DNA from: Candidatus Hinthialibacter antarcticus
GTDB taxonomy: Bacteria; Hinthialibacterota; Hinthialibacteria; Hinthialibacterales; Hinthialibacteraceae
NCBI GenBank assembly: GCA_030765645.1
Contig: JAVCCE010000067.1
Location: forward strand, 1 to 62,467
DNA: 62,467 nucleotides
Direction of reading: 5' to 3'
The notes beneath the pieces were generated by a model. It worked only from the letters and a program-made list of their open reading frames with translations. It was not told the DNA's origin and did not search any database. A program made the position numbers and the translations under genes. This document shows positions 1 to 62,467 of this stretch, piece after piece; within the stretch, counting starts at the first letter, position 1; the number at the start of each line of letters is the position of its first letter.

Positions 1-110
1 GTGGCGCTGAAAGCGCCGGGGGGATATCAAAACAGCACAAACAAAGCGATACATTCAAGCAATATCTCAAGGGCTGCCGTCGCTTCGCGACGCCTTGCCC
101 TTGCCACCCC
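1..110 (+). repeat. Dispersed repeat A, copy 1 (probably cut by the window edge)
   Basis: Non-coding element that recurs at 32151-32259 in the same orientation. By eye the two copies agree at about 94 of 107 positions with a single 1-base indel; the differences cluster in one patch near 77-90. The start holds a short palindrome (GGCGCT-gaa-AGCGCC, 3-17) and a run of six G. The second copy is preceded by a further hairpin, so this copy probably begins outside the window. No open frame is conserved between the copies. Confidence 0.8.
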
Positions 111-112
111 TT

Positions 113-270
113 AAGTCAATGACATTGCCCCCAAGATGGGGTTGAAAGCGCAGCAATATGTTGGCGTTTATCATACAACCCCCACCTTAATCCTCTCCCA
201 ACTTGGGGGAGGGGAGGTAATAAGCCCTCCCCAGGCTTCGGTCGTGTTGCTCCTTCGTAATGACACTGAC
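113..270. repeat. Composite palindromic repeat (repeat B ends around a third element)
   Basis: The right end (250-270) is the reverse complement of the left end of repeat B at 32311-32330, with one mismatch and one extra base. A weaker B-like end lies at about 113-128. Between them is a different C/T-rich then G-rich hairpin (192-212, arms CCTCTCCCAA and TTGGGGGAGG). The simplest reading is a B-type element whose centre has been replaced or invaded by another short repeat. No gene is visible in 1-280. Confidence 0.5.
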
Positions 271-280
271 AATTATGATC

Positions 281-2857
281 TCAAAAACCTGCTTCAAAAT
301 CCGGCGGCGCCAACTTTGGCGGCTCGACGATTTCACGGCCTAAAAAGCGCAATTCGCCGCTGTCCCGGTATTTCAATTGAATCTGCATATTCAACTCGTG
401 GAGATTAAAATTCCGGGGCCGATTGTTGGGCGCTTTCATTTGGCATTGAATCGCCCCCAGTGTCGTATTCAAAAAGCGGCTGGGTTCAAAGACGTCGCCG
501 TTGTCATCGGTGATTTGAGAAAGTGGGAAATATTTTTTCGTCGCCTGGTCTTGAAAATGCAATTCAAATTCGGGTTCTACTTGTGGGGCGGGTTGCACGT
601 TGCCGCCCACCTGGTTGTTCATCATGTCAGAATAGGTGATGCGAAGGTTCATGCTTATGATTTCCGCGCCCTTAATCGGCGTCGTACTGCGTAACGCCCA
701 TGAGTCTTCCATGCCGGTTTGGATGTTTATGTATTGGTTGTTGCCACTGGGCATTCCCTTCATTCGGCCTTGGATGCGGTTGTTGCTAAGACGGTTCATT
801 CCCTGGACGATTTTCCAATTCAGTTGCGTGAGAGTGGTTTCGCCGGTTGGCTGCGAATAGTAAGGGAAGACAACCGATAACAAGGTGTTGCCCTTTGGTT
901 CGATCATCTCGTCATTGATTTCAAATTCCAACTGCGGCTCGCGGATCAAGGCGGTAAAGACGCCCAGTCCTTGCGATTCATGGTAGTTCAGCAGGTTCGC
1001 GCTATATGCCTGGCTGAGGTGCTCGCGAATCATTCGGGCGGGGTCGTTTTTAAATTCCTGAAAATTGCTGCCATACATCCCCATTCCCATTTGATTAAAT
1101 CGGTTGAAATTTTGCTCATTGTTTCGCGTGAAGGCTGTGATCTCAACCGTTTGGCCTGGAGAGAGCGATGTCCAACTCTCATACCAATTTGACGCCATAA
1201 GGGTTGCTTTTTCGAGAGTCTTTCCAGTGTTATTGGTGATGCTGCCGCGCAGTTTTCCATCTTCCCAAGAGGTATCAATATCGACGCCGTCGCCAAGAGA
1301 CACTGTGTGAAGTCCCTTAAATACGCGCTGCGACCAGTGGTGAATGAGATAGTCGCTGATGAAAGAGTCTGTCTCTTCATAGTGGACGTTAATGATTTCT
1401 TCTGACAGATTATTTTGCGGGCGCCCCATCAGATTTTGACGCTCAGGAGCCAGTGGAAACGCGGCGGGCGATGAGAAACGAATCTCATACCACTTGCGCA
1501 CAGGAGAATAAATCGCGCAGTAGGTGCTTGAGGGCGCGGTTTTGGCGTTAGGACGCGACTCAACGATGCTGATTTGATTGACGGTCACGCTGCTTTGCTG
1601 GCGTAACGCGCCGATGTAATACACGCCGACAGCGAAGACAATCGCCCATATCGGGACCGTAAACCATGCCCATTCTAAACGACCAATGCGGCGGAAAATC
1701 AGATAATTGACCGGGACGACCAGAATAATATACAGCCCCAGATACATCGCGATAAACTTGGTGCTGGGCAATTCGGCCTGGAAATCCCAGCGTAAAAATC
1801 CATCAACATAATTATCGAGTTGAGTGATCACTTGCGGGGTGATTGGCGCGGGAGAATCCGTGATGAACTGTAGGAAAGTCTCTTGCAGGTTGGGGTCTTC
1901 AAATAAAGGGCCGTCAAGCGAACCGGCGCAGAACACGATGCGGCCTGCGCCCCATTTGCGCTCAACCACAAACGGGCTGTCGCCTGCTTTGAGCCAGACG
2001 GTCGTATTGGGGTCGTCAATCATTTCGCTGGTTGCAATGACCATTTGCCGGGCCAGGTCTGGCGAGGCTTGGCCATCAGTCGCGTCTAACGTGGTCCCTG
2101 CTTCCACGACGCGTGAGCCGGTCAGATTGAGAGGGATATACAGCCGGAAGCCGGAGGTCGAGAGTTCCTGCCAGTTGGAGCCAGCCGCGAGGATCAGCGT
2201 CCCGCCCATTTGCACCCAGTCGTCGAGCGCTTGTTGTTGGCGGGTATTGATCGCGGCGGTTTCGCCGCCGTCCCACATCAAAACGTCAAGCGAGCGGTAT
2301 CCCGGCCACCATTGAGGCAGAATGGTGGGGGAGGTGTAGAGCAGATGGCGCACGATGTCGATGTCTAACTGGTCGCTTTGCGCCATATAGCCGTGGCTGC
2401 CGCGCTCTTCGCTCATCACGGCGATGATGCGATGGGTGTCGTCTAAGATGGTTCCAATTGTGATTAACTCGATGGGGATGGTTTCGCGCGCGGTCTCGAT
2501 ATAAAACTCTAATTCATCTAAAAATTCAGGCGTGTGTACGGGAATATCAAACTGGCGGCGCGCTTGCGATGGTAATTCAATCGGGGTGCGGTAGCGTTGC
2601 GAGCCTTCTTTAAATTTTACGAGAAAGTCGCCTGCGATTTCCGGGCCGTTGTTTTTTAAATTCACGGTGAGCGAAGCCCATTCGCCGCTGCGGCGGAAAG
2701 GGTACTCCGGGTCGAAACCGGTGACGACAGCAACGAGCAGGCGTGGTTCTTCTTCCTCTTGATCGGGCGCCAAATCACCCGAACACGAGACCAGCATGAG
2801 TACAACCAAACATAAAAGGCCGAAAATCCCATTACGAATCACGGATTGTTCTCCCAT
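281..2857 (-). CDS. Large membrane-anchored lipoprotein, unknown function
   Basis: 858 residues from the chosen start. The N-terminus is a lipoprotein signal: a hydrophobic stretch followed by a lipobox ending L-V-S-C (Cys25) and an acidic linker. A frame-open ATG lies 66 bases upstream at 2923, but a signal peptide of 47 residues would be long and possible promoter bases lie between the two, so I prefer 2857. Residues about 30-365 are extracytoplasmic and contain a segment (DDWVQMGGTLILAAG, near 213) resembling the glutamine-amidotransferase-like fold of DUF4350-type proteins. Two membrane helices follow at about 368-388 and 396-418, then some 440 residues of beta-rich sequence. It is divergent from an ABC-2 permease gene; proteins of this build often sit beside ABC-2 export genes in Gram-negative lineages, so a role in an envelope ABC system is an inference. 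No catalytic residues recognised. Confidence 0.8.
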   Translation of the reverse strand: MGEQSVIRNGIFGLLCLVVLMLVSCSGDLAPDQEEEEPRLLVAVVTGFDPEYPFRRSGEWASLTVNLKNNGPEIAGDFLVKFKEGSQRYRTPIELPSQARRQFDIPVHTPEFLDELEFYIETARETIPIELITIGTILDDTHRIIAVMSEERGSHGYMAQSDQLDIDIVRHLLYTSPTILPQWWPGYRSLDVLMWDGGETAAINTRQQQALDDWVQMGGTLILAAGSNWQELSTSGFRLYIPLNLTGSRVVEAGTTLDATDGQASPDLARQMVIATSEMIDDPNTTVWLKAGDSPFVVERKWGAGRIVFCAGSLDGPLFEDPNLQETFLQFITDSPAPITPQVITQLDNYVDGFLRWDFQAELPSTKFIAMYLGLYIILVVPVNYLIFRRIGRLEWAWFTVPIWAIVFAVGVYYIGALRQQSSVTVNQISIVESRPNAKTAPSSTYCAIYSPVRKWYEIRFSSPAAFPLAPERQNLMGRPQNNLSEEIINVHYEETDSFISDYLIHHWSQRVFKGLHTVSLGDGVDIDTSWEDGKLRGSITNNTGKTLEKATLMASNWYESWTSLSPGQTVEITAFTRNNEQNFNRFNQMGMGMYGSNFQEFKNDPARMIREHLSQAYSANLLNYHESQGLGVFTALIREPQLEFEINDEMIEPKGNTLLSVVFPYYSQPTGETTLTQLNWKIVQGMNRLSNNRIQGRMKGMPSGNNQYINIQTGMEDSWALRSTTPIKGAEIISMNLRITYSDMMNNQVGGNVQPAPQVEPEFELHFQDQATKKYFPLSQITDDNGDVFEPSRFLNTTLGAIQCQMKAPNNRPRNFNLHELNMQIQLKYRDSGELRFLGREIVEPPKLAPPDFEAGF

Positions 2858-3112
2858 TCCTGTCGCTACGGAAAAACCACTATACCATTTAACATATAGT
2901 AAATAACGGTTTAATTTCAACATGATCGTGTTTTTTTTATTTTTTTTGTGTCCAACGAGGCGAAACGCACTATTTTATTTACAAAACCGAAAATCAAACC
3001 GTTATCTTGAGTATCTGTTTGGAACCCGGCTTGATTGATGGCTGCCGACGTAGGAAAATCGCCTAAGAACGCGGATCGGTTGGCGTTTTTCGATGTTGAT
3101 ATGGAGTGAAAT
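2858..3112. promoter_or_regulatory. Divergent intergenic region with possible minus-strand promoter
   Basis: 255 bases separating two divergently read genes, so at least one promoter each is expected. For the minus-strand gene a TATAGT box lies at 2884-2879, 22 bases before the preferred ATG, without a clear -35. For the plus-strand gene I see only the ribosome binding site GGAG at 3103-3106. T-runs occupy 2931-2948. No RNA gene is evident. Confidence 0.3.
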
Positions 3113-4930
3113 GTGAATTTTGTTCTGCGATTGTTTACGTCAGCGTTGCTCATTCGTGAAATTCGCATCTTTCTACGCAGCAAAAAGGCCTTTGGCGCAT
3201 TATTGTTGTTCCAAAGCGCTCTGCTGCTGATTGTCTATCAAAACTGGGCGGGATTCGCCGCGCAGTTTCAGCCCGGCGGAAATACCATCTTTGCGTCCCG
3301 GTCGCTATTCGCGGCGATTACCGAGGGGCATCTCTATTTTCTGACGATCATCACGCCGCTGCTGATGGCGCCCGCTATCGCGGCGGAGCAAGAACAATCC
3401 ACGTTGACGCTCTTGCTGTCATCGCCTATTTCAAATGCCCAGTTAGTCATCGCCAAATGGTTGACGCCGATTTTATTTCTTATCCTGTTATTAACCGCTT
3501 CGATCCCATTTTTGTCGATCCCGTTTCTTGGCGAAGGGCTTTCGGCGAGCGAGGTGGTTGTTGCGTACATCATTTTGCTATCAACGACGCTGATGTTCGG
3601 CAGCCTGGGGCTGTTCTGTTCGACGCTGCGGTCGCGGGTGTATGAGGTGTATTTGATTACCGTCATTATGACGTTGGCTGTCGGGTTTGTTCTCCCCTAC
3701 CATTCCGCCTTGTGGCATTACATTCAGACGTTGAATTGGAGATCCGCCGCGTCGAGTGTATGGGGCTTTGAAAATTTCAGCCCGTTTCACGCGTTTCATA
3801 GTGAAATGTACCCTTCTGCGGACCCCAAATCATTTATCTCGTTTACATTGAGTCTCTTTGGCGGAGGCGCCGTCAGAGTGACGTGGTCGCTGATTCTGTT
3901 TGTAACCGCTTCGGTTAGTTTGACTGTGATGTTTTTATACCTCGCGATGTGGAGGATGCGCTATATCGTATACGGCGAAGGTTCTGTCGTGTTAAGTGGC
4001 TCGGGACAGTTGTTTGAGGATGAACCGCGCAGCAGAAAAGATGAAATAGACTCCGACCATAAGCCCGTGCGATCCGATGAAGATGAATTGATTGATGAAG
4101 ATGCGCTTGATCTAGATGCGGGCTTATATTTAGAGCGTCGCGTCCAGTGGTTCGCGCGCTGGCCGGTGTTGTTTCGGCTGACGTATATTTCGCTGATGCT
4201 ATCCGCGCTGACGCTGCCCCTGGCGTCGTATAAAGGCTCGGGGCTCTTTTTATCGCTGCCGTTTATCGTCGCGGCGTTTTTTACCTTGCCACTGGCGGCG
4301 ACCAGTATCAGTTCCGACCGGGAACGCGGGACGCTCGATTTATTGCTGACCTCGCTGATTTCCACCAAAAAACTGATTAAAGCAAAATTCGTCGCCAATA
4401 TGCAATACAGCAGCATGATTGCGCTGGCGCTATTTGTGCCGGGCATGTTGATTCAAATGATTTTTGGCCTGTTGTTGAAATACAACGTCGATTTGATTTT
4501 ACAATGGTCTGATTTGCCTGCGTATTTATTTTATCTGGTGATGTTGGGCGCGGCGTTGATGATGTATACCGCATTGGGGCTATTTTGTTCGGCCTATTTT
4601 TCACGCACCAACCAGTCGATGTTGACCGCTGGCGTGTTAATTTTTGTCACCCTGGTTCTTCCCTTTATGATTCCCGCGCAAACATTGACGACGATCTCGT
4701 CGGCGTTTGGTTATCTGGTCGTTATCGGGTTATTGTTTTTAAGCCCGTTGTCTGGAATCTCACTGTTGTTTCCTGAAGGGCGCGTCAGTTTATTGACCAA
4801 TACCACCGCGAGTTTACGCCTGAGCGGAGACCTTTCTTTCTACTTTGCCGTATTTCAATGTGTCGTTTGCGTAGGAGTTGCGATATATTTATTACGCAAA
4901 GCGCAAGCGGCGCTTGATCGCCGCGATTGA
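3113..4930 (+). CDS. Tandem-fused ABC-2 type transporter permease
   Basis: 605 residues. The start is GTG at 3113, chosen because GGAG lies 6 bases upstream; the ATG two bases earlier is followed at once by a stop. The protein is two ABC-2 permease halves in one chain. Each half begins with an amphipathic segment and carries the family signature after its second helix: EQEQSTLTLLLSSP near residue 93 and DRERGTLDLLLTS near 401. About six membrane helices per half are visible. The halves are joined by an acidic, charged cytoplasmic linker at about 290-340. Known ABC-2 exporters need an ATPase subunit; none is encoded in this window, so the partner must be elsewhere. The substrate is unknown. 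The divergent lipoprotein is a plausible partner. Confidence 0.85.
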   Translation: MNFVLRLFTSALLIREIRIFLRSKKAFGALLLFQSALLLIVYQNWAGFAAQFQPGGNTIFASRSLFAAITEGHLYFLTIITPLLMAPAIAAEQEQSTLTLLLSSPISNAQLVIAKWLTPILFLILLLTASIPFLSIPFLGEGLSASEVVVAYIILLSTTLMFGSLGLFCSTLRSRVYEVYLITVIMTLAVGFVLPYHSALWHYIQTLNWRSAASSVWGFENFSPFHAFHSEMYPSADPKSFISFTLSLFGGGAVRVTWSLILFVTASVSLTVMFLYLAMWRMRYIVYGEGSVVLSGSGQLFEDEPRSRKDEIDSDHKPVRSDEDELIDEDALDLDAGLYLERRVQWFARWPVLFRLTYISLMLSALTLPLASYKGSGLFLSLPFIVAAFFTLPLAATSISSDRERGTLDLLLTSLISTKKLIKAKFVANMQYSSMIALALFVPGMLIQMIFGLLLKYNVDLILQWSDLPAYLFYLVMLGAALMMYTALGLFCSAYFSRTNQSMLTAGVLIFVTLVLPFMIPAQTLTTISSAFGYLVVIGLLFLSPLSGISLLFPEGRVSLLTNTTASLRLSGDLSFYFAVFQCVVCVGVAIYLLRKAQAALDRRD

Positions 4931-5004
4931 AACTCGAGCAAAAAGAAGGTATCGTTTGGTTTGTTGTGGGGAAAGAAATTCAACGAGAGATTTTGGCAGC
5001 GTAG

Positions 5005-5628
5005 ATGCAGTGGTACTATCGGTTTCATTGGCTATTCCTCCATCTTCTGTTTTGGGCCTATTTTGGCTACAAGTCAGGCGGAGATGAGCATATACCGGAG
5101 GATGGCCCCCTCTTACTGGCTGCCAACCACAACAGTTTTTTAGACCCGCCAATCATTGCCTTAAGCATTCGTAGACAGACAACTTTTTTAGGAAAAGAAG
5201 AACTGTTTTCGATTCCAGGCCTTGGCTGGTGGATCAAATCGCTGGGTACGTATCCCGTGAAACGGGGCGCAGGCGACCTTCGCGCGGTGAAAACTGCGAT
5301 TCGCTTTCTTAAAGAAGGCAAGGTGATGATTATGTTCCCCGAAGGGACGCGCAGCAGCGATGGTAATTTGATGGACTTTCAAGACGGGTTGGCGTGGTTG
5401 TCGTTAAAAACCAACGCGCCTATCGCCCCTGTCATGATCGAAGGCGCGTTTCGCGCCATGCCGCGCGGCGTTTTTTTTCCAAGGCCGCGGCGAATTCAAG
5501 TCCAGATTGGGCCTTGCGTTCGGCCCACGCCCGAAGAACTCGAAGGCGACCAGACGCAGGCAATCCAGTCAATTACCCGGCGATTACACGAAGCAATGAG
5601 TAAAATGCAGAACGAAATCAGGGCTTAG
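5005..5628 (+). CDS. plsC: 1-acyl-sn-glycerol-3-phosphate acyltransferase
   Basis: 207 residues, normal for PlsC. It would transfer an acyl chain to lysophosphatidic acid to make phosphatidic acid at the inner face of the cytoplasmic membrane. The catalytic H-x4-D motif is NHNSFLD (His42, Asp47), and the glycerol-phosphate binding motif FPEGTRSSDG lies at 111-120. The N-terminal 20 residues are hydrophobic and aromatic, suiting membrane association. It precedes rpsA by 156 bases; the order plsC then rpsA, often with cmk before them, is common in bacteria. The ribosome binding site is weak. A second LPLAT domain of this superfamily occurs inside the fusion protein at 40719-43235. Confidence 0.9.
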   Translation: MQWYYRFHWLFLHLLFWAYFGYKSGGDEHIPEDGPLLLAANHNSFLDPPIIALSIRRQTTFLGKEELFSIPGLGWWIKSLGTYPVKRGAGDLRAVKTAIRFLKEGKVMIMFPEGTRSSDGNLMDFQDGLAWLSLKTNAPIAPVMIEGAFRAMPRGVFFPRPRRIQVQIGPCVRPTPEELEGDQTQAIQSITRRLHEAMSKMQNEIRA

Positions 5629-5664
5629 CCCGGGCGGACGCTTTGGTTTTCCTGTTGGAAAGCC

Positions 5665-5692
5665 TTAACAGGCACGAAAATTCTTGTACAAT
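5665..5692 (+). promoter_or_regulatory. Candidate sigma-70 promoter for rpsA
   Basis: TTAACA (5665-5670) and TACAAT (5687-5692) are separated by 16 bases, giving an untranslated leader of about 85 bases before rpsA. The leader contains a small hairpin (GAGG...CCTC near 5709-5722). S1 is known to control its own leader in E. coli; whether this leader does so cannot be read from sequence. Confidence 0.4.
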
Positions 5693-5784
5693 CCAAAGCG
5701 GTTTGTGCGAGGAGCGTACCTCTTATAGTAAGCCCCGCCCCCCGTCTTCATTGGGACGATCAGAAGTTGGAGGCAATAATCTTT

Positions 5785-7605
5785 ATGGTCAGTCAAGAAC
5801 AAGATCATGCGACTACCCTGGCGGAACACGATGTGAATATCGTGGATGGGCAAGTCAACCTAACAAATGATGAATCCGCCGATGCATTTCCCGATGAAGA
5901 TATCGATATGGCCGCGTTATTGGACGAATCGATGTCTTCAAAAATCGAGTCGGGCCAAGTCATCACCGGCAAAGTCTTAAAAGTAACCTCTGAAGACGTC
6001 GTGATTGATATAGGCTTAAAGTCTGAAGGGCTTGTGCCTCTGCGCGAGTTTCTCGAAGACGGCAAAGACCTCAATGTGGTTGTTGGAATGGACATTGAGG
6101 TGATGGTCATCCGCCAAGAAGGTTCAGACGGCTTGCCGGTCTTGTCGCGTCAACGCGCCAAACAGGTTAAGGCGCGTCACGTCTTGCGTGACGCCTTCAA
6201 AAACGGCGAGTACATTAAGTGCGTGGTTTCGTCGGTGGTTCGCGGCGGCGTTCAAGTCGACTGCGATGGTTTGCGCGGCTTTATCCCGTTCTCTCAATTG
6301 GGACCGGGCGCCCGCAGCCAGGACGAACAGAAGGCGCTGCTTGGTCGTTCGATCGAGTGCAAGATTCTCGAAATGAGAAGCAAGAACGACCTGGTTCTTT
6401 CTCATCGCGCCGTCTTTGACGAACGCCGGGTGCAGATGCGCGGCGCGACGTTAGAGAACCTCGAAGTCGGCAAATGGGTCAAAGGCGTGGTCAAAAACAT
6501 GACCGACTTTGGCGCATTCATTGACCTCGGCGGCGTTGACGGCCTGCTTCACGTTAAAGACATTTCCTGGGGCCATATCGCTCACCCGAGCGAGGTGCTT
6601 CATGTCGCTGATGAAATCGAAGTCTTAGTGCTTTCGATGGAAGGCGAGCGCATCGGTCTGGGTATGAAACAAAAAGAAGAAGACCCCTGGTTGAGCGTCG
6701 CGGCGAAGTTCCCGCCGGGCTGCCAGATTAACGGCAAAGTCACCAGCCTGACCAAGTACGGCGCGTTTGTTGAACTCGAACAAGGCGTTGAAGGTTTGAT
6801 CCATATTTCGGAAATGTCGTGGACCAAGCGCGTCCGCCATCCGAATGAATTAATCAAAGAAGGCGAAGAAGCCCAAGTCAAAGTGTTGGGCATCGACAAC
6901 GAACGCAAACGCATCTCGTTGAGCCTGCGTCAGACCCAGGTTGACCCGTGGACGTTAGCAAAAGCCAACTACCCGGTCGGGACAATCATTGAAGGCGAAG
7001 TCACCGGCATGACCGATTTCGGCGCCTTTATCCGCTTGCCCGAAGGCGTAGACGGCATGATTCACGTGTCGGATATTTCCTGGATGGGCAAACTGAACCA
7101 TCCCAAGCAAGCCTTGAAAAAAGGCGAAACGCTTCGTTGCAAGGTGTTGGAAATCGACCCGTCGCAACAACGCATCTCGCTGGGCTTGAAACAACTCGAG
7201 CAAGACCCGTGGGAAGCCGCCCAGAAGAAATACCGTCCGGGTACGTCGCTGCCCGTCGTGGTCAAACGCATCACTGACTTCGGCGCGTTTGTTGAACTCG
7301 AAGAAGGCATCGAAGGTTTGGTGCACGTATCGCAGGTCAGCAACCAAAAAGGCCAGCGCGCGGAAGAAGTTCTGAAAGTCGGCGAAACGGTCAACATGAA
7401 AGTGCTGAAATTCGACCGTCAGAACCGCAAAATCAGCATGTCATTAAAAGAATTCGTCAAAGAGCAAGAAGAGAAGGAAGTCAAGCAATACATGGCTGAC
7501 GTCGGCGGCGGCAACGCGACCCTCGGCGAACTCTTAGGCGAACAAATGAGAGCGCTGATGGACAAGCAGAACGAAAGCGCACCGGATGACGAGTCATCCA
7601 GTTAA
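5785..7605 (+). CDS. rpsA: 30S ribosomal protein S1
   Basis: 606 residues. S1 binds mRNA leaders on the 30S subunit and helps initiation. Six S1 (OB-fold) domains can be followed, each starting with a V/I-x-G-x-V pattern and a G-A-F-(V/I) core: about 60-125, 145-205, 225-300, 310-380, 395-470 and 485-555. Domains 3-6 are the most alike, with the repeat core TDFGAFI or KYGAFVEL followed by GLIHIS or GLVHVS. The tail is acidic and Ser-rich. A TTG six codons upstream is in frame, but it lies inside the Shine-Dalgarno sequence TTGGAGG (5768-5774), which fits ATG at 5785. The stop overlaps the stop of convergent proB by 12 bases. Confidence 0.97.
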   Translation: MVSQEQDHATTLAEHDVNIVDGQVNLTNDESADAFPDEDIDMAALLDESMSSKIESGQVITGKVLKVTSEDVVIDIGLKSEGLVPLREFLEDGKDLNVVVGMDIEVMVIRQEGSDGLPVLSRQRAKQVKARHVLRDAFKNGEYIKCVVSSVVRGGVQVDCDGLRGFIPFSQLGPGARSQDEQKALLGRSIECKILEMRSKNDLVLSHRAVFDERRVQMRGATLENLEVGKWVKGVVKNMTDFGAFIDLGGVDGLLHVKDISWGHIAHPSEVLHVADEIEVLVLSMEGERIGLGMKQKEEDPWLSVAAKFPPGCQINGKVTSLTKYGAFVELEQGVEGLIHISEMSWTKRVRHPNELIKEGEEAQVKVLGIDNERKRISLSLRQTQVDPWTLAKANYPVGTIIEGEVTGMTDFGAFIRLPEGVDGMIHVSDISWMGKLNHPKQALKKGETLRCKVLEIDPSQQRISLGLKQLEQDPWEAAQKKYRPGTSLPVVVKRITDFGAFVELEEGIEGLVHVSQVSNQKGQRAEEVLKVGETVNMKVLKFDRQNRKISMSLKEFVKEQEEKEVKQYMADVGGGNATLGELLGEQMRALMDKQNESAPDDESSS

Positions 7606-8730
7606 CACTAGATTGTCGCGGTGAATGACCACGCCTGACGTGTGATGGTCATCGCTGGATTGAATATCTTTGCTGCGGCGTCCTTGAATTTGAACCAGAT
7701 CGCCCGAGGAAACATTAACCAGTCCTCGGGCGATTTCTTTGTTTGTTTCGTTAATGATTTGCACCAGGTCTTTTTCTTGAAATTCACCGATAACCTGTTT
7801 CACGCCAGACGCCAACAGGCTTTTCCCGCCTTGCAATAGCGCGTTTGAGGCGCCCGCATCCACCACGATTTTTCCGCCGCTGAGCGTTTTGGCGTGGGCC
7901 AGGTAATATTTTCGCGCCGCCAGTTTTTTCTCAGACGGCAACACCCAGGTGGCGCGTCCTTGCCCCTGGATGAGTTCATTCAATACGCCGGGGCGCAGGC
8001 CGTTGGCGATGGCGGTCAGCGTACCTGATGAGGCCGCCGTTCGCGCAGCGCCCAGTTTGGATTGCATCCCTCCCATCGAAAACTCATCAATGTTCGGGTC
8101 AACGCATTGCATGGCGCCGTCGAGGTCGTCATCAATCATTTCAATCAGTTCGCCGGATTTCGTTACAGGATCAAACGAGCGGAACAACCCGTCAACCGTG
8201 GTGAGCAGCACCAACAGTTGCGCTTCCATTTCACCCGCCGTCAGCGCCGCCAGCATGTCATTGTCGCCGAAGGTAAGTTCTTCGACGGCGACGGTGTCGT
8301 TCTCATTGATGATCGGCACGACGCCGATGGTGAGCAGGTGTTGTAGGGTTTCACGCGCATTAAGATACGATTCGCGTCGGTCAAGGTCGCTGCGGGTGAG
8401 CAGAATTTGCGCGGTGATAATGTCATGTTGCGCGAAGAGATCGGTGTAGGCTTTCATCAGGCGGCCTTGACCAATGGCGGCGTAGGCTTGCTTTAAGGGC
8501 AGCGACGCCGGACGCTTGGGAACGCGCAACGCCCGCAGGCCCGCGCCCACCGCGCCGGATGATACTAAAATCACTTCGACGCCGCGTTGTTTGAGTTCGG
8601 CGATTTCTCTGACCAGCGATTCGATGACCGGCAAATTGAAATGGGTTTGCTCGTGGTCGATGACGCGCGTCCCGACTTTAATGACGATGCGCTGGACGTC
8701 GGTTAAAAATGGCGACAGTTTTTCATTCAT
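7594..8730 (-). CDS. proB: Glutamate 5-kinase
   Basis: 378 residues. First step of proline synthesis: ATP-dependent phosphorylation of glutamate. The amino-acid-kinase fold shows IVIKVGTRVI at the N-terminus, VSSGAVGAG, then INENDTVAVEEL with GDNDMLAA, and TTVDGLF. The C-terminal 100 residues form a PUA domain (KIVVDAGASNALLQGGKSLL onward), as in full-length E. coli-type ProB. The start codon lies inside the end of obgE (overlap 8 bases), so translation is probably coupled; a TTG directly before the ATG is an alternative. proA is not in the window. The 3' end overlaps rpsA in a tail-to-tail arrangement. Confidence 0.97.
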   Translation of the reverse strand: MNEKLSPFLTDVQRIVIKVGTRVIDHEQTHFNLPVIESLVREIAELKQRGVEVILVSSGAVGAGLRALRVPKRPASLPLKQAYAAIGQGRLMKAYTDLFAQHDIITAQILLTRSDLDRRESYLNARETLQHLLTIGVVPIINENDTVAVEELTFGDNDMLAALTAGEMEAQLLVLLTTVDGLFRSFDPVTKSGELIEMIDDDLDGAMQCVDPNIDEFSMGGMQSKLGAARTAASSGTLTAIANGLRPGVLNELIQGQGRATWVLPSEKKLAARKYYLAHAKTLSGGKIVVDAGASNALLQGGKSLLASGVKQVIGEFQEKDLVQIINETNKEIARGLVNVSSGDLVQIQGRRSKDIQSSDDHHTSGVVIHRDNLVLTG

Positions 8731-9868
8731 CAAGTTGCGGTTCGTCCGTTGAAGTGATGGGTTTCGTTTGGGCGGAATCCATTTGTTGTTGCAGAATATC
8801 CGGCGCCGTTTGCATGATCGGCGTTTCGCTCCGCCCTATCGTCTCAGTATACAAAGCGATGATAGATTGGCGCAGATGTTCGGTGTTGTTTTTTTCGCTG
8901 GCGGAAATCACAAACAATTGGTCATCGCCAACATCGGGGTGCTGTTCATGGAACGAGTGCAGCGCTACGTCAAGCGACTCTTCATCTTCGAGCAAATCGC
9001 GTTTGTTGAGCGCCACTAAAAAGGGGCGTTCTAAAATACTGGCGTCATATTTTTCCAGTTCATAGCGCAAGTCGCGGTAGGTCTGCGCCGGGACGTCAGG
9101 GTCGTGCGGCGAAAGTTCGATGACGAAGACCAGCAGATTTGTTCGCTCAATGTGTCGTAAAAAATCAAAGCCCAGCCCGACGCCTTCGTGCGCGCCTTGA
9201 ATGATGCCGGGGATGTCGGCGATGACGAAACCGCCGCCTTCCGGCAGTGGGATCGAGCCGAGAATGGGTTGCAGCGTCGTGAACGGGTAGTTGGCGATGC
9301 GCGGACGGGCGCCGGTGATTGACGAGATCAGGGTTGATTTGCCCGCATTGGGCAGCCCCACCAGCCCGACGTGCGCGACGGTTTTTAGTTCAAAAATGGC
9401 GGTGAATTCATCGCCGGGTTTTCCACTGGTGGCTTTGCGGGGCGCATGGTTGGTAGAGGTGGCGAATTTTGAATTGCCTTTGCCGCCCTTGCCGCCTTGG
9501 GCGATCACGGCCTCGCCGTTGGTTTCTTCCATATCGAGAACCACTTCACCAGTCTCTTCATTGAAGATGACGGTTCCCGCAGGAATTTCAAGCACGATAT
9601 CATCGCCATACGCGCCGTAGCGGTTGTTCTTGCCTCCGCCTTCGCCGTTGGGGGCTTTGCAAACCGGCTGAGAGTACATTTTGTCGAGCGTATTCAGGCC
9701 GGGATTGACGCGCAGCAGAATCGAACCGCCGTTGCCGCCGTCTCCGCCGTCCGGGCCGCCCAGCGGGACGAATTTTTCATGGCGAAACGAAACGCGGCCG
9801 TCGCCGCCGTCGCCTGCTTTCAGTTGGATTTTGGCCCGGTCAATAAACGGCCCTTCATAAGACGGCAT
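8723..9868 (-). CDS. obgE: Obg-family GTPase involved in ribosome assembly
   Basis: 381 residues. Essential GTPase linked to 50S subunit maturation and stress response. The Gly-rich Obg domain fills residues 1-160 (AGDGGDG, GPDGGDGGNGG, GGKGGKGNS). The G domain carries G1 GLPNAGKST (171-179), switch II DIPG (218-221) and G4 NKRD (288-291). A short acidic tail follows. The gene starts 2 bases after the stop of the upstream glycosyltransferase gene and overlaps proB at its end, so these three genes are probably one transcript. In many bacteria obg sits with rplU and rpmA; they are not next to it here. Confidence 0.97.
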   Translation of the reverse strand: MPSYEGPFIDRAKIQLKAGDGGDGRVSFRHEKFVPLGGPDGGDGGNGGSILLRVNPGLNTLDKMYSQPVCKAPNGEGGGKNNRYGAYGDDIVLEIPAGTVIFNEETGEVVLDMEETNGEAVIAQGGKGGKGNSKFATSTNHAPRKATSGKPGDEFTAIFELKTVAHVGLVGLPNAGKSTLISSITGARPRIANYPFTTLQPILGSIPLPEGGGFVIADIPGIIQGAHEGVGLGFDFLRHIERTNLLVFVIELSPHDPDVPAQTYRDLRYELEKYDASILERPFLVALNKRDLLEDEESLDVALHSFHEQHPDVGDDQLFVISASEKNNTEHLRQSIIALYTETIGRSETPIMQTAPDILQQQMDSAQTKPITSTDEPQLDE

Positions 9869-9870
9869 AG

Positions 9871-12021
9871 TTACTCGCTCAATTCTTGTTTGGCGTTGTA
9901 TAAAATCGGTTCTACAAATCCCGCTTGATAGAGATCGTCGTCGGTCATGGGTGAAGTCGCAGTGGTCAGAACCAACTTGTCGAATTGGTTATTATACTTG
10001 CTTACGTCTAATTCGATGGTTTTAAATGGCTGCTTATTGGTTAATTGATGCAATGGGAAGGTTTCAGTATAAACCACATCGCGCACTTCGTTGCGGTCGA
10101 CGTACACATTAAAGCGGATCCATTCATCCGGGCCGTATTCCCGCTTTGGAACATTCACCATCAAAGCCGTTTTGAAAGCGGCGTTGTCGGGCATCAGCAT
10201 CTCATAATGCGCTTCAAAGTAGTGCATCCCGGCGTCGAGCACAACCACGGGATGTTCGCCCCAGGTTGCTTGATGGATGCGGCCTTCGGTGCGCGGCGTT
10301 TCAGCGCGGTCGAGCGGGACGGCGAGGCCGGGCGTATCGCGCCATAAATCGTAGCGTTCAAACGATTCAAACTTGAAGATGCAGATTTCGCTAAACCAGC
10401 TGTATTCGGGGTTGTCAACTAACTCCGGGTCTGACACGCAGGCGACCAGTTCGGTATGCCGGGTCGGGTGCGAGATGGGGTTGTGGTAGGTCTCGGTGGA
10501 ATAGGTCGTGTAGTAATCCAATTTGAAATGCTTCATGTACTCGAGCATCCGCGCCCAGTGAGGGCTGCGGTCATTAAACCCCTTGAGGTAAGGGAAAATA
10601 TCGGGGTGCAGCAGGCCGCCTTCGTCTTTGCAATAGCGTTCGCAATAGGCGCCAATCACGCCGAGGCCGGTGCTGCCCAACAGTACGCGGGATTCGGGCG
10701 GGGTGTTTTCGCGAATCCATTCCGCCGCCAGTTTTCGGACGCCCTGGCGTTTCTCTGAATGGACCTCATAGAAGTCTAAATCTAATTTGAGTTGCAGCGG
10801 CGTTCGTTCTGCAATGATGTAAAACAACGGCCCCGCAAGCAATAACGCGGCGCCGTTGGCCCAAAGCGCGCGGCGGGTCGAATGTTGGGTGCGGGCTGTG
10901 AGCCATTGCACCAATAAAAAAAGCCCGAACGCGGCTTCAATGTGAAACAAGACGATTATGATTTGGATGTACCGCACCGCGTAGCCGCCGAATTGGGCGC
11001 TGATGTGAAACGCGGAGCCGAACAACACCGGAAACAAAAAGAGACAAAACAGCGCGGCGCGCGCGGCAAAGCGGTAGGGCGACGGCGTTTTGCGTCCGCA
11101 TTGGTAGGCGAAGCCTAAAAGAGACAGAAAACTCAATCCGATCAAAATGCAATACGAAACCAGAGTCGCGTCTTGTTGAATGATCGCTTGATAGCCCTGC
11201 GTCAGCGAATAAAAGCCTTCACGAATTTTCTGAAACAGCGACCACGTCGTGAATTCATTGTGAGAAATCAACTTGCCGTAAAATGTGGTGGGCAATAACA
11301 GGCCGGAATGCGAATATATATAGAGCGTGTAGGGCAGCGCCAATAGAAGAACGCCGCCGACGAATAACGCCGCTTCGAGCGCAATCTGTTTCAACGGAAT
11401 GATGGAGCGTTTCGCAAAAGCGGTCGCGTAAACGATCAGAAATGCGACGTAGCCTCCCGCCAGCGCCAAGCCTTCAGGGCGGGCCAAAAATAAAAACCCC
11501 GCCAGCAGCCCGAGTAGTAGCGGGTGGGTTTTGGGGCGTCTTAGAGCGGCGTAGGCCCAACCCACCACCAGCGCATGAAACAGCAGTGTTTCGAGCCCCG
11601 CTGCGGCAGTAAAATAGAGTAGGCGACAGAGCGCTAGCGTAAATCCCGTAAAACTGGCGAGCACAAGGTTGTCGGTTTCTTCATACACCAGGCGCTGCGC
11701 GAAATAGATGAGCGCCGCATGAGCGAGAACGCCGACGATTTGCATGCTATAAATTTCATCGACAAAGGGCAGCAGGTTAAATACAATCGCACTCAGTAAG
11801 GGATATAACAAACTGGTGACGCCGAAACTCACTTCGCCGGGGTTAAAACTCAACCCCATGCCCTGCGAGAGGTTCTCGACGTATTGCAGATAAATAAAGG
11901 CGTCATCCAGCGGGAACCCGTGCGTACGCAACATAAAACGCGCATTGATCGCCGTCGCGACCAGCATTGGCGCCGCCCACAGGAGTTGAAGCCAAACGGT
12001 TTTTGAACGAATCCACTTCAT
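9871..12021 (-). CDS. Polytopic GT-C type glycosyltransferase-like protein
   Basis: 716 residues. Roughly a dozen hydrophobic helices occupy residues 10-400, followed by a soluble C-terminal region of about 300 residues. After the first helix comes FPLDDAFIYLQYVENLSQG, then FNPGE-x-SFGVTS. This acidic first-loop pattern (D-D-A-x-I ... N-P-G-E) is typical of GT-C enzymes that use polyprenyl-phosphate sugars on the outer face of the membrane; the paired acidic residues would be the catalytic site. The acceptor and the sugar are unknown. It is divergent from another GT-C gene at 12176 with related first-loop logic, suggesting a shared glycan pathway. It lies 2 bases upstream of obgE, an unusual pairing. 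Confidence 0.75.
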   Translation of the reverse strand: MKWIRSKTVWLQLLWAAPMLVATAINARFMLRTHGFPLDDAFIYLQYVENLSQGMGLSFNPGEVSFGVTSLLYPLLSAIVFNLLPFVDEIYSMQIVGVLAHAALIYFAQRLVYEETDNLVLASFTGFTLALCRLLYFTAAAGLETLLFHALVVGWAYAALRRPKTHPLLLGLLAGFLFLARPEGLALAGGYVAFLIVYATAFAKRSIIPLKQIALEAALFVGGVLLLALPYTLYIYSHSGLLLPTTFYGKLISHNEFTTWSLFQKIREGFYSLTQGYQAIIQQDATLVSYCILIGLSFLSLLGFAYQCGRKTPSPYRFAARAALFCLFLFPVLFGSAFHISAQFGGYAVRYIQIIIVLFHIEAAFGLFLLVQWLTARTQHSTRRALWANGAALLLAGPLFYIIAERTPLQLKLDLDFYEVHSEKRQGVRKLAAEWIRENTPPESRVLLGSTGLGVIGAYCERYCKDEGGLLHPDIFPYLKGFNDRSPHWARMLEYMKHFKLDYYTTYSTETYHNPISHPTRHTELVACVSDPELVDNPEYSWFSEICIFKFESFERYDLWRDTPGLAVPLDRAETPRTEGRIHQATWGEHPVVVLDAGMHYFEAHYEMLMPDNAAFKTALMVNVPKREYGPDEWIRFNVYVDRNEVRDVVYTETFPLHQLTNKQPFKTIELDVSKYNNQFDKLVLTTATSPMTDDDLYQAGFVEPILYNAKQELSE

Positions 12022-12175
12022 CGGTTGTTTTGTTGGTTCTCAGCGTTTTGCGCTACAGAGTGTACTCTAGCACGCAAGCCCCGCGCGACCGAGATGGAAA
12101 GACGCGCGTGTTTTTTGTGCGATAAAGAAACAAGCCGCGCGCCTGGTTCGTGATGGGCGGCGGCGCGGACAAAAT
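12022..12175. promoter_or_regulatory. Divergent gap between two GT-C genes
   Basis: 154 bases between divergent starts; it must hold the promoters of both glycosyltransferase genes. I could not pick convincing -35/-10 pairs. A small interrupted palindrome (AGAGT-gt-ACTCT, 12057-12068) is present but too short to call an operator. Confidence 0.25.
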
Positions 12176-14083
12176 ATGCAAAAACCAGTCAGTTTGCGCA
12201 TCATTCTAATTGTTTTATTAGGCCTGTTAGCGGTGGTGTTGTTTCGCGCGGCCTGGTTGTGCGACGACGCGTTTATCACCTTTCGGGTGATCGACAATTG
12301 GTCGGACGGCTTCGGCTTGCGTTGGAACATCGTCGAGCGGGTGCAGGTGTTTACTCATCCGTTGTGGATGCTGTTGATGGCGGCGCTTCATTTGTTGACG
12401 GGCGAGTTTTATTACACCAGTCTTGTCCTTTCGATGGCGTTGACGGTCGCGGCGGCGGCGATCTTTATTTTCAAAATTGCTGAGAATGAATCCGCCGCAT
12501 TGCTAGGCGGCTTGTGCTTTGTCCTTTCAAAGGCCTTTGTCGAGTATGGAACCTCCGGCTTGGAAAACCCGCTCAGTTATGTGCTGCTGGCGTTGTTGTA
12601 TTGGCGCTATCTCGCGGGCGTTGAGACGATGCGTGAGAGGTTTACGTTTTCGCTGCTGACTTCTTTGATCGTGTTAAACCGGATGGACGCGGTCTTGCTT
12701 TGCCTGCCCGCGTTTGCGCATATCCTCTACCGCCGCCTCACAGTCCGGGACGTTAGCGTTTTGCTCTTGGGTTGGCTGCCGTTTGCGCTCTGGGAACTTT
12801 TCTCACTCGTCTATTACGGATTTTTGCTGCCCAACACGGCCTATGCAAAATTATTTCATGGTCTCAGCCAGTCGCATTTGCTGCGAAACAGCCTGTATTA
12901 TTTCAGCAACTCGCTTCAACAAGACCCGATTACGTTGTGCGTCATTGCGTTCGCGTTGCTGTTTGCGTGTGCGCTAAAAGACGTTCGGCGCCGCATGGTT
13001 GCGGTTGGGGTATTGTTGTATGTTCTCTATCTGGTCAAAATCGGCGGCGATTTTATGAGCGGGCGTTTGTTGACGCTTCCATTTTTCGGCGCATTGGTCG
13101 TCTTGTCCGGCGTTCGTCTTCGATGGAAGTCATGGCAATTCTTGACGGGTGTGTTGCTTATCATGGCGCTGGGTTGGGCGGCGCCGCGTCCCATTGCGTT
13201 GAGCGGCGCGGACTATGGACTGACCGAAGCGCGTCGTGATGCGCATGATATCGCCGATGAACGGGCGGAGTATTACCCCAAAACCGGACTGCTGAAATTT
13301 TTCGGACAGCGCTTTAGCGCCGGGTGGATTTTACGCTATTTGCAGGGAACCCGCGCAATCGAAGGCGACGTAATCACTCAGGGCAACATGGGATTCATGG
13401 GGTTTTTCGGCGGGCCGGAACTTCACTTCATTGATGTGTTCGCTCTGACCGACCCGTTGTTGGCGCGCTTGCCCGCGCGACAGGATTGCGCCCAGCGCCC
13501 CGGGCATTTTTTTCGCGTGCTTCCTGTGGGTTACGTCGAAACAGTACGAAGCGGGGAACTGAGTTTTCGCGATGAAAACCTCGCCCGTTTTTATCATCAA
13601 CTAACGAAGGTCGCGCAAGCGCCCCTGTTTTCATTCGAGCGCTGGGCGGCCATCGTTCAAATGAACCTCGGCGTGAATGCAAAATGGGTGGATCGCGACT
13701 ATTATATGAGCAAGCCGCAGTCGGTGTTTTTACTCGACGAACTCACCCGCCGCGTTCCCGATGGGGCCGACTGGGGGCACGAGGATACGCATATCTTTAC
13801 GACGGAACGGATGACAATACAATTAGGTTCACCGCAGTTTTTCCCGCGGTTTGAAATCAGTCTGGATTCGAGTGATCTGTACGCCATCCAATATTGGTTG
13901 AACGGCGCCTTGCTTGCAGAAGCGTCTGTCTCGGAGCCTGTCTCTGTGGCGTCCGGCATGGCGTCGCGCACCATCAAAACGCCAGGCCCGGCGCTGGAAA
14001 GTGGATTCGACGAACTTCGCGTCATCCCGCTGGACGGCGATGGAAATTACAGCATGGGGCATTTGATCCCAATCAACGAATGA
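12176..14083 (+). CDS. Polytopic GT-C type glycosyltransferase-like protein
   Basis: 635 residues. An N-terminal helix is followed by LCDDAFITFRVIDNWSDGFG and then RWNIVERVQVFTHPLW, a first periplasmic loop with the double Asp typical of GT-C enzymes; this exact style (D-D-A-F-I-x-F-R ... E-R-V-Q) is seen in bacterial AftB-like and related uncharacterised transferases. About ten more helices reach residue 350, then a soluble extracytoplasmic domain of about 280 residues. Its stop codon overlaps the Shine-Dalgarno TGAGG of the next gene, a sugar epimerase, 8 bases on, so the two are translated together. Role in building a surface polysaccharide or glycolipid is an inference from fold and neighbours. 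Confidence 0.75.
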   Translation: MQKPVSLRIILIVLLGLLAVVLFRAAWLCDDAFITFRVIDNWSDGFGLRWNIVERVQVFTHPLWMLLMAALHLLTGEFYYTSLVLSMALTVAAAAIFIFKIAENESAALLGGLCFVLSKAFVEYGTSGLENPLSYVLLALLYWRYLAGVETMRERFTFSLLTSLIVLNRMDAVLLCLPAFAHILYRRLTVRDVSVLLLGWLPFALWELFSLVYYGFLLPNTAYAKLFHGLSQSHLLRNSLYYFSNSLQQDPITLCVIAFALLFACALKDVRRRMVAVGVLLYVLYLVKIGGDFMSGRLLTLPFFGALVVLSGVRLRWKSWQFLTGVLLIMALGWAAPRPIALSGADYGLTEARRDAHDIADERAEYYPKTGLLKFFGQRFSAGWILRYLQGTRAIEGDVITQGNMGFMGFFGGPELHFIDVFALTDPLLARLPARQDCAQRPGHFFRVLPVGYVETVRSGELSFRDENLARFYHQLTKVAQAPLFSFERWAAIVQMNLGVNAKWVDRDYYMSKPQSVFLLDELTRRVPDGADWGHEDTHIFTTERMTIQLGSPQFFPRFEISLDSSDLYAIQYWLNGALLAEASVSEPVSVASGMASRTIKTPGPALESGFDELRVIPLDGDGNYSMGHLIPINE

Positions 14084-14091
14084 GGTTTAAC

Positions 14092-15204
14092 ATGAAGGTA
14101 TTGGTTACAGGCGGCGCCGGTTTCATCGGATCAAGCATCGTAGACGAACTGATTGTACGAGGGCATCAAGTCCGCATTTTTGATGCGCTCGACCCGCAAG
14201 TTCACCCCGGCGGCGAGACGCCCGACTATCTCAACCCCGATGCGGAATTTATCCAAGGCGATGTGCGTGATAAAGATGCGCTTGAAAAAGCGCTGCAAGG
14301 CCAGGACATCGTGTTTCACAAAGCCGCTGCGGTGGGCATGGGCCAGTCGCAATATCAGATTAAACATTACGTCGATGTAAACACTGGCGGCACGGCGAAC
14401 CTGCTCGACCTGTTGGCGAACACAAAACACAACATCCAAAAAATGATCGTCGCTGCGTCGCAATCCAGCTACGGCGAAGGCTTGTGCGCGTGTCCCGTAC
14501 ACGGCGTGTGTAAGCCCGGCTTTCGCGGCGAAGAACAACTCGCTGACAATCGCTGGGAGCACGAATGTCCGGTTTGCGGCGCGGTGATGAAGGCCGTGCC
14601 GACCACGGAAGCCACTTCGATGGATTGCAAGGCGATCTATGCCATCACCAAGCGCGACCAGGAAGATATGACGCTCAGCATCGGCGAGACCTATGACCTG
14701 CCGGTGGTTGCGCTGCGCTATTTCAACGTATTCGGCCCGCGCCAGTCGCTGTCGAACCCTTACACCGGCGTGATGGCGATTTTTATGAGCCGCCTCGCCA
14801 ACCAGAAGTCGCCAGTCATTTATGAAGACGGCGAACAATCGCGTGACTTTATTTCCGTGCATGACATTGTGCAGGCCAATCTGTTGGCGATGGAAAAAGA
14901 CGAAGCGAATTATCAGGTGTTTAATGTGGGTACCGGCGTTCCTACGTCGATTGCGGACATTTCGCGAACCTTGGCGCGTATTTATGAGTCAGACGTCGAG
15001 CCGGAAATTACTTGTAAGTATCGTAAGGGCGACACCCGCCATTGTTACGCAGATATCTCAAAAATCACCAACGCCCTCGGCTTTAAACCCAGCGTTTCGC
15101 TGGAAGACGGCATGAGAGAAATCATCGAATGGTCGCGCACCACCACGGCGGAAGACCGCTTTGATGAAGCCGCCAAAGAACTTTCGAGACGCGGGCTTGC
15201 GTAA
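14092..15204 (+). CDS. NAD-dependent sugar-nucleotide epimerase with zinc-ribbon-like insert
   Basis: 370 residues, extended short-chain dehydrogenase family. The Rossmann motif GGAGFIG (7-13) opens the protein, and the catalytic Y-x3-K is YAITK (Tyr183, Lys187). Between the central strand and the active site lies an insert with five Cys (132, 134, 140, 159, 162), including CPVCG, which looks like a small zinc ribbon. This insert is known in the dTDP-L-rhamnose 4-epimerase group, making that the best guess; UDP-glucose 4-epimerase is the alternative. An upstream in-frame start at 13894 would run through the preceding gene in another frame; the ATG at 14092 with TGAGG seven bases before it is clearly right. 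It acts in the cytosol to supply a sugar nucleotide to the neighbouring glycan enzymes. Confidence 0.85.
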   Translation: MKVLVTGGAGFIGSSIVDELIVRGHQVRIFDALDPQVHPGGETPDYLNPDAEFIQGDVRDKDALEKALQGQDIVFHKAAAVGMGQSQYQIKHYVDVNTGGTANLLDLLANTKHNIQKMIVAASQSSYGEGLCACPVHGVCKPGFRGEEQLADNRWEHECPVCGAVMKAVPTTEATSMDCKAIYAITKRDQEDMTLSIGETYDLPVVALRYFNVFGPRQSLSNPYTGVMAIFMSRLANQKSPVIYEDGEQSRDFISVHDIVQANLLAMEKDEANYQVFNVGTGVPTSIADISRTLARIYESDVEPEITCKYRKGDTRHCYADISKITNALGFKPSVSLEDGMREIIEWSRTTTAEDRFDEAAKELSRRGLA

Positions 15205-15213
15205 GGCCGTCCA

Positions 15214-15825
15214 TTGAACCCGGCGCCGGATTTTGACCGTCTTCGACCGAATATCGAAAGCCAGCGGCTCGCCGAGTTCGTTAAAGTAGAACCAGGGCAA
15301 ACCGTCGTCGATCTTGGTTGCGGCGGCGGGTATATTGCGATGCGTCTGGCGCATCGGTTCCCGCAAGTTTTAGGGATTCTTGGTTTCGATATTCAAAAAG
15401 ACGCTGCCCAACAGGCCTCTGCTGCGCATCAAAAATTTCTCCAAGAACAATGCGGCTTTGCTCCGTTGCAATGGCTGATCGCAGACGCAACGCAAGCGCC
15501 CTTGCGGCGACGCTCCGTTGATGTGATTGTTTGCAACCCGCCGTTTTTTTCAGGAACCGCCTCGCGCCCTTCGCCCGACGCCGCAAGGCGCATTGCCCGG
15601 CGGGATGATACTCTCACCGCAGAACAGATTGTCGCCTTCGCTGATTGGGCGTTGAAACCTACGGGCAGCCTGTATTGGGTTTGGCCTGCGTCGATGCAGA
15701 AAAAGACAAACGCCGCCGCGAAGCGCTTTTGCTTCACGACGGCGGAAAGATGCGTCTTATCTGATATCCGAAAACGAGACGGTGGAGTGGGGCTCGTTAG
15801 GCTACGGCGCTCAACACCGATTTGA
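15214..15825 (+). CDS. TrmN6/YfiC-like adenine-N6 methyltransferase
   Basis: 203 residues. SAM-binding motif [12 protein letters not shown] near residue 32 and motif IV NPPFF, the signature of methyltransferases acting on an exocyclic amino group. Downstream of it, the Ser-Pro-Asp and IARRDDTLT stretch matches the YfiC/TrmN6 group, which methylates A37 of tRNA-Val. The likely start is TTG at 15214 with TAAGG 8 bases upstream; no better ATG is near. It begins 9 bases after the epimerase stop, so it is the last gene of that transcript. The 3' end runs 29 bases into the convergent UDP-glucuronate decarboxylase gene. Substrate assignment is by family likeness only. Confidence 0.75.
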
Positions 15826-16741
15826 AATAGGCGATGGTCTTTTCGAGACCTTCCTGTAGAGAGACTTTCGGCTCCCAGCCTAGTTCCGCCTTGGCCTTGC
15901 TGATGTCAGGCTGGCGCACTTTTGGGTCGTCTTCGGGCAATTCTTTAAATTCGATCTTGCTGCTGGAACCGGTTAATTCAAGGACTTTTTCGGCCAATTG
16001 TTTGACCGTCATCTCGTTTGGATTGCCGATGTTGACTGGCGTGGGGATGTCGGATTCCAACAAACGAATGATGCCTTCGACTTCATCAGAGACATAACAG
16101 AACGAGCGCGTCTGGCTGCCGTCGCCGAAGATTGAAATGGGTTCGCCTTTCAGCGCCTGGCTGATGAAGGTCGAAACCACCCGCCCGTCTTCAACGCGCA
16201 TACGCGGGCCGAAGGTATTGAAGATGCGCACGATGCGGGTTTCGATATTGTGAAAGCGCTGATAGGCCATGGTCATGGCTTCGGCGAAGCGCTTGGCTTC
16301 GTCGTAGACGCCGCGCGGGCCGATGGGGTTTACGTTGCCCCAATAGTCTTCGGTTTGCGGATGAATGAGCGGGTCGCCGTAGACTTCTGAAGTCGAGGCG
16401 AGCAGCAGCCGCGCATTTTTTTCGCGGGCAAGCCCCAGCGCTTTGTGGGTCCCAAGAGAACCGACTTTCAGCGTCTGAATCGGCAAGCGCAGATAATCAA
16501 TCGGGCTGGCGGGCGAGGCGAAGTTCAAGATATTGTCAATTTCACCAGGGATATGAATGTAATTGGTGATGTCGAGATGGATGAATTGAAAATCCTTGCG
16601 TCCGATCAAATGTTCGATATTGGTCATGCTGCCTGTGATAAGGTTATCGACGCAAATCACTTCGTGACCTCGCGCGAGAAGCGCGTCAGCCAAGTGAGAA
16701 CCTAGAAAGCCGGCGCCGCCGGCGATTAATGTGCGTGGCAT
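15797..16741 (-). CDS. uxs: UDP-glucuronate decarboxylase (UDP-xylose synthase)
   Basis: 314 residues, the usual length. Converts UDP-glucuronate to UDP-xylose with bound NAD. Motifs: GGAGFLG (8-14), the family-specific [11 protein letters not shown] near 73-83, [11 protein letters not shown] near 114-124, and Y-D-E-A-K (Tyr146, Lys150). The [12 protein letters not shown] and [17 protein letters not shown] blocks are characteristic of UXS rather than other epimerases. The start ATG has GAGGG 6 bases upstream. It probably feeds a xylose-containing glycan made by the neighbouring GT-C enzymes, although no UDP-glucose dehydrogenase is in the window. Confidence 0.93.
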
Positions 16742-16753
16742 GTTTTTCCCTCG

Positions 16754-16780
16754 GGATGTGATGGTGCAAGATGCACATCC
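16754..16780 (-). promoter_or_regulatory. Hairpin next to the uxs ribosome binding site
   Basis: GGATGTG and CACATCC (7-bp arms) flank a 13-base centre that itself contains TGCA twice. The structure sits directly before the uxs Shine-Dalgarno sequence (about 16747-16752) and behind the end of the upstream gene, so it could shape translation or mark a processing site. No U-run follows, so it is not an intrinsic terminator. Confidence 0.3.
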
Positions 16781-16836
16781 TATCAGTCTGTACGCTGTTA
16801 AACAACCAGACGGAACGCCATCGCGCGTTTATCAAG

Positions 16837-18108
16837 TCAAGTCTTGCGCGGCTTCTTTTTCGCGGCGGGAAACAACACGTTATTCAAAATTAACCGATAG
16901 CCCGGCGAGTTGGGGTGTTGCGATAAATCGGTGTCTTCTTCGCCGACCAGGTGTTGCGGGTCTTCGGGGTCGTGTCCGCCCAACAGGGTAAAGGTGCCTT
17001 CATTCAACGCGCCGTGAATATACTTGGCGACGCCGAATTGAGGAAAGTCGGCCAGCACGACGATATTGGGTTTTAATTTTGATTTACGAAATGCGGTGGT
17101 CTGTCCCCAGAAATCTTTAATTTTTTGGACGTGGTTTTGGGTCAACATGGTGGGGACGGGGTCAAACTTCGCCGAAAATTCAAACAGGTTAAAGGTGTCG
17201 CCCTGATAGCGTTCGCCTTGGGCGGTCGCCGGACTCGGACTGGTGTCGATGTCGGAATATTCATAAATCAATGGGTTGGGAATCAACGAAAAATTCTGAA
17301 AGGCGAGGCAGTGGGCGTAATTCAATTTGTCTTGAAAGCCGGGGGTGAGGCCGTCGCCGTCGATTTCTTTGGCGACGATATCCAAACCCAACGCTGCAAG
17401 CCCGATGTCGATGGTGTCGGTGGCTGCGCACATGGCGAAGATAAAGCCGCCTTGTTGAATGTAGGTTCGAATCGCGTCCGCCACCGCGCCTTTATGTTGC
17501 TGTACTTTTGAAAAACCTGCTTGGCGCGCGGCGGCTTCAAATTGCCGCACTTGTTGCAAGTACCAGGGCGCCGTGCGAAAGCTGCGAAAAAACTTACCGA
17601 ATTGCCCGCTAAAGTCTTCATGGTGCAGGTGGAGCCAGTCGTATTTGCCTAAACTGCCGTCGAGTACATCCTCGTCCCAAATCACATCGTACGGGATGTC
17701 TGCATAGGTCAGCGCAATGGTGACCGCGTCGTCCCACGGGTCGTTGGTGGGCGGCGCGTAAACGGCGACTTTGGGCGCTCGCTCAAGGGGGATGCGCTCC
17801 ATGTTTTTTGCGTCGATCTCAGCATAAATGCTTTCGACTTGCGCGTCGGAGATCGGCAGCGCGGTGACGCCGTTCATCGCGGCGCGGCGTTGGGTGGCCT
17901 GTGTTTCAAAAATCAAAAACGAGCCGCCGCGATAATTCAGCAGCCATTCGGCTTTATAGCGCTGCGGCGCCTGCAACGCCCAATAGGCGACGCCGTAGGC
18001 TTTGAGGTGGTTGGTTTGGGTTTCTTCATCCATGGGGATGAGCAACGCATCGGCGAACGAAGACAACGTGAATCCGAACAATAAAAAAATCAAGAAAATG
18101 CGTTTCAT
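16837..18108 (-). CDS. Exported protein of the family often auto-named 'asparagine synthetase B'
   Basis: 423 residues with a clear signal peptide (MKRIFLIFLLFGFTLSS, cleaved near FADA). The start at 18108 follows GAAGGA; the frame is open further upstream but runs into the next gene. Conserved-looking blocks include LLIPMDEETQTNHLKAYG, WLLNYRGGSF, NDPWDDAV-x-IALTYADIPYDV and YDWLHLHHEDFSGQ. I recall these blocks from proteins widespread in Bacteroidota that are labelled asparagine synthetase B, but there is no N-terminal Cys glutaminase domain and no AsnB ATP-pyrophosphatase motif, so that name is almost surely wrong. The middle (residues 245-290) resembles a class-I glutamine-amidotransferase-like fold with IFAMCAATDTID. 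Function unknown; location periplasmic. Confidence 0.8.
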   Translation of the reverse strand: MKRIFLIFLLFGFTLSSFADALLIPMDEETQTNHLKAYGVAYWALQAPQRYKAEWLLNYRGGSFLIFETQATQRRAAMNGVTALPISDAQVESIYAEIDAKNMERIPLERAPKVAVYAPPTNDPWDDAVTIALTYADIPYDVIWDEDVLDGSLGKYDWLHLHHEDFSGQFGKFFRSFRTAPWYLQQVRQFEAAARQAGFSKVQQHKGAVADAIRTYIQQGGFIFAMCAATDTIDIGLAALGLDIVAKEIDGDGLTPGFQDKLNYAHCLAFQNFSLIPNPLIYEYSDIDTSPSPATAQGERYQGDTFNLFEFSAKFDPVPTMLTQNHVQKIKDFWGQTTAFRKSKLKPNIVVLADFPQFGVAKYIHGALNEGTFTLLGGHDPEDPQHLVGEEDTDLSQHPNSPGYRLILNNVLFPAAKKKPRKT

Positions 18109-18131
18109 AAAATGGTTGCGTCCTTCAGTGG

Positions 18132-18731
18132 TTAACTCGCAAAGAAATACGTACCGGCTTTGAAGATTGTAACCCCAAGCATGAACATCGACGCCAGCGA
18201 CATGATGGCGCCAATCACAAGAACGATTGCGGAGGGGACGATTGCGATCAGTATGGCTTGTTTTTTGTCGAACCCGTGGACTTCGCGCAGGGCGTAATGC
18301 AGATAAAACCCAAACGCAGCGGCGATGAATAGATGATTGAGCAGCGGGATTGGAATGAGTAACAGAAAATACGAGACCCAACTATAGGCAACGCAACGAA
18401 AGATCGAATCGAAGGTGATGATCTCGCGATAACAGCGCACTAAGCCGTATAATGCTGTGCTGAGCATGTATAAAAATATGGTCCCATAAATGACGGAAGG
18501 GATCAACCATAAAATCGAAAAGCCCAAGGTGAACGGCGCCCAAAGCAGCGCATAAGCGCCGCGCGGCGCTGCGATGCAGAGCATGGCGAAAGCGGTCGGC
18601 TTCCAATACCCGCTTTGCGTTTTTTGTTCGCGGAACGCTTCTTTCGGCGACAACAAAATGCGGCGCCCTTGCTCAAAGTGCTCGTAGAGGAACTGCGAAA
18701 CGGTGGCTGATTTTGTTTTGGCTTCGTTCAT
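18132..18731 (-). CDS. Yip1-like integral membrane protein
   Basis: 199 residues from ATG 18731. An N-terminal soluble segment of about 50 residues ends in ILLSPKEAFREQK, the typical entry of bacterial Yip1-domain proteins, and is followed by five hydrophobic helices (about 52-75, 78-100, 118-140, 142-160, 170-195). These proteins have no established activity. It lies 23 bases upstream of the exported protein gene on the same strand, suggesting one transcript with it and perhaps uxs. Divergent from rarA with a 77-base gap. Confidence 0.7.
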   Translation of the reverse strand: MNEAKTKSATVSQFLYEHFEQGRRILLSPKEAFREQKTQSGYWKPTAFAMLCIAAPRGAYALLWAPFTLGFSILWLIPSVIYGTIFLYMLSTALYGLVRCYREIITFDSIFRCVAYSWVSYFLLLIPIPLLNHLFIAAAFGFYLHYALREVHGFDKKQAILIAIVPSAIVLVIGAIMSLASMFMLGVTIFKAGTYFFAS

Positions 18732-18808
18732 GGCCCTGTGTCTGTTACGCGCCGGATGGTTTATGCGCGGTTTTGGAGTATCATGCTTCCGAATTGTAGG
18801 CCAATTGT

Positions 18809-20188
18809 GTGAATTTTCCGATGGAAGAGACCAACCGACAAGACGCATTGTTTGAAAGCGCGGAAACTCCGCCGATTGACGCGCCTCAAAAGGGTGCGCC
18901 GCTGGCGGAGCGTTGCCGACCTGCGGCATTGAGCGAATTCGCCGGGCAGGAAGACGTATTGGGCGCCGACCGCCCCTTGCGTAAGGCGATTGAGAACGAC
19001 CGCGTCCCCTCGATGGTGTTGTGGGGGCCGCCGGGCAGCGGCAAAACTACCCTGGCTCGACTGGTCGCCCGTTTGACGCGCGCGCAGTTTCTTATGCTTT
19101 CCGCCACCAACAGCGGCGCCAAAGATTTGCGCCAGGTGGTCGAACGCGCCCAAGTCCACCGCAGCCGCAGCAAGACCATTCTGTTTATTGATGAAATCCA
19201 CCGCTGGAATAAATCACAGCAAGACGCGCTGTTGCCTCATGTTGAATCCGGCTTGATTACGTTGATCGGCGCCACCACCGAGAATCCCTCCTTCGAGGTC
19301 AACGCGGCGTTGTTGTCGCGTACCACGGTTTTTACTCTGGTATCATTGGAACCCGACCAATTGCTGCATGTATTAGAAAATGGCCTGGTGGTGTTGAAGC
19401 AGGACGGCCTCAACATCGAGGCCGAAGACGACGCGCTCGCGGCGATTGCGTCGGCGTCGCATGGCGACGCGCGGGTGGCGCTCAATGCGTTAGAACAAGC
19501 GGCGTTGTATTTTGCCGAAGACGATCAAACCGTCGTCTTGACCGTCGAGGGCGTATCGCGCGTCTTGCAAGAAAAGCGCATGTTGTACGACAAGTCGGGC
19601 GAAGAACATTACAACATCATCTCCGCGTTTCATAAATCGATGCGCGGCAGCGATCCGCAGGCGGCGTTGTACTGGTTCGCCCGCATGATGGAGTCGGGCG
19701 AAGACCCGCTTTACGCCGCGCGCCGCATGGTGCGTTTCGCTAGTGAAGACGTGGGGCTGGCTGACCCCAACGCCTTGCTGATTACCATCGCCGCCCGCGA
19801 CGCCTACCACATGTTGGGCAGCCCCGAAGGCGAACTGGCGCTGGCCGAAGCGGCGGTCTATCTGGCGACCGCGCCCAAAAGCAACGCGCTCTATCAGGCG
19901 TTCAACGAGGCCTTGGCGACGGTAAAGTCAAAGGGCTATCTGCCGGCGCCGATGCACATTCGTAACGCGCCCACCTCATTGATGAAAGACATGGGATACG
20001 GCAAAGGCTATCGTTATGACCACGATTTCGACCACGCCTACGCTGCGCAAAATTACCTGCCGGACCAAATCGCGAAGCAGGAATTTTACGAACCGACCTC
20101 GCGGGGCTTCGAGGCGAAAATTCAAGAACGCATGAACTATTGGAAAGAGCTCGCCGATAAACGAGACGGCGAGTCAGGCAAGAAATGA
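18809..20188 (+). CDS. rarA: Replication-associated recombination protein A (AAA+ ATPase)
   Basis: 459 residues. RarA/MgsA acts at stalled replication forks and binds single-stranded-DNA-binding protein. Walker A GPPGSGKTT (73-81), Walker B ILFIDEIHR (124-132), sensor GATTENPSFEVN, then the C-terminal MgsA oligomerisation region (AARRMVRFASEDVGLADPNAL). The first 35 residues are a variable extension. GTG at 18809 with TAGG upstream is the chosen start; ATG at 18821 is a close alternative. It overlaps birA by 4 bases (ATGA), so the two are co-translated. Confidence 0.95.
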   Translation: MNFPMEETNRQDALFESAETPPIDAPQKGAPLAERCRPAALSEFAGQEDVLGADRPLRKAIENDRVPSMVLWGPPGSGKTTLARLVARLTRAQFLMLSATNSGAKDLRQVVERAQVHRSRSKTILFIDEIHRWNKSQQDALLPHVESGLITLIGATTENPSFEVNAALLSRTTVFTLVSLEPDQLLHVLENGLVVLKQDGLNIEAEDDALAAIASASHGDARVALNALEQAALYFAEDDQTVVLTVEGVSRVLQEKRMLYDKSGEEHYNIISAFHKSMRGSDPQAALYWFARMMESGEDPLYAARRMVRFASEDVGLADPNALLITIAARDAYHMLGSPEGELALAEAAVYLATAPKSNALYQAFNEALATVKSKGYLPAPMHIRNAPTSLMKDMGYGKGYRYDHDFDHAYAAQNYLPDQIAKQEFYEPTSRGFEAKIQERMNYWKELADKRDGESGKK

Positions 20189-21222
20189 TCCCACCGTTGT
20201 TAGAGAATTATCACTGGTTACACAACCGCGATGATGCCACATTGCTGCTGCAGGCGATGCAACGGCGCCCGTTTCACCGTTTTTCCTTAGGAACCCTCGC
20301 TGAGAAAGCCAAATTGACACAGGCGGAAACCGTTCAGGCGATCGAACTATTGCAAGGCGAAGGCGTACGCATACTCGCGACGGCGCCGGGCGAATATGCG
20401 TTGGACCCGAAAAATGATCGTTTGCATCCTGACGTGATCGCCGCACAGTTGCCCACCAAATGGTGGGGGCGGCGGTGTTTGGTCGCGGAGCAATTGCCAT
20501 CAACGATTGACGCCGCGCGTCGATTGGCCGGGCAGCCGCCTGCGCACGGCTTGCTTGTCGTTGCAGAACATCAAAGCCAGGGACGCGGGCGTCAAGGCGC
20601 GGCCTGGGTGTCTCCCAAACAAAAAGACTTGTTGCTGACTTTTGTCGTCCGGGTGCGCGACTGGACGCCCTCGCTGTCGTTTCTTTCGCTCTATGCGGCT
20701 GTCGCGGTCGCTCGCGTGTTGGACACTGCTTATAACATTGGCATCGGCGTGAAATGGCCCAACGACCTCACCGTCAATGGCAAAAAGCTGGGCGGCGTCT
20801 TGGTTGAAATTGACTCAGAGCAGCAGTTGGTTTTTGTCAGCCTGGGTCTAAATGTTTTGAGCCTCCCCGATGATTGGCCAGAACAAACGCGGGAGGTCGC
20901 CGTCTCGCTGGCGATGTTAAACGACGAACCCTGGGACAGAAATTTGCTGCTGGCGCAACTGGGTTCTACCTGGGAAGCTCTGTGGGAAGGCGCCGCGCAA
21001 GATCACGGCGAAGCGGTGTTGGGGTATTGCCGCCGCTATTCAACCACACTCGGGCAAAATGTCTCCTTTCGCATCAAAGGAAAAAAACGGTCCGGGTTCG
21101 CTCGTGAAATCGACGAAAACGGTCGCCTGGTGTTAGAAAAAAATGATGGCGAGCGGTGCGCATTTTTATTGGAAGACGTTTGCGAATTACGCGTGATCGG
21201 CTCTACAATAAGTTCTCGTTGA
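20185..21222 (+). CDS. birA: Biotin-[acetyl-CoA-carboxylase] ligase, with N-terminal winged helix
   Basis: 345 residues. Attaches biotin to the carrier subunit of biotin-dependent carboxylases. Residues 15-75 look like a winged-helix domain (FSLGTLAEKAKLTQAETVQAI), as in repressor-type BirA. The catalytic part has GRGRQG (133-138), KWPND (190-194) and KLGGVLVE (200-207). The C-terminal SH3-like domain follows from about 290 (GQNVSFRIKGKKRSG). Having both parts, it may also repress biotin genes when loaded with biotinyl-AMP; no biotin operon is in the window. The ATG overlaps the rarA stop. Confidence 0.93.
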   Translation: MIPPLLENYHWLHNRDDATLLLQAMQRRPFHRFSLGTLAEKAKLTQAETVQAIELLQGEGVRILATAPGEYALDPKNDRLHPDVIAAQLPTKWWGRRCLVAEQLPSTIDAARRLAGQPPAHGLLVVAEHQSQGRGRQGAAWVSPKQKDLLLTFVVRVRDWTPSLSFLSLYAAVAVARVLDTAYNIGIGVKWPNDLTVNGKKLGGVLVEIDSEQQLVFVSLGLNVLSLPDDWPEQTREVAVSLAMLNDEPWDRNLLLAQLGSTWEALWEGAAQDHGEAVLGYCRRYSTTLGQNVSFRIKGKKRSGFAREIDENGRLVLEKNDGERCAFLLEDVCELRVIGSTISSR

Positions 21223-21259
21223 ATAAAACGTAAACCATACGAAATGACAAGGAACTCTT

Positions 21260-22234
21260 ATGTCTGATGACGATGGATTGCTTTGCGCTTACTTGCTCGA
21301 TGGAGACGGTGGAGGCCAACTCGTTGGTTGGGACGCCATCCATTCTCATAATAACGATTCATTGACTCTGTGGGTGCATCTCGACCGCAAACAGCAACAG
21401 AGCCAACAATGGCTTGAGCAGGACGCGGGGTTGGAAGCGCATGTCTGTGAAGCCATGTTAGAAGAAGTAACCCGCCCGCGCATTGAACGCTTTAAAGACG
21501 GCGTGTTATTGATTCTGCGTGGGGTGAACCTTAACGTCGGCGCCGACCCCGAAGACATGATTTCTGTTCGCTTGTGGGTCGAACCCAAACGCATCATCAG
21601 TCTGCGTTATCCGCGTTTGCAGGCAGTGCAGGCTTTGCGCGACAGCCTCGACGTAAAAAAAGGCCCTTGCGGCTCCGGTGATTTTATCGTGCAACTGGTC
21701 GACGGCCTTACCGACCGGATGGACCCGGTCATTGACGATTTGGAAGTGCAGATTGAAGAGTTTGAAACCGTAGCAATTGATCCCTCATCCCATCCCGATG
21801 TCTCCTTGCTGAGCGAACTGCGCCGCCGGGCGATTACGCTCCGGCGTTACATCGCGCCGCAACGAGAGGTGGTTTCCAGGCTTCAAGTTGAACCGTTGTC
21901 GTGGCTGGACGAAGTCTCTCGCGCTCAATTGCGCGAATCGTCTGACCAGATTCGCCGCTATGTTGAAGATTTAGACCTCGCGTATGAACATGCGTTGATT
22001 ATTCAAGACCAATTGCAACACCGCATGTCGGAACAAATGAACCGCACTATGTATTTGGTGTCGATTATTGCCGCCATCTTTTTACCGCTTGGTTTGCTGA
22101 CCGGTTTATTGGGCATCAACGTCGGCGGGATGCCCGGCGCGCATAACAGCGTCGCATTTTGGGTCGTTTGTATTATTCTACTTGTGCTTGCGTATATTCA
22201 AATTTGGGTTTTTCGCCGGATGAATTTCTTTTAG
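21260..22234 (+). CDS. CorA/ZntB-type divalent metal ion transporter
   Basis: 324 residues. A long acidic cytoplasmic domain (1-255) is followed by two C-terminal membrane helices, the standard CorA architecture. The selectivity loop after the first helix reads GLLGINVGGMPG, i.e. GIN in place of the GMN of magnesium CorA, followed by GGMPG; this is the ZntB/plant-symbiont pattern, so zinc transport is likelier than magnesium. The extreme C-terminus is basic and aromatic (FRRMNFF). The ribosome binding site AAGGAA stands 6 bases before the ATG. It lies 37 bases after birA on the same strand. Direction of transport is not deducible. Confidence 0.88.
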   Translation: MSDDDGLLCAYLLDGDGGGQLVGWDAIHSHNNDSLTLWVHLDRKQQQSQQWLEQDAGLEAHVCEAMLEEVTRPRIERFKDGVLLILRGVNLNVGADPEDMISVRLWVEPKRIISLRYPRLQAVQALRDSLDVKKGPCGSGDFIVQLVDGLTDRMDPVIDDLEVQIEEFETVAIDPSSHPDVSLLSELRRRAITLRRYIAPQREVVSRLQVEPLSWLDEVSRAQLRESSDQIRRYVEDLDLAYEHALIIQDQLQHRMSEQMNRTMYLVSIIAAIFLPLGLLTGLLGINVGGMPGAHNSVAFWVVCIILLVLAYIQIWVFRRMNFF

Positions 22235-22309
22235 ACGCGGGCTTCCACGTTCGCGTCATTGCGGGCGAAGCAGGCCATCGCACAGTATTTTGCAACCACT
22301 ATATACATG

Positions 22310-22346
22310 AAAAGGCGGGCGGTTCGCCGCCGCGAACCAACCCGCC
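22310..22346 (-). terminator. Hairpin terminator between convergent zntB-type gene and sppA
   Basis: A 12-pair stem (GGCGGG...CCCGCC and GGTTCG...CGAACC with a small internal loop) lies between the two convergent genes. Read on the minus strand it is followed by four U, fitting termination of sppA; on the plus strand the U-run is poor. Just before it, at 22255-22285, is a stretch (CGTCATTGCGGGCGAAGC) resembling a worn end of repeat B. Confidence 0.55.
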
Positions 22347-22364
22347 CTTCACTTCAACGCAATA

Positions 22365-23471
22365 TTAGTAAGGCATACGAAACTGGATCGGCGATTGCGC
22401 TTTGGCTTCATCAAGCCCGAACAGGTTTGACATTTTGCTCGACATGAGATCAAGCAGCGTGAGTTCTTCTTTTTTCTGTTCGATCACGGTCGGGTCGCTG
22501 CGCATTCCCGCGAGTTTGGCCGCTAGATCAATGGCGTCGTCGAGCGTTCCTAACTTGTCGACAAGCCCGACGGTTTTGGCTTGGCGTCCAGTATAGATTT
22601 TCCCTTCCGCTGAAGCGCGAACATAGGCCAAAATGGTTTCGTCGTCAGGACGAAAGCGTAGCGTTTGCGGCGCGGCGCTCTCATCGCTTTCACCGGTGGC
22701 GTCTTCGACGGCTTCGTCCGCCATACGCGCTTGAAAGCGGTCGCGTTCTTGCTGATATTCTTGAATTATAACGGTCAAATCGGGCGAGAAGGGAAACGTC
22801 TCGCCGTGCGTTTCCGCGTTCCAACTGTCAAGCACTTCTTCCACCTGGCTTCGGCGGCCTTGCGCAACGGCTTCGACAAATTGTTCGTATGTGTCGTCGA
22901 TGACGCTTTGCATCATGGCGCGTTCGTCGGTGGTCAGGGTGCGGTCATACGAACCCATGTCTTTATACTTGCCTGCTTTGACGGTCTCATAGTCGATGCC
23001 GATTTTTTCGAGCAACGCCTGCGCCTGCATGAATTTGGCGTAGACGCCGATGCTGCCGGTCATGGCGCCGGGGGTCGAGACAATCTGGTTCGCTTCACAG
23101 GCGACGTAATAGCCGCCCGAAGCCGCGACAGAATTGAAATAGGCGACCACCACCTTGCCGTGTTCATGGCGGATGTCGTGAAGGGCCTGATAGAGGTTTT
23201 GCGAAGGGCCGACCGCGCCGCCGGGGCTGTCGACTTCGAGCACAATGCCTTTGACGGAATGGTCGTCGCGGTAGGTTTCGAGTTGCTCGATCCAATCTTG
23301 TTCATAATAAATCGGGCCGACAATGCGCACTAACGCCAGGCGTTCTTTGCCCAGGATGTTGGGCGTCGAGCCTTGCACCATGTAAGCGATTATCGCGATA
23401 AAGACGCCCGCGAAGATCAAAAATAAAAAGAAAAAGGTTGCGAGTAACAGTAAACCTGTTGATTTCTTCAT
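22365..23471 (-). CDS. sppA: Signal peptide peptidase SppA with an internal insertion
   Basis: 368 residues. Membrane-anchored serine protease that degrades cleaved signal peptides. One N-terminal helix (5-30), then the ClpP-like domain: DSPGGAVGPS (81-90), SVAASGGYY with the likely nucleophile Ser118, GSIGVYAKF, and KYKDMGSYDR with the likely general base Lys170. This is the short (36K) class. Between the helix ending AVAQGR (206) and the conserved ASAEGKIYTGRQA (288-298) lies about 75 extra residues, acidic and Ser-rich, where other short SppA have only some ten residues. The C-terminal 50 residues are also unusual. The gene is divergent from the phosphoglycosyltransferase at 23677. Confidence 0.92.
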   Translation of the reverse strand: MKKSTGLLLLATFFFLFLIFAGVFIAIIAYMVQGSTPNILGKERLALVRIVGPIYYEQDWIEQLETYRDDHSVKGIVLEVDSPGGAVGPSQNLYQALHDIRHEHGKVVVAYFNSVAASGGYYVACEANQIVSTPGAMTGSIGVYAKFMQAQALLEKIGIDYETVKAGKYKDMGSYDRTLTTDERAMMQSVIDDTYEQFVEAVAQGRRSQVEEVLDSWNAETHGETFPFSPDLTVIIQEYQQERDRFQARMADEAVEDATGESDESAAPQTLRFRPDDETILAYVRASAEGKIYTGRQAKTVGLVDKLGTLDDAIDLAAKLAGMRSDPTVIEQKKEELTLLDLMSSKMSNLFGLDEAKAQSPIQFRMPY

Positions 23472-23676
23472 TGGTTATTTAGCCTTTTCTCGCTCGGCGC
23501 CGAACCGGTCGGCGTGAATTCATCGTGAGCGTATGATACTGTTCCATGGTCAGCATCGCCTTATGAAATAGCGCTGCTGTTGATAATCTATAGCGATTTT
23601 CGGGTTCGGCCCCGCCCAGCGACTGGGCTGGCTCCGAAACAGTATAACCCTTGCTTGGAGCGGATGAAATAAGCTT

Positions 23677-24762
23677 ATGCCTTTTGAATACGGAACCTTG
23701 TTTTTGGTGGTGATGTTGACGGGCTGGGCGGCGACCCCGTTGTGCTTGCATCTGGCGCGCGCGCTGGATTTGGTCGACCACCCCGCGGAACGCAAGGTGC
23801 ATGTTCAACCCATCCCCTATCTGGGCGGACTCGCGATATACGCCGCTGTGGCTGCGGGCTGCATCTACGTCGCCGTCTGGGCGCCGCACCTGCTCTATGC
23901 CCAATCTATTCAGCCCTCGCTGCTTGTCTTGTTCGGCGTTGCGACTTGTTTTCATGTTCTCGGCCTGATTGATGACGCCGTTTCGCTTTCGGCGGTGTTG
24001 AAAATGACAGTGCAAATCATCCTTGCGTCCGTGTTGGTGTCGCAGGGGTTCACCATTACCCAAATGACCAGCCCGATTGGCGGCGTCTTGCCGTTGGGGT
24101 GGGTCGGCGGCGTGTTGTCGGTGATTTGGATCATCACGTTAGTGAACGCTATTAATTTTATTGATGGTCTCGACGGCCTCGCGGCGGGCGTCGTTTTTTT
24201 TGCCGCGTTAGCGAATTTCTTGATCTCGCTTGATCCCTGGCAAAATTTCGTCTGTATAACGTCATTAATGTTGATGGGCGCCTGTTTGGGATTTCTGCCG
24301 TATAATTTTTCTCCAGCCAAAATTTTTATGGGCGACGCTGGTAGTTTGTTCTTGGGCGTGATGTTGGCGGGCGGGTCGCTGGCGAGCAACGTCAAAGGCG
24401 CAACGGTGATGTCGCTCTCGCTGCCGTTGGTGATTTTGACCATCCCGCTGATTGACGCGACGCTCACCGTTATTCGTCGTGGACGCCGCGGCGTCCATCT
24501 ATTCAAGGCCGACCGCGAACACATTCATCATCGTTTGTTGCGGCTGGGGTTGTCTGACCGTCGCGCGGTATTGTTGTTGTATGGATTATGTTTTTTGTTG
24601 TCGATGGCGGCGGTATTGGCGTCGAAGTTGCCGCCGCGTTATACATTTTTATTTATATTGGTTTTCTTGGCTGCTGTGGGCTGGGGGTATTTCGCTTTTC
24701 ATACGTTAGAACGCCGGGCGATGGCGTTCAACGGCGAAACTTCGCCGCCGCCGCAGCAATAA
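23677..24762 (+). CDS. WecA/TagO-type undecaprenyl-phosphate sugar-1-phosphate transferase
   Basis: 361 residues with about 10-11 membrane helices. It would transfer a HexNAc-1-phosphate from UDP to undecaprenyl phosphate, starting synthesis of a surface glycan. The PNPT-family motifs are present: LIDDAVSLSAVLKM near 100, NAINFIDGLDGLAAG near 150, FMGDAGSLFLG near 215 and the C-terminal loop FKADREHIHHRLLRLG near 270, the H-I-H-H being the WecA/TagO signature that separates it from MraY. The last 35 bases overlap the convergent gene. No strong ribosome binding site; the gene is preceded by 205 non-coding bases shared with divergent sppA. Confidence 0.9.
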   Translation: MPFEYGTLFLVVMLTGWAATPLCLHLARALDLVDHPAERKVHVQPIPYLGGLAIYAAVAAGCIYVAVWAPHLLYAQSIQPSLLVLFGVATCFHVLGLIDDAVSLSAVLKMTVQIILASVLVSQGFTITQMTSPIGGVLPLGWVGGVLSVIWIITLVNAINFIDGLDGLAAGVVFFAALANFLISLDPWQNFVCITSLMLMGACLGFLPYNFSPAKIFMGDAGSLFLGVMLAGGSLASNVKGATVMSLSLPLVILTIPLIDATLTVIRRGRRGVHLFKADREHIHHRLLRLGLSDRRAVLLLYGLCFLLSMAAVLASKLPPRYTFLFILVFLAAVGWGYFAFHTLERRAMAFNGETSPPPQQ

Positions 24763-25501
24763 ACGCGAGCGCCAAAATACCTGCGCCGCCCACGATACCA
24801 TATTGCCAACCGGTTCGCTTGGGCTTTTCTACAACAGTGCGTTCCGGCAGGATGATGTTGACTTCAGCGTCTGGCGCCGTTTCGTCAAACGAGACTTGGC
24901 CTTTGATCGAGTCTGTCCCGGGCGCAAACCCCTTCTCGTTTAGAATTTCATAATCAAACGGCTTGAATTCGCGATAGGGAATATGCCCTTCGTAATGAAC
25001 GCCGGGCGCGGTGACGATCTGCATCTGCTTCCAACCGGGCACGGTTTCTAAATCATAATCTTTTAATTGAAAGTCTAACGTGGCGCCGCGCGGCAGCCCC
25101 GCCGGCAGCGGACAGACATACCCCAGATCAACCTTGATGACGTGCATTCCATTATGGCCGAAATGAGCGTAAGCGTCGCCCATACGAAATTCCAGCGTTA
25201 GGGTTTCGTCGCCGATTTTTAGATATTGCCGCCCGCCGTAGCGTTTGCCTTCGGTTTTAACGTATTCTGCGCGCTCTTCGTCGGTGATGACGCCGTCGTC
25301 GTCAGGGTCAAGCCTCTGTGAGGCTTCCTCGGTGGAACTCAGCCCGAAAATGATTTGATAGACAAGCACAACCTGGGTTGGGGCCAGGGTGGCTTCGACG
25401 TAGCGGTCGATGCTTTCCGGGTTTAATGCGTGCGGCTGCGCGGCGAACGGCGCCGCCAGCAGCCATATCATTATTAGAAGTATAAACCGGGTTCGGTGCA
25501 T
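24728..25501 (-). CDS. Exported protein with EF-hand loop and C-terminal membrane helix
   Basis: 257 residues. Signal peptide (MHRTRFILLIMIWLLAAPFA), then a mainly beta domain. A canonical 12-residue calcium loop, DPDDDGVITDEE near residue 63, is embedded close to the N-terminus. A single membrane helix (about 233-252) precedes a two-Arg tail, so the bulk is periplasmic with the end inside. Similar N-terminal parts (HALNPESIDRYVEATL) are found in exported proteins linked to HupE/UreJ-type metal permeases, but no permease domain is attached here. It begins 10 bases after the DUF1015 gene and is probably in the same transcript. Function unknown. Confidence 0.75.
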   Translation of the reverse strand: MHRTRFILLIMIWLLAAPFAAQPHALNPESIDRYVEATLAPTQVVLVYQIIFGLSSTEEASQRLDPDDDGVITDEERAEYVKTEGKRYGGRQYLKIGDETLTLEFRMGDAYAHFGHNGMHVIKVDLGYVCPLPAGLPRGATLDFQLKDYDLETVPGWKQMQIVTAPGVHYEGHIPYREFKPFDYEILNEKGFAPGTDSIKGQVSFDETAPDAEVNIILPERTVVEKPKRTGWQYGIVGGAGILALAFIAAAAAKFRR

Positions 25502-25511
25502 GAGTTGTCGG

Positions 25512-26828
25512 CTATGCGTTTGAATCTGCAGCGGAGCGAATCAACAGCCCCGTTGGAATTTTCGGATAAAAGTCAGTCGATTTTTGCGGCATGCGAACGC
25601 CCGCCATCGAAACGTCAAACACTTGGGCGGGTGGAATGCCCGCCATCAAAAATGCGACATTGTATTCCGGCGTCTTAGCCAGGTTCATGGCTTCGTCTTC
25701 GCCGCGAATGTATTTTACGTGATTGACCAATTTGTCGTTGGTCAGCCCGAGCGCTTCTTCAAAGATGAGGCGGTGTAAGATGGTCACGTTCAATTCACGA
25801 ATCGATTCCGGCGCCGCTTGCAACGAGGGCGATTCCGCTCCCTGCCGTATGCGATACGCCCACGTATAATGCCCGTCGTGAATGAGTACCGAACTGCGGG
25901 ACGCGTCCGCCGCCAGCAAATCGCGCACTTCGGCGCCGTCGCTGATCGACACCGGCGTCATCGCGCCCAACGGGTCCAGTTTGGCTTGCACCCGGTCGAA
26001 CCAGTCCGTCGGCAGCCCTTTCACCACGCGGTGGGTCGGCAGTACGCGCAGGCCGGGGTCAGCCAATGGAACAATGAACGCCAACACCTTGCCCCATGCT
26101 TCGTCTTTAGAATTTTTGCCGGTTTTCTCCATCATCTCACGGCGGTAATTGCAAGCCGTTTCATAGCGATGATGTCCGTCGGCGATAACCAGGTTGCAGG
26201 CTTTGACGCCCGCTTGTACGGCGGCCAAGTCGTCGGGATTGCTGATTGCGCGAAGCATGTGGCGTTGACCGTCGTCGCCGACAAAATCCAGCAGCACGTC
26301 TTTGGCGGAAGCAAAAATACTCGACCAGGTTGCGGCTTCGCCGTCGCCTAACAAAAAGATCGAAGACAGGTTGGCTTGCGCGGCGCGGGTCAAGCGCAGA
26401 CGGTCGGCTTTAGGGCCTTCGAAGGTCTGCTCATGCGCCTTGGGGCCGCTGTCGTCTTCGAGGTCTAACGCGGCGAACAGCCCGGTGCGCGTCCAGGTTT
26501 GTTCTTCGGCCTGGTAGGTCTGGCTATACACATAAAATTGCGGGCCGTCTTGTTTTAGCACGCCTTCGTCTTGCCACGCTTGAAAACGCGCGGCGGCTTC
26601 CTGATACCAGTCGGCGGATTCTGAATCGGTCGAATGAGTGGTGACGTCGACTTCTTCGTCGCCGGGCTGGGGCAAGATCAATTTGACGACGTTATGTTCG
26701 TCGAGGCCCCATAAACGCTTGCGTTCTTCATGAGGGATTTTGTCGTACGGAGGAGAGATTAATTTGTCGATTTGCGGGACGCGGTCAAGGTTAAACCGCA
26801 ACCCGGGAAAGGGGTGAATATCAGCCAT
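25512..26828 (-). CDS. DUF1015 family protein
   Basis: 438 residues, normal for the family. Conserved blocks: MADIHPFPGLRFN at the start, LISPPYDKIPHEERKRLW, and VIADGHHRYETACNYRREM in the centre. A TTG start four codons upstream is possible, but the GGACGG before ATG 26828 decides for the shorter form. DUF1015 proteins are widespread, cytosolic and of unresolved activity; the H-H-R-Y motif looks catalytic. In other genomes they often sit near 3-phosphoglycerate dehydrogenase; here they lie between a PBP gene and an EF-hand protein. Confidence 0.92.
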   Translation of the reverse strand: MADIHPFPGLRFNLDRVPQIDKLISPPYDKIPHEERKRLWGLDEHNVVKLILPQPGDEEVDVTTHSTDSESADWYQEAAARFQAWQDEGVLKQDGPQFYVYSQTYQAEEQTWTRTGLFAALDLEDDSGPKAHEQTFEGPKADRLRLTRAAQANLSSIFLLGDGEAATWSSIFASAKDVLLDFVGDDGQRHMLRAISNPDDLAAVQAGVKACNLVIADGHHRYETACNYRREMMEKTGKNSKDEAWGKVLAFIVPLADPGLRVLPTHRVVKGLPTDWFDRVQAKLDPLGAMTPVSISDGAEVRDLLAADASRSSVLIHDGHYTWAYRIRQGAESPSLQAAPESIRELNVTILHRLIFEEALGLTNDKLVNHVKYIRGEDEAMNLAKTPEYNVAFLMAGIPPAQVFDVSMAGVRMPQKSTDFYPKIPTGLLIRSAADSNA

Positions 26829-26858
26829 GTTTCCGTCCAAACTATTGAATGTGTGTGA

Positions 26859-29606
26859 TTAGGGATACGCATTTAATATAAGCTGATATGCGTCTCTTTG
26901 GTATGGGCGCAAGTCGCCTTCGTCGCGGCGGTGGAGCGGGCAAGGCTCGGTCGGCGCGGTGCCTGCGATAAAGGGAACACTATGCACCACCGGGAGGGCC
27001 GGGGTGGAGCGCTCATCCTTGACGTTCATACATTCATCGACCGCCAATTGACCGCTGAGGTCGCAGATTTCATAAAACTCAATGCCGGGCGGCGGCGGAA
27101 TCTCACCGAACAATTGCGGCTGCAAATCATACGCCTGCTGCATGAAATCCATCCAAATCGGCAGCGCGACTCTGGAGCCGGTCATTTTGTTTCCCAATGA
27201 TCGGGTGTAGTCGTCAAAGCCCATGTAAACGATGCACAGCATGTCATTGCTGTAGCCCGCATACCAGGCGTAGGTGCATTCATCGGTGGTGCCGGTTTTG
27301 CCGACGCTCCAAAACGGCAGTTCAAGCGCCTCGTCGGCGGTGCCGTCTTCAACCACGCCGCGCAGCAAGTAGGTGACTAGGTAGGCCAATTCGGGCGACA
27401 GGCGTTTGCGGTCGAACAGAGGTTGGTCGAATTCATAGAGCAAGTCCGGCTGTTTCTGGCGGGAATCCTGGCGCTGATAGACCTTGTCGACCATGTGCAG
27501 CCGGACAAAATCGCCCCGGTTCGCCAAGACCGAATAAGCCTGCGCCATTTCATAGGGGCTTGCCCCTGCTGAACCAAGCGAGATCGAGAGGTCTTCTTTT
27601 TCGATGCGCAGTCCAAAGAAATTTTTGCTGAACCGCACCAGGTTTTGGATGCCGGCCATGCGGCTTCCCTTGTAGTTGTCGAGCAGCCACACCGACGCGG
27701 CGTTAAGCGAATGCACCAGGGTATAACGCATGGTCACGCCGCCGAAATAGCGATTGTAGAAATTGCGCGGCGTCCAACCGGTCCAGTATTCATGCTTAAT
27801 GTCTTGGAGGATCGACGCCAGCGTCCAGTTTCGGTCTTTTTCCGCCAGCGCGGCGGCCATGACGAACGGTTTGTAGGCGCTGCCGGGTTGGACGTTGGTT
27901 GACATGGTGGCGCGAATGAAATTGCCGCTATTGGTTTTGTCGTTGTAATCATATCCGCCTACCATCGCCAGCACCTTGCCGGTCGACGGCTGCACCGCGA
28001 CCAGCGCGCCTTGTACGTGTTGCTCTTTCGCTAATATCAGCTGAATGCCCGATTCTCCCTCGACTGCTTTGGCGGGAAGGTAATAGTCAGGTTTTAAGAT
28101 GTCAAATTCATCCCATTTGGCTTTTGTCTCGTCGATTGTCAGCGTAAACGGCCCTTCGCCGCCAGCGACATTGGGCAGCGTCACCGTTACGCTTTTTGTT
28201 TCAGGGTCATAGTCAGTCAGAATGCGGGCGTCGTATACGTCGCTTCCAACCTGAAGTTTGCCGGAGGTATGGCGGTTCACGCCGCGATAGCCCGGCTCGC
28301 CCCAATGCATCCCCGTTTTGTAGCGCATTCGGCGCTCGTGTTCTTCGATGCCTTTTTGCAGGGCTGCTTCCGCTGCTTCTTGCATATCAACGTCGATGGT
28401 GGCTTTGACGTCGATGCCTTTGCCTTTGATGCGCAATGGCTGGGCATTGTTGGACACAAAATTGCCGTTTTTAAACTGGCGTTCGATTTCCCATGAGAAA
28501 TACGGATACAGCGCGATCTGGTTGCGCCCGAATGAGCCTTGTTTGAGTGTGAACGGCTCCGCGAGCGCTTGGTCGTATTGGGTTTGGGTAATGAACTGGT
28601 CGCGCAGCATGGCGCGCAAGACGGTGGCGGTGCGCGTGAGGGCCCGCTCCGGGTTTTTCGCGGGCGAATAGCGGTTGGGCGCTTGCAACATGCCCGCGAA
28701 CAGGGCGCATTCTTTGATGGTGAGGTCACTGACGTTTTTGCCGAAATAATATTCTGCGCCGCGCGCCACGCCATAGGCTTGGTCGCCCAGAAAAACCTGG
28801 TTCAAATAAATTTCTAAAATTTCATTTTTGGTGTAGCGCTTTTCGATTTGCAGCGCGACTTTCCATTCCCAGTATTTACGCTCAAAGGCTTTGATGCCGG
28901 TCTTGGGCATTTGCGGCCAGGGCACCTTATCGTTATTGATGAGGTCTTCGGCCAACTGAATGGTGATGGTGCTGGCGCCTTGGGTGCGGGTCCAGGTTTT
29001 GATGTCATATATGATCGCCCGAATGATATCGGGAAGGCTGATGCCGCTATGCTCATAAAAACGGCGGTCTTCTAACGCAATCACCGCTTGGGGCAGATAT
29101 TTGGGCATTTCAGATAGCGGCGCCATTTCGCGGTTTTGGGTATCGCTATAAAAATTTGCGATGAGTTGCTCTTTGTCGTCGCCCGAAAAAATCTGCGACG
29201 GCATGGCGGGCTGGTATTCTTCTAAAAATTCATTGACGGGCAACTGGGCCAGGTGCATGTCGAAATATCCGACCGTAAGCCCAACCGCCCCTCCCATGAT
29301 GAGCGCCAGCAAGGCAAAGAATACGAAGAAAATGCGCCATAAACGGCTGCGTTTGCGTACCGGGCGGGCAGGCGCGGCTTTGGCAGCAGTTGGCTTAAGG
29401 GGCGCGGCGTCCGTCGGCTTGGATGCTTTTTGCTTTGGTTTCTGAATGGGCAGCGATGGTTTGTTCGTTGGGACTCCACGCGGCGCGGCTTTGCTCTGCC
29501 GGGTTTTCGCCATGCCGGGCGGTTGAGAAATGGGCGGCAAGGGGTTACGCGGCCCCTTGTCTTTGGGGCTGCCGCCGGGAGATGGGTATTGATTCAAATC
29601 ATTCAT
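26859..29606 (-). CDS. Class A penicillin-binding protein (PBP1A type)
   Basis: 915 residues. Bifunctional enzyme that polymerises lipid II and crosslinks peptidoglycan. A cytoplasmic Pro/Lys-rich tail of about 88 residues is followed by a membrane helix (90-113). The GT51 transglycosylase has its catalytic Glu in EDRRFYEH (Glu179), GASTITIQLAEDL and RKYWEWKVALQIEKRYTKNEILE. An insert of about 110 residues (430-530) separates it from the transpeptidase, which has S-A-Y-K (Ser576, Lys579), S-L-N (633-635) and K-T-G (770-772). The C-terminal tail has several Cys (near 864-895). Gene and start are clear; whether to call it mrcA or ponA is a naming matter. The 200 bases upstream should hold its promoter. 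Confidence 0.95.
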   Translation of the reverse strand: MNDLNQYPSPGGSPKDKGPRNPLPPISQPPGMAKTRQSKAAPRGVPTNKPSLPIQKPKQKASKPTDAAPLKPTAAKAAPARPVRKRSRLWRIFFVFFALLALIMGGAVGLTVGYFDMHLAQLPVNEFLEEYQPAMPSQIFSGDDKEQLIANFYSDTQNREMAPLSEMPKYLPQAVIALEDRRFYEHSGISLPDIIRAIIYDIKTWTRTQGASTITIQLAEDLINNDKVPWPQMPKTGIKAFERKYWEWKVALQIEKRYTKNEILEIYLNQVFLGDQAYGVARGAEYYFGKNVSDLTIKECALFAGMLQAPNRYSPAKNPERALTRTATVLRAMLRDQFITQTQYDQALAEPFTLKQGSFGRNQIALYPYFSWEIERQFKNGNFVSNNAQPLRIKGKGIDVKATIDVDMQEAAEAALQKGIEEHERRMRYKTGMHWGEPGYRGVNRHTSGKLQVGSDVYDARILTDYDPETKSVTVTLPNVAGGEGPFTLTIDETKAKWDEFDILKPDYYLPAKAVEGESGIQLILAKEQHVQGALVAVQPSTGKVLAMVGGYDYNDKTNSGNFIRATMSTNVQPGSAYKPFVMAAALAEKDRNWTLASILQDIKHEYWTGWTPRNFYNRYFGGVTMRYTLVHSLNAASVWLLDNYKGSRMAGIQNLVRFSKNFFGLRIEKEDLSISLGSAGASPYEMAQAYSVLANRGDFVRLHMVDKVYQRQDSRQKQPDLLYEFDQPLFDRKRLSPELAYLVTYLLRGVVEDGTADEALELPFWSVGKTGTTDECTYAWYAGYSNDMLCIVYMGFDDYTRSLGNKMTGSRVALPIWMDFMQQAYDLQPQLFGEIPPPPGIEFYEICDLSGQLAVDECMNVKDERSTPALPVVHSVPFIAGTAPTEPCPLHRRDEGDLRPYQRDAYQLILNAYP

Positions 29607-29806
29607 ATTCGAAAATTGGATCCAGTTATTCTAGTATGACGCATAGTTTACACAGTTTGCTCATACTTCAACCCGCTCTTTTCAATCATCCTAGCAAAAT
29701 GTCGCAGGGGATTGGGTGAAGCGGCTTTCGTAGTCAGCGGCAATAAGCCGCGACGGAGACAAGCGAAACCCAACCCCGAGGCAATTTGCGACCAGCAATA
29801 ATCTCT

Positions 29807-30769
29807 TTAAAACGAAAGAAGCACTTTTTTGGCGCCGGGCGTTTGGGCGTGCTCCCATGCCGCCGCTGCTTGATCGAACGGATAGGTTGCTTCGACCAGG
29901 CGCTCCACTGGCGGCTTTTGGCGTTCCAAAAACGCCAGGGCCGGGGCAAATTGTCCGCAGCGCGAGCCAACCACAGTCACCTCGTCAATCACTAACGGGG
30001 TTAAGTCTATAGGTTCGGCCTGCGCCATCGTACTCTTGAGCACGATGCGTCCGCGCGGCTTGACCAACTGCATGGCGCGGCGAAGTCCTGCGCTGCTGCC
30101 GGTTGCATCGACGACGACATCCCACTGACGGTTGATCGTTGAGTTTGGCTCTTGTTCTACGCTGGTTTGCAGCAGGTCGGATACGAGGTCTAATTTGTTT
30201 TGATGATGTCCAATGAGCAGGCTTGCGCCTTCGTGACGCAGCGCAAACGTCATTGCGATGAGCAACCCCAGTTTGCCGTCGCCAATAATGCAAACGCGCT
30301 CGGTCGGCTCAATGTGCATCTGCTCAAAAATTTCCAACGCCGCGGCAAGTGGTTCAGTGAACACCGCTTGTGGATCGCTGACCGGGTCGGGAACGCGAAG
30401 CAGGTTCTCTGCGGGCAGGCTGAGCCATTCCGCCATGCAGCCGCTGCGGTTTAAGATACCTAATACGCTGCGGTTAGGGCAATGGCGCTGCATGTTGCGC
30501 TTACATTCAGGACATTCGCCGCAGCCTGCATTAATTTCGCCGACCACGCGTGCGCCCTTAGGCCATGGAGCGTTCGCATCATCAATTACGCCAATGAACT
30601 CGTGACCGAGAATGCCGGTAAAGCCCATGTATCCTCGTGTGAGTTCTAAATCTGTCCGGCAGATGCCAGCGAGTTTTACGCGAACGCATATTTCCGTCGT
30701 GGATGCGCCCGGTTTTGGCGCGTCGTCCTGAATCATAATTCCAGGAGGCTGGCAGCGTACTGCTTTCAT
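29807..30769 (-). CDS. Zinc-dependent medium-chain alcohol dehydrogenase
   Basis: 320 residues. The catalytic zinc ligands Cys37 and His56-Glu57 (GHEF) and the structural zinc cluster Cys83, 86, 89, 97 are present, then a Rossmann domain starting IIGDGKLGLL. The substrate is not deducible; threonine-, sorbitol- and glucose-dehydrogenase-like members share this pattern. An upstream in-frame start at 30823 exists, but AGAGGA before ATG 30769 decides. It is divergent from the STAS gene across 182 bases. Confidence 0.9.
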   Translation of the reverse strand: MKAVRCQPPGIMIQDDAPKPGASTTEICVRVKLAGICRTDLELTRGYMGFTGILGHEFIGVIDDANAPWPKGARVVGEINAGCGECPECKRNMQRHCPNRSVLGILNRSGCMAEWLSLPAENLLRVPDPVSDPQAVFTEPLAAALEIFEQMHIEPTERVCIIGDGKLGLLIAMTFALRHEGASLLIGHHQNKLDLVSDLLQTSVEQEPNSTINRQWDVVVDATGSSAGLRRAMQLVKPRGRIVLKSTMAQAEPIDLTPLVIDEVTVVGSRCGQFAPALAFLERQKPPVERLVEATYPFDQAAAAWEHAQTPGAKKVLLSF

Positions 30770-30951
30770 TATTCTCTGTCCTCTATCAGGTCGAGTAGGT
30801 ATGTTGTAAAGTTTGTGTAGCAATTATTTACGAGATGATGATAATTTACCGCATTTATTTCAAAATGAATGCGTTTAGTGCGTGGATTTTTTTCCCTTGG
30901 CTATTATACTTCAATATCTAGTCATTTTTAATTATAGAGAAGGCTGAGTGA

Positions 30952-31287
30952 ATGCAAATACAACGCGTGGATCAGGGGGATGTAACCATCCTCCAATTTG
31001 AAGAAGACGAGCAACTTCTTGATCCAGAAATCTTACAGGCGTATTTGTATGACCTGATGGACGAGAAGCGCTACCGGGTATTGATTGATATTGAAAATGT
31101 CCGGTATGTGAGCAGTTCTGTATTAGGCCTTTTTATTACAATCTGTAAAAGCGCAAGAGAAAATGACGGAGAAGTAAAGATCGTCAATGCGCAGCCTTCC
31201 GTCTCAAACGTGTTCCGCATGACCCGGCTTGATCGCGTGTTTCAAATGTTTAATGACCGCGATTCCGCCATCGCCTCCTTTGAATAA
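30952..31287 (+). CDS. STAS-domain anti-anti-sigma factor
   Basis: 111 residues, a single STAS domain like SpoIIAA/RsbV. The phosphorylatable serine lies in YVSSSVLGLF (54-56), after the hydrophobic strand VLIDIENV. Such proteins release a sigma factor by binding its anti-sigma kinase when dephosphorylated. No partner kinase or phosphatase gene is adjacent, so it is an orphan here. AGAAGG upstream of the ATG serves as ribosome binding site; a TATACT box lies at 30905-30910 without an obvious -35. Confidence 0.88.
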   Translation: MQIQRVDQGDVTILQFEEDEQLLDPEILQAYLYDLMDEKRYRVLIDIENVRYVSSSVLGLFITICKSARENDGEVKIVNAQPSVSNVFRMTRLDRVFQMFNDRDSAIASFE

Positions 31288-31512
31288 TCTGGTTTGCAGG
31301 TTCTGCTTTGCAAATCATCTCTCTCTATCGGCTGATATACGACAGCCCCCCAAAGATAAATGGAACATTTTACGCTCTAGGCTCGTACTACTAGTAGTAA
31401 GAGAAATGAGCGCATGATCGTATCGCCAATTGGGATAACCGCCAATGAATAAAGCGTTTGACATAATACTGTGCGTTAAGCGCGCCCGTAGGGCTCAGCG
31501 ATAGATACAGTT

Positions 31513-32103
31513 ATGAAAACTCAATCCGCACATAATTCTGGCAACCACTATAAAGCCGCATTCACGCTGATTGAATTATTGGTCTCGGTTGCGATTGTCG
31601 GTATTCTGGCGGCGATTGCGATTCCCAATTTTCAAAACTCCCTCGTAAAAGCGAAAATGGCCAAGGCCGTCGCTGACATGAACGCCCTCTGCACCGCAAT
31701 CGAAAGTTACCACATTGATAAAAACCGCTATCCCGCCTGGACGGAAATCGACGGGACGCATAAGAACCCGGTCGACCGCCGTCTAAACCCGCTGACCAGT
31801 CCCATGCCTTATATGTCCTCGATTCCTGTCGATCCGTTTATTTCGATATGGGAATACGCAGCCTACACGACGTATGATTACGTGGATGCGTGGAGTTCAA
31901 TTCATTATAAAAAAGATGAAATTTTGGATATCTCTTTCCGTTGTTCGGAGTGGCGGCTGGCCAGCGCAGGCCCGGACGGCGCCGTGACCTTTGGATCGTC
32001 TTTTTCTTTCGACGCGACCAATGGCTTGCGAAGCGCGGGCGACATCGTCCGCACCGGGCCGACGACGAAGTTCCCCTGCGTTCCTTTTTTACGGAACAAA
32101 TAA
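31513..32103 (+). CDS. GspG-like pseudopilin / type IV pilin-like protein
   Basis: 196 residues. Prepilin signal with cleavage expected before Phe17 in A-A-F-T-L-I-E-L-L; Glu at position +5 is present, but the residue before the cut is Ala instead of the usual Gly. The 25-residue hydrophobic helix is followed by KAKMAKAVADMNALCTAIESY and, near the C-terminus, ASAGPDGAVTFG, the style of GspG-like major pseudopilins. It stands alone, 16 kb from the gspHIJK operon; lineages with many such single pilins exist, so it need not work with that operon. A small hairpin (GCCC-gta-GGGC, 31489-31499) lies before the gene. Confidence 0.85.
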   Translation: MKTQSAHNSGNHYKAAFTLIELLVSVAIVGILAAIAIPNFQNSLVKAKMAKAVADMNALCTAIESYHIDKNRYPAWTEIDGTHKNPVDRRLNPLTSPMPYMSSIPVDPFISIWEYAAYTTYDYVDAWSSIHYKKDEILDISFRCSEWRLASAGPDGAVTFGSSFSFDATNGLRSAGDIVRTGPTTKFPCVPFLRNK

Positions 32104-32131
32104 CGCAGATTGCTGTTTGCTCAATAAAGTT

Positions 32132-32259
32132 CCCCTTGTTCAAGGGGGGACGGCGCTGAAAGCGCCAGGGGGGATCTCAAAACAGTACAAACAAAGCGAT
32201 ACATTTAAGCAATATTTCAAGGGCTGGCTCCGATCCTCTCCGCCTTGCCCTTGCCACCC
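32132..32259 (+). repeat. Dispersed repeat A, copy 2, with leading hairpin
   Basis: Second copy of the element at 1-110. It is preceded by a perfect hairpin (CCCCTTG-tt-CAAGGGG, 32132-32147), then GGCGCT-gaa-AGCGCC and a G-run. The element follows the pilin gene by 30 bases, so it could also act as that gene's 3' structure. Confidence 0.8.
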
Positions 32260-32310
32260 AGTCAGTTTTACGGAAAAAATAATACAGAAGCGATTGTCTT
32301 AAAATTTAAG

Positions 32311-32404
32311 GTCAGTGTCATTGCGAGGAGGTCGAAGGCCGACGCGGCAATCTCGCAAATCGAAAAGCGAGATCGCTTCGCTATGCTCGCGATGACACGA
32401 ATGA
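32311..32404. repeat. Dispersed palindromic repeat B (long hairpin)
   Basis: Ends TGTCATTGCGAG (32316-32327) and CTCGCGATGACA (32386-32397) pair with one wobble; inner arms GCAATCTCGC and GCGAGATCGC pair with one mismatch, giving a long interrupted hairpin. The sequence style (TCATTGCGAGG...CGAAG...GCAATCTC) is a widespread class of short mobile-looking palindromic repeats in bacteria. No transposase is associated. A partial copy lies at 250-270. Confidence 0.75.
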
Positions 32405-32458
32405 TCGGTCGAGTAGAAAACAAATATCTTCCTCCACTGGGAATTCGAGGAAAACGAC

Positions 32459-32492
32459 AAAAAAAAACGGGCAATCGAAATTCGATTGCCCG
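32459..32492 (-). terminator. Intrinsic terminator of the sigma factor gene
   Basis: Perfect 12-bp stem CGGGCAATCGAA / TTCGATTGCCCG with a one-base loop centre, followed on the minus strand by nine U (A-run 32459-32467 on plus). It lies 24 bases past the stop of the sigma factor gene. Confidence 0.93.
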
Positions 32493-32515
32493 CTGGTGTT
32501 TCATGTGACGGTCGC

Positions 32516-33973
32516 TTAATTCAAAAAGTCTTTGATCTCGCGAGCGCGTAATGGGTGGCGCAATTTGCGGATCGCCCGTTGTTCGATTTGGCGCACCCGT
32601 TCGCGAGTGATACCGAAGCGCTTTCCGATATCGCCTAACTTCCAGACTTTGCCGTCAGTCAGGCCGTAGCGCATGCGAAGGATGGTTTCTTCCCGTTCGG
32701 ACAACTGACCGAGAATTTCTTCAATGCGCTCGTCGAGAACTTCATTGGCCAGTACATCGTCCGCCGATTCAATGCGCGGGTCTTTAATCAATTCGCCAAT
32801 GGTGGTCTCTCGATCTTCACGGACGGGCGTCTCTAGCGAAATGGGGTCTTGTTGCCAACCCAATAAGTCGCTGATGCGGTCTTCGTCCAACTCGAGATGC
32901 TTCGACAATTCTTCCATGCTCGGGTCGCGTCCCAGTTCCTGCAAAAGCATTTTTTTCGCTTTGTCTACCTGGGCGATTTGGTCCGCCACGCCAGTCGGGA
33001 GGCGCACGGTTCGGCGTTGTTGCTTCACCGCGCGGGAAATGCTCTGGCGAATCCACCAGACGGCGTAGGTGCTGAATTTGGTTCCGCGATGGTAGTCAAA
33101 TTTATCGACGGCGCGGGTCAGCCCTAAGTTGCCTTCTTGAATCAGGTCCAACATTGGGATGCCGCAGTGTTTGTAGCGTTTCGCGACCGACACCACCAAG
33201 CGCAAGTTGCCGCGAATCATGTTCTGGCGGGCTTCACGGATTTGGTTTAGCCCCTCGGTGACCAAGTCGCAGCATTCTTGCAGGCGGTTGGGCGTATCGC
33301 CGGTTTCATCGGCAAAGGCTTTGCGTTCTGAACTGGACATGATGCTACTCAAGTTCTTTTCTGCATCGCGTACCGAACGGGCCAACGCCCAAAGCGCATT
33401 CACATCGAGGTCCATCGAGTAGAGAATCTGGCTCCACTTCTTTTTGCGGTTGACCAATTGGCGGTCTGACAACAAACCGGAGTCGTCTTCTTCAAACCCG
33501 CTTTTGATGTCGCGCAAATTTTTGCGGAGAATTTTAATCTCTTTCGCCAGTTCCGTTTTGCGGCGCGTACGTCCAGCGTCGGGGTTACGGAACATGGTGT
33601 GCGCCGAACGGTCGCCCCGGCTGAGATCGTTGACGATATCTTCCAACTCGCGAATTGCGATGCGAGAGTTCGACAGGCCTTCCGCGAGCAGGCGGCGACC
33701 CGTATCCATCATTTCGTAAATTTCCACTTCTTCATCTTTGGTTAAAAGCGGAAATTCGCCGATTTGGCGCAAATAGTCTTTTATGGGGTTATCCATAGAG
33801 CGGGAAGGCGTACTTGGTTTCCGCGCGCGTTTGGCTTTTTTCGGCTTCGCAACCTTTAAGTCTGGTTCGCTTGCAAATGGTTCTTCAACGGATGAAACGT
33901 CTGCATCCGGTTCGAGCGTTGCGATGGCGCCGATGCTGTCGTCCCAATCACTGGTTTTGGCTGACGTATACAT
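32516..33973 (-). CDS. rpoD: RpoD/SigA-type sigma-70 factor
   Basis: 485 residues. Housekeeping-type sigma factor. Region 1.2 ([22 protein letters not shown], from about 61), a non-conserved charged segment (110-240), region 2 ([28 protein letters not shown] and [21 protein letters not shown]), region 3 and region 4 with [20 protein letters not shown]. The first 60 residues are Asp/Lys-rich and do not look like a folded region 1.1. This could be the primary sigma factor or a close group-2 relative. AGGGGAG before ATG sets the start. Confidence 0.93.
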
Positions 33974-34347
33974 AGTGTCGGCTCCCCTCTGTAAGATAGT
34001 GTCCCTTTTTTAATACGCAATGAATGTTCCAATATTGTCAAGGGGTAGTCTATCTAAAGTAAAACATGCGTGTTATTGCTGCATAGATGTTTGAAAATGG
34101 TGAAAAGTTGATCAAATGTGTGTCATTTTTGGGATGTCAAATTGGTTTCTGTGTCAGAAATGCTCTATTTACAGTCAAAATGATAGAAGAATTTCACTTT
34201 TCATCATTCCCGTAAAAGTTGATTTACATTTTGAATTACGCTTTTGGCGGTTTGATGTAACGCGTTCGGTTACAGAATCAATTTCCGCAACAAAAAAAGA
34301 GGCCTGCAAACGCAGGCCTCTTGAGTAATCGTTGGTATTTCAGTGAG
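33974..34347 (-). promoter_or_regulatory. Intergenic region with candidate rpoD promoter
   Basis: 374 bases without a gene. On the minus strand a perfect TTGACA lies at 34041-34036, about 63 bases before the rpoD ATG; the -10 could be GCGTAT at 17-base spacing or TATTAA (34015-34010) at 20. The rest is AT-rich apart from the gltD terminator at 34292-34321. Confidence 0.4.
34292..34321 (-). terminator. Intrinsic terminator of gltBD
   Basis: Ten-bp stem AGAGGCCTGC / GCAGGCCTCT with a 4-base loop, followed on the minus strand by seven U. It lies 27 bases downstream of the gltD stop and closes the gltBD transcript. Confidence 0.93.
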
Positions 34348-35784
34348 TTAGGTGAGGATCGAACTGCCCATCAGGTATTTATCCACCCCAATGGCTGCCT
34401 GGCGGCCTTCGTAAATCGCCCATACGACCAGAGATGCGCCGCGTTTCATGTCGCCGGCGGCGAAAACGCCCGGCTTGGACGACATATAATCTTCGTCGAC
34501 GGTCACATTGCCGCGTGGGTCGAGATTGAGGTCTAAATCAGCGATCAGGCCTTTTTTCTCCGGCCCGGTGAAGCCCATCGCCAGCAAGACGAGGTCTGCA
34601 TCCAGGTCGAATTCAGAGCCGGAAACTTCTTTCATCTCGCGGCGCCCGTCAGCATGGGTGACAAATTCGACTTTGACGCCGTGGAGTTTTTCGACGCGGC
34701 CATTCGAGCCGGAGAACGATTTGGTGCTGACGCTCCAGTCGCGGTCTCCACCCTCTTCGTGAGAACTCGAACTGCGCAGGGTAAACGGCCAGTGGGGCCA
34801 GGGCATATTTTCGGTGCGGGTTGCGGGCGGCTTGGGCATAATTTCAAATTGGGACACATGCTTGGCGCCCTGACGAAGCGAAGTGCCCAGGCAGTCGGAA
34901 CCGGTGTCGCCGCCGCCAAGAATGATGACGTTCTTGCCCGCTGCTGAGATGAACTCCTCATCGGGAATGACATCGCCCGCGACGCGCTTGTTGTTCATCG
35001 TTAAAAATTCCATTGCCAAGTGGACGCCGTCCAACTCGCGGCCTGGAATCGGTAGGTCGCGCGCCTGCATGGCGCCGCCGCACAATACGATTGCGTCATA
35101 TTGATCTAACAGTTCGTCGCCTTTGACGTCGAAGCCGACATTGACGCCGGTTTTAAATTCGACGCCTTCTTCCGACATCATGTTGACGCGGCGGTCAATC
35201 ATATATTTTTCCATTTTGAAGTCGGGGATGCCGTAGCGCAGCAGGCCGCCGATGCGGTCGGCTTTTTCAAACAAGGCCACGGTATGGCCCGCCCAGTTAA
35301 GTTGTTGCGCACACGCCATGCCCGCAGGGCCAGAGCCGATTACGGCGATTTTTTTGCCCGTGCGGCGCGTGGGGACTTTGGCTTTGATCCATCCTTCGTC
35401 AAAGGCGCGGTCGGCGATGTTGCGTTCAATTTCTTTGATGGTGACAGCGTCGTTGTTGATGTTGAGAACACAGGCTTCTTCACACGGCGCCGGACAAACC
35501 CGCCCGGTCACTTCAGGAAAATTGTTGGTTTTGTGAAGACGCCGAATCGCTTCTTCCCAGCGGCCTTTGTATACCAGGTCGTTCCAGTCGGGGATGATGT
35601 TGCCCAGGGGGCAGCCCCACTGGCAGGTCGGGACGCCGCAATCCATACAGCGCGCGCCCTGGTTGCGCATCTCATCTTCGCTGAGATGACCGTGAAACTC
35701 GTTATAACTTTTGAGCCTCTCATCAACCGGGCTATCGACCGGCGTCTGACGTTCTTTTTCGAGAAATCCTGTAACCTTACCCAT
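34348..35784 (-). CDS. gltD: Glutamate synthase small (beta) subunit
   Basis: 478 residues. Supplies electrons from NADPH through FAD to the large subunit. N-terminal cluster ligands CMDCGVPTCQWGCPLGN near residue 46 and CPAPCEEACVL near 98; FAD motif VIGSGPAGMACAQQL near 150 with the following GGLLRYGIPDFKME; NADPH motif ILGGGDTGSDC. Starts 12 bases after gltB with GAGGAG before the ATG, a normal gltBD operon. Confidence 0.97.
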   Translation of the reverse strand: MGKVTGFLEKERQTPVDSPVDERLKSYNEFHGHLSEDEMRNQGARCMDCGVPTCQWGCPLGNIIPDWNDLVYKGRWEEAIRRLHKTNNFPEVTGRVCPAPCEEACVLNINNDAVTIKEIERNIADRAFDEGWIKAKVPTRRTGKKIAVIGSGPAGMACAQQLNWAGHTVALFEKADRIGGLLRYGIPDFKMEKYMIDRRVNMMSEEGVEFKTGVNVGFDVKGDELLDQYDAIVLCGGAMQARDLPIPGRELDGVHLAMEFLTMNNKRVAGDVIPDEEFISAAGKNVIILGGGDTGSDCLGTSLRQGAKHVSQFEIMPKPPATRTENMPWPHWPFTLRSSSSHEEGGDRDWSVSTKSFSGSNGRVEKLHGVKVEFVTHADGRREMKEVSGSEFDLDADLVLLAMGFTGPEKKGLIADLDLNLDPRGNVTVDEDYMSSKPGVFAAGDMKRGASLVVWAIYEGRQAAIGVDKYLMGSSILT

Positions 35785-35796
35785 TGATACTCCTCG

Positions 35797-40353
<4,557 letters not shown>

Positions 40354-40523
40354 GTGTCGCTCCCAATGGCGGTTTTGGTCGTTCGCGTTAGATGCAGCGC
40401 TATCTCTCTCGTTTTGTTCGAGCGTGTGCTGCGCCTGAAATTGAGTCGTCTTTATTTTAGTGGCTGAAAGACGTTTATTTGCGGGGATCCAGCATTCGAA
40501 ACACCGATAAGAATGGTTTCCCG

Positions 40524-40551
40524 ATTATAATCCGTAGCACTAAAGCAACAA
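40524..40551 (-). promoter_or_regulatory. Candidate sigma-70 promoter for gltBD
   Basis: On the minus strand TTGTTG (40551-40546) and TATAAT (40529-40524) are 16 bases apart, giving a leader of about 165 bases. The remainder of the 365-base gap 40354-40718 shows no gene and no convincing terminator for the upstream acyltransferase gene. Confidence 0.5.
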
Positions 40552-40718
40552 TAAATCGAAGTGCCCCCTGCTTTCGCGTAACGTTTCTTGACGCCCCCAT
40601 ATTCGTGAGGGGCTCCACATTATAACCAAAACCTAGCGTTCGTCTAGATTTTTAACCATTTCCAGCGAATTGGGGCATTAGAGAATATATAGGCTTAAGT
40701 TTATAAAGCAGAGAGTGT

Positions 40719-43235
40719 TTATCCTCTTTTATTACCGTTGTTTATTTGCTCCCACAGCATAACAATCTCTTGTTGAATCCGTAGGTTGATCTCTTGGATG
40801 CTCGCATCTCCCGGCTGGAAGGGCTTGCCGAAAACGATATCGACCCGGTTGCGCTTGGGCCATCCGGCGCCTGTGGGCAGAACCTTGTGCGCGCCGAAAG
40901 TCGCCACCGGAACAATCGGAACCTGCAGGTTGTGCGCAAGTATGCCGGCGCCGTCTTTGAACTCGTTGAGATTGCCGTCGAGTGTGCGGGTGCCTTCGGG
41001 GAACAGCAAGATGCTCCATCCCTTGTCGACCAGTTCCCCTGCGTAGGCCATGCTCTGGCGAAAGGCGCCGGTGTTCGAGAAGGGGAATATGTTAAACCCA
41101 ATGGTTGAGATGTTCCACGCGCTCCACACCGCCAGCCTCGTTAAAAAGCCTAAGCCATCAGTGATGAAATATTCCGCCCATGCGGCGGGGCAGGCTTTTG
41201 CGCCCAAATGGGCAGGCGTCAGCAATTGGATTAAGGCGGTGTCGATATGGCTGGTGTGGTTCGAGACAAAAAACACCGGGCCTTTTACGTCCTTCAAGTT
41301 TTCAAGCCCGGAGCAATGAAGGTCGCAAAACAGGCCGATGGCGGGGCGGACGACGCTGTTCTGAAACAACCAGCGAAAGGCTCGGGTCGGCTGCGTGAGC
41401 GTCCAACGGCGAATATGGAGCGGCTGGGCCTGGTTGCTGGAATGCAGCAAGGCCTCAAGTTCGCGGACGGTGGTCTCGGGCGTCAGGGCGCGTTCGTCCA
41501 CATCGGTCCTGAACTCCGCCTCTAACTGGGCGGCCAATTCGACCCGGTCAATGGAACTCAACCCTAAATCATCGCCTAGTTTTGATTCCGGCTGAATTTC
41601 ATCGAGCGCCAGGTTGCTGAGTTCACACAAAATGCGTTGCAGCGCCGTCCCTTTTGCTGATGGAGGCGCTGCGCCTTTCGGCTGAGTGATCTGGCTTTTG
41701 ACTTCTTTCTTTTTGATTTTCAATGTCGGCGTCTTGGGGAACTCCGGCTCCGGCCAGACGCTGAATTCCTGGATGCGCTGTTCAGGTGGAAGTTGGGCGT
41801 TTGCGGATTTGACGGCGGCCTCGGCGGAGCCTGCGTTCTCATTGAGCAGCAGCACGGCGTGGATTTCTTCTTCGCGCTCGCCCACGCCGATCACGCAACT
41901 TTCTATGACGCCCTCGACCTGGTTTAAGACGTTTTCAATATCTTCTGGGTAGATATTGATGCCGTCGGCGGTAACGATTACGTCTTTTAGCCGGGTTCGG
42001 ATATACAAGAAGCCGTTGTCGTCGATCTCGCCTACGTCGCCGGTACGGAACCAGCCGTCCCGAAACACTTTTTCGGTTTCATGCGGCTTTTGGTAATACC
42101 CGCCGAACACGTTGGGGCCGCGCGCGAGAATTTCCTTGCCTTCGCCCAACTGAATTTCGACGTTCGACACTGGCAGGCCCACCGAGCCGACCCGGCGGGC
42201 GTTGGGCTGAGCGGCGGTCAAAACCGGGCTGGTTTCAGTGAGGCCGTAGCCCTGCCAGATTTGAAATCCCAATCCAAGCCAAAAGCGCTCCACATCCGGC
42301 GCCAGGGCGGAGCCGCCCGAAACAAACGCATGAAAGCGCGTGTTGAATCGCTTATGAATAAAACGAAACAGTAACTTACGCGTCCAGCGCGGCAGGATAT
42401 TTGCGCACCGTATCGCCAGACGAAATATACCCGCAACTCCTTTGGCTTCGAGTTGTTCTTCGATGCGTTGTTTGAACATGTCTAACAGGCGCGGCACCAA
42501 CACCATGACGGTAATGGTTTCGCGTTGGAACACTTGAGCAAGCGCGGAGGGTTTCAGTGTTTTCAGATAAAGAACCGAACCGCCCGCCGCCAAGACCGTC
42601 CAAAAGCCAGCGGTTTGTTCGAGCGCATGGCTCAGCGGCAAGACCGACAACGCGTGATATGACGCGTCAACCGGAATATGCGCCAAAATGTCGCTGACGT
42701 TGACCGCCTGGTTGCGTTGAGTGAGCACCACGCCTTTCGGATCGCCCGTGGTGCCCGAGGTGTACAAAATTTGTGCGACGTCATCCGGCTGGATGGGAGC
42801 GTCCTGCGTATGCGGTTGGGCTGATTCAACTTTTTGAAACAGCGTTTCGGTGAGCACGGTTGGAGCGTCAATTGTGGGGTCGGCGCTGAATTGCGACCGC
42901 ACCAGCAATTTCGCTTGCGTCTCCCGCGCAACGTGTTGAATGAACTCCGGCGTATGCCGCGCATCAATGGGAACCAGAACCACGCCGGAAATCACGCATC
43001 CACAATAGACCATCGCCCATTCGGGGCTGTTGGGCGTCCAGATCAGGATGCGGTCGCCGCGCTCGACGCCGATGGAGCGCAAATAGCCCGCAAAGCGCAA
43101 CGCCTGTTCATACAACTGCGCGTATGACGTATGGAAGATGCGAAACCCATTGAAAAAGCGGATGGCGTCGTCGGTCCCGCGTTCAGGGAACGTATTGACG
43201 ATGTCCGCTAGAGTGTTGAATTCACGCTTCGTCAT
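40719..43235 (-). CDS. Fusion: acyl-activating enzyme, acyl carrier domain and lysophospholipid-type acyltransferase
   Basis: 838 residues in three modules. Residues 1-515: adenylate-forming fatty acyl ligase, with YTSGTTGDPKG (158-168), YGLTETSP (330-337), GWFRTGD (394-400), KDVIVTADGINIYPEDIE (417-434) and the C-terminal catalytic Lys region KTPTLKIKKKEV. Residues 530-598: acyl carrier domain, LGDDLGLSSIDRVEL, the probable phosphopantetheine site being Ser561. Residues 630-838: PlsC-like acyltransferase with NHTSHID (His660, Asp665) and FPEGTR (745-750). A long-frame start at 43295 exists, but AAGGGGA before ATG 43235 and the 4-base overlap with the MFS gene fix the start. The set could activate a fatty acid, hold it on its own carrier and pass it to a lysolipid. 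E. coli Aas has ligase and acyltransferase in the opposite order and uses free ACP. Substrates are inferred. Confidence 0.9.
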   Translation of the reverse strand: MTKREFNTLADIVNTFPERGTDDAIRFFNGFRIFHTSYAQLYEQALRFAGYLRSIGVERGDRILIWTPNSPEWAMVYCGCVISGVVLVPIDARHTPEFIQHVARETQAKLLVRSQFSADPTIDAPTVLTETLFQKVESAQPHTQDAPIQPDDVAQILYTSGTTGDPKGVVLTQRNQAVNVSDILAHIPVDASYHALSVLPLSHALEQTAGFWTVLAAGGSVLYLKTLKPSALAQVFQRETITVMVLVPRLLDMFKQRIEEQLEAKGVAGIFRLAIRCANILPRWTRKLLFRFIHKRFNTRFHAFVSGGSALAPDVERFWLGLGFQIWQGYGLTETSPVLTAAQPNARRVGSVGLPVSNVEIQLGEGKEILARGPNVFGGYYQKPHETEKVFRDGWFRTGDVGEIDDNGFLYIRTRLKDVIVTADGINIYPEDIENVLNQVEGVIESCVIGVGEREEEIHAVLLLNENAGSAEAAVKSANAQLPPEQRIQEFSVWPEPEFPKTPTLKIKKKEVKSQITQPKGAAPPSAKGTALQRILCELSNLALDEIQPESKLGDDLGLSSIDRVELAAQLEAEFRTDVDERALTPETTVRELEALLHSSNQAQPLHIRRWTLTQPTRAFRWLFQNSVVRPAIGLFCDLHCSGLENLKDVKGPVFFVSNHTSHIDTALIQLLTPAHLGAKACPAAWAEYFITDGLGFLTRLAVWSAWNISTIGFNIFPFSNTGAFRQSMAYAGELVDKGWSILLFPEGTRTLDGNLNEFKDGAGILAHNLQVPIVPVATFGAHKVLPTGAGWPKRNRVDIVFGKPFQPGDASIQEINLRIQQEIVMLWEQINNGNKRG

Positions 43236-44473
43236 GATGATGTCCCCTTGCGAAATAATGGCTGCGCGCGTTTGTCGGGCGCAAAGGCCAGGCAAATCAG
43301 TCCAGCGATGAAGAAGCCGATCAAAATATAAATTGCAACTTCGTAGCCGTATGTTGTCGCCGCCCAGCCAAAGACTGCGGGGCCTAATGCGCCGCTGGCT
43401 TTATTGAATAGCGCCAGAAATCCAAAATATTCGCCCATTTGTTCGGGCGCCGCGAATTGAATCAAGAAGGGGCGCACGGCGGCTTGGTACGACGCCATCG
43501 CTGCGCCGCCGATCATCCCGGCGATGGTGAACGGCGTCAGCGTTTCGATCCAGAGAAATGCGACCAGTACCATGATCCAGACGACGCCGCAAAAGAAAAG
43601 CACTTTTTTCGGGCCGAAGCGGTCGGTCATCTTGCCTGCGATCCAAGAGCCGATTGCTGCGGCAAAGGCCAAGCCTGCATAGATTTTGACGAACTCTTGT
43701 TGGGAAAGCCCCAGTTTGGTTTCGCTGAATAAGTACAAAAATACCACCACCGACATGATGGCGTTCCAAAATAAAAACGCGCAGCCGAGAAAGGCGACGA
43801 ACCCCGGTTGTTGCGGCAGACGGCGTACGGTTTGGCCTAACTCGCGAAACGCGCGTGAAATTTCTTTGAAGGCGCTTCGTTGCGATGGCGTCTTGGGTTC
43901 GCGAATGACGAAAAACGGATAGAGCGAAAACCCAAGAAACAGCACCGCCGTCAATACAAACGTGCCGCGTACGCCGAACTCGGTGTCCCACCCGGCGTAG
44001 GCCATCCATGCGGCCAGCGCGAGCAGTGAAAAGGGCGTACCCAGGTAGCCTACGCCGACGCCCCAGCCGCTGACCGTGCCTTGCGTTCTTTCGTCGGCAA
44101 GTTTGGGGAGAATGGCGTCATAGACCGCGAGGGAGATTCCATACAAAAATAACGAAACCACCGCCAGCGCCAGCGCGATATACAAACTCGAAAACGCAAT
44201 CGCGAACGAGGCGGCGCAACAACCCAGCGTACAGAGAATCAGGTAAGGCATTCGCCGACCGCTTTGGTCGGACAACGCCCCCACCACTGGCACCAACACT
44301 GCCGCCAGCAGCGTTGAAACCGACATGACATACCCGACGTGGATTTCTTGCCCGCCCGCGTAATTCTTGATGAACACCGGGAAGAAAAATGTGATAAACA
44401 GGGCCGAGTACATCGTGTTGGCGAAATCGTAGATGCACCATGCTGCGATTTGATTGCGTGGGCCAGTTCTCAT
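43232..44473 (-). CDS. UMF1-type major facilitator transporter, possible lysolipid flippase
   Basis: 413 residues, 12 hydrophobic helices. It opens with IAAWCIYDFANTMYSALF, the hallmark of the UMF1/Atg22-like MFS group, and has the MFS loop GALSDQSGRRMP between helices 2 and 3. AGGAACC precedes ATG 44473; an upstream GTG/ATG frame to 44512 runs through a palindrome and is less likely. The stop overlaps the start of the ligase-carrier-acyltransferase gene by 4 bases. In E. coli the MFS protein LplT is encoded next to Aas and flips lysophospholipid inwards; the same gene logic here suggests an analogous task, though UMF1 and LplT are different MFS families. Confidence 0.85.
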   Translation of the reverse strand: MRTGPRNQIAAWCIYDFANTMYSALFITFFFPVFIKNYAGGQEIHVGYVMSVSTLLAAVLVPVVGALSDQSGRRMPYLILCTLGCCAASFAIAFSSLYIALALAVVSLFLYGISLAVYDAILPKLADERTQGTVSGWGVGVGYLGTPFSLLALAAWMAYAGWDTEFGVRGTFVLTAVLFLGFSLYPFFVIREPKTPSQRSAFKEISRAFRELGQTVRRLPQQPGFVAFLGCAFLFWNAIMSVVVFLYLFSETKLGLSQQEFVKIYAGLAFAAAIGSWIAGKMTDRFGPKKVLFFCGVVWIMVLVAFLWIETLTPFTIAGMIGGAAMASYQAAVRPFLIQFAAPEQMGEYFGFLALFNKASGALGPAVFGWAATTYGYEVAIYILIGFFIAGLICLAFAPDKRAQPLFRKGTSS

Positions 44474-44494
44474 AGTGGTTCCTAAAAATACTGT

Positions 44495-44512
44495 TTGTTT
44501 ATATGTAAACAA
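44495..44512. promoter_or_regulatory. Perfect inverted repeat, candidate operator
   Basis: TTGTTTA-tatg-TAAACAA: 7-bp perfect arms with 4-base spacer, centred about 31 bases before the MFS start codon. The position suits a repressor operator for the MFS/acyltransferase cassette. No regulator of the usual helix-turn-helix type lies beside it. Confidence 0.5.
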
Positions 44513-44562
44513 TATCCGGCGGCGGTAGAAATGTCAAGTCATTCTTTCATTTTTTTTCGCGC

Positions 44563-45354
44563 CTATGTTGGGGACGCCCGGTTCGCTTGTTCGACTGGCG
44601 CAGGGTCGATCAAATTTTCTAAGGTGGTTTTGTCGATTGGGCCTTCCGGGTAAAAAACGGCGATCCGTTTGCATAGGTTTCTCAGCTCGCGGACGTTGCC
44701 GGGCCAGGGGTAGTCTAACAGAAAGCGTTGTCCGTCCGCGAGGAGCCGCCCGTTGTATCGAGGAAGAAAGTGATGAAACAATTGCAGCGCGTCTTCGCTG
44801 CGTTCGCGCAACGGGGGCGCGTGGAGGCGAATGACGTTGAGCCGGTCATAGAGGTCAGGCAAGAAGCGCCCGGCTTGTTGTTCTTGGACAAGATCGCGAT
44901 TGGCCGCCGCAATGACGCGGGTGCGGATTTGCAGAGGCTGGGTGGAGCCGATGCGTTGGATAGTGCGTTCTTCCAGAAAGCGTAAAAATCGCCCCTGCAT
45001 TTCCAACGATAGCGAAGCAATCTCATCGAGAAAGACGCTGCCTTGGTGGGCTTGTTCCAATAGGCCGATGTGGCGATGCACCGCGCCGGTAAAGGCGCCG
45101 CGTTCATGGCCGAACAACACCGACTCCGCCGTCGCGGCGTGGAGGGCGGCGCAGTCAACCGTGATGAAGGGGCCGCCCTTGTTGGCGCTGAGTTTGTGCA
45201 GCGCTTTGGCGATCAGTTCTTTGCCGACGCCGCGTTCTCCGGTTAGCAGGATGGTTTCGTTACAGGCGGCGGCGGTGCGCACTTGCGCTTCGAGCGTTTT
45301 CATTACCGGACTGTCGCCTATGATGGCAAAGCGTTTGAAGGAGATCGGTTTCAT
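44563..45354 (-). CDS. Sigma-54 activator core (AAA+) without receiver or DNA-binding domain
   Basis: 263 residues. It consists almost only of the central AAA+ domain of bacterial enhancer-binding proteins: Walker A GERGVGKE (40-46 region), GAFTGA (86-91), the loop that contacts sigma-54, Walker B GSVFLDEI (105-112), the Arg-finger region FLPDLYDRLNV and WPGNVREL (217-224). About 10 residues precede the domain and the C-terminus ends shortly after it with no helix-turn-helix. PspF is similarly short at its N-terminus but keeps a DNA-binding end. No -24/-12 promoter was found nearby. It is upstream of the MFS gene on the same strand with an 89-base gap. Confidence 0.85.
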   Translation of the reverse strand: MKPISFKRFAIIGDSPVMKTLEAQVRTAAACNETILLTGERGVGKELIAKALHKLSANKGGPFITVDCAALHAATAESVLFGHERGAFTGAVHRHIGLLEQAHQGSVFLDEIASLSLEMQGRFLRFLEERTIQRIGSTQPLQIRTRVIAAANRDLVQEQQAGRFLPDLYDRLNVIRLHAPPLRERSEDALQLFHHFLPRYNGRLLADGQRFLLDYPWPGNVRELRNLCKRIAVFYPEGPIDKTTLENLIDPAPVEQANRASPT

Positions 45355-45451
45355 TGCGTCCTCGCTGAAAGGTAGAGTGATATCGCATTTCAGCGTAGGC
45401 GGAGGGGCGTCCCGCGTTCATCCCCCAGGTGGCGCCGTTTTGTCATAAGTT

Positions 45452-47161
45452 TTAATCAGCAAGCGGCGGCGTGGATGGTTCTTTCTTTTTTAGGAGATAA
45501 ATTGGCTCGATGATGTGGGATTTATCTGCGGTTTGGATGAAGCGCACCCATCGGGCGAGGCGGTTGCCTTCTCGTTTTTCGTGCTCTTTTTCTTTTTTGC
45601 AATACCCGGATGAGACGATCTCATAACCATTCTGCATGGTTAAGTCCATCGCGTCAAACACACTCTTGCGGCACAGGGCGAATGTCGGGCGATGCTCATG
45701 GAGTTTGGCTTGAAAGAGGTTCTCATGCTTTTCCAATTGCGAAAAAGTCAGAGAAGGAATATCGAATAAGAATAATTTCTTATGGAAATAGCGCTCGTTG
45801 ACCAATAGTTCAAACGGCTGGACTTGTTGTTGTAATTGCAACGCAAATTTGGTGACGGGAAAGAGTTGCTTTGATGGCAGTACGGCCTGGAAAATGATGC
45901 AATGCAAAAATAGCAGCCAGACCGCGACGGACAGGATGCGCGCGGCGGGCGTTCGCGAGATCGCCAAACTAATTACGCCCAGCGCCAAGCATGAACTGAG
46001 CATGACCGCCGCCCCCGTCGAATAGACGATGTCTCCTAAGAGCAAATGCAAACTAAGAGCGGTTGTCGACGCGATGGCGCCCAACACGCCGATAAACCAA
46101 TACGTTTTATGAAACCGGGGCGTCTCGCCAGAGGGCATGAGCGCTTGTACGCAAAGAAGCGCCAGCGGCAGCGACCATTGCAAGGAATACCACTGGTGTT
46201 TTTCGCCTACGATGAGGGAATAAAACAAAACGTAGGTTGCAAACCAGACGAACGGATACGAGCGCTTTAATGCTTGCCCAAATGATTGGCGATTGTTTTT
46301 TTGAAGCCACTGTCTCAGTCGCAGCAACGGGAACCAAGACCACGGGGCGAAATACAACAACAAGACGGGCAGGTAATACGCCGGGGAGTTTTCGAGAGAA
46401 AAGACGCGCCCGGCGGTTTCCTGGCCCATCATAGTTAACAGGCGCATCGGGCCGAGTTTCGCCATCAGCATAAAATACCAGGGGGTAATGATTGCAAGCA
46501 ATAGCAGGGCGCCAGGAAATGACATCAGGCGTTTGAGTTCATGGCGGCGTTGGTTCAAACAAAGATACGCCGCCGTTACGGCGAACGGTAACAGAATGCC
46601 GACCGGGCCTTTGATGTTGAACGCCAAGCCCGCGCCCAAATACAGAAACAGCAAGTCGCGCGTACGGCGCGTCGTCAGCCAGCGCCACGCCGCCAGATGG
46701 GCGCAAGCCATAAAAAACGCCAGCGTCATTTCCGGCACGGCGTAATGGGCGTAACGGTAAAACACATCCATCGACGCTAACACCCACACTGTTAGCGCGC
46801 GGCGTTTCTCATCCGCAAAAATCCAGCCCGACGAATAATACGCTGCGATTAACATTCCCAACGAAAAGAGCCACGACGCCATGCGGCTGGACGCGAACCC
46901 ATGCCCCAGGATGGATTGAAAGGAGAGCATGAGCCAATAAAACCCGATGGGTTTGTTGATGCGGGGGACGTTGTTATAACTTGGGACGAAGAATTCGCTC
47001 TGCGCCAACATGCTTCGAGTGGAATTCATGTAGTAATTTTCATCTTGATGGTAGACGTAGGGGTTCGGCAAGGTGATTGCGGTCAGCAGCGCAAACAGCA
47101 GCAAGGGCAGCAACAAGCCGAATGGCTTTCGCGTCCAAAGAGAAAGCAGGTCGTTTACCAT
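45452..47161 (-). CDS. ArnT/GT39-like membrane glycosyltransferase
   Basis: 569 residues from ATG 47161. The first periplasmic loop has HQDENYYMNSTRSML and, further on, NKPIGFYWLMLSF, the ArnT/PMT pattern (D-E-x-x-Y ... K-P-x-x-x-Y-W-L) for transfer from polyprenyl-phosphate sugars. About 12 helices to residue 430, then a soluble domain of about 130 residues. ArnT adds aminoarabinose to lipid A; other members modify other lipids or proteins, so the acceptor is open. The long open frame to 47236 (GTG) overlaps the terminator of the upstream operon, so I prefer the ATG, although its ribosome binding site is weak. Confidence 0.82.
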   Translation of the reverse strand: MVNDLLSLWTRKPFGLLLPLLLFALLTAITLPNPYVYHQDENYYMNSTRSMLAQSEFFVPSYNNVPRINKPIGFYWLMLSFQSILGHGFASSRMASWLFSLGMLIAAYYSSGWIFADEKRRALTVWVLASMDVFYRYAHYAVPEMTLAFFMACAHLAAWRWLTTRRTRDLLFLYLGAGLAFNIKGPVGILLPFAVTAAYLCLNQRRHELKRLMSFPGALLLLAIITPWYFMLMAKLGPMRLLTMMGQETAGRVFSLENSPAYYLPVLLLYFAPWSWFPLLRLRQWLQKNNRQSFGQALKRSYPFVWFATYVLFYSLIVGEKHQWYSLQWSLPLALLCVQALMPSGETPRFHKTYWFIGVLGAIASTTALSLHLLLGDIVYSTGAAVMLSSCLALGVISLAISRTPAARILSVAVWLLFLHCIIFQAVLPSKQLFPVTKFALQLQQQVQPFELLVNERYFHKKLFLFDIPSLTFSQLEKHENLFQAKLHEHRPTFALCRKSVFDAMDLTMQNGYEIVSSGYCKKEKEHEKREGNRLARWVRFIQTADKSHIIEPIYLLKKKEPSTPPLAD

Positions 47162-47236
47162 AACCCGGTTAGTATATGGAGAAGCAGGGCGCTCCTTAAA
47201 GGTTCGTTTAGATTTATTTGCAATTTTTTTGCGCAC

Positions 47237-47270
47237 AAAAAAAGCGGGACGGCCAATTGACCGCCCCGCT
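47237..47270 (-). terminator. Intrinsic terminator of the gspHIJK operon
   Basis: A 28-base palindrome (AGCGGG...CCCGCT, fully paired with two wobble pairs, centre AATT) is followed on the minus strand by seven U. It lies 23 bases past the stop of the Pro/Thr-rich protein, ending the pseudopilin operon. Confidence 0.92.
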
Positions 47271-47293
47271 TTGTCGCGTTGTGATGAGTGGGT

Positions 47294-48604
47294 CTACTGT
47301 TCGGAGCGCTCGCGGAAGAACATGTTGGTGCGTTGATCGGGGCGGAAACCGCGGTCGCCGGGTTGGCGTCCCAGGCGCCGGTTTTGGGCCGGGTTGAATT
47401 GGCCGGTCGGGTCGATCATGGACGCTTTGGGGTCGGAGCGCAACACAATTGGCGCTACGCCGCGAATGGTCTTTTTGATTTTTCGCCCTTCGGTGATGCT
47501 TTCAAACTCAATGTCAACAATCACGCGGACCGCGCCGTCATAGGTTCGGCCTGGAACAAAAGCCAACATGCGGTCTTCTTCTAATGTTTCGATGAAGTCC
47601 GCTTCGCGGTCAGTAATCGATTGGTCAAACCCGCTGCCAATTTTAAAGGAACGAATATAGCCCACGTCTTGGGTCGCGCCCTTGTCGTCAATGTTGATGC
47701 GGATGCGCGCGTTGGGGTCGATGCGAGTGATATCCATTGGCTTGCCGTCAGAGCCGATGACCTGGACGTTCAGATAGGACAATTGGCGCGGCCCGGCAGC
47801 GTTGGCGAAATCGTCGGGGCTGACCGTTAACAATGGCGGGTTGGCGATGACTTGCACCGACTGCGCCATCAACTTCGGCGTCGGCGTCGGGGTCGGCGTT
47901 CCAGCGCGCGGGGTGGGTTCCGGCGTAGGCGGCGTACGGTCAGGTAAAGGAGGCTGCTCTGGAGTTGGCGTTGGAATTGGGGTCGGGGTGTTTTCGTCTG
48001 AACCGCCCGTGGAAGGCCGTAGCACAAAGTTATCAACATGCCCAATTGATGTGGGGTTGGTTCCCGTAAATTCAATTCGGATCAAATTGCTGGCGGCGCC
48101 GTTTGATGTCGATAACCCGGGTACCGGACGAAATATCTCTGAAATGGCTTTTTGTTCGGCGTCGCCGGGAGTGGTCGGAAATGTTAACACTTCGTCGTCA
48201 CCGACAAACACTTTAAATTGTCCGCTGATGACGTGGGCGCAAAATTCAACGCGATAGAAGTTTTGTCCTGAGAGCGTGTCGGTATTCGGCTCTTGCACAA
48301 TACTGTTGCCGTCTACAAAAACAGCGAAGTGATTTTGGATCAAGTTATTATCTGCGTCGACGTCAGGGCCGAGTTCTGTGCCCGTGGTGGCCGGGCTGTT
48401 GGTCATGATCCAACCCAGGGGGGGTGTGTCGCCTTCGAGGGACGTTTCAAAGTCCCAGTTTTTGGTCAAGTTGTTAAATGGCTCATCTCCGCCAATGCAG
48501 GAGTTGGTGGTGTAGACTTGGTCGACGCCGAATTGTCCATACGCCAGCAGGCCTGAGCCGACGATTAGGCAAATCCCGATCAGATAGAGGGCTTTTGCTC
48601 TCAT
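47294..48604 (-). CDS. Secreted protein with Pro/Thr-rich linker, unknown function
   Basis: 436 residues. Signal peptide (MRAKALYLIGICLIVGSGLLAYG). Residues 40-200 form a beta-rich N-terminal domain like a carbohydrate-binding or jelly-roll module (NWDFETSLEGDTPPLGWIM start; RIEFTGTN-x-TSIGHVDNFVL end). A linker of about 45 residues is nearly all Thr-Pro pairs with Glu/Arg. The second domain (about 245-400) contains VQVIANPPLLTVSPDDF and ADFIETLEEDRMLAFVPG. The C-terminus is Arg-rich. It follows gspK by 119 bases with AAGGA before its ATG and shares the terminator, so it is likely the last gene of the operon, perhaps a structural or substrate protein of that machine. Confidence 0.75.
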   Translation of the reverse strand: MRAKALYLIGICLIVGSGLLAYGQFGVDQVYTTNSCIGGDEPFNNLTKNWDFETSLEGDTPPLGWIMTNSPATTGTELGPDVDADNNLIQNHFAVFVDGNSIVQEPNTDTLSGQNFYRVEFCAHVISGQFKVFVGDDEVLTFPTTPGDAEQKAISEIFRPVPGLSTSNGAASNLIRIEFTGTNPTSIGHVDNFVLRPSTGGSDENTPTPIPTPTPEQPPLPDRTPPTPEPTPRAGTPTPTPTPKLMAQSVQVIANPPLLTVSPDDFANAAGPRQLSYLNVQVIGSDGKPMDITRIDPNARIRINIDDKGATQDVGYIRSFKIGSGFDQSITDREADFIETLEEDRMLAFVPGRTYDGAVRVIVDIEFESITEGRKIKKTIRGVAPIVLRSDPKASMIDPTGQFNPAQNRRLGRQPGDRGFRPDQRTNMFFRERSEQ

Positions 48605-48723
48605 GGTATTGTCCTTCCGTTCCTCACGTCTGGCGCACCGTCTTCATTTGTACAATAGCGCGAAACCAGACATTTCGTCAATTTTCGATTTACAAACTTC
48701 TTGTTGAGACTGGCTCCGTCTTC

Positions 48724-51700
48724 TTATTCTGAAACGTAGACGGTCTCCAGTTTCCGTTGCGCGATGATATTGCCGTCGCTGTCAAATATGCGGCCTTGGG
48801 CAAGAATGCCGAATGCGCGTGATTTGACGGTGATTAAATTTGAGATTCGGTTCATCAATGCTTCCATGTCTTCGGTGGTCAGTTCGCGTCCCAGTTCTGC
48901 ATTGAGCCGATCACGCAGATCGCCGGGCAAGTCGGGCTTACCGTCAAGCGTCCGGTCGACCGGGCGGCGCAACGCAGCGGAAAAGCGCTCGCGGCGACGC
49001 AGGTGCGTCAACTGCGACATCAATGTTCCGATGTCGGCGTAGGGGCCGTCGTCGGGGGCGACCACGGGTGTGCTCAAATATACGTTATCGAAATCAAGTT
49101 GCGTATCCAAAATGTCCAACGGCTTTAAGTTCAATTTGTTAAAGCGGCGTTGCACAATGTCATCGAAGTTTTTGAAAAAGCGGAACTCGCGGCCCACGCC
49201 CATAAACTTAAACTCTGACATGGTGTCAACATTTTGGTACGCCGTACGAAGCCGATTGGCGTCGTTGCTGAGCATGTCGTCGTTCAAACCTTGTACGCCG
49301 AAACTCATGTCGCGGCCTGTGGGTTGGCGGCCTTCGATAATGAAGTCGGCGACCAAGTTGTTGAACAGTGAGCGTTCGATCAGCGGTTCAATCTGGCCGG
49401 GAGCGATTGGCGGCGTGCTGGGCAGGGCCGACAGCACTTCGCGCGACGCGGTGTTGACATTGATCTTGCCGGGCAGAATGCCGTTCAGTCCAGTGGTCAC
49501 CATGTTATACAACTGAGTATATTGGTTTTCCCATTGGTCGAGGCGTTCGCGTTGCGCCAATTGCAAGCGGCGCGGTTCGTCGTTGGTTGACCGTTGCGCC
49601 AATTGCGGGTTGGGCATGATCTGACCGCGCTCCATGGCGGCGTCTTCGAGCCGTTGGGGAATAATCGGCGTGTTGATGGTTTCAAATTTATTGCCGGTAT
49701 GCAAGCGCGAAATCTCGCCGATGGTCGCCAGCGGGCCGTTTTTCACATACGCGGTATTGTCGATGATATCGAGCGGATCGCGCGAGCTGCCGCGCAGGTC
49801 GAGACGGCGACGCGGATAGGCGGGGACGTAACCGCTGTTGTCCCAACCGGGCGTTCCGGCGATCAGACGTTGGAACGCGTCGGGATCATTCTTGCGGCGT
49901 TGGCCTTCGCCTTTGACGCGGCCAAATAACTCGATGCCCTTGAAGAAGTAATTATCGTCCGCCACCGAACCTAAATCGGTTCGGGTGGTTCCAGCGGCTT
50001 CATAAAACCCGTCGCCGTCTTCATCGGTGATGGGGAACGGAACGCGGTTGTCTAAATCGGGCCGATTGGCGACATTTAATACGCGGTTCAGCGGCATTTT
50101 TAAGTCTGGCGTACTTTTGCGCATGACCACGGTGATTTCGACCATCGGTTCTGAGTCGGTGTCATTGCGAAGATCCTGCCACAATTCGCGGTCTTCTTTG
50201 CGCAGGTCGACCGTAAACGCGGTGTCGCCGTTGCGTAATTTCGCAAAGATGGGAACCTTGCTGCGCCGTTGTCCGGCGGGCTGATAAATATTGTCGGGGT
50301 TGGCTTCGATGTCTGCATCGTCATTGAGCGGGTTGCTGCCCGGGTCGATGATGCGAAACGCTGGTTCGATTAACACTTCGCCGACAGGCATATCAAACGG
50401 AATGCGGTCGCCGGGGTTCGCCGCGATACGGATGTTGCCGCCATCGTTTACCAAAATTCTCTCACGTGCGACGTATTGGCGTCCTAAGACACGCACGGTG
50501 AATTGGTCGTCGATGTTGGGGTCGTATCCCGCGCGTGTCAATTCACGCAAGCCCATACGCCAGACGAACGCTGTATAGCGAACGTCAGAGATGCGGTTCG
50601 GGCGTACATTCAGCAGGTTCTCAAAGCCGCCCAGCGTATCATAGAAAATGACTTTCTCGGCGCCGTCTTGAATGGCGGCTTCTTTCATCATGGAGGCGGA
50701 GCGTTCGAGGTTGCGGACCAGGTTGCGGTCGCCGCGCGCCATCTCTCTTGGGTAATCGAAGTAGTCGCCGATGAAGTCCCAGCCGTTCCACCAGGAATCT
50801 TTAAAGGAGGCGGCTAGGCCCGCCATGTCGCGGTCGACGAAGCGTTCGAGATCATCGCGAACAAAGTCGGTTTCAAGGCCGCGCGTACGGTCAGCGTAAC
50901 CGCCGATGGTATTGCGCCGGAGCTGGCCGGTGCGGCGGTTGGGCTGCATGTCGATGACGATGGCGTCTTTCGCGTCTAACTTGATGCTTGACGGAACCGA
51001 GCGGACGCCGCGTACTTTCCAGTCGGCGGGGCTGACGTCGAAATTGGTTTCAAAGTAGGTGGGGTCGGTGCGCTCGAATGATTCCATGCCCTTGTAGCCG
51101 GGCAGCGCAACGACGTCGATTCCCGCGCCGTTTTCTTGAATGTCAACAATGGCGTTGTTAAACGTGGTGCGGTACGTAAACGAGTCAACGTAATTGCCCG
51201 CCGGATCATAAAGGCTGATCTTCTTTTCGCGCGGATTATGCGTGAGTACGTCTTCTTGATAATCAAACAAACGGAAGCCGAGATCGCCCAATTGCGCGTT
51301 AGGGAACAAGCGGTCGGGGTCTAAGAAATCGTCGATGCTGTCTCCGATGGCTTGTTCTTCGATTTCCACCAGTAGAGGAACCAGGATGCGGTCTTCGGCT
51401 TCAGTTTCGAGTTTGGCGTAATTGTCAGTCAAGAAACTACGGAACCCTGCCAGATTGTTGACCAGCAGCATCTTGTTGTCTTCGAGGCGCAGTTCTTCGT
51501 TGCTGAGCGGGTTGCCCAAGCGGTCTTCCGCTAACAACGGCTCGGAGGGGACGCCCGCGCCGGGCAGCCCTTCGCCTTGCTTTAATTCAAGGCCGGTGTC
51601 ATCGGCCCATGCGGGTTTCATGCGGGCGATGATGGAATTTTCGTCATCATCAGGAATCATATAATGTCCATAGGGCGTGGTGATCGTCCAGCCGGACATG

Positions 51701-54700
51701 TTTATATCTTCGAGGCCCAGATTGACCAACTCGACGTATTGCGCATAAGGATTGATGAGTTCGATGCGGTCGATGGACGTTACATAATGGTTGTCTGGTC
51801 TCGGATCGGCTTCGTCAATCGGCGCCGCTTCGATGCGCAGGCTTAATTTTCCATTAGAACGCACCTGGACGCGGCCTACGCGGGGGTCTGAAAAGCGTTC
51901 GCTGAAATCAGGCGCGTTTCCCGGCCACCAACTCAGGCGGTAGGGAAGTATTAATTCAGAGGGTTGGTCGATGCCGTTGTTCCATTGCGCTGTATCGCGG
52001 CGAATGACTTCTTTGGTGAATGGGTCGGCAATCAAACTGATCTCTTGCAGCGTACCGTCGCTTGCGATGACATGTTTGTCGCTTTTAACGGGGAACGGCG
52101 CTCTCGAACCATTGAAGTAATAAGAGACTAATGGGTTGAGTTCATGTTTTGGGTGTAGATAGATGACAACGTCATAGTAGCCTTCTGGAATGTTTTCGAA
52201 ATTCCAGGTGGCGATTTCAGGTTGAATGCCGATGGTGGTATCTATTAACAGTTGCGGTCTGACGTTGGTGACCATGAAGATGGTCGCTGGCGCCATCGCG
52301 TCTAAATTCGCCAGAGAGAATACTGGGTTGAAGGTGTTAACAAAGCCATTGGGCAAGAACATGTGAGGGAAGGTCTCGCCCGTGATCGGGCTGGGCGCCA
52401 GGCCCCAGTTGGTGTCTACCGGATAGTTCGGTAATGGAATTTGACCATCGTCTTGAAACCCGCCGCCTCGGCGGCCCGGCTCGAAACGGTTGCGCTTCAT
52501 GGTTGCGACGGGACGTATGCTTGGATTGGTTGGATCATATTCGATTGACTCGAAGACGTCTTCCATTTCCAGGCGGATAACCGGCTTGGCCATGACTTCG
52601 TTGATGCGAATCGATTCAACGCCTTCAAACGTGATTTCCATACCGGTTTGAGGCGGGTTCGGCAGCAACAACCGCATTTGCTCCTCGAACAATTCGAGTT
52701 CGCGGCTGCCCCGGTTGGGGCCGGCCAGGAGGCGCGAGTGCATACGGAACGCGCGCTGGCGGCTTGAGAACAGATTAAAGGTTTGGCGCGTGACCGGGTC
52801 AGACAAGACAATGTCGTCTTCGCTTTTGCCTAACAGTTGGCGGACATCGCGTTCTTCGGTCGGGGTGTAGGGCGCCCAGGTGTCGATGGAGTCAAACAGA
52901 TTGAGCGCGATTTGAAATTCGGGCGGATCTTCGTCCATGCGCCCGTCTTCGTCGTCGTCGTACGCGGCGATGTAGCGTTCGCCGACTTCATCGACTTCGC
53001 CGTCGCTATCATTGTCAACGCCGTCCATTTCGGGCGCGTACATCGCGGCCAAAACCTGCGGGTCATAAAAATCAGCATAGCCATCGTAATCATCGTCGGC
53101 GAAATTGGTGACGACCATATCGTCGCGGCGTTGCGGTTCTGCAATGATATCGCCTTCGGGGGTATCTTCGTCCGCATCAATATCAGCGCCCAAACCGGGG
53201 AAACCGTCGCCGGAGAGGTCGCCCCAGGCGTCTTCGCTGACGTGCCATTCGGGGTCGAACGCCAAAAGGCCGTCGCCGTTAAAGTCGCCCAAATCGTCGA
53301 CCAGTCCGTCTTTGTCGTCGTCTTGACCGTTGCCTTCGATGTTCATGCCCGAGCGAAATTCGCGGTCGTTTTCGTTGCGGTAGCGTCCGTCAAAGCTATC
53401 TTCATTTTGATCAAGGGGTAGACGGCGTAAGCGCCCATCGTTGTCGTCGCCGCCGCGGGCTTCATCTTCAAGGCTGCCGTCCTGGTCGTCGTCAATGCCG
53501 TTTTCTAATGTGAGGGGCGAACCCACGTCCGGTTCCGCAAATCCGTCGAAGTCGCCGCTGGGGTAGAAGTTGCCGTCCCAGTCGTCGGAGGGTTCATCAA
53601 CCAGGCCGTCGCCGTCGTCGTCGATGCCATTGGGTTTTCCGTTCAGCACGTCCGATTCGGCTTCGGGCTGCCAATCGTTATCCTGGTCAACTTGCAGGGC
53701 GAACAGGTCTTCGATGCGCAGCGGCGGGCTGTATTGAAAATCAGCGATGATGTCTATACCGCTGCTGCTGCCGCCTTGCGTCCAGGTGTCTTGTGCGCGC
53801 CAGTTGTAACCGGCGTTGGGGTTGATTTTTCCTACTTCATTGAATCCACTGGAAAGCGGGCCGGAAATTTCATCGGACTGGCTCCAGATGGTGGTAGAGT
53901 CGCGCAGGATTTTAAATAAACTCGGCGGCGGCGATTGAATGCGCGGCGGAACTCCGCCAGTGTCGCCGTTGATGAAGGTCAACAGGTTGAGGTCTTCATG
54001 GGTCGAGAAGGGGCGGTCGTCGCCCTTCGGCCTGTATACATTAAATTCGCTGGGGTCGTCGATGCCTTCATCTTCTTCGTCGATAAAGCCGTCGCCGTCG
54101 TCGTCGATTTTGTTGCCGGGGCGAAACTGGTCTAAGTTGCCTTGTTTTTGGTCGATGGCCTGTGAAATCGGCGAACCGCTAGTGCTGATGGTGGTTGCGC
54201 CGATGTACGTTTCGTCTTCTTCATTGGTAAGCCCATCATCGTCGTCGTCGAGGTTATTGCCGACAATGGCGAAGGGCTCGCCGTTAAAGGTTTGGGTGTC
54301 AAATACATTGCTCATTTTTTGAATATCAAGAATCGTGGGCGAGTTGTTGTTATTGTCGTCGAAGCTTTCACGGCCGGGTTTGCTGTTGGTTTGACCGCCG
54401 TCGCTGGCGCTGCCGTTACGGAAATTGACGATATAGCGCGCCAGTTGCTGCGCCTCGGAGGAACTAAAAGTTCTCACGCTGTTATTGCGCGTATAAGAGA
54501 CGACCCGGTTGTAGAGAAAGACCGGCAAGTCGAGTTCGTTGGGGTGAACGCCCTGGTTATAGACGTAACTGCCGTCGAGGCCTGAGTTGTTGCCTGCATA
54601 GTTGAGGTTGATTTTGCTGGATTCATCAAACACGCCGACCAGGTCGCCGTCGTTGTCGTACCCGGTACCGTTGGGGAAGAACAACCCATCGCGGCGGCGG

Positions 54701-55329
54701 TCGGGTTGGTCTTCATCAACGCGGAAATCTTCGTCGTCATCTGAGGATGACAGCAAATCATCGCCGCCGTCGTCAACAATGCCGTCTTGGTTGTCGTCGA
54801 TGCCGCCGAGTCCGGGTTTGCCGTCGCCGCGGCCCGATTGGCCGAGTGCGCGCGAGCCAGTGACGTCGCCGCGCGGGTCTTCATCAATGCCGCGCGGGAT
54901 GGGCGTCGGCACAAACTTAATGCCCGTACGGTTGACGACGGTCGAGGGGCGCGAGTCTAACATGAAGGCGCTGGCGTCGTAGGAAATATTATTGTTTGCC
55001 TTGCCTTGATAGCCGATGTACCACGGGTCGAGTTGAGAAACATAGCGGGGTTGCAGGCGGCCCATGACGTCGTGTTGTTTGGTCGGGTCGAGGTCGTCCG
55101 CGAGCTGGGCCAATACCCCTTGCACCGCTGATTCGGCAGCTTCTTCGACGTTGACGCTGGCGGCGTAGTTCTGCACGGTGAATTCTTCCATGCGGATGGT
55201 ATAGACGAAGCCCGCCATGATCGCTGCAAAAATCGTCAGCAGCGCGGTGACTGTCAGCAGGGCGACGCCCCGTTCGGAATCCCGCCTGCGGGGTTGAATG
55301 GATTGGGCTGTGTTTCGGTCGCTCATCAT
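48724..55329 (-). CDS. Giant GspK-like minor pseudopilin with Ca-loop repeats and lamin-tail-like domain
   Basis: 2201 residues; known GspK proteins have about 300-330. N-terminus: ERG-VALLTVTALLTIFAAIMAG, cleavage before Val22 and Thr at position +5 in place of Glu, the hallmark of GspK. Then DESSKINLNYAG near 235, typical of GspK. Residues about 176-805 hold some 16 Asp-rich loops of the form G-I-D-D-D-G-D-G-x-x-D-E, with one more near 1773. Around 1190-1230, IELINPYAQYVELVNLGLEDINMSGW resembles a lamin-tail domain. Near 1955, GKINVNTASREVLSALPS is the helix-hairpin T2SSK motif. Fourth in the H-I-J-K order. Known GspK caps the I-J tip and binds calcium; that the enlarged form does the same is inference. 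AAGGAA precedes the ATG. Confidence 0.85.
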   Translation of the reverse strand: MMSDRNTAQSIQPRRRDSERGVALLTVTALLTIFAAIMAGFVYTIRMEEFTVQNYAASVNVEEAAESAVQGVLAQLADDLDPTKQHDVMGRLQPRYVSQLDPWYIGYQGKANNNISYDASAFMLDSRPSTVVNRTGIKFVPTPIPRGIDEDPRGDVTGSRALGQSGRGDGKPGLGGIDDNQDGIVDDGGDDLLSSSDDDEDFRVDEDQPDRRRDGLFFPNGTGYDNDGDLVGVFDESSKINLNYAGNNSGLDGSYVYNQGVHPNELDLPVFLYNRVVSYTRNNSVRTFSSSEAQQLARYIVNFRNGSASDGGQTNSKPGRESFDDNNNNSPTILDIQKMSNVFDTQTFNGEPFAIVGNNLDDDDDGLTNEEDETYIGATTISTSGSPISQAIDQKQGNLDQFRPGNKIDDDGDGFIDEEDEGIDDPSEFNVYRPKGDDRPFSTHEDLNLLTFINGDTGGVPPRIQSPPPSLFKILRDSTTIWSQSDEISGPLSSGFNEVGKINPNAGYNWRAQDTWTQGGSSSGIDIIADFQYSPPLRIEDLFALQVDQDNDWQPEAESDVLNGKPNGIDDDGDGLVDEPSDDWDGNFYPSGDFDGFAEPDVGSPLTLENGIDDDQDGSLEDEARGGDDNDGRLRRLPLDQNEDSFDGRYRNENDREFRSGMNIEGNGQDDDKDGLVDDLGDFNGDGLLAFDPEWHVSEDAWGDLSGDGFPGLGADIDADEDTPEGDIIAEPQRRDDMVVTNFADDDYDGYADFYDPQVLAAMYAPEMDGVDNDSDGEVDEVGERYIAAYDDDEDGRMDEDPPEFQIALNLFDSIDTWAPYTPTEERDVRQLLGKSEDDIVLSDPVTRQTFNLFSSRQRAFRMHSRLLAGPNRGSRELELFEEQMRLLLPNPPQTGMEITFEGVESIRINEVMAKPVIRLEMEDVFESIEYDPTNPSIRPVATMKRNRFEPGRRGGGFQDDGQIPLPNYPVDTNWGLAPSPITGETFPHMFLPNGFVNTFNPVFSLANLDAMAPATIFMVTNVRPQLLIDTTIGIQPEIATWNFENIPEGYYDVVIYLHPKHELNPLVSYYFNGSRAPFPVKSDKHVIASDGTLQEISLIADPFTKEVIRRDTAQWNNGIDQPSELILPYRLSWWPGNAPDFSERFSDPRVGRVQVRSNGKLSLRIEAAPIDEADPRPDNHYVTSIDRIELINPYAQYVELVNLGLEDINMSGWTITTPYGHYMIPDDDENSIIARMKPAWADDTGLELKQGEGLPGAGVPSEPLLAEDRLGNPLSNEELRLEDNKMLLVNNLAGFRSFLTDNYAKLETEAEDRILVPLLVEIEEQAIGDSIDDFLDPDRLFPNAQLGDLGFRLFDYQEDVLTHNPREKKISLYDPAGNYVDSFTYRTTFNNAIVDIQENGAGIDVVALPGYKGMESFERTDPTYFETNFDVSPADWKVRGVRSVPSSIKLDAKDAIVIDMQPNRRTGQLRRNTIGGYADRTRGLETDFVRDDLERFVDRDMAGLAASFKDSWWNGWDFIGDYFDYPREMARGDRNLVRNLERSASMMKEAAIQDGAEKVIFYDTLGGFENLLNVRPNRISDVRYTAFVWRMGLRELTRAGYDPNIDDQFTVRVLGRQYVARERILVNDGGNIRIAANPGDRIPFDMPVGEVLIEPAFRIIDPGSNPLNDDADIEANPDNIYQPAGQRRSKVPIFAKLRNGDTAFTVDLRKEDRELWQDLRNDTDSEPMVEITVVMRKSTPDLKMPLNRVLNVANRPDLDNRVPFPITDEDGDGFYEAAGTTRTDLGSVADDNYFFKGIELFGRVKGEGQRRKNDPDAFQRLIAGTPGWDNSGYVPAYPRRRLDLRGSSRDPLDIIDNTAYVKNGPLATIGEISRLHTGNKFETINTPIIPQRLEDAAMERGQIMPNPQLAQRSTNDEPRRLQLAQRERLDQWENQYTQLYNMVTTGLNGILPGKINVNTASREVLSALPSTPPIAPGQIEPLIERSLFNNLVADFIIEGRQPTGRDMSFGVQGLNDDMLSNDANRLRTAYQNVDTMSEFKFMGVGREFRFFKNFDDIVQRRFNKLNLKPLDILDTQLDFDNVYLSTPVVAPDDGPYADIGTLMSQLTHLRRRERFSAALRRPVDRTLDGKPDLPGDLRDRLNAELGRELTTEDMEALMNRISNLITVKSRAFGILAQGRIFDSDGNIIAQRKLETVYVSE

Positions 55330-55440
55330 TCTGCGTTCCTTTACTCACACCTGTACTTAGAGTCTTGCTTAGGTTTCATCAAAGGTCGGCGGGCGAAGCC
55401 CGCTTGTTCGCCGCGTTGGCTTCAGCGCCCGGCTCGGCGT

Positions 55441-56700
55441 TTAGAGGCCAATGCTGCGGTAGTTGTTCGGTATAAACACGCGGGTGGTGTATGGTTGGGG
55501 CGGATCGGTTCGCTTGCGGTCTTGTACGAATAACGTAATTTCGACCATATTGGGCAAACCGTCCGTCCGTTTCAATACCCGGTCGCGTACTTCGCGATAC
55601 TCCAAGTTATTCAATAGTAATTGTGGGTTTGTGACCAAAAATCCATTGCCAGCCCCTTGGCGTGGATACATGTCGTCGGGTTCATTGACGATGATGTTTT
55701 GGAACCCGCGCCGGTTGCTGCCTTCTATGCTGCTATTGGCGGCGAAATCATTGAATAAGGCCGAATCAGGCAACACCACTGCAGTTTCGCGCGATGAATC
55801 CCATTCGGTGGTCCAGCGCCAGCCGCCCCGGTTGTAGTCGTAATACCAGTAACGAAAACGCAGACCGCGAATGTTGTACGCCAGCGCTTCAAAGATTTTT
55901 CCCGGTGAATTGTTCGACTGGACGTTTCGCGCGTCCAAACTGCCAAACTTAGCGCCGTGGTCCCAATTTTCGATAGAGGTTTTAACCATGTTGGCGCTGA
56001 CGTTGACGCCGATGGGAAGAATCGGCGGCAAGAGCCGCTCGCGCGATTGGTTGTCGATGAATTGGCCGAAGTCGCCGATTTCGGTGGCGTCATTGCCTCC
56101 GCCGTTGAGCGAAAGGGTTTGTCCGCGGCGAATCAAGCGCGTTCCAGTGGGGTCGAGGCCGTACGAGATTTCTTGCAGAATAACGTCGCCGGAATTTTCG
56201 ACCGCGCTGACGAAATGCAAAATGTCGCTGGGGACGGCGCCCAGGTCTTCGTCGACCAGTTCGTCGCCGTCGTTGTCGAGGCCGTCAAGAATTTCTTCGT
56301 CTTCATCGCCGTCGCCGTCTTCATCTTTGAAAGCGCCGGGTACGTTGTCGTCGTTGCCATTGTCAACAATCAGATCGCGGTGGATGCCCGCGAAGCGAAA
56401 GCGCGGCCCGGTGGGGTTTTGTTGTCCTGGAATCACGGCGATCACGGAGTCAGGCGTTAAGTAAGCCGCGCGGATTTCCGCCGAGATGAACCCCAAGGCG
56501 CTGCGCGCGGTTTCGTTCATTTCGAGGCGGTTGACGGCGATGTCGCGGGCGCCCAATACCGAACGGAAGGTTTGCGCCGCCATGCCGGCCAGAATCGAAA
56601 TGACCGCGACGGAGACTAAGAGTTCCACCAACGTGAAGCCCAATCGTTTGTCGATTGTCTTCGGGCTGCGCGGAATGGGAAACGGGTTTGCGTTCATCAT
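55441..56700 (-). CDS. GspJ-like minor pseudopilin with short Asp-rich insert
   Basis: 419 residues; typical GspJ has about 200. Prepilin signal R-L-G-F-T-L-V-E-L-L-V-S, cut before Phe22, Glu at +5. After the helix, NRLEMNETARSALGFISAEIR is GspJ-like. Residues about 115-150 carry KDEDGDGDEDEE and GLDNDGDELVDED, two or three calcium-type loops. The frame opens at TTG 56712, but the AAGGAC at 56709-56704 is the ribosome binding site for ATG 56700 or 56697. A perfect small hairpin lies in the 111-base gap before gspK (55389-55403). Confidence 0.85.
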   Translation of the reverse strand: MMNANPFPIPRSPKTIDKRLGFTLVELLVSVAVISILAGMAAQTFRSVLGARDIAVNRLEMNETARSALGFISAEIRAAYLTPDSVIAVIPGQQNPTGPRFRFAGIHRDLIVDNGNDDNVPGAFKDEDGDGDEDEEILDGLDNDGDELVDEDLGAVPSDILHFVSAVENSGDVILQEISYGLDPTGTRLIRRGQTLSLNGGGNDATEIGDFGQFIDNQSRERLLPPILPIGVNVSANMVKTSIENWDHGAKFGSLDARNVQSNNSPGKIFEALAYNIRGLRFRYWYYDYNRGGWRWTTEWDSSRETAVVLPDSALFNDFAANSSIEGSNRRGFQNIIVNEPDDMYPRQGAGNGFLVTNPQLLLNNLEYREVRDRVLKRTDGLPNMVEITLFVQDRKRTDPPQPYTTRVFIPNNYRSIGL

Positions 56701-56726
56701 CACGTCCTTCAATCTTCCTGGTTCGC

Positions 56727-58265
56727 TTATTCGACGCCGACGCTTGAGACCAAGCCGCGCGGTTGCCCGCTGGTCAGCGTAAACGACAACGAGGGGTCGC
56801 TCAGGTTGATGAATCCGACAAGGACAAATTCATCGGTGTAAAAATCTTCATCAATGACGCCGTCGAAGTCGTTGTCGATGCCGTCGAGTTTTTCTTCGTC
56901 AACGCCCCATTCGATGGAGCCGTATGAAATACGCTGGCGGCGAATTTCGCTGGGATCGGTTGTCCCTAGTGAATAACGGTCGCGTGGGTCGACGCGGGTG
57001 ATGTCATTCTTGCCGCCTTCCCAGTCTTCGTCGTTGTCTTTGCCGTCGCCGCCCCAGGTGATGACGATTTCAACTCGTCGCCAGCCGGGCAAGGGCGCTG
57101 CGATGCAGTCTTCATCCACCAGGCCGTCTTGCGTTGGCGGACGGGTGAAGGCGCGTAAAAAGCCCGTCCCGCTTTGTTGGCGGGTGGGGACTTTAAAGTC
57201 CATATCGAGACCATCGGGCAATTCTTCGTCGACGAAGCCGTCGCCGTCGTTGTCGATGCCGTCGCCCAGGTCGGGAATGCCGTCGCCGTTGACGTCAACC
57301 AAGCCCCAGCGCCCGTTGTCGGGCACGACGCCGACGCGAATCTGCCAGCCATAACGGTCGTACGGCGGCGGGAACTTCGCAGGCGAGAAGGGGAAACGCG
57401 CCAATTGGCAATCTTCGTCGACGAAGCCGTCTCCGTCGTTATCGCGTCCGTCCCAGATTTCTTCGTCGATGCCTTCGTCAATCGCGCCGTCGCCGTTGTT
57501 ATCAATGCCGTCAGCAACCGCAGGCGTTTTTGAATCATCGTCGTTGTCTTCTCCGTCGCCATCGTTGTCGACGCCGTCGCCCGCCAGGGTGGGCAGAAAG
57601 ACATTGGTCCGCGGAATTCGAACGGACGGCAAGCGAGTGTCTTCGTCAATTAATCCATCATTATCGTTGTCGATGCCGTCGGCGTATTCTTCATCGGTGC
57701 GCGGTTCGGGGTCGTAACTGAGGTTGCCGTCGGGGGCATATTTTGAGAACCAGGGCGGCACGGAGTTCACGTCAATCGACCAGCTGTCGCCGTTGTCGTC
57801 GATGACGCCGTCGCCGTCGTCGTCCATGCCGTTGTTGATGACGCCCGACATGCCCAAGCGGTGCGCGAGCGCGTCGAATTCAGGGCCGCCGTCATAATCC
57901 ATGTCGGGATAGCCGTTGTGGTTCAGGTCGAATTCATTGCGGGTCAAACTCGGGTTATAGACGTCGTTATTATTATCGTCGTCATAGCCATTGCCCGGCA
58001 GAGGGACAATCACGCTGTCCGCGCCGGGAATGATGGGAAAGTTGCGGGGGTCGTTTTTAAGCCCTTCAAACATACTTTGCGCAAGCAACGAAGCTTGGGT
58101 CACGTCTTGCGCCCGATGGCTGGCTTCGATGCCGTAGGGAAATACGCCTACGATCGACAAAAGCCCCAGCGTGAGCATCACGGCGGCAATCATGACCTCC
58201 AACAACGAAAAGCCGTCTTCGTTGCGGGTGCGCTTATGGGTTCGGGCTGAATACTGTCGCGGCAT
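56727..58265 (-). CDS. GspI/PilV-like minor pseudopilin with many Asp-rich loops
   Basis: 512 residues; known GspI has about 120. Prepilin signal E-D-G-F-S-L-L-E-V-M-I-A, cut before Phe19, Glu at +5. After about residue 90 it carries ten or so repeats such as GMDDDGDGVIDD, GIDNDNDGLIDED, GIDNNGDGAIDEG and GIDNDGDGFVDEE, spread over residues 90-360, with spacers that look like date- and form-like linkers rather than folds. The C-terminal 60 residues return to pilin-like beta sequence. GGAGGA lies before ATG 58265, so the longer frame to 58361 is rejected. Confidence 0.85.
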   Translation of the reverse strand: MPRQYSARTHKRTRNEDGFSLLEVMIAAVMLTLGLLSIVGVFPYGIEASHRAQDVTQASLLAQSMFEGLKNDPRNFPIIPGADSVIVPLPGNGYDDDNNNDVYNPSLTRNEFDLNHNGYPDMDYDGGPEFDALAHRLGMSGVINNGMDDDGDGVIDDNGDSWSIDVNSVPPWFSKYAPDGNLSYDPEPRTDEEYADGIDNDNDGLIDEDTRLPSVRIPRTNVFLPTLAGDGVDNDGDGEDNDDDSKTPAVADGIDNNGDGAIDEGIDEEIWDGRDNDGDGFVDEDCQLARFPFSPAKFPPPYDRYGWQIRVGVVPDNGRWGLVDVNGDGIPDLGDGIDNDGDGFVDEELPDGLDMDFKVPTRQQSGTGFLRAFTRPPTQDGLVDEDCIAAPLPGWRRVEIVITWGGDGKDNDEDWEGGKNDITRVDPRDRYSLGTTDPSEIRRQRISYGSIEWGVDEEKLDGIDNDFDGVIDEDFYTDEFVLVGFINLSDPSLSFTLTSGQPRGLVSSVGVE

Positions 58266-58279
58266 GGGTTCCTCCGAGT

Positions 58280-59089
58280 TTAACTCTCTTCGTCTAGCAG
58301 ATCGTTGGGCCAAAACCCGAATACGGCATAATCGTAAACCCGGGTTTTTCCTGTTAACCACAATATCTCAATGGTATTAATTTTGTATCTTTCGTTTGCG
58401 TTTTCTTCATCTTTGGCGAACGTGTTCAAGTTTTGGCTGACTAAATCGTCATACGAACGGGTCTCGTCGCCTTTTTTGAAAATTGCGCTGTCTTTGGCCA
58501 TGTGAAGTATGGCTTGACGGTCTTTGGGACGGGCCGATTGTTCGCCGCCCAGGAAATAAATTTTACTGAGTTGACCGCGTGGATTAAATTGAATATATAA
58601 GGGTTGCGATTCGTCGTCGTCATTAAATTCGCTAATTAAGTCTGTGCCGACATCGACCAGCGAGACGCCGTCCGGCATCAGGTCGGGGTCGGTAATAATA
58701 AACGTGTTGGGGCCGCCGTCTTTTGAACAATAGGCTTCTTCGTCAAAGTTAAATTCTTCGCAAATTTTGCCTTCGATCCAGATGCGGGCGGGTTTAATGC
58801 GCTGGCCGGAGGCGTCCTCAATTTTGCCCGGGTCAATCACCACGCGGCGCGACTGGCGCATGGCGATGGCCATTTGTCGGGCTTGCACTAAATTGGTGTT
58901 GATGACGGCCGTCATGGACGAGACGCGGCTGCTGTTGATTTGGCCCATATAGGTGACGGCGCCGATTCCGGTCATCACGCCGATAATGCCGATGACGACG
59001 ATGATTTCCACCATCGAAAATCCGGCGGTCGAACAGCGGCGCTGGCGCCGCTTCGCTTGTATATCGTCTTTGGGTTGAACGTCTTTCAT
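58280..59089 (-). CDS. GspH/FimT-like minor pseudopilin
   Basis: 269 residues. Prepilin signal S-T-A-G-F-S-M-V-E-I-I-V-V, cut before Phe24, Glu at +5; a 23-residue positively charged leader. The helix is followed by NTNLVQARQMAIAMRQSRRVVIDP, the GspH/FimT hallmark. Asp-rich loops of the kind in the next three genes are absent, apart from EFNDDDES. It is the first gene of the operon and lies 14 bases upstream of gspI. In known systems GspH joins the tip I-J-K trimer to the shaft. Confidence 0.85.
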   Translation of the reverse strand: MKDVQPKDDIQAKRRQRRCSTAGFSMVEIIVVIGIIGVMTGIGAVTYMGQINSSRVSSMTAVINTNLVQARQMAIAMRQSRRVVIDPGKIEDASGQRIKPARIWIEGKICEEFNFDEEAYCSKDGGPNTFIITDPDLMPDGVSLVDVGTDLISEFNDDDESQPLYIQFNPRGQLSKIYFLGGEQSARPKDRQAILHMAKDSAIFKKGDETRSYDDLVSQNLNTFAKDEENANERYKINTIEILWLTGKTRVYDYAVFGFWPNDLLDEES

Positions 59090-59671
59090 CAGAATCTCGC
59101 CTATTCGTCTTTTCGTATTCGTAAGGTTTTGTATTCAGGCGCTGTTAAATATTTTTGCTGTGCGCTCCGGTTCCCGTTTTAATCCTTGCGCCAACTATAT
59201 CACAATGATGTGGATTTGTGGGCGGTTTCCGCTCAGCCAATGTTTTCGAGGGATCGAATTTCCGGTTGGACGCAAACACACTGCGCATTATAGACAACAA
59301 TGTCTATATGCTGCATCCATCAATGAAGAAGACCGATTCCCCGCAGCAACCCATTCGCTTTGCCTGATGATCGACATCGCCGACTTTCAGGCTTTGCGTT
59401 CTCGAACGTACCGATAATTCGGCTGCGCGTCCAGCTTCGGCGCGTCAGCGCGTCCCCATACCCAACTGGTGTTCGAGACGGCTACCCATTTTGCAATCCG
59501 ACAATATCATAGGCCGACACAAACAACCACAAAAAGTTACATGAAATTATTCGACAACATTAAGTATATGGAAAACTTCGCTGGTTTCCAGGCGCAGCCC
59601 CTTAGAAAATCGTCCTTTTCTATGGTAAAAACGCAGTCAGTCCAATCGAGAAGCCAAGGGAGAGAAATACC
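59090..59671. promoter_or_regulatory. Long divergent gap with perfect inverted repeat
   Basis: 582 bases without a supported gene, between the divergent gspHIJK operon and the SGNH gene. It must contain both promoters. At 59289-59308 is TATAGACA-acaa-TGTCTATA, an 8-bp perfect inverted repeat, the clearest operator-like structure in the gap. Small GC palindromes lie near 59424-59450. Short open frames here show no protein-like features. Confidence 0.45.
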
Positions 59672-60415
59672 GTGTTTCTACGAACTATTGTCTTAACAAT
59701 TGTTATTTCAGCCATTTGTCTGCCAATTAGCGCACAGCAGGGGTTTGAACTAAAAGACGGGAATACTTTAGTGTTTCTGGGAGACAGCATTACCCAGGCG
59801 GGAACGCAGCCTGAGGGCTATATAACGCTATTCAAGTTATTTTGCGGCGTGAACGGCTATGACGTCAATATTATCAATGCCGGAATCGGCGGTCATAAGT
59901 CTAACGATATGCTGGCCCGGCTCGAAAAAGACGTGTTGGCGCATAAACCTGACTGGGTCAGTTTCTCTTGTGGAGTCAACGATGTCTGGCACTCTTTTAA
60001 CCCAAAATTGAAGGGCGTTCCATTGCCGGATTACAAGAAAAATATGACGGAAATCATTGATAAGATTCAACAAAGCGGCGCGAAGGTGCTGTTGTTGACC
60101 GCAACCCCGATCTATGAAAACCTGCAAAGCGACCAAAATAAGAAACTTGCCGATTACAACGAATTTTTGCGGGACTTTGCTAAAGAGAGAGGGCTTATGC
60201 TCTGCGATTTGAGTAAGGCGTTTCATGACCGGTTGTCAAAAAAGATGTTTCCAGACAAAAAACTGCTCACCACCGACGGCGTACACATGAACCCGCGCGG
60301 CAACCGCTTGATGGCCCGCGGCATCGTGATGAGCCTGGGCGCGACTTACCAGGAAAGACGCCGCGCCGAAAACCGTTGGGAACTGGTAAATAACATGAAA
60401 GAGATGGGGGAATAA
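59672..60415 (+). CDS. Exported SGNH/GDSL-type hydrolase
   Basis: 247 residues. Signal peptide (FLRTIVLTIVISAICLPISA). SGNH blocks: FLGDSITQAG with catalytic Ser near 38, the Gly of block II in NAGIGGHKSND, Asn of block III in CGVNDVW, and the C-terminal D-G-V-H in TTDGVHMNPRGN. Such enzymes remove acyl, often acetyl, groups from sugars or lipids; substrate unknown. The start is GTG 59672, with AGGGAG upstream. One base separates its stop from the sulfatase ATG, so both act together, plausibly de-esterifying and desulfating the same polysaccharide. Confidence 0.9.
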   Translation: MFLRTIVLTIVISAICLPISAQQGFELKDGNTLVFLGDSITQAGTQPEGYITLFKLFCGVNGYDVNIINAGIGGHKSNDMLARLEKDVLAHKPDWVSFSCGVNDVWHSFNPKLKGVPLPDYKKNMTEIIDKIQQSGAKVLLLTATPIYENLQSDQNKKLADYNEFLRDFAKERGLMLCDLSKAFHDRLSKKMFPDKKLLTTDGVHMNPRGNRLMARGIVMSLGATYQERRRAENRWELVNNMKEMGE

Positions 60416-60416
60416 A

Positions 60417-61874
60417 ATGACTACGTTTATGGATGATAATTCAACGGCTTCGACAGGCCGTCGCCGTTTTCTCAAAACCGCCGCCGCCAGCGTTGCGCTC
60501 CCGATGATGAATTTTGCGGCGAACCCCCTGCGCAGCGCCGCCGCCGGCAAACGCAATATAATTTTTGTTTTGATAGACGACATGCGGGCGGATTCAATGA
60601 GTTGCATGGGCCACCCGTTTTTACAGACCCCCAACCTCGACCGGCTCGTAGGCGGCGGCGTGTTGTTTAACCACGCTTACGTCACTACTTCGCTGTGTTC
60701 GCCCAGCCGCGCCAGCGTACTCAGCGGACAATACGCGCATACGCACGGCGTGATGGACAACAGCACGTTGCTGCCGCAAGGTACGCCGATTTTTCCGGTG
60801 GAATTGCAAAAAAACGGCTATGAAACCGCTTTTATCGGCAAGTGGCACATGGGCGGCAGCAGCGACGCGCCGCGTCCCGGCTTTGATCATTGGGTGAGTT
60901 TCAAAGGACAGGGCGTTTACAACAACCCCACCTTTAACATCAATGGGAAATCCGTCAAGCGCGAAGGCTATATGACCGATTTTCTGACGGGGTACGCCGA
61001 AGACTTCATCAAGCAAGATCACGACAAGCCGTACTTCATGTATCTGTCGCATAAAGCGGTGCACGCCGAGTTTTCCCCTGCGGAGCGTCATAAAGATGCT
61101 TACAGCGATGTGAAAATCGAGCACCCCGCTTCGATGGCGAACACCAAAGAAAATTACGAAGGCAAGCCGGAGTGGGTGCGCCGCCAGCGTCATAGCTGGC
61201 ACGGCGTGGATTACATGTACCACGACAATACCGATTTTGATAACTTCATCCTCGATTACAACCGTACCATGTTGGCGGTCGATGACAGCGTTGGGCAGCT
61301 GATGGACGTGTTGGAAGAACGCGGCGAACTCGATAATACACTCATTCTGTTTATGGGCGACAACGGCTTTTTGCACGGAGAACACGGCCTGATCGACAAA
61401 CGCTGCATGTATGAAGAATCCATCGCGGTGCCTTTGATCGCGCATTGCCCCGAACTCTTCGAAGGCGGGCGCCGCACCGACCGTATCGGTCTCAACATTG
61501 ATATCTGCCCGACCATTCTCGAAGCGGCGGGCGTCGAGGTTCCCGGCAGCGTCCAGGGCGAATCGTTGCTGCCTGTTTTGCATAGCGACGACGCCAGCTG
61601 GCGCGAGGGCATGTTGTATGAATACTTCTGGGAGCGCGCATTTCCGCAGACGCCAACGGTGTTGGGCGTACGCACCGAGCGCTACAAATATATGAACTAC
61701 CACGGCGTCTTTGATCTCAACGAATTATACGATCTCGAAAACGACCCGAAGGAAATGAACAACCTGATCGACGATCCAAAGCATTTGGACGTACAGCGCG
61801 ATATGCACAAACGCTTGCTTGCGTTACTCAAAGAAACCGGCGCCAGCATCGTCCCCAGTTTCAAAGCGGGGTGA
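60417..61874 (+). CDS. Tat-exported type I sulfatase
   Basis: 485 residues. Tat signal G-R-R-R-F-L-K-T-A-A-A followed by a hydrophobic stretch. Sulfatase core: NIIFVLIDDMRAD with the metal Asp pair, LCSPSRASVLSG in which Cys of C-S-P-S-R would be turned to formylglycine, GKWHMGG and FMGDNGFLHGEHG. Cys-type, so it needs a formylglycine-generating enzyme or anSME, neither in the window. Family likeness is to iduronate-/N-sulfoglucosamine-type sulfatases acting on carbohydrates. It follows the SGNH gene by one base. GGGGGA before the ATG is the ribosome binding site. Confidence 0.95.
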   Translation: MTTFMDDNSTASTGRRRFLKTAAASVALPMMNFAANPLRSAAAGKRNIIFVLIDDMRADSMSCMGHPFLQTPNLDRLVGGGVLFNHAYVTTSLCSPSRASVLSGQYAHTHGVMDNSTLLPQGTPIFPVELQKNGYETAFIGKWHMGGSSDAPRPGFDHWVSFKGQGVYNNPTFNINGKSVKREGYMTDFLTGYAEDFIKQDHDKPYFMYLSHKAVHAEFSPAERHKDAYSDVKIEHPASMANTKENYEGKPEWVRRQRHSWHGVDYMYHDNTDFDNFILDYNRTMLAVDDSVGQLMDVLEERGELDNTLILFMGDNGFLHGEHGLIDKRCMYEESIAVPLIAHCPELFEGGRRTDRIGLNIDICPTILEAAGVEVPGSVQGESLLPVLHSDDASWREGMLYEYFWERAFPQTPTVLGVRTERYKYMNYHGVFDLNELYDLENDPKEMNNLIDDPKHLDVQRDMHKRLLALLKETGASIVPSFKAG

Positions 61875-61909
61875 GGTAATTTACGCTATACTATTGGCGA
61901 GGTGAAGCA

Positions 61910-62272
61910 ATGGTACAGCAACTTTTTCAATCCATTCGTTCAGACCCTGATCCAGTAGAAATGTTGGAGGCTGCGGGTTATATATTCGAACGGGACCGGG
62001 GCGTTTTGCAATCCTATTTGTTAAATCGCCCCGACCTGGCGGATTTTCTGAAAGCGGCGATTGAGTTGATCTATAGGCGCTTTGATTGCCCCTCGCCTCC
62101 GTTTATCGAATATTCGACCGGTTACGAAGAAGATGATGAAGATTATCTTGTCGTCAATATGCCCACCAAAATGTCAGCCAAAGAAGCCGTCGAAGTATTA
62201 AAGGAATTCGATGCGGAATGGCAATTCAAGTTCTATGATAAAGTAATGTTTAGAGTGCGTTATTTTGGATGA
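61910..62272 (+). CDS. Small conserved-looking protein, unknown function
   Basis: 120 residues, no signal peptide or membrane helix. The N-terminal half is helical (LFQSIRSDPDPVEMLEAAGYIF), the second half contains an acidic stretch (GYEEDDEDYLVVNMP) and a final beta-like part (FKFYDKVMFRVRYFG). GAGGTG lies before the ATG. It follows the sulfatase by 35 bases on the same strand and may be part of that transcript, but nothing in it suggests carbohydrate work. I do not recognise it. Confidence 0.6.
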   Translation: MVQQLFQSIRSDPDPVEMLEAAGYIFERDRGVLQSYLLNRPDLADFLKAAIELIYRRFDCPSPPFIEYSTGYEEDDEDYLVVNMPTKMSAKEAVEVLKEFDAEWQFKFYDKVMFRVRYFG

Positions 62273-62381
62273 GTTTGATTGGGAACAATTTATTTTTGGT
62301 TCTTCCGGTATTTGGGTACTTTATCACAAATTGAATTGCGTTTTTTGACGCTTTTTCGTGAATTCTTGATCTTTCGCTGTA

Positions 62382-62467
62382 TCAGGCATGGGTACAACTC
62401 TGCTTGCTTCAGTGCGGGCTTTCAAGCCCTTATGCACAGGCGCTCCCAGAGTTCCACCCATACCTGA
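62382..62467. repeat. Large imperfect hairpin at the window end
   Basis: Arms TCAGGCATGGGTACAACTCTG (62382-62402) and its partner ending at the last base (62447-62467) pair at about 18 of 21 positions. Inside is a second perfect stem GGGCTT-tc-AAGCCC (62416-62429). The whole has the build of a short mobile palindromic repeat or a structured RNA; the right boundary may lie outside the window. Confidence 0.6.

Follow-up and report, generated by a model that had tools for sequence, protein, structure and literature searches.

The 62,467-nucleotide window analysed here (contig JAVCCE010000067.1 of Candidatus Hinthialibacter antarcticus, from a draft genome of 5.15 Mb in 78 contigs) carries five minus-strand genes in the order H-I-J-K-X, running from 59,089 to 47,294. 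With moderate confidence, we read H, I, J, K and X as one operon whose products form an oversized tip, braced by calcium, on a type IV filament, either a pseudopilus or a pilus. Calcium has been found at single sites in type II secretion system (T2SS) pseudopilins, as well as in PilY1, and the question at stake is whether it braces or switches type IV filament tips in general. Here, calcium-type loops stud I, J and K, three of the four predicted tip subunits, and as judged from their sequences such subunits predict a calcium-braced tip. The presence of three loop-free sister sets in the same genome makes this a natural experiment with internal controls. In addition, the 2,201-residue GspK bears on how far a tip subunit can grow and yet keep its pilin start and GspK end.

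Gene map and subunit identities

Features are listed below with window coordinates, strand and, where relevant, the evidence for each assignment.

58280–59089, minus: H, GspH/FimU-type minor pilin without calcium-type loops (motif, profiles)
56727–58265 (from ATG), minus: I, GspI/PilV-type minor pilin, 512 aa, 9–10 loops
56841–57905, minus: loop region of I, residues 121–475 (fixed-rule loop count)
55441–56697, minus: J, GspJ/PilW-type minor pilin, 418 aa
56245–56325, minus: loop block of J, residues 125–151 (invariant Asp)
48724–55329, minus: K, giant GspK-type minor pilin, 2201 aa
52921–54798, minus: loop region of K, residues 178–803, 12 loops
51670–51753, minus: lamin-tail-domain-like (LTD) stretch within the K insert (LTD profile)
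49996–50025, minus: isolated loop of K at residue 1769, DEDGDGFYE, not conserved class-wide
49168–49530, minus: C-terminal GspK piece of K, GKINVNTASREVLSALPS (hhalign 3e-6)
47294–48604, minus: X, putative exported protein, 436 aa, with a Pro/Thr-rich PTPTPTP linker, loop-free
47234–47278, minus: intrinsic-terminator-like hairpin after X (14-bp stem and T run, fold z-score -4.0)
31513–32103, plus: separate G-like pilin, loop-free, negative control (N_methyl 3.9e-8)

The terminator-like hairpin 3′ of X likely marks the end of the H-I-J-K-X unit. Upstream, GDSL-like and sulfatase-like genes (59672–60415 and 60417–61874) point away from H, and this gene pair is also found near H in several family members.

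In comparison with profiles of canonical pseudopilins, each of the four pilins scored best against its own letter (hhalign H 4e-14, I 3e-8, J 7e-10, K 7e-6), in support of the letters that the earlier note had given them, though for I the canonical J followed close behind (1e-7 versus 3e-8). H, I and J have the prepilin N-terminal motif (GFSMVEI as the N-methyl motif of H), and K has a K-type start lacking Glu5, with Thr at mature position 5 in place of Glu. Among family models, H matched XpsH (3.9e-7) and GspH (4.6e-6), both below cut-off, the best profile for I was type_IV_pilV (4.3e-9, below cut-off), and J matched N_methyl (1.2e-7). X adjoins K in the same family and in the sister family, and has no Pfam or NCBIfam match.

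AlphaFold models of J and I reached mean pLDDT values of 54.5 and 39.6, respectively; in the low-confidence J model, the loop block lies between two predicted beta strands (101–105 and 157–168). A Foldseek search of the J model against the PDB returned no pilin and no match below E 0.001, so with models of this quality the pilin fold is confirmed for I and J no further than the first helix. By sequence, the I profile had no match in the PDB, and a loop fragment had one EF-hand match at chance level (E 0.58).

Loop counts and consensus

Loops were counted by a fixed rule, D-x-[DN]-x-D with G, N, D or R at position 6, or with an acid or Asn at position 9. This gave counts of 9 for I, 2 for J and 14 for K (about 25 in total), and 12 of the 14 in K fall within residues 178–801; positions 52,900–58,000 of the window hold every loop except two of those in K. 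No loop was found in any of seven H orthologues, nor on sequence inspection in the G-like pilin, confirming the earlier observation that I, J and K have loops and that H and the G-like protein lack them (9/2/14 versus 0/0). The earlier note had about ten loops in I and two to three in J; its figure of about 17 for K is reached only when degenerate copies are included. Exact D[ND]DGDGxxDE loops are present twice each in I and K, and most loops are variants of this form.

Under a slightly different core rule, the counts for I, J and K are 10, 2 and 12, where shuffling each protein 500 times gave expectations of 1.03, 0.22 and 1.94 and maxima of 4, 2 and 8, respectively. The excess is about ten-fold for I and about six-fold for K. 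The J count is not significant taken alone, as shuffled J sequences also reach two.

Anchoring 165 distinct loop copies on D.[DN].DG gave the consensus [DN]-G-[IVL]-D-[DN]-D-G-D-G-x-[IV]-D-E. Outside the anchor, position 8 is I or V in 50% of copies, position 9 is D in 74% or E in 10%, position 10 is E in 55% and position -1 is G in 55%. The consensus fits the published calcium-loop pattern Dx[DN]xDGx[ILV][DSTN] (PMC3123361), with which the non-anchored positions 8 and 9 also agree, and proteins of many different folds bind Ca2+ through Dx[DN]xDG loops (PMC3123361). In the ligand pattern of positions 1–9 the loops resemble those of EF-hands, dockerins, TSP3 repeats and calcium blades, but they differ in matching none of these Pfam families and in lacking a conserved acid at EF-hand position 12, where G (20%) and D (16%) are found. 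Because position 12 is rarely acidic, loop affinity may be low. The Pfam EF-hand, dockerin and TSP3 models did not match I, J or K, and I had no EF-hand match at E values up to 1. On the comparison with metal-binding loop consensuses that the earlier note had proposed, the Dx[DN]xDG calcium-loop pattern is present, and the position-12 acid and the family-level matches are absent.

Conservation and age of the loops

Wherever the relatives' genes are readable, I, J and K have loops and H has none, and the loops of I, J and K occupy fixed positions throughout the class. The aspartates at the predicted metal-ligand positions are the residues best conserved through the class, and aspartates in general are preferentially invariant in the three loop-bearing subunits: 39 of 82 in I (48%, versus 14.4% of other residues), 14 of 36 in J (39% versus 9.4%) and 67 of 254 in K (26% versus 7.5%), compared with 1 of 24 in H (4% versus 9.4%). 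In J, residues D125, D127, D129, D133, D138, D141, D143, D145, D149 and D151 are invariant among 10 sequences with identities down to 27%. For J, then, it is conservation and not count that makes the loops significant, and here the conservation is telling. This class-wide invariance indicates that the loops are old, fixed parts of I, J and K. The positional conservation also rules out a recent spread of repeats, and with it the earlier suggestion of a coordinated spread of the same repeat into the three subunits, in so far as recent copying was meant.

The same data bear on the possibility that the loops serve as acidic spacers, shaped by loose selection on composition and binding no defined metal. 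The proteins are indeed rich in Asp (16% of I and 11.5% of K), and Asp-richness is among the reasons that such motifs arise easily (PMC3123361). However, shuffled sequences of the same composition yield only about one-tenth of the I loops and one-sixth of the K loops, and ligand columns are invariant among sequences 27–50% identical while neighbouring positions vary. We consider such spacers very unlikely.

A giant K with GspK pieces at both ends

The N-terminus of K aligns with canonical K at an hhalign E value of 1.2e-7, and residues ~1,934–2,054 align with canonical K columns 314–416 at 3e-6. The K family profiles gave matches below cut-off for both NCBIfam T2SS_GspK (7.3e-6) and Pfam T2SSK (0.011). 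The GspK pieces at the two ends flank an insert of about 1,700 residues, which holds the loops and the LTD-like stretch. An LTD profile matches seven of eight K orthologues (best E 3.3e-6), the Hinthialibacter K itself scoring 3e-4, below cut-off. The best reading of these alignments is that K is a GspK split by an insert of roughly 1,700 residues.

Loops in the host genome, the class and other lineages

We counted loops genome-wide by DNA pattern search. The simple form Dx[DN]xDGxx[DN] has 116 matches in the genome, many of them at even intervals along other proteins, in the manner of propeller blades, and at this number the simple motif is nothing unusual in this genome. Matches to the tandem form, G-x-D-[NDSG]-[DN]-x-D-G-x-[hydrophobic]-D, number 10, all in I and K. 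The earlier note had warned that repeats common in unrelated proteins of this genome would rob the link to the tip of meaning: they are common in the simple DxDxDG form, but the tandem form is confined to these subunits. In thirteen relatives, 84 of 100 tandem-form matches lie in the operon's I, J or K by hand tally, and most of the others belong to different giant exported proteins.

A 2,156-residue exported protein of this genome, encoded on contig C74 at 91844–98314 (locus L091, 5845–12315) beside a CTP-synthase-like gene, has two tandem-type loops and is kept by family and order relatives. Kinship of K with this protein was considered and rejected, as the likeness is confined to the loops.

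The operon or parts of it occur throughout the class. Of the 14 class genomes, 11 yielded a full-length J orthologue, whereas none of 372 other genomes did. Matches to I reach well past the pilin helix in 12 of the 14 class genomes; outside the class, among the matches listed, they cover the N-terminal part only. A scan of genome contigs for K gave at least five loci. Two class genomes (G003 and G009) have K and no clear I or J, probably owing to contig breaks, and a third (G011) has no clear J.

Outside the class, there are single lineages whose ordinary-looking sets have between one and three loops in a J, I or K protein. Genome G278 (L161, 6189–7641) has three loops in J and one in I within a T2SS-like locus, and part of the loop region of this J aligns with the loop block of the Hinthialibacter J. 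Genome G236 (L170, 6540–11949) has three loops in K and one in J. One of these two minor-pilin sets has a K of 1,305 residues. Loops in tip pilins are thus not unique; what stands out is how many there are here, that three subunits have them and that they are fixed class-wide.

The filament machine served by the operon

The genome has three canonical T2SS loci (C15, C63 and C8) with pseudopilins of their own, all of them loop-free, which serve as internal controls. Among the part of the window's ORFs that was scanned, there are no T2SS core genes (C, D, E, F, G, L or M); E, F and pseudopilin sets are located at three other loci. As no core machinery adjoins the operon, the tip location of I, J and K is drawn from homology. 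That the operon stands alone, and that the pseudopilins of the canonical loci are loop-free, speaks against the earlier view of I, J and K as tip proteins of an ordinary type II secretion system.

One refinement, which we consider possible though short of an even chance, is that H-I-J-K supplies the minor pilins at the tip of the type IVa pilus of this genome, equivalent to FimU-PilV-PilW-PilX, with K or X replacing PilY1. PilV is the best-scoring profile for I, contig C11 has PilB/PilT-type ATPase genes with no minor-pilin set beside them, and PilY1 is likewise large and has calcium loops. Set against this are the best scores of H to XpsH/GspH and of K to GspK, as well as the GspK-type pieces that K retains at both ends. 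PilY1 (PF05567) had no match in the genome, and control genomes were equally silent.

A second refinement would have H-I-J-K serve a separate filament machine driven by an ATPase encoded on contig C50 (L113, 9274–14584), where a 915-residue ORF combining TPR repeats with a T2SSE ATPase is flanked by two genes, one for a TPR protein and one TolB/FGE-like. The sister family has genes of both these types directly upstream of H, and their homologues here, 44% and 47% identical, are the ones beside the C50 ATPase, whose neighbourhood is kept in three family members. However, the ATPase was never found adjoining HIJK in any genome, and the link runs through the two neighbour genes. A dedicated ATPase is thus a lead and not proof, and we rate this refinement as rather doubtful. 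Improbable, in our estimate, is a further extension: a distinct type IV filament of the class, with its own ATPase, whose extracellular head of three minor pilins assembles only on loading about 25 calcium ions, which would make external calcium the licence or the switch for the filament.

A proposed calcium-braced tip and its precedents

In the calcium-braced tip that we favor, I, J and K would retain the pilin helix, by which they pack at the end of the filament, and their outward parts would be enlarged by insertions, above all the ~1,700-residue insert of K. Some 25 short Dx[DN]xDG loops would hold these outward parts together, each predicted to bind one Ca2+ after the protein exits the cytoplasm, and the tip would therefore fold and stiffen only where Ca2+ is available. 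Its probable job would be that of a robust, protease-resistant head, such as an adhesin or ligand binder, at the end of the filament, with X as a possible partner.

We infer such calcium-dependent folding and bracing from precedents in the loop pattern, in GspK and in PilY1. XcpX/GspK at the T2SS tip has three Ca2+ sites, with Ca2+ binding demonstrated by calorimetry (PMC6211770). In Myxococcus, calcium stabilises the complex of PilY1 and minor pilins at the tip (PMC8833165). Mutating a Dx[DN]xDG-type loop removes calcium binding by PilY1, and twitching motility in Pseudomonas requires this binding (PMC3248442).

These PilY1 precedents, twitching in Pseudomonas (PMC3248442) and tip-complex stability in Myxococcus (PMC8833165), could also be taken, by analogy, to suggest that the tip senses calcium, with loop occupancy switching filament assembly, retraction or substrate release beyond any stabilising role. 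The many loops, presumably of graded affinity, would suit such a role. However, sequence cannot separate sensing from bracing, and structural sites too would show fixed positions and near-invariant ligands; we regard sensing as unlikely.

Comparison with known systems

The GspH-I-J-K pseudopilus tip (XcpUVWX) shares with the operon its gene order, its prepilin motifs, a K without Glu5 and, in GspK, known calcium. It differs in that no core genes lie alongside the operon, which has the extra gene X, and in that about 25 loops are distributed over I, J and K here, compared with two or three sites in K there; K is also 2,201 residues long here, with its ~1,700-residue insert. The FimU-PilV-PilW-PilX-PilY1 tip resembles the operon in being a stand-alone minor-pilin operon with a PilV-like I and a very large protein in the set, and the Dx[DN]xDGxxD calcium loops needed for PilY1 function are of the type found here. 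In contrast, the loops here are within the pilins themselves, and X is without a Pfam match.

Verru_Chthon cassette proteins (TIGR02596, TIGR02599) also have prepilin motifs, and their D and C models weakly match the N-termini of H and J. Membership was rejected, as the scores were 28.2 of a cut-off of 70 and 29.8 of 256.5, and the alignments covered no more than about the first 60 positions of the profiles. A literature search on the Verru_Chthon cassette found no paper.

Modular type IV pilins such as PilB of Streptococcus sanguinis (PMC8179133) likewise have a bulky module on a pilin core, a predicted tip location and a metal site. The additions here differ in being Dx[DN]xDG loops and an LTD-like piece, and in affecting three subunits at once. 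The most extreme multi-domain pilin reported in that work is an 860-residue protein (PMC8179133), and the Hinthialibacter K is far larger.
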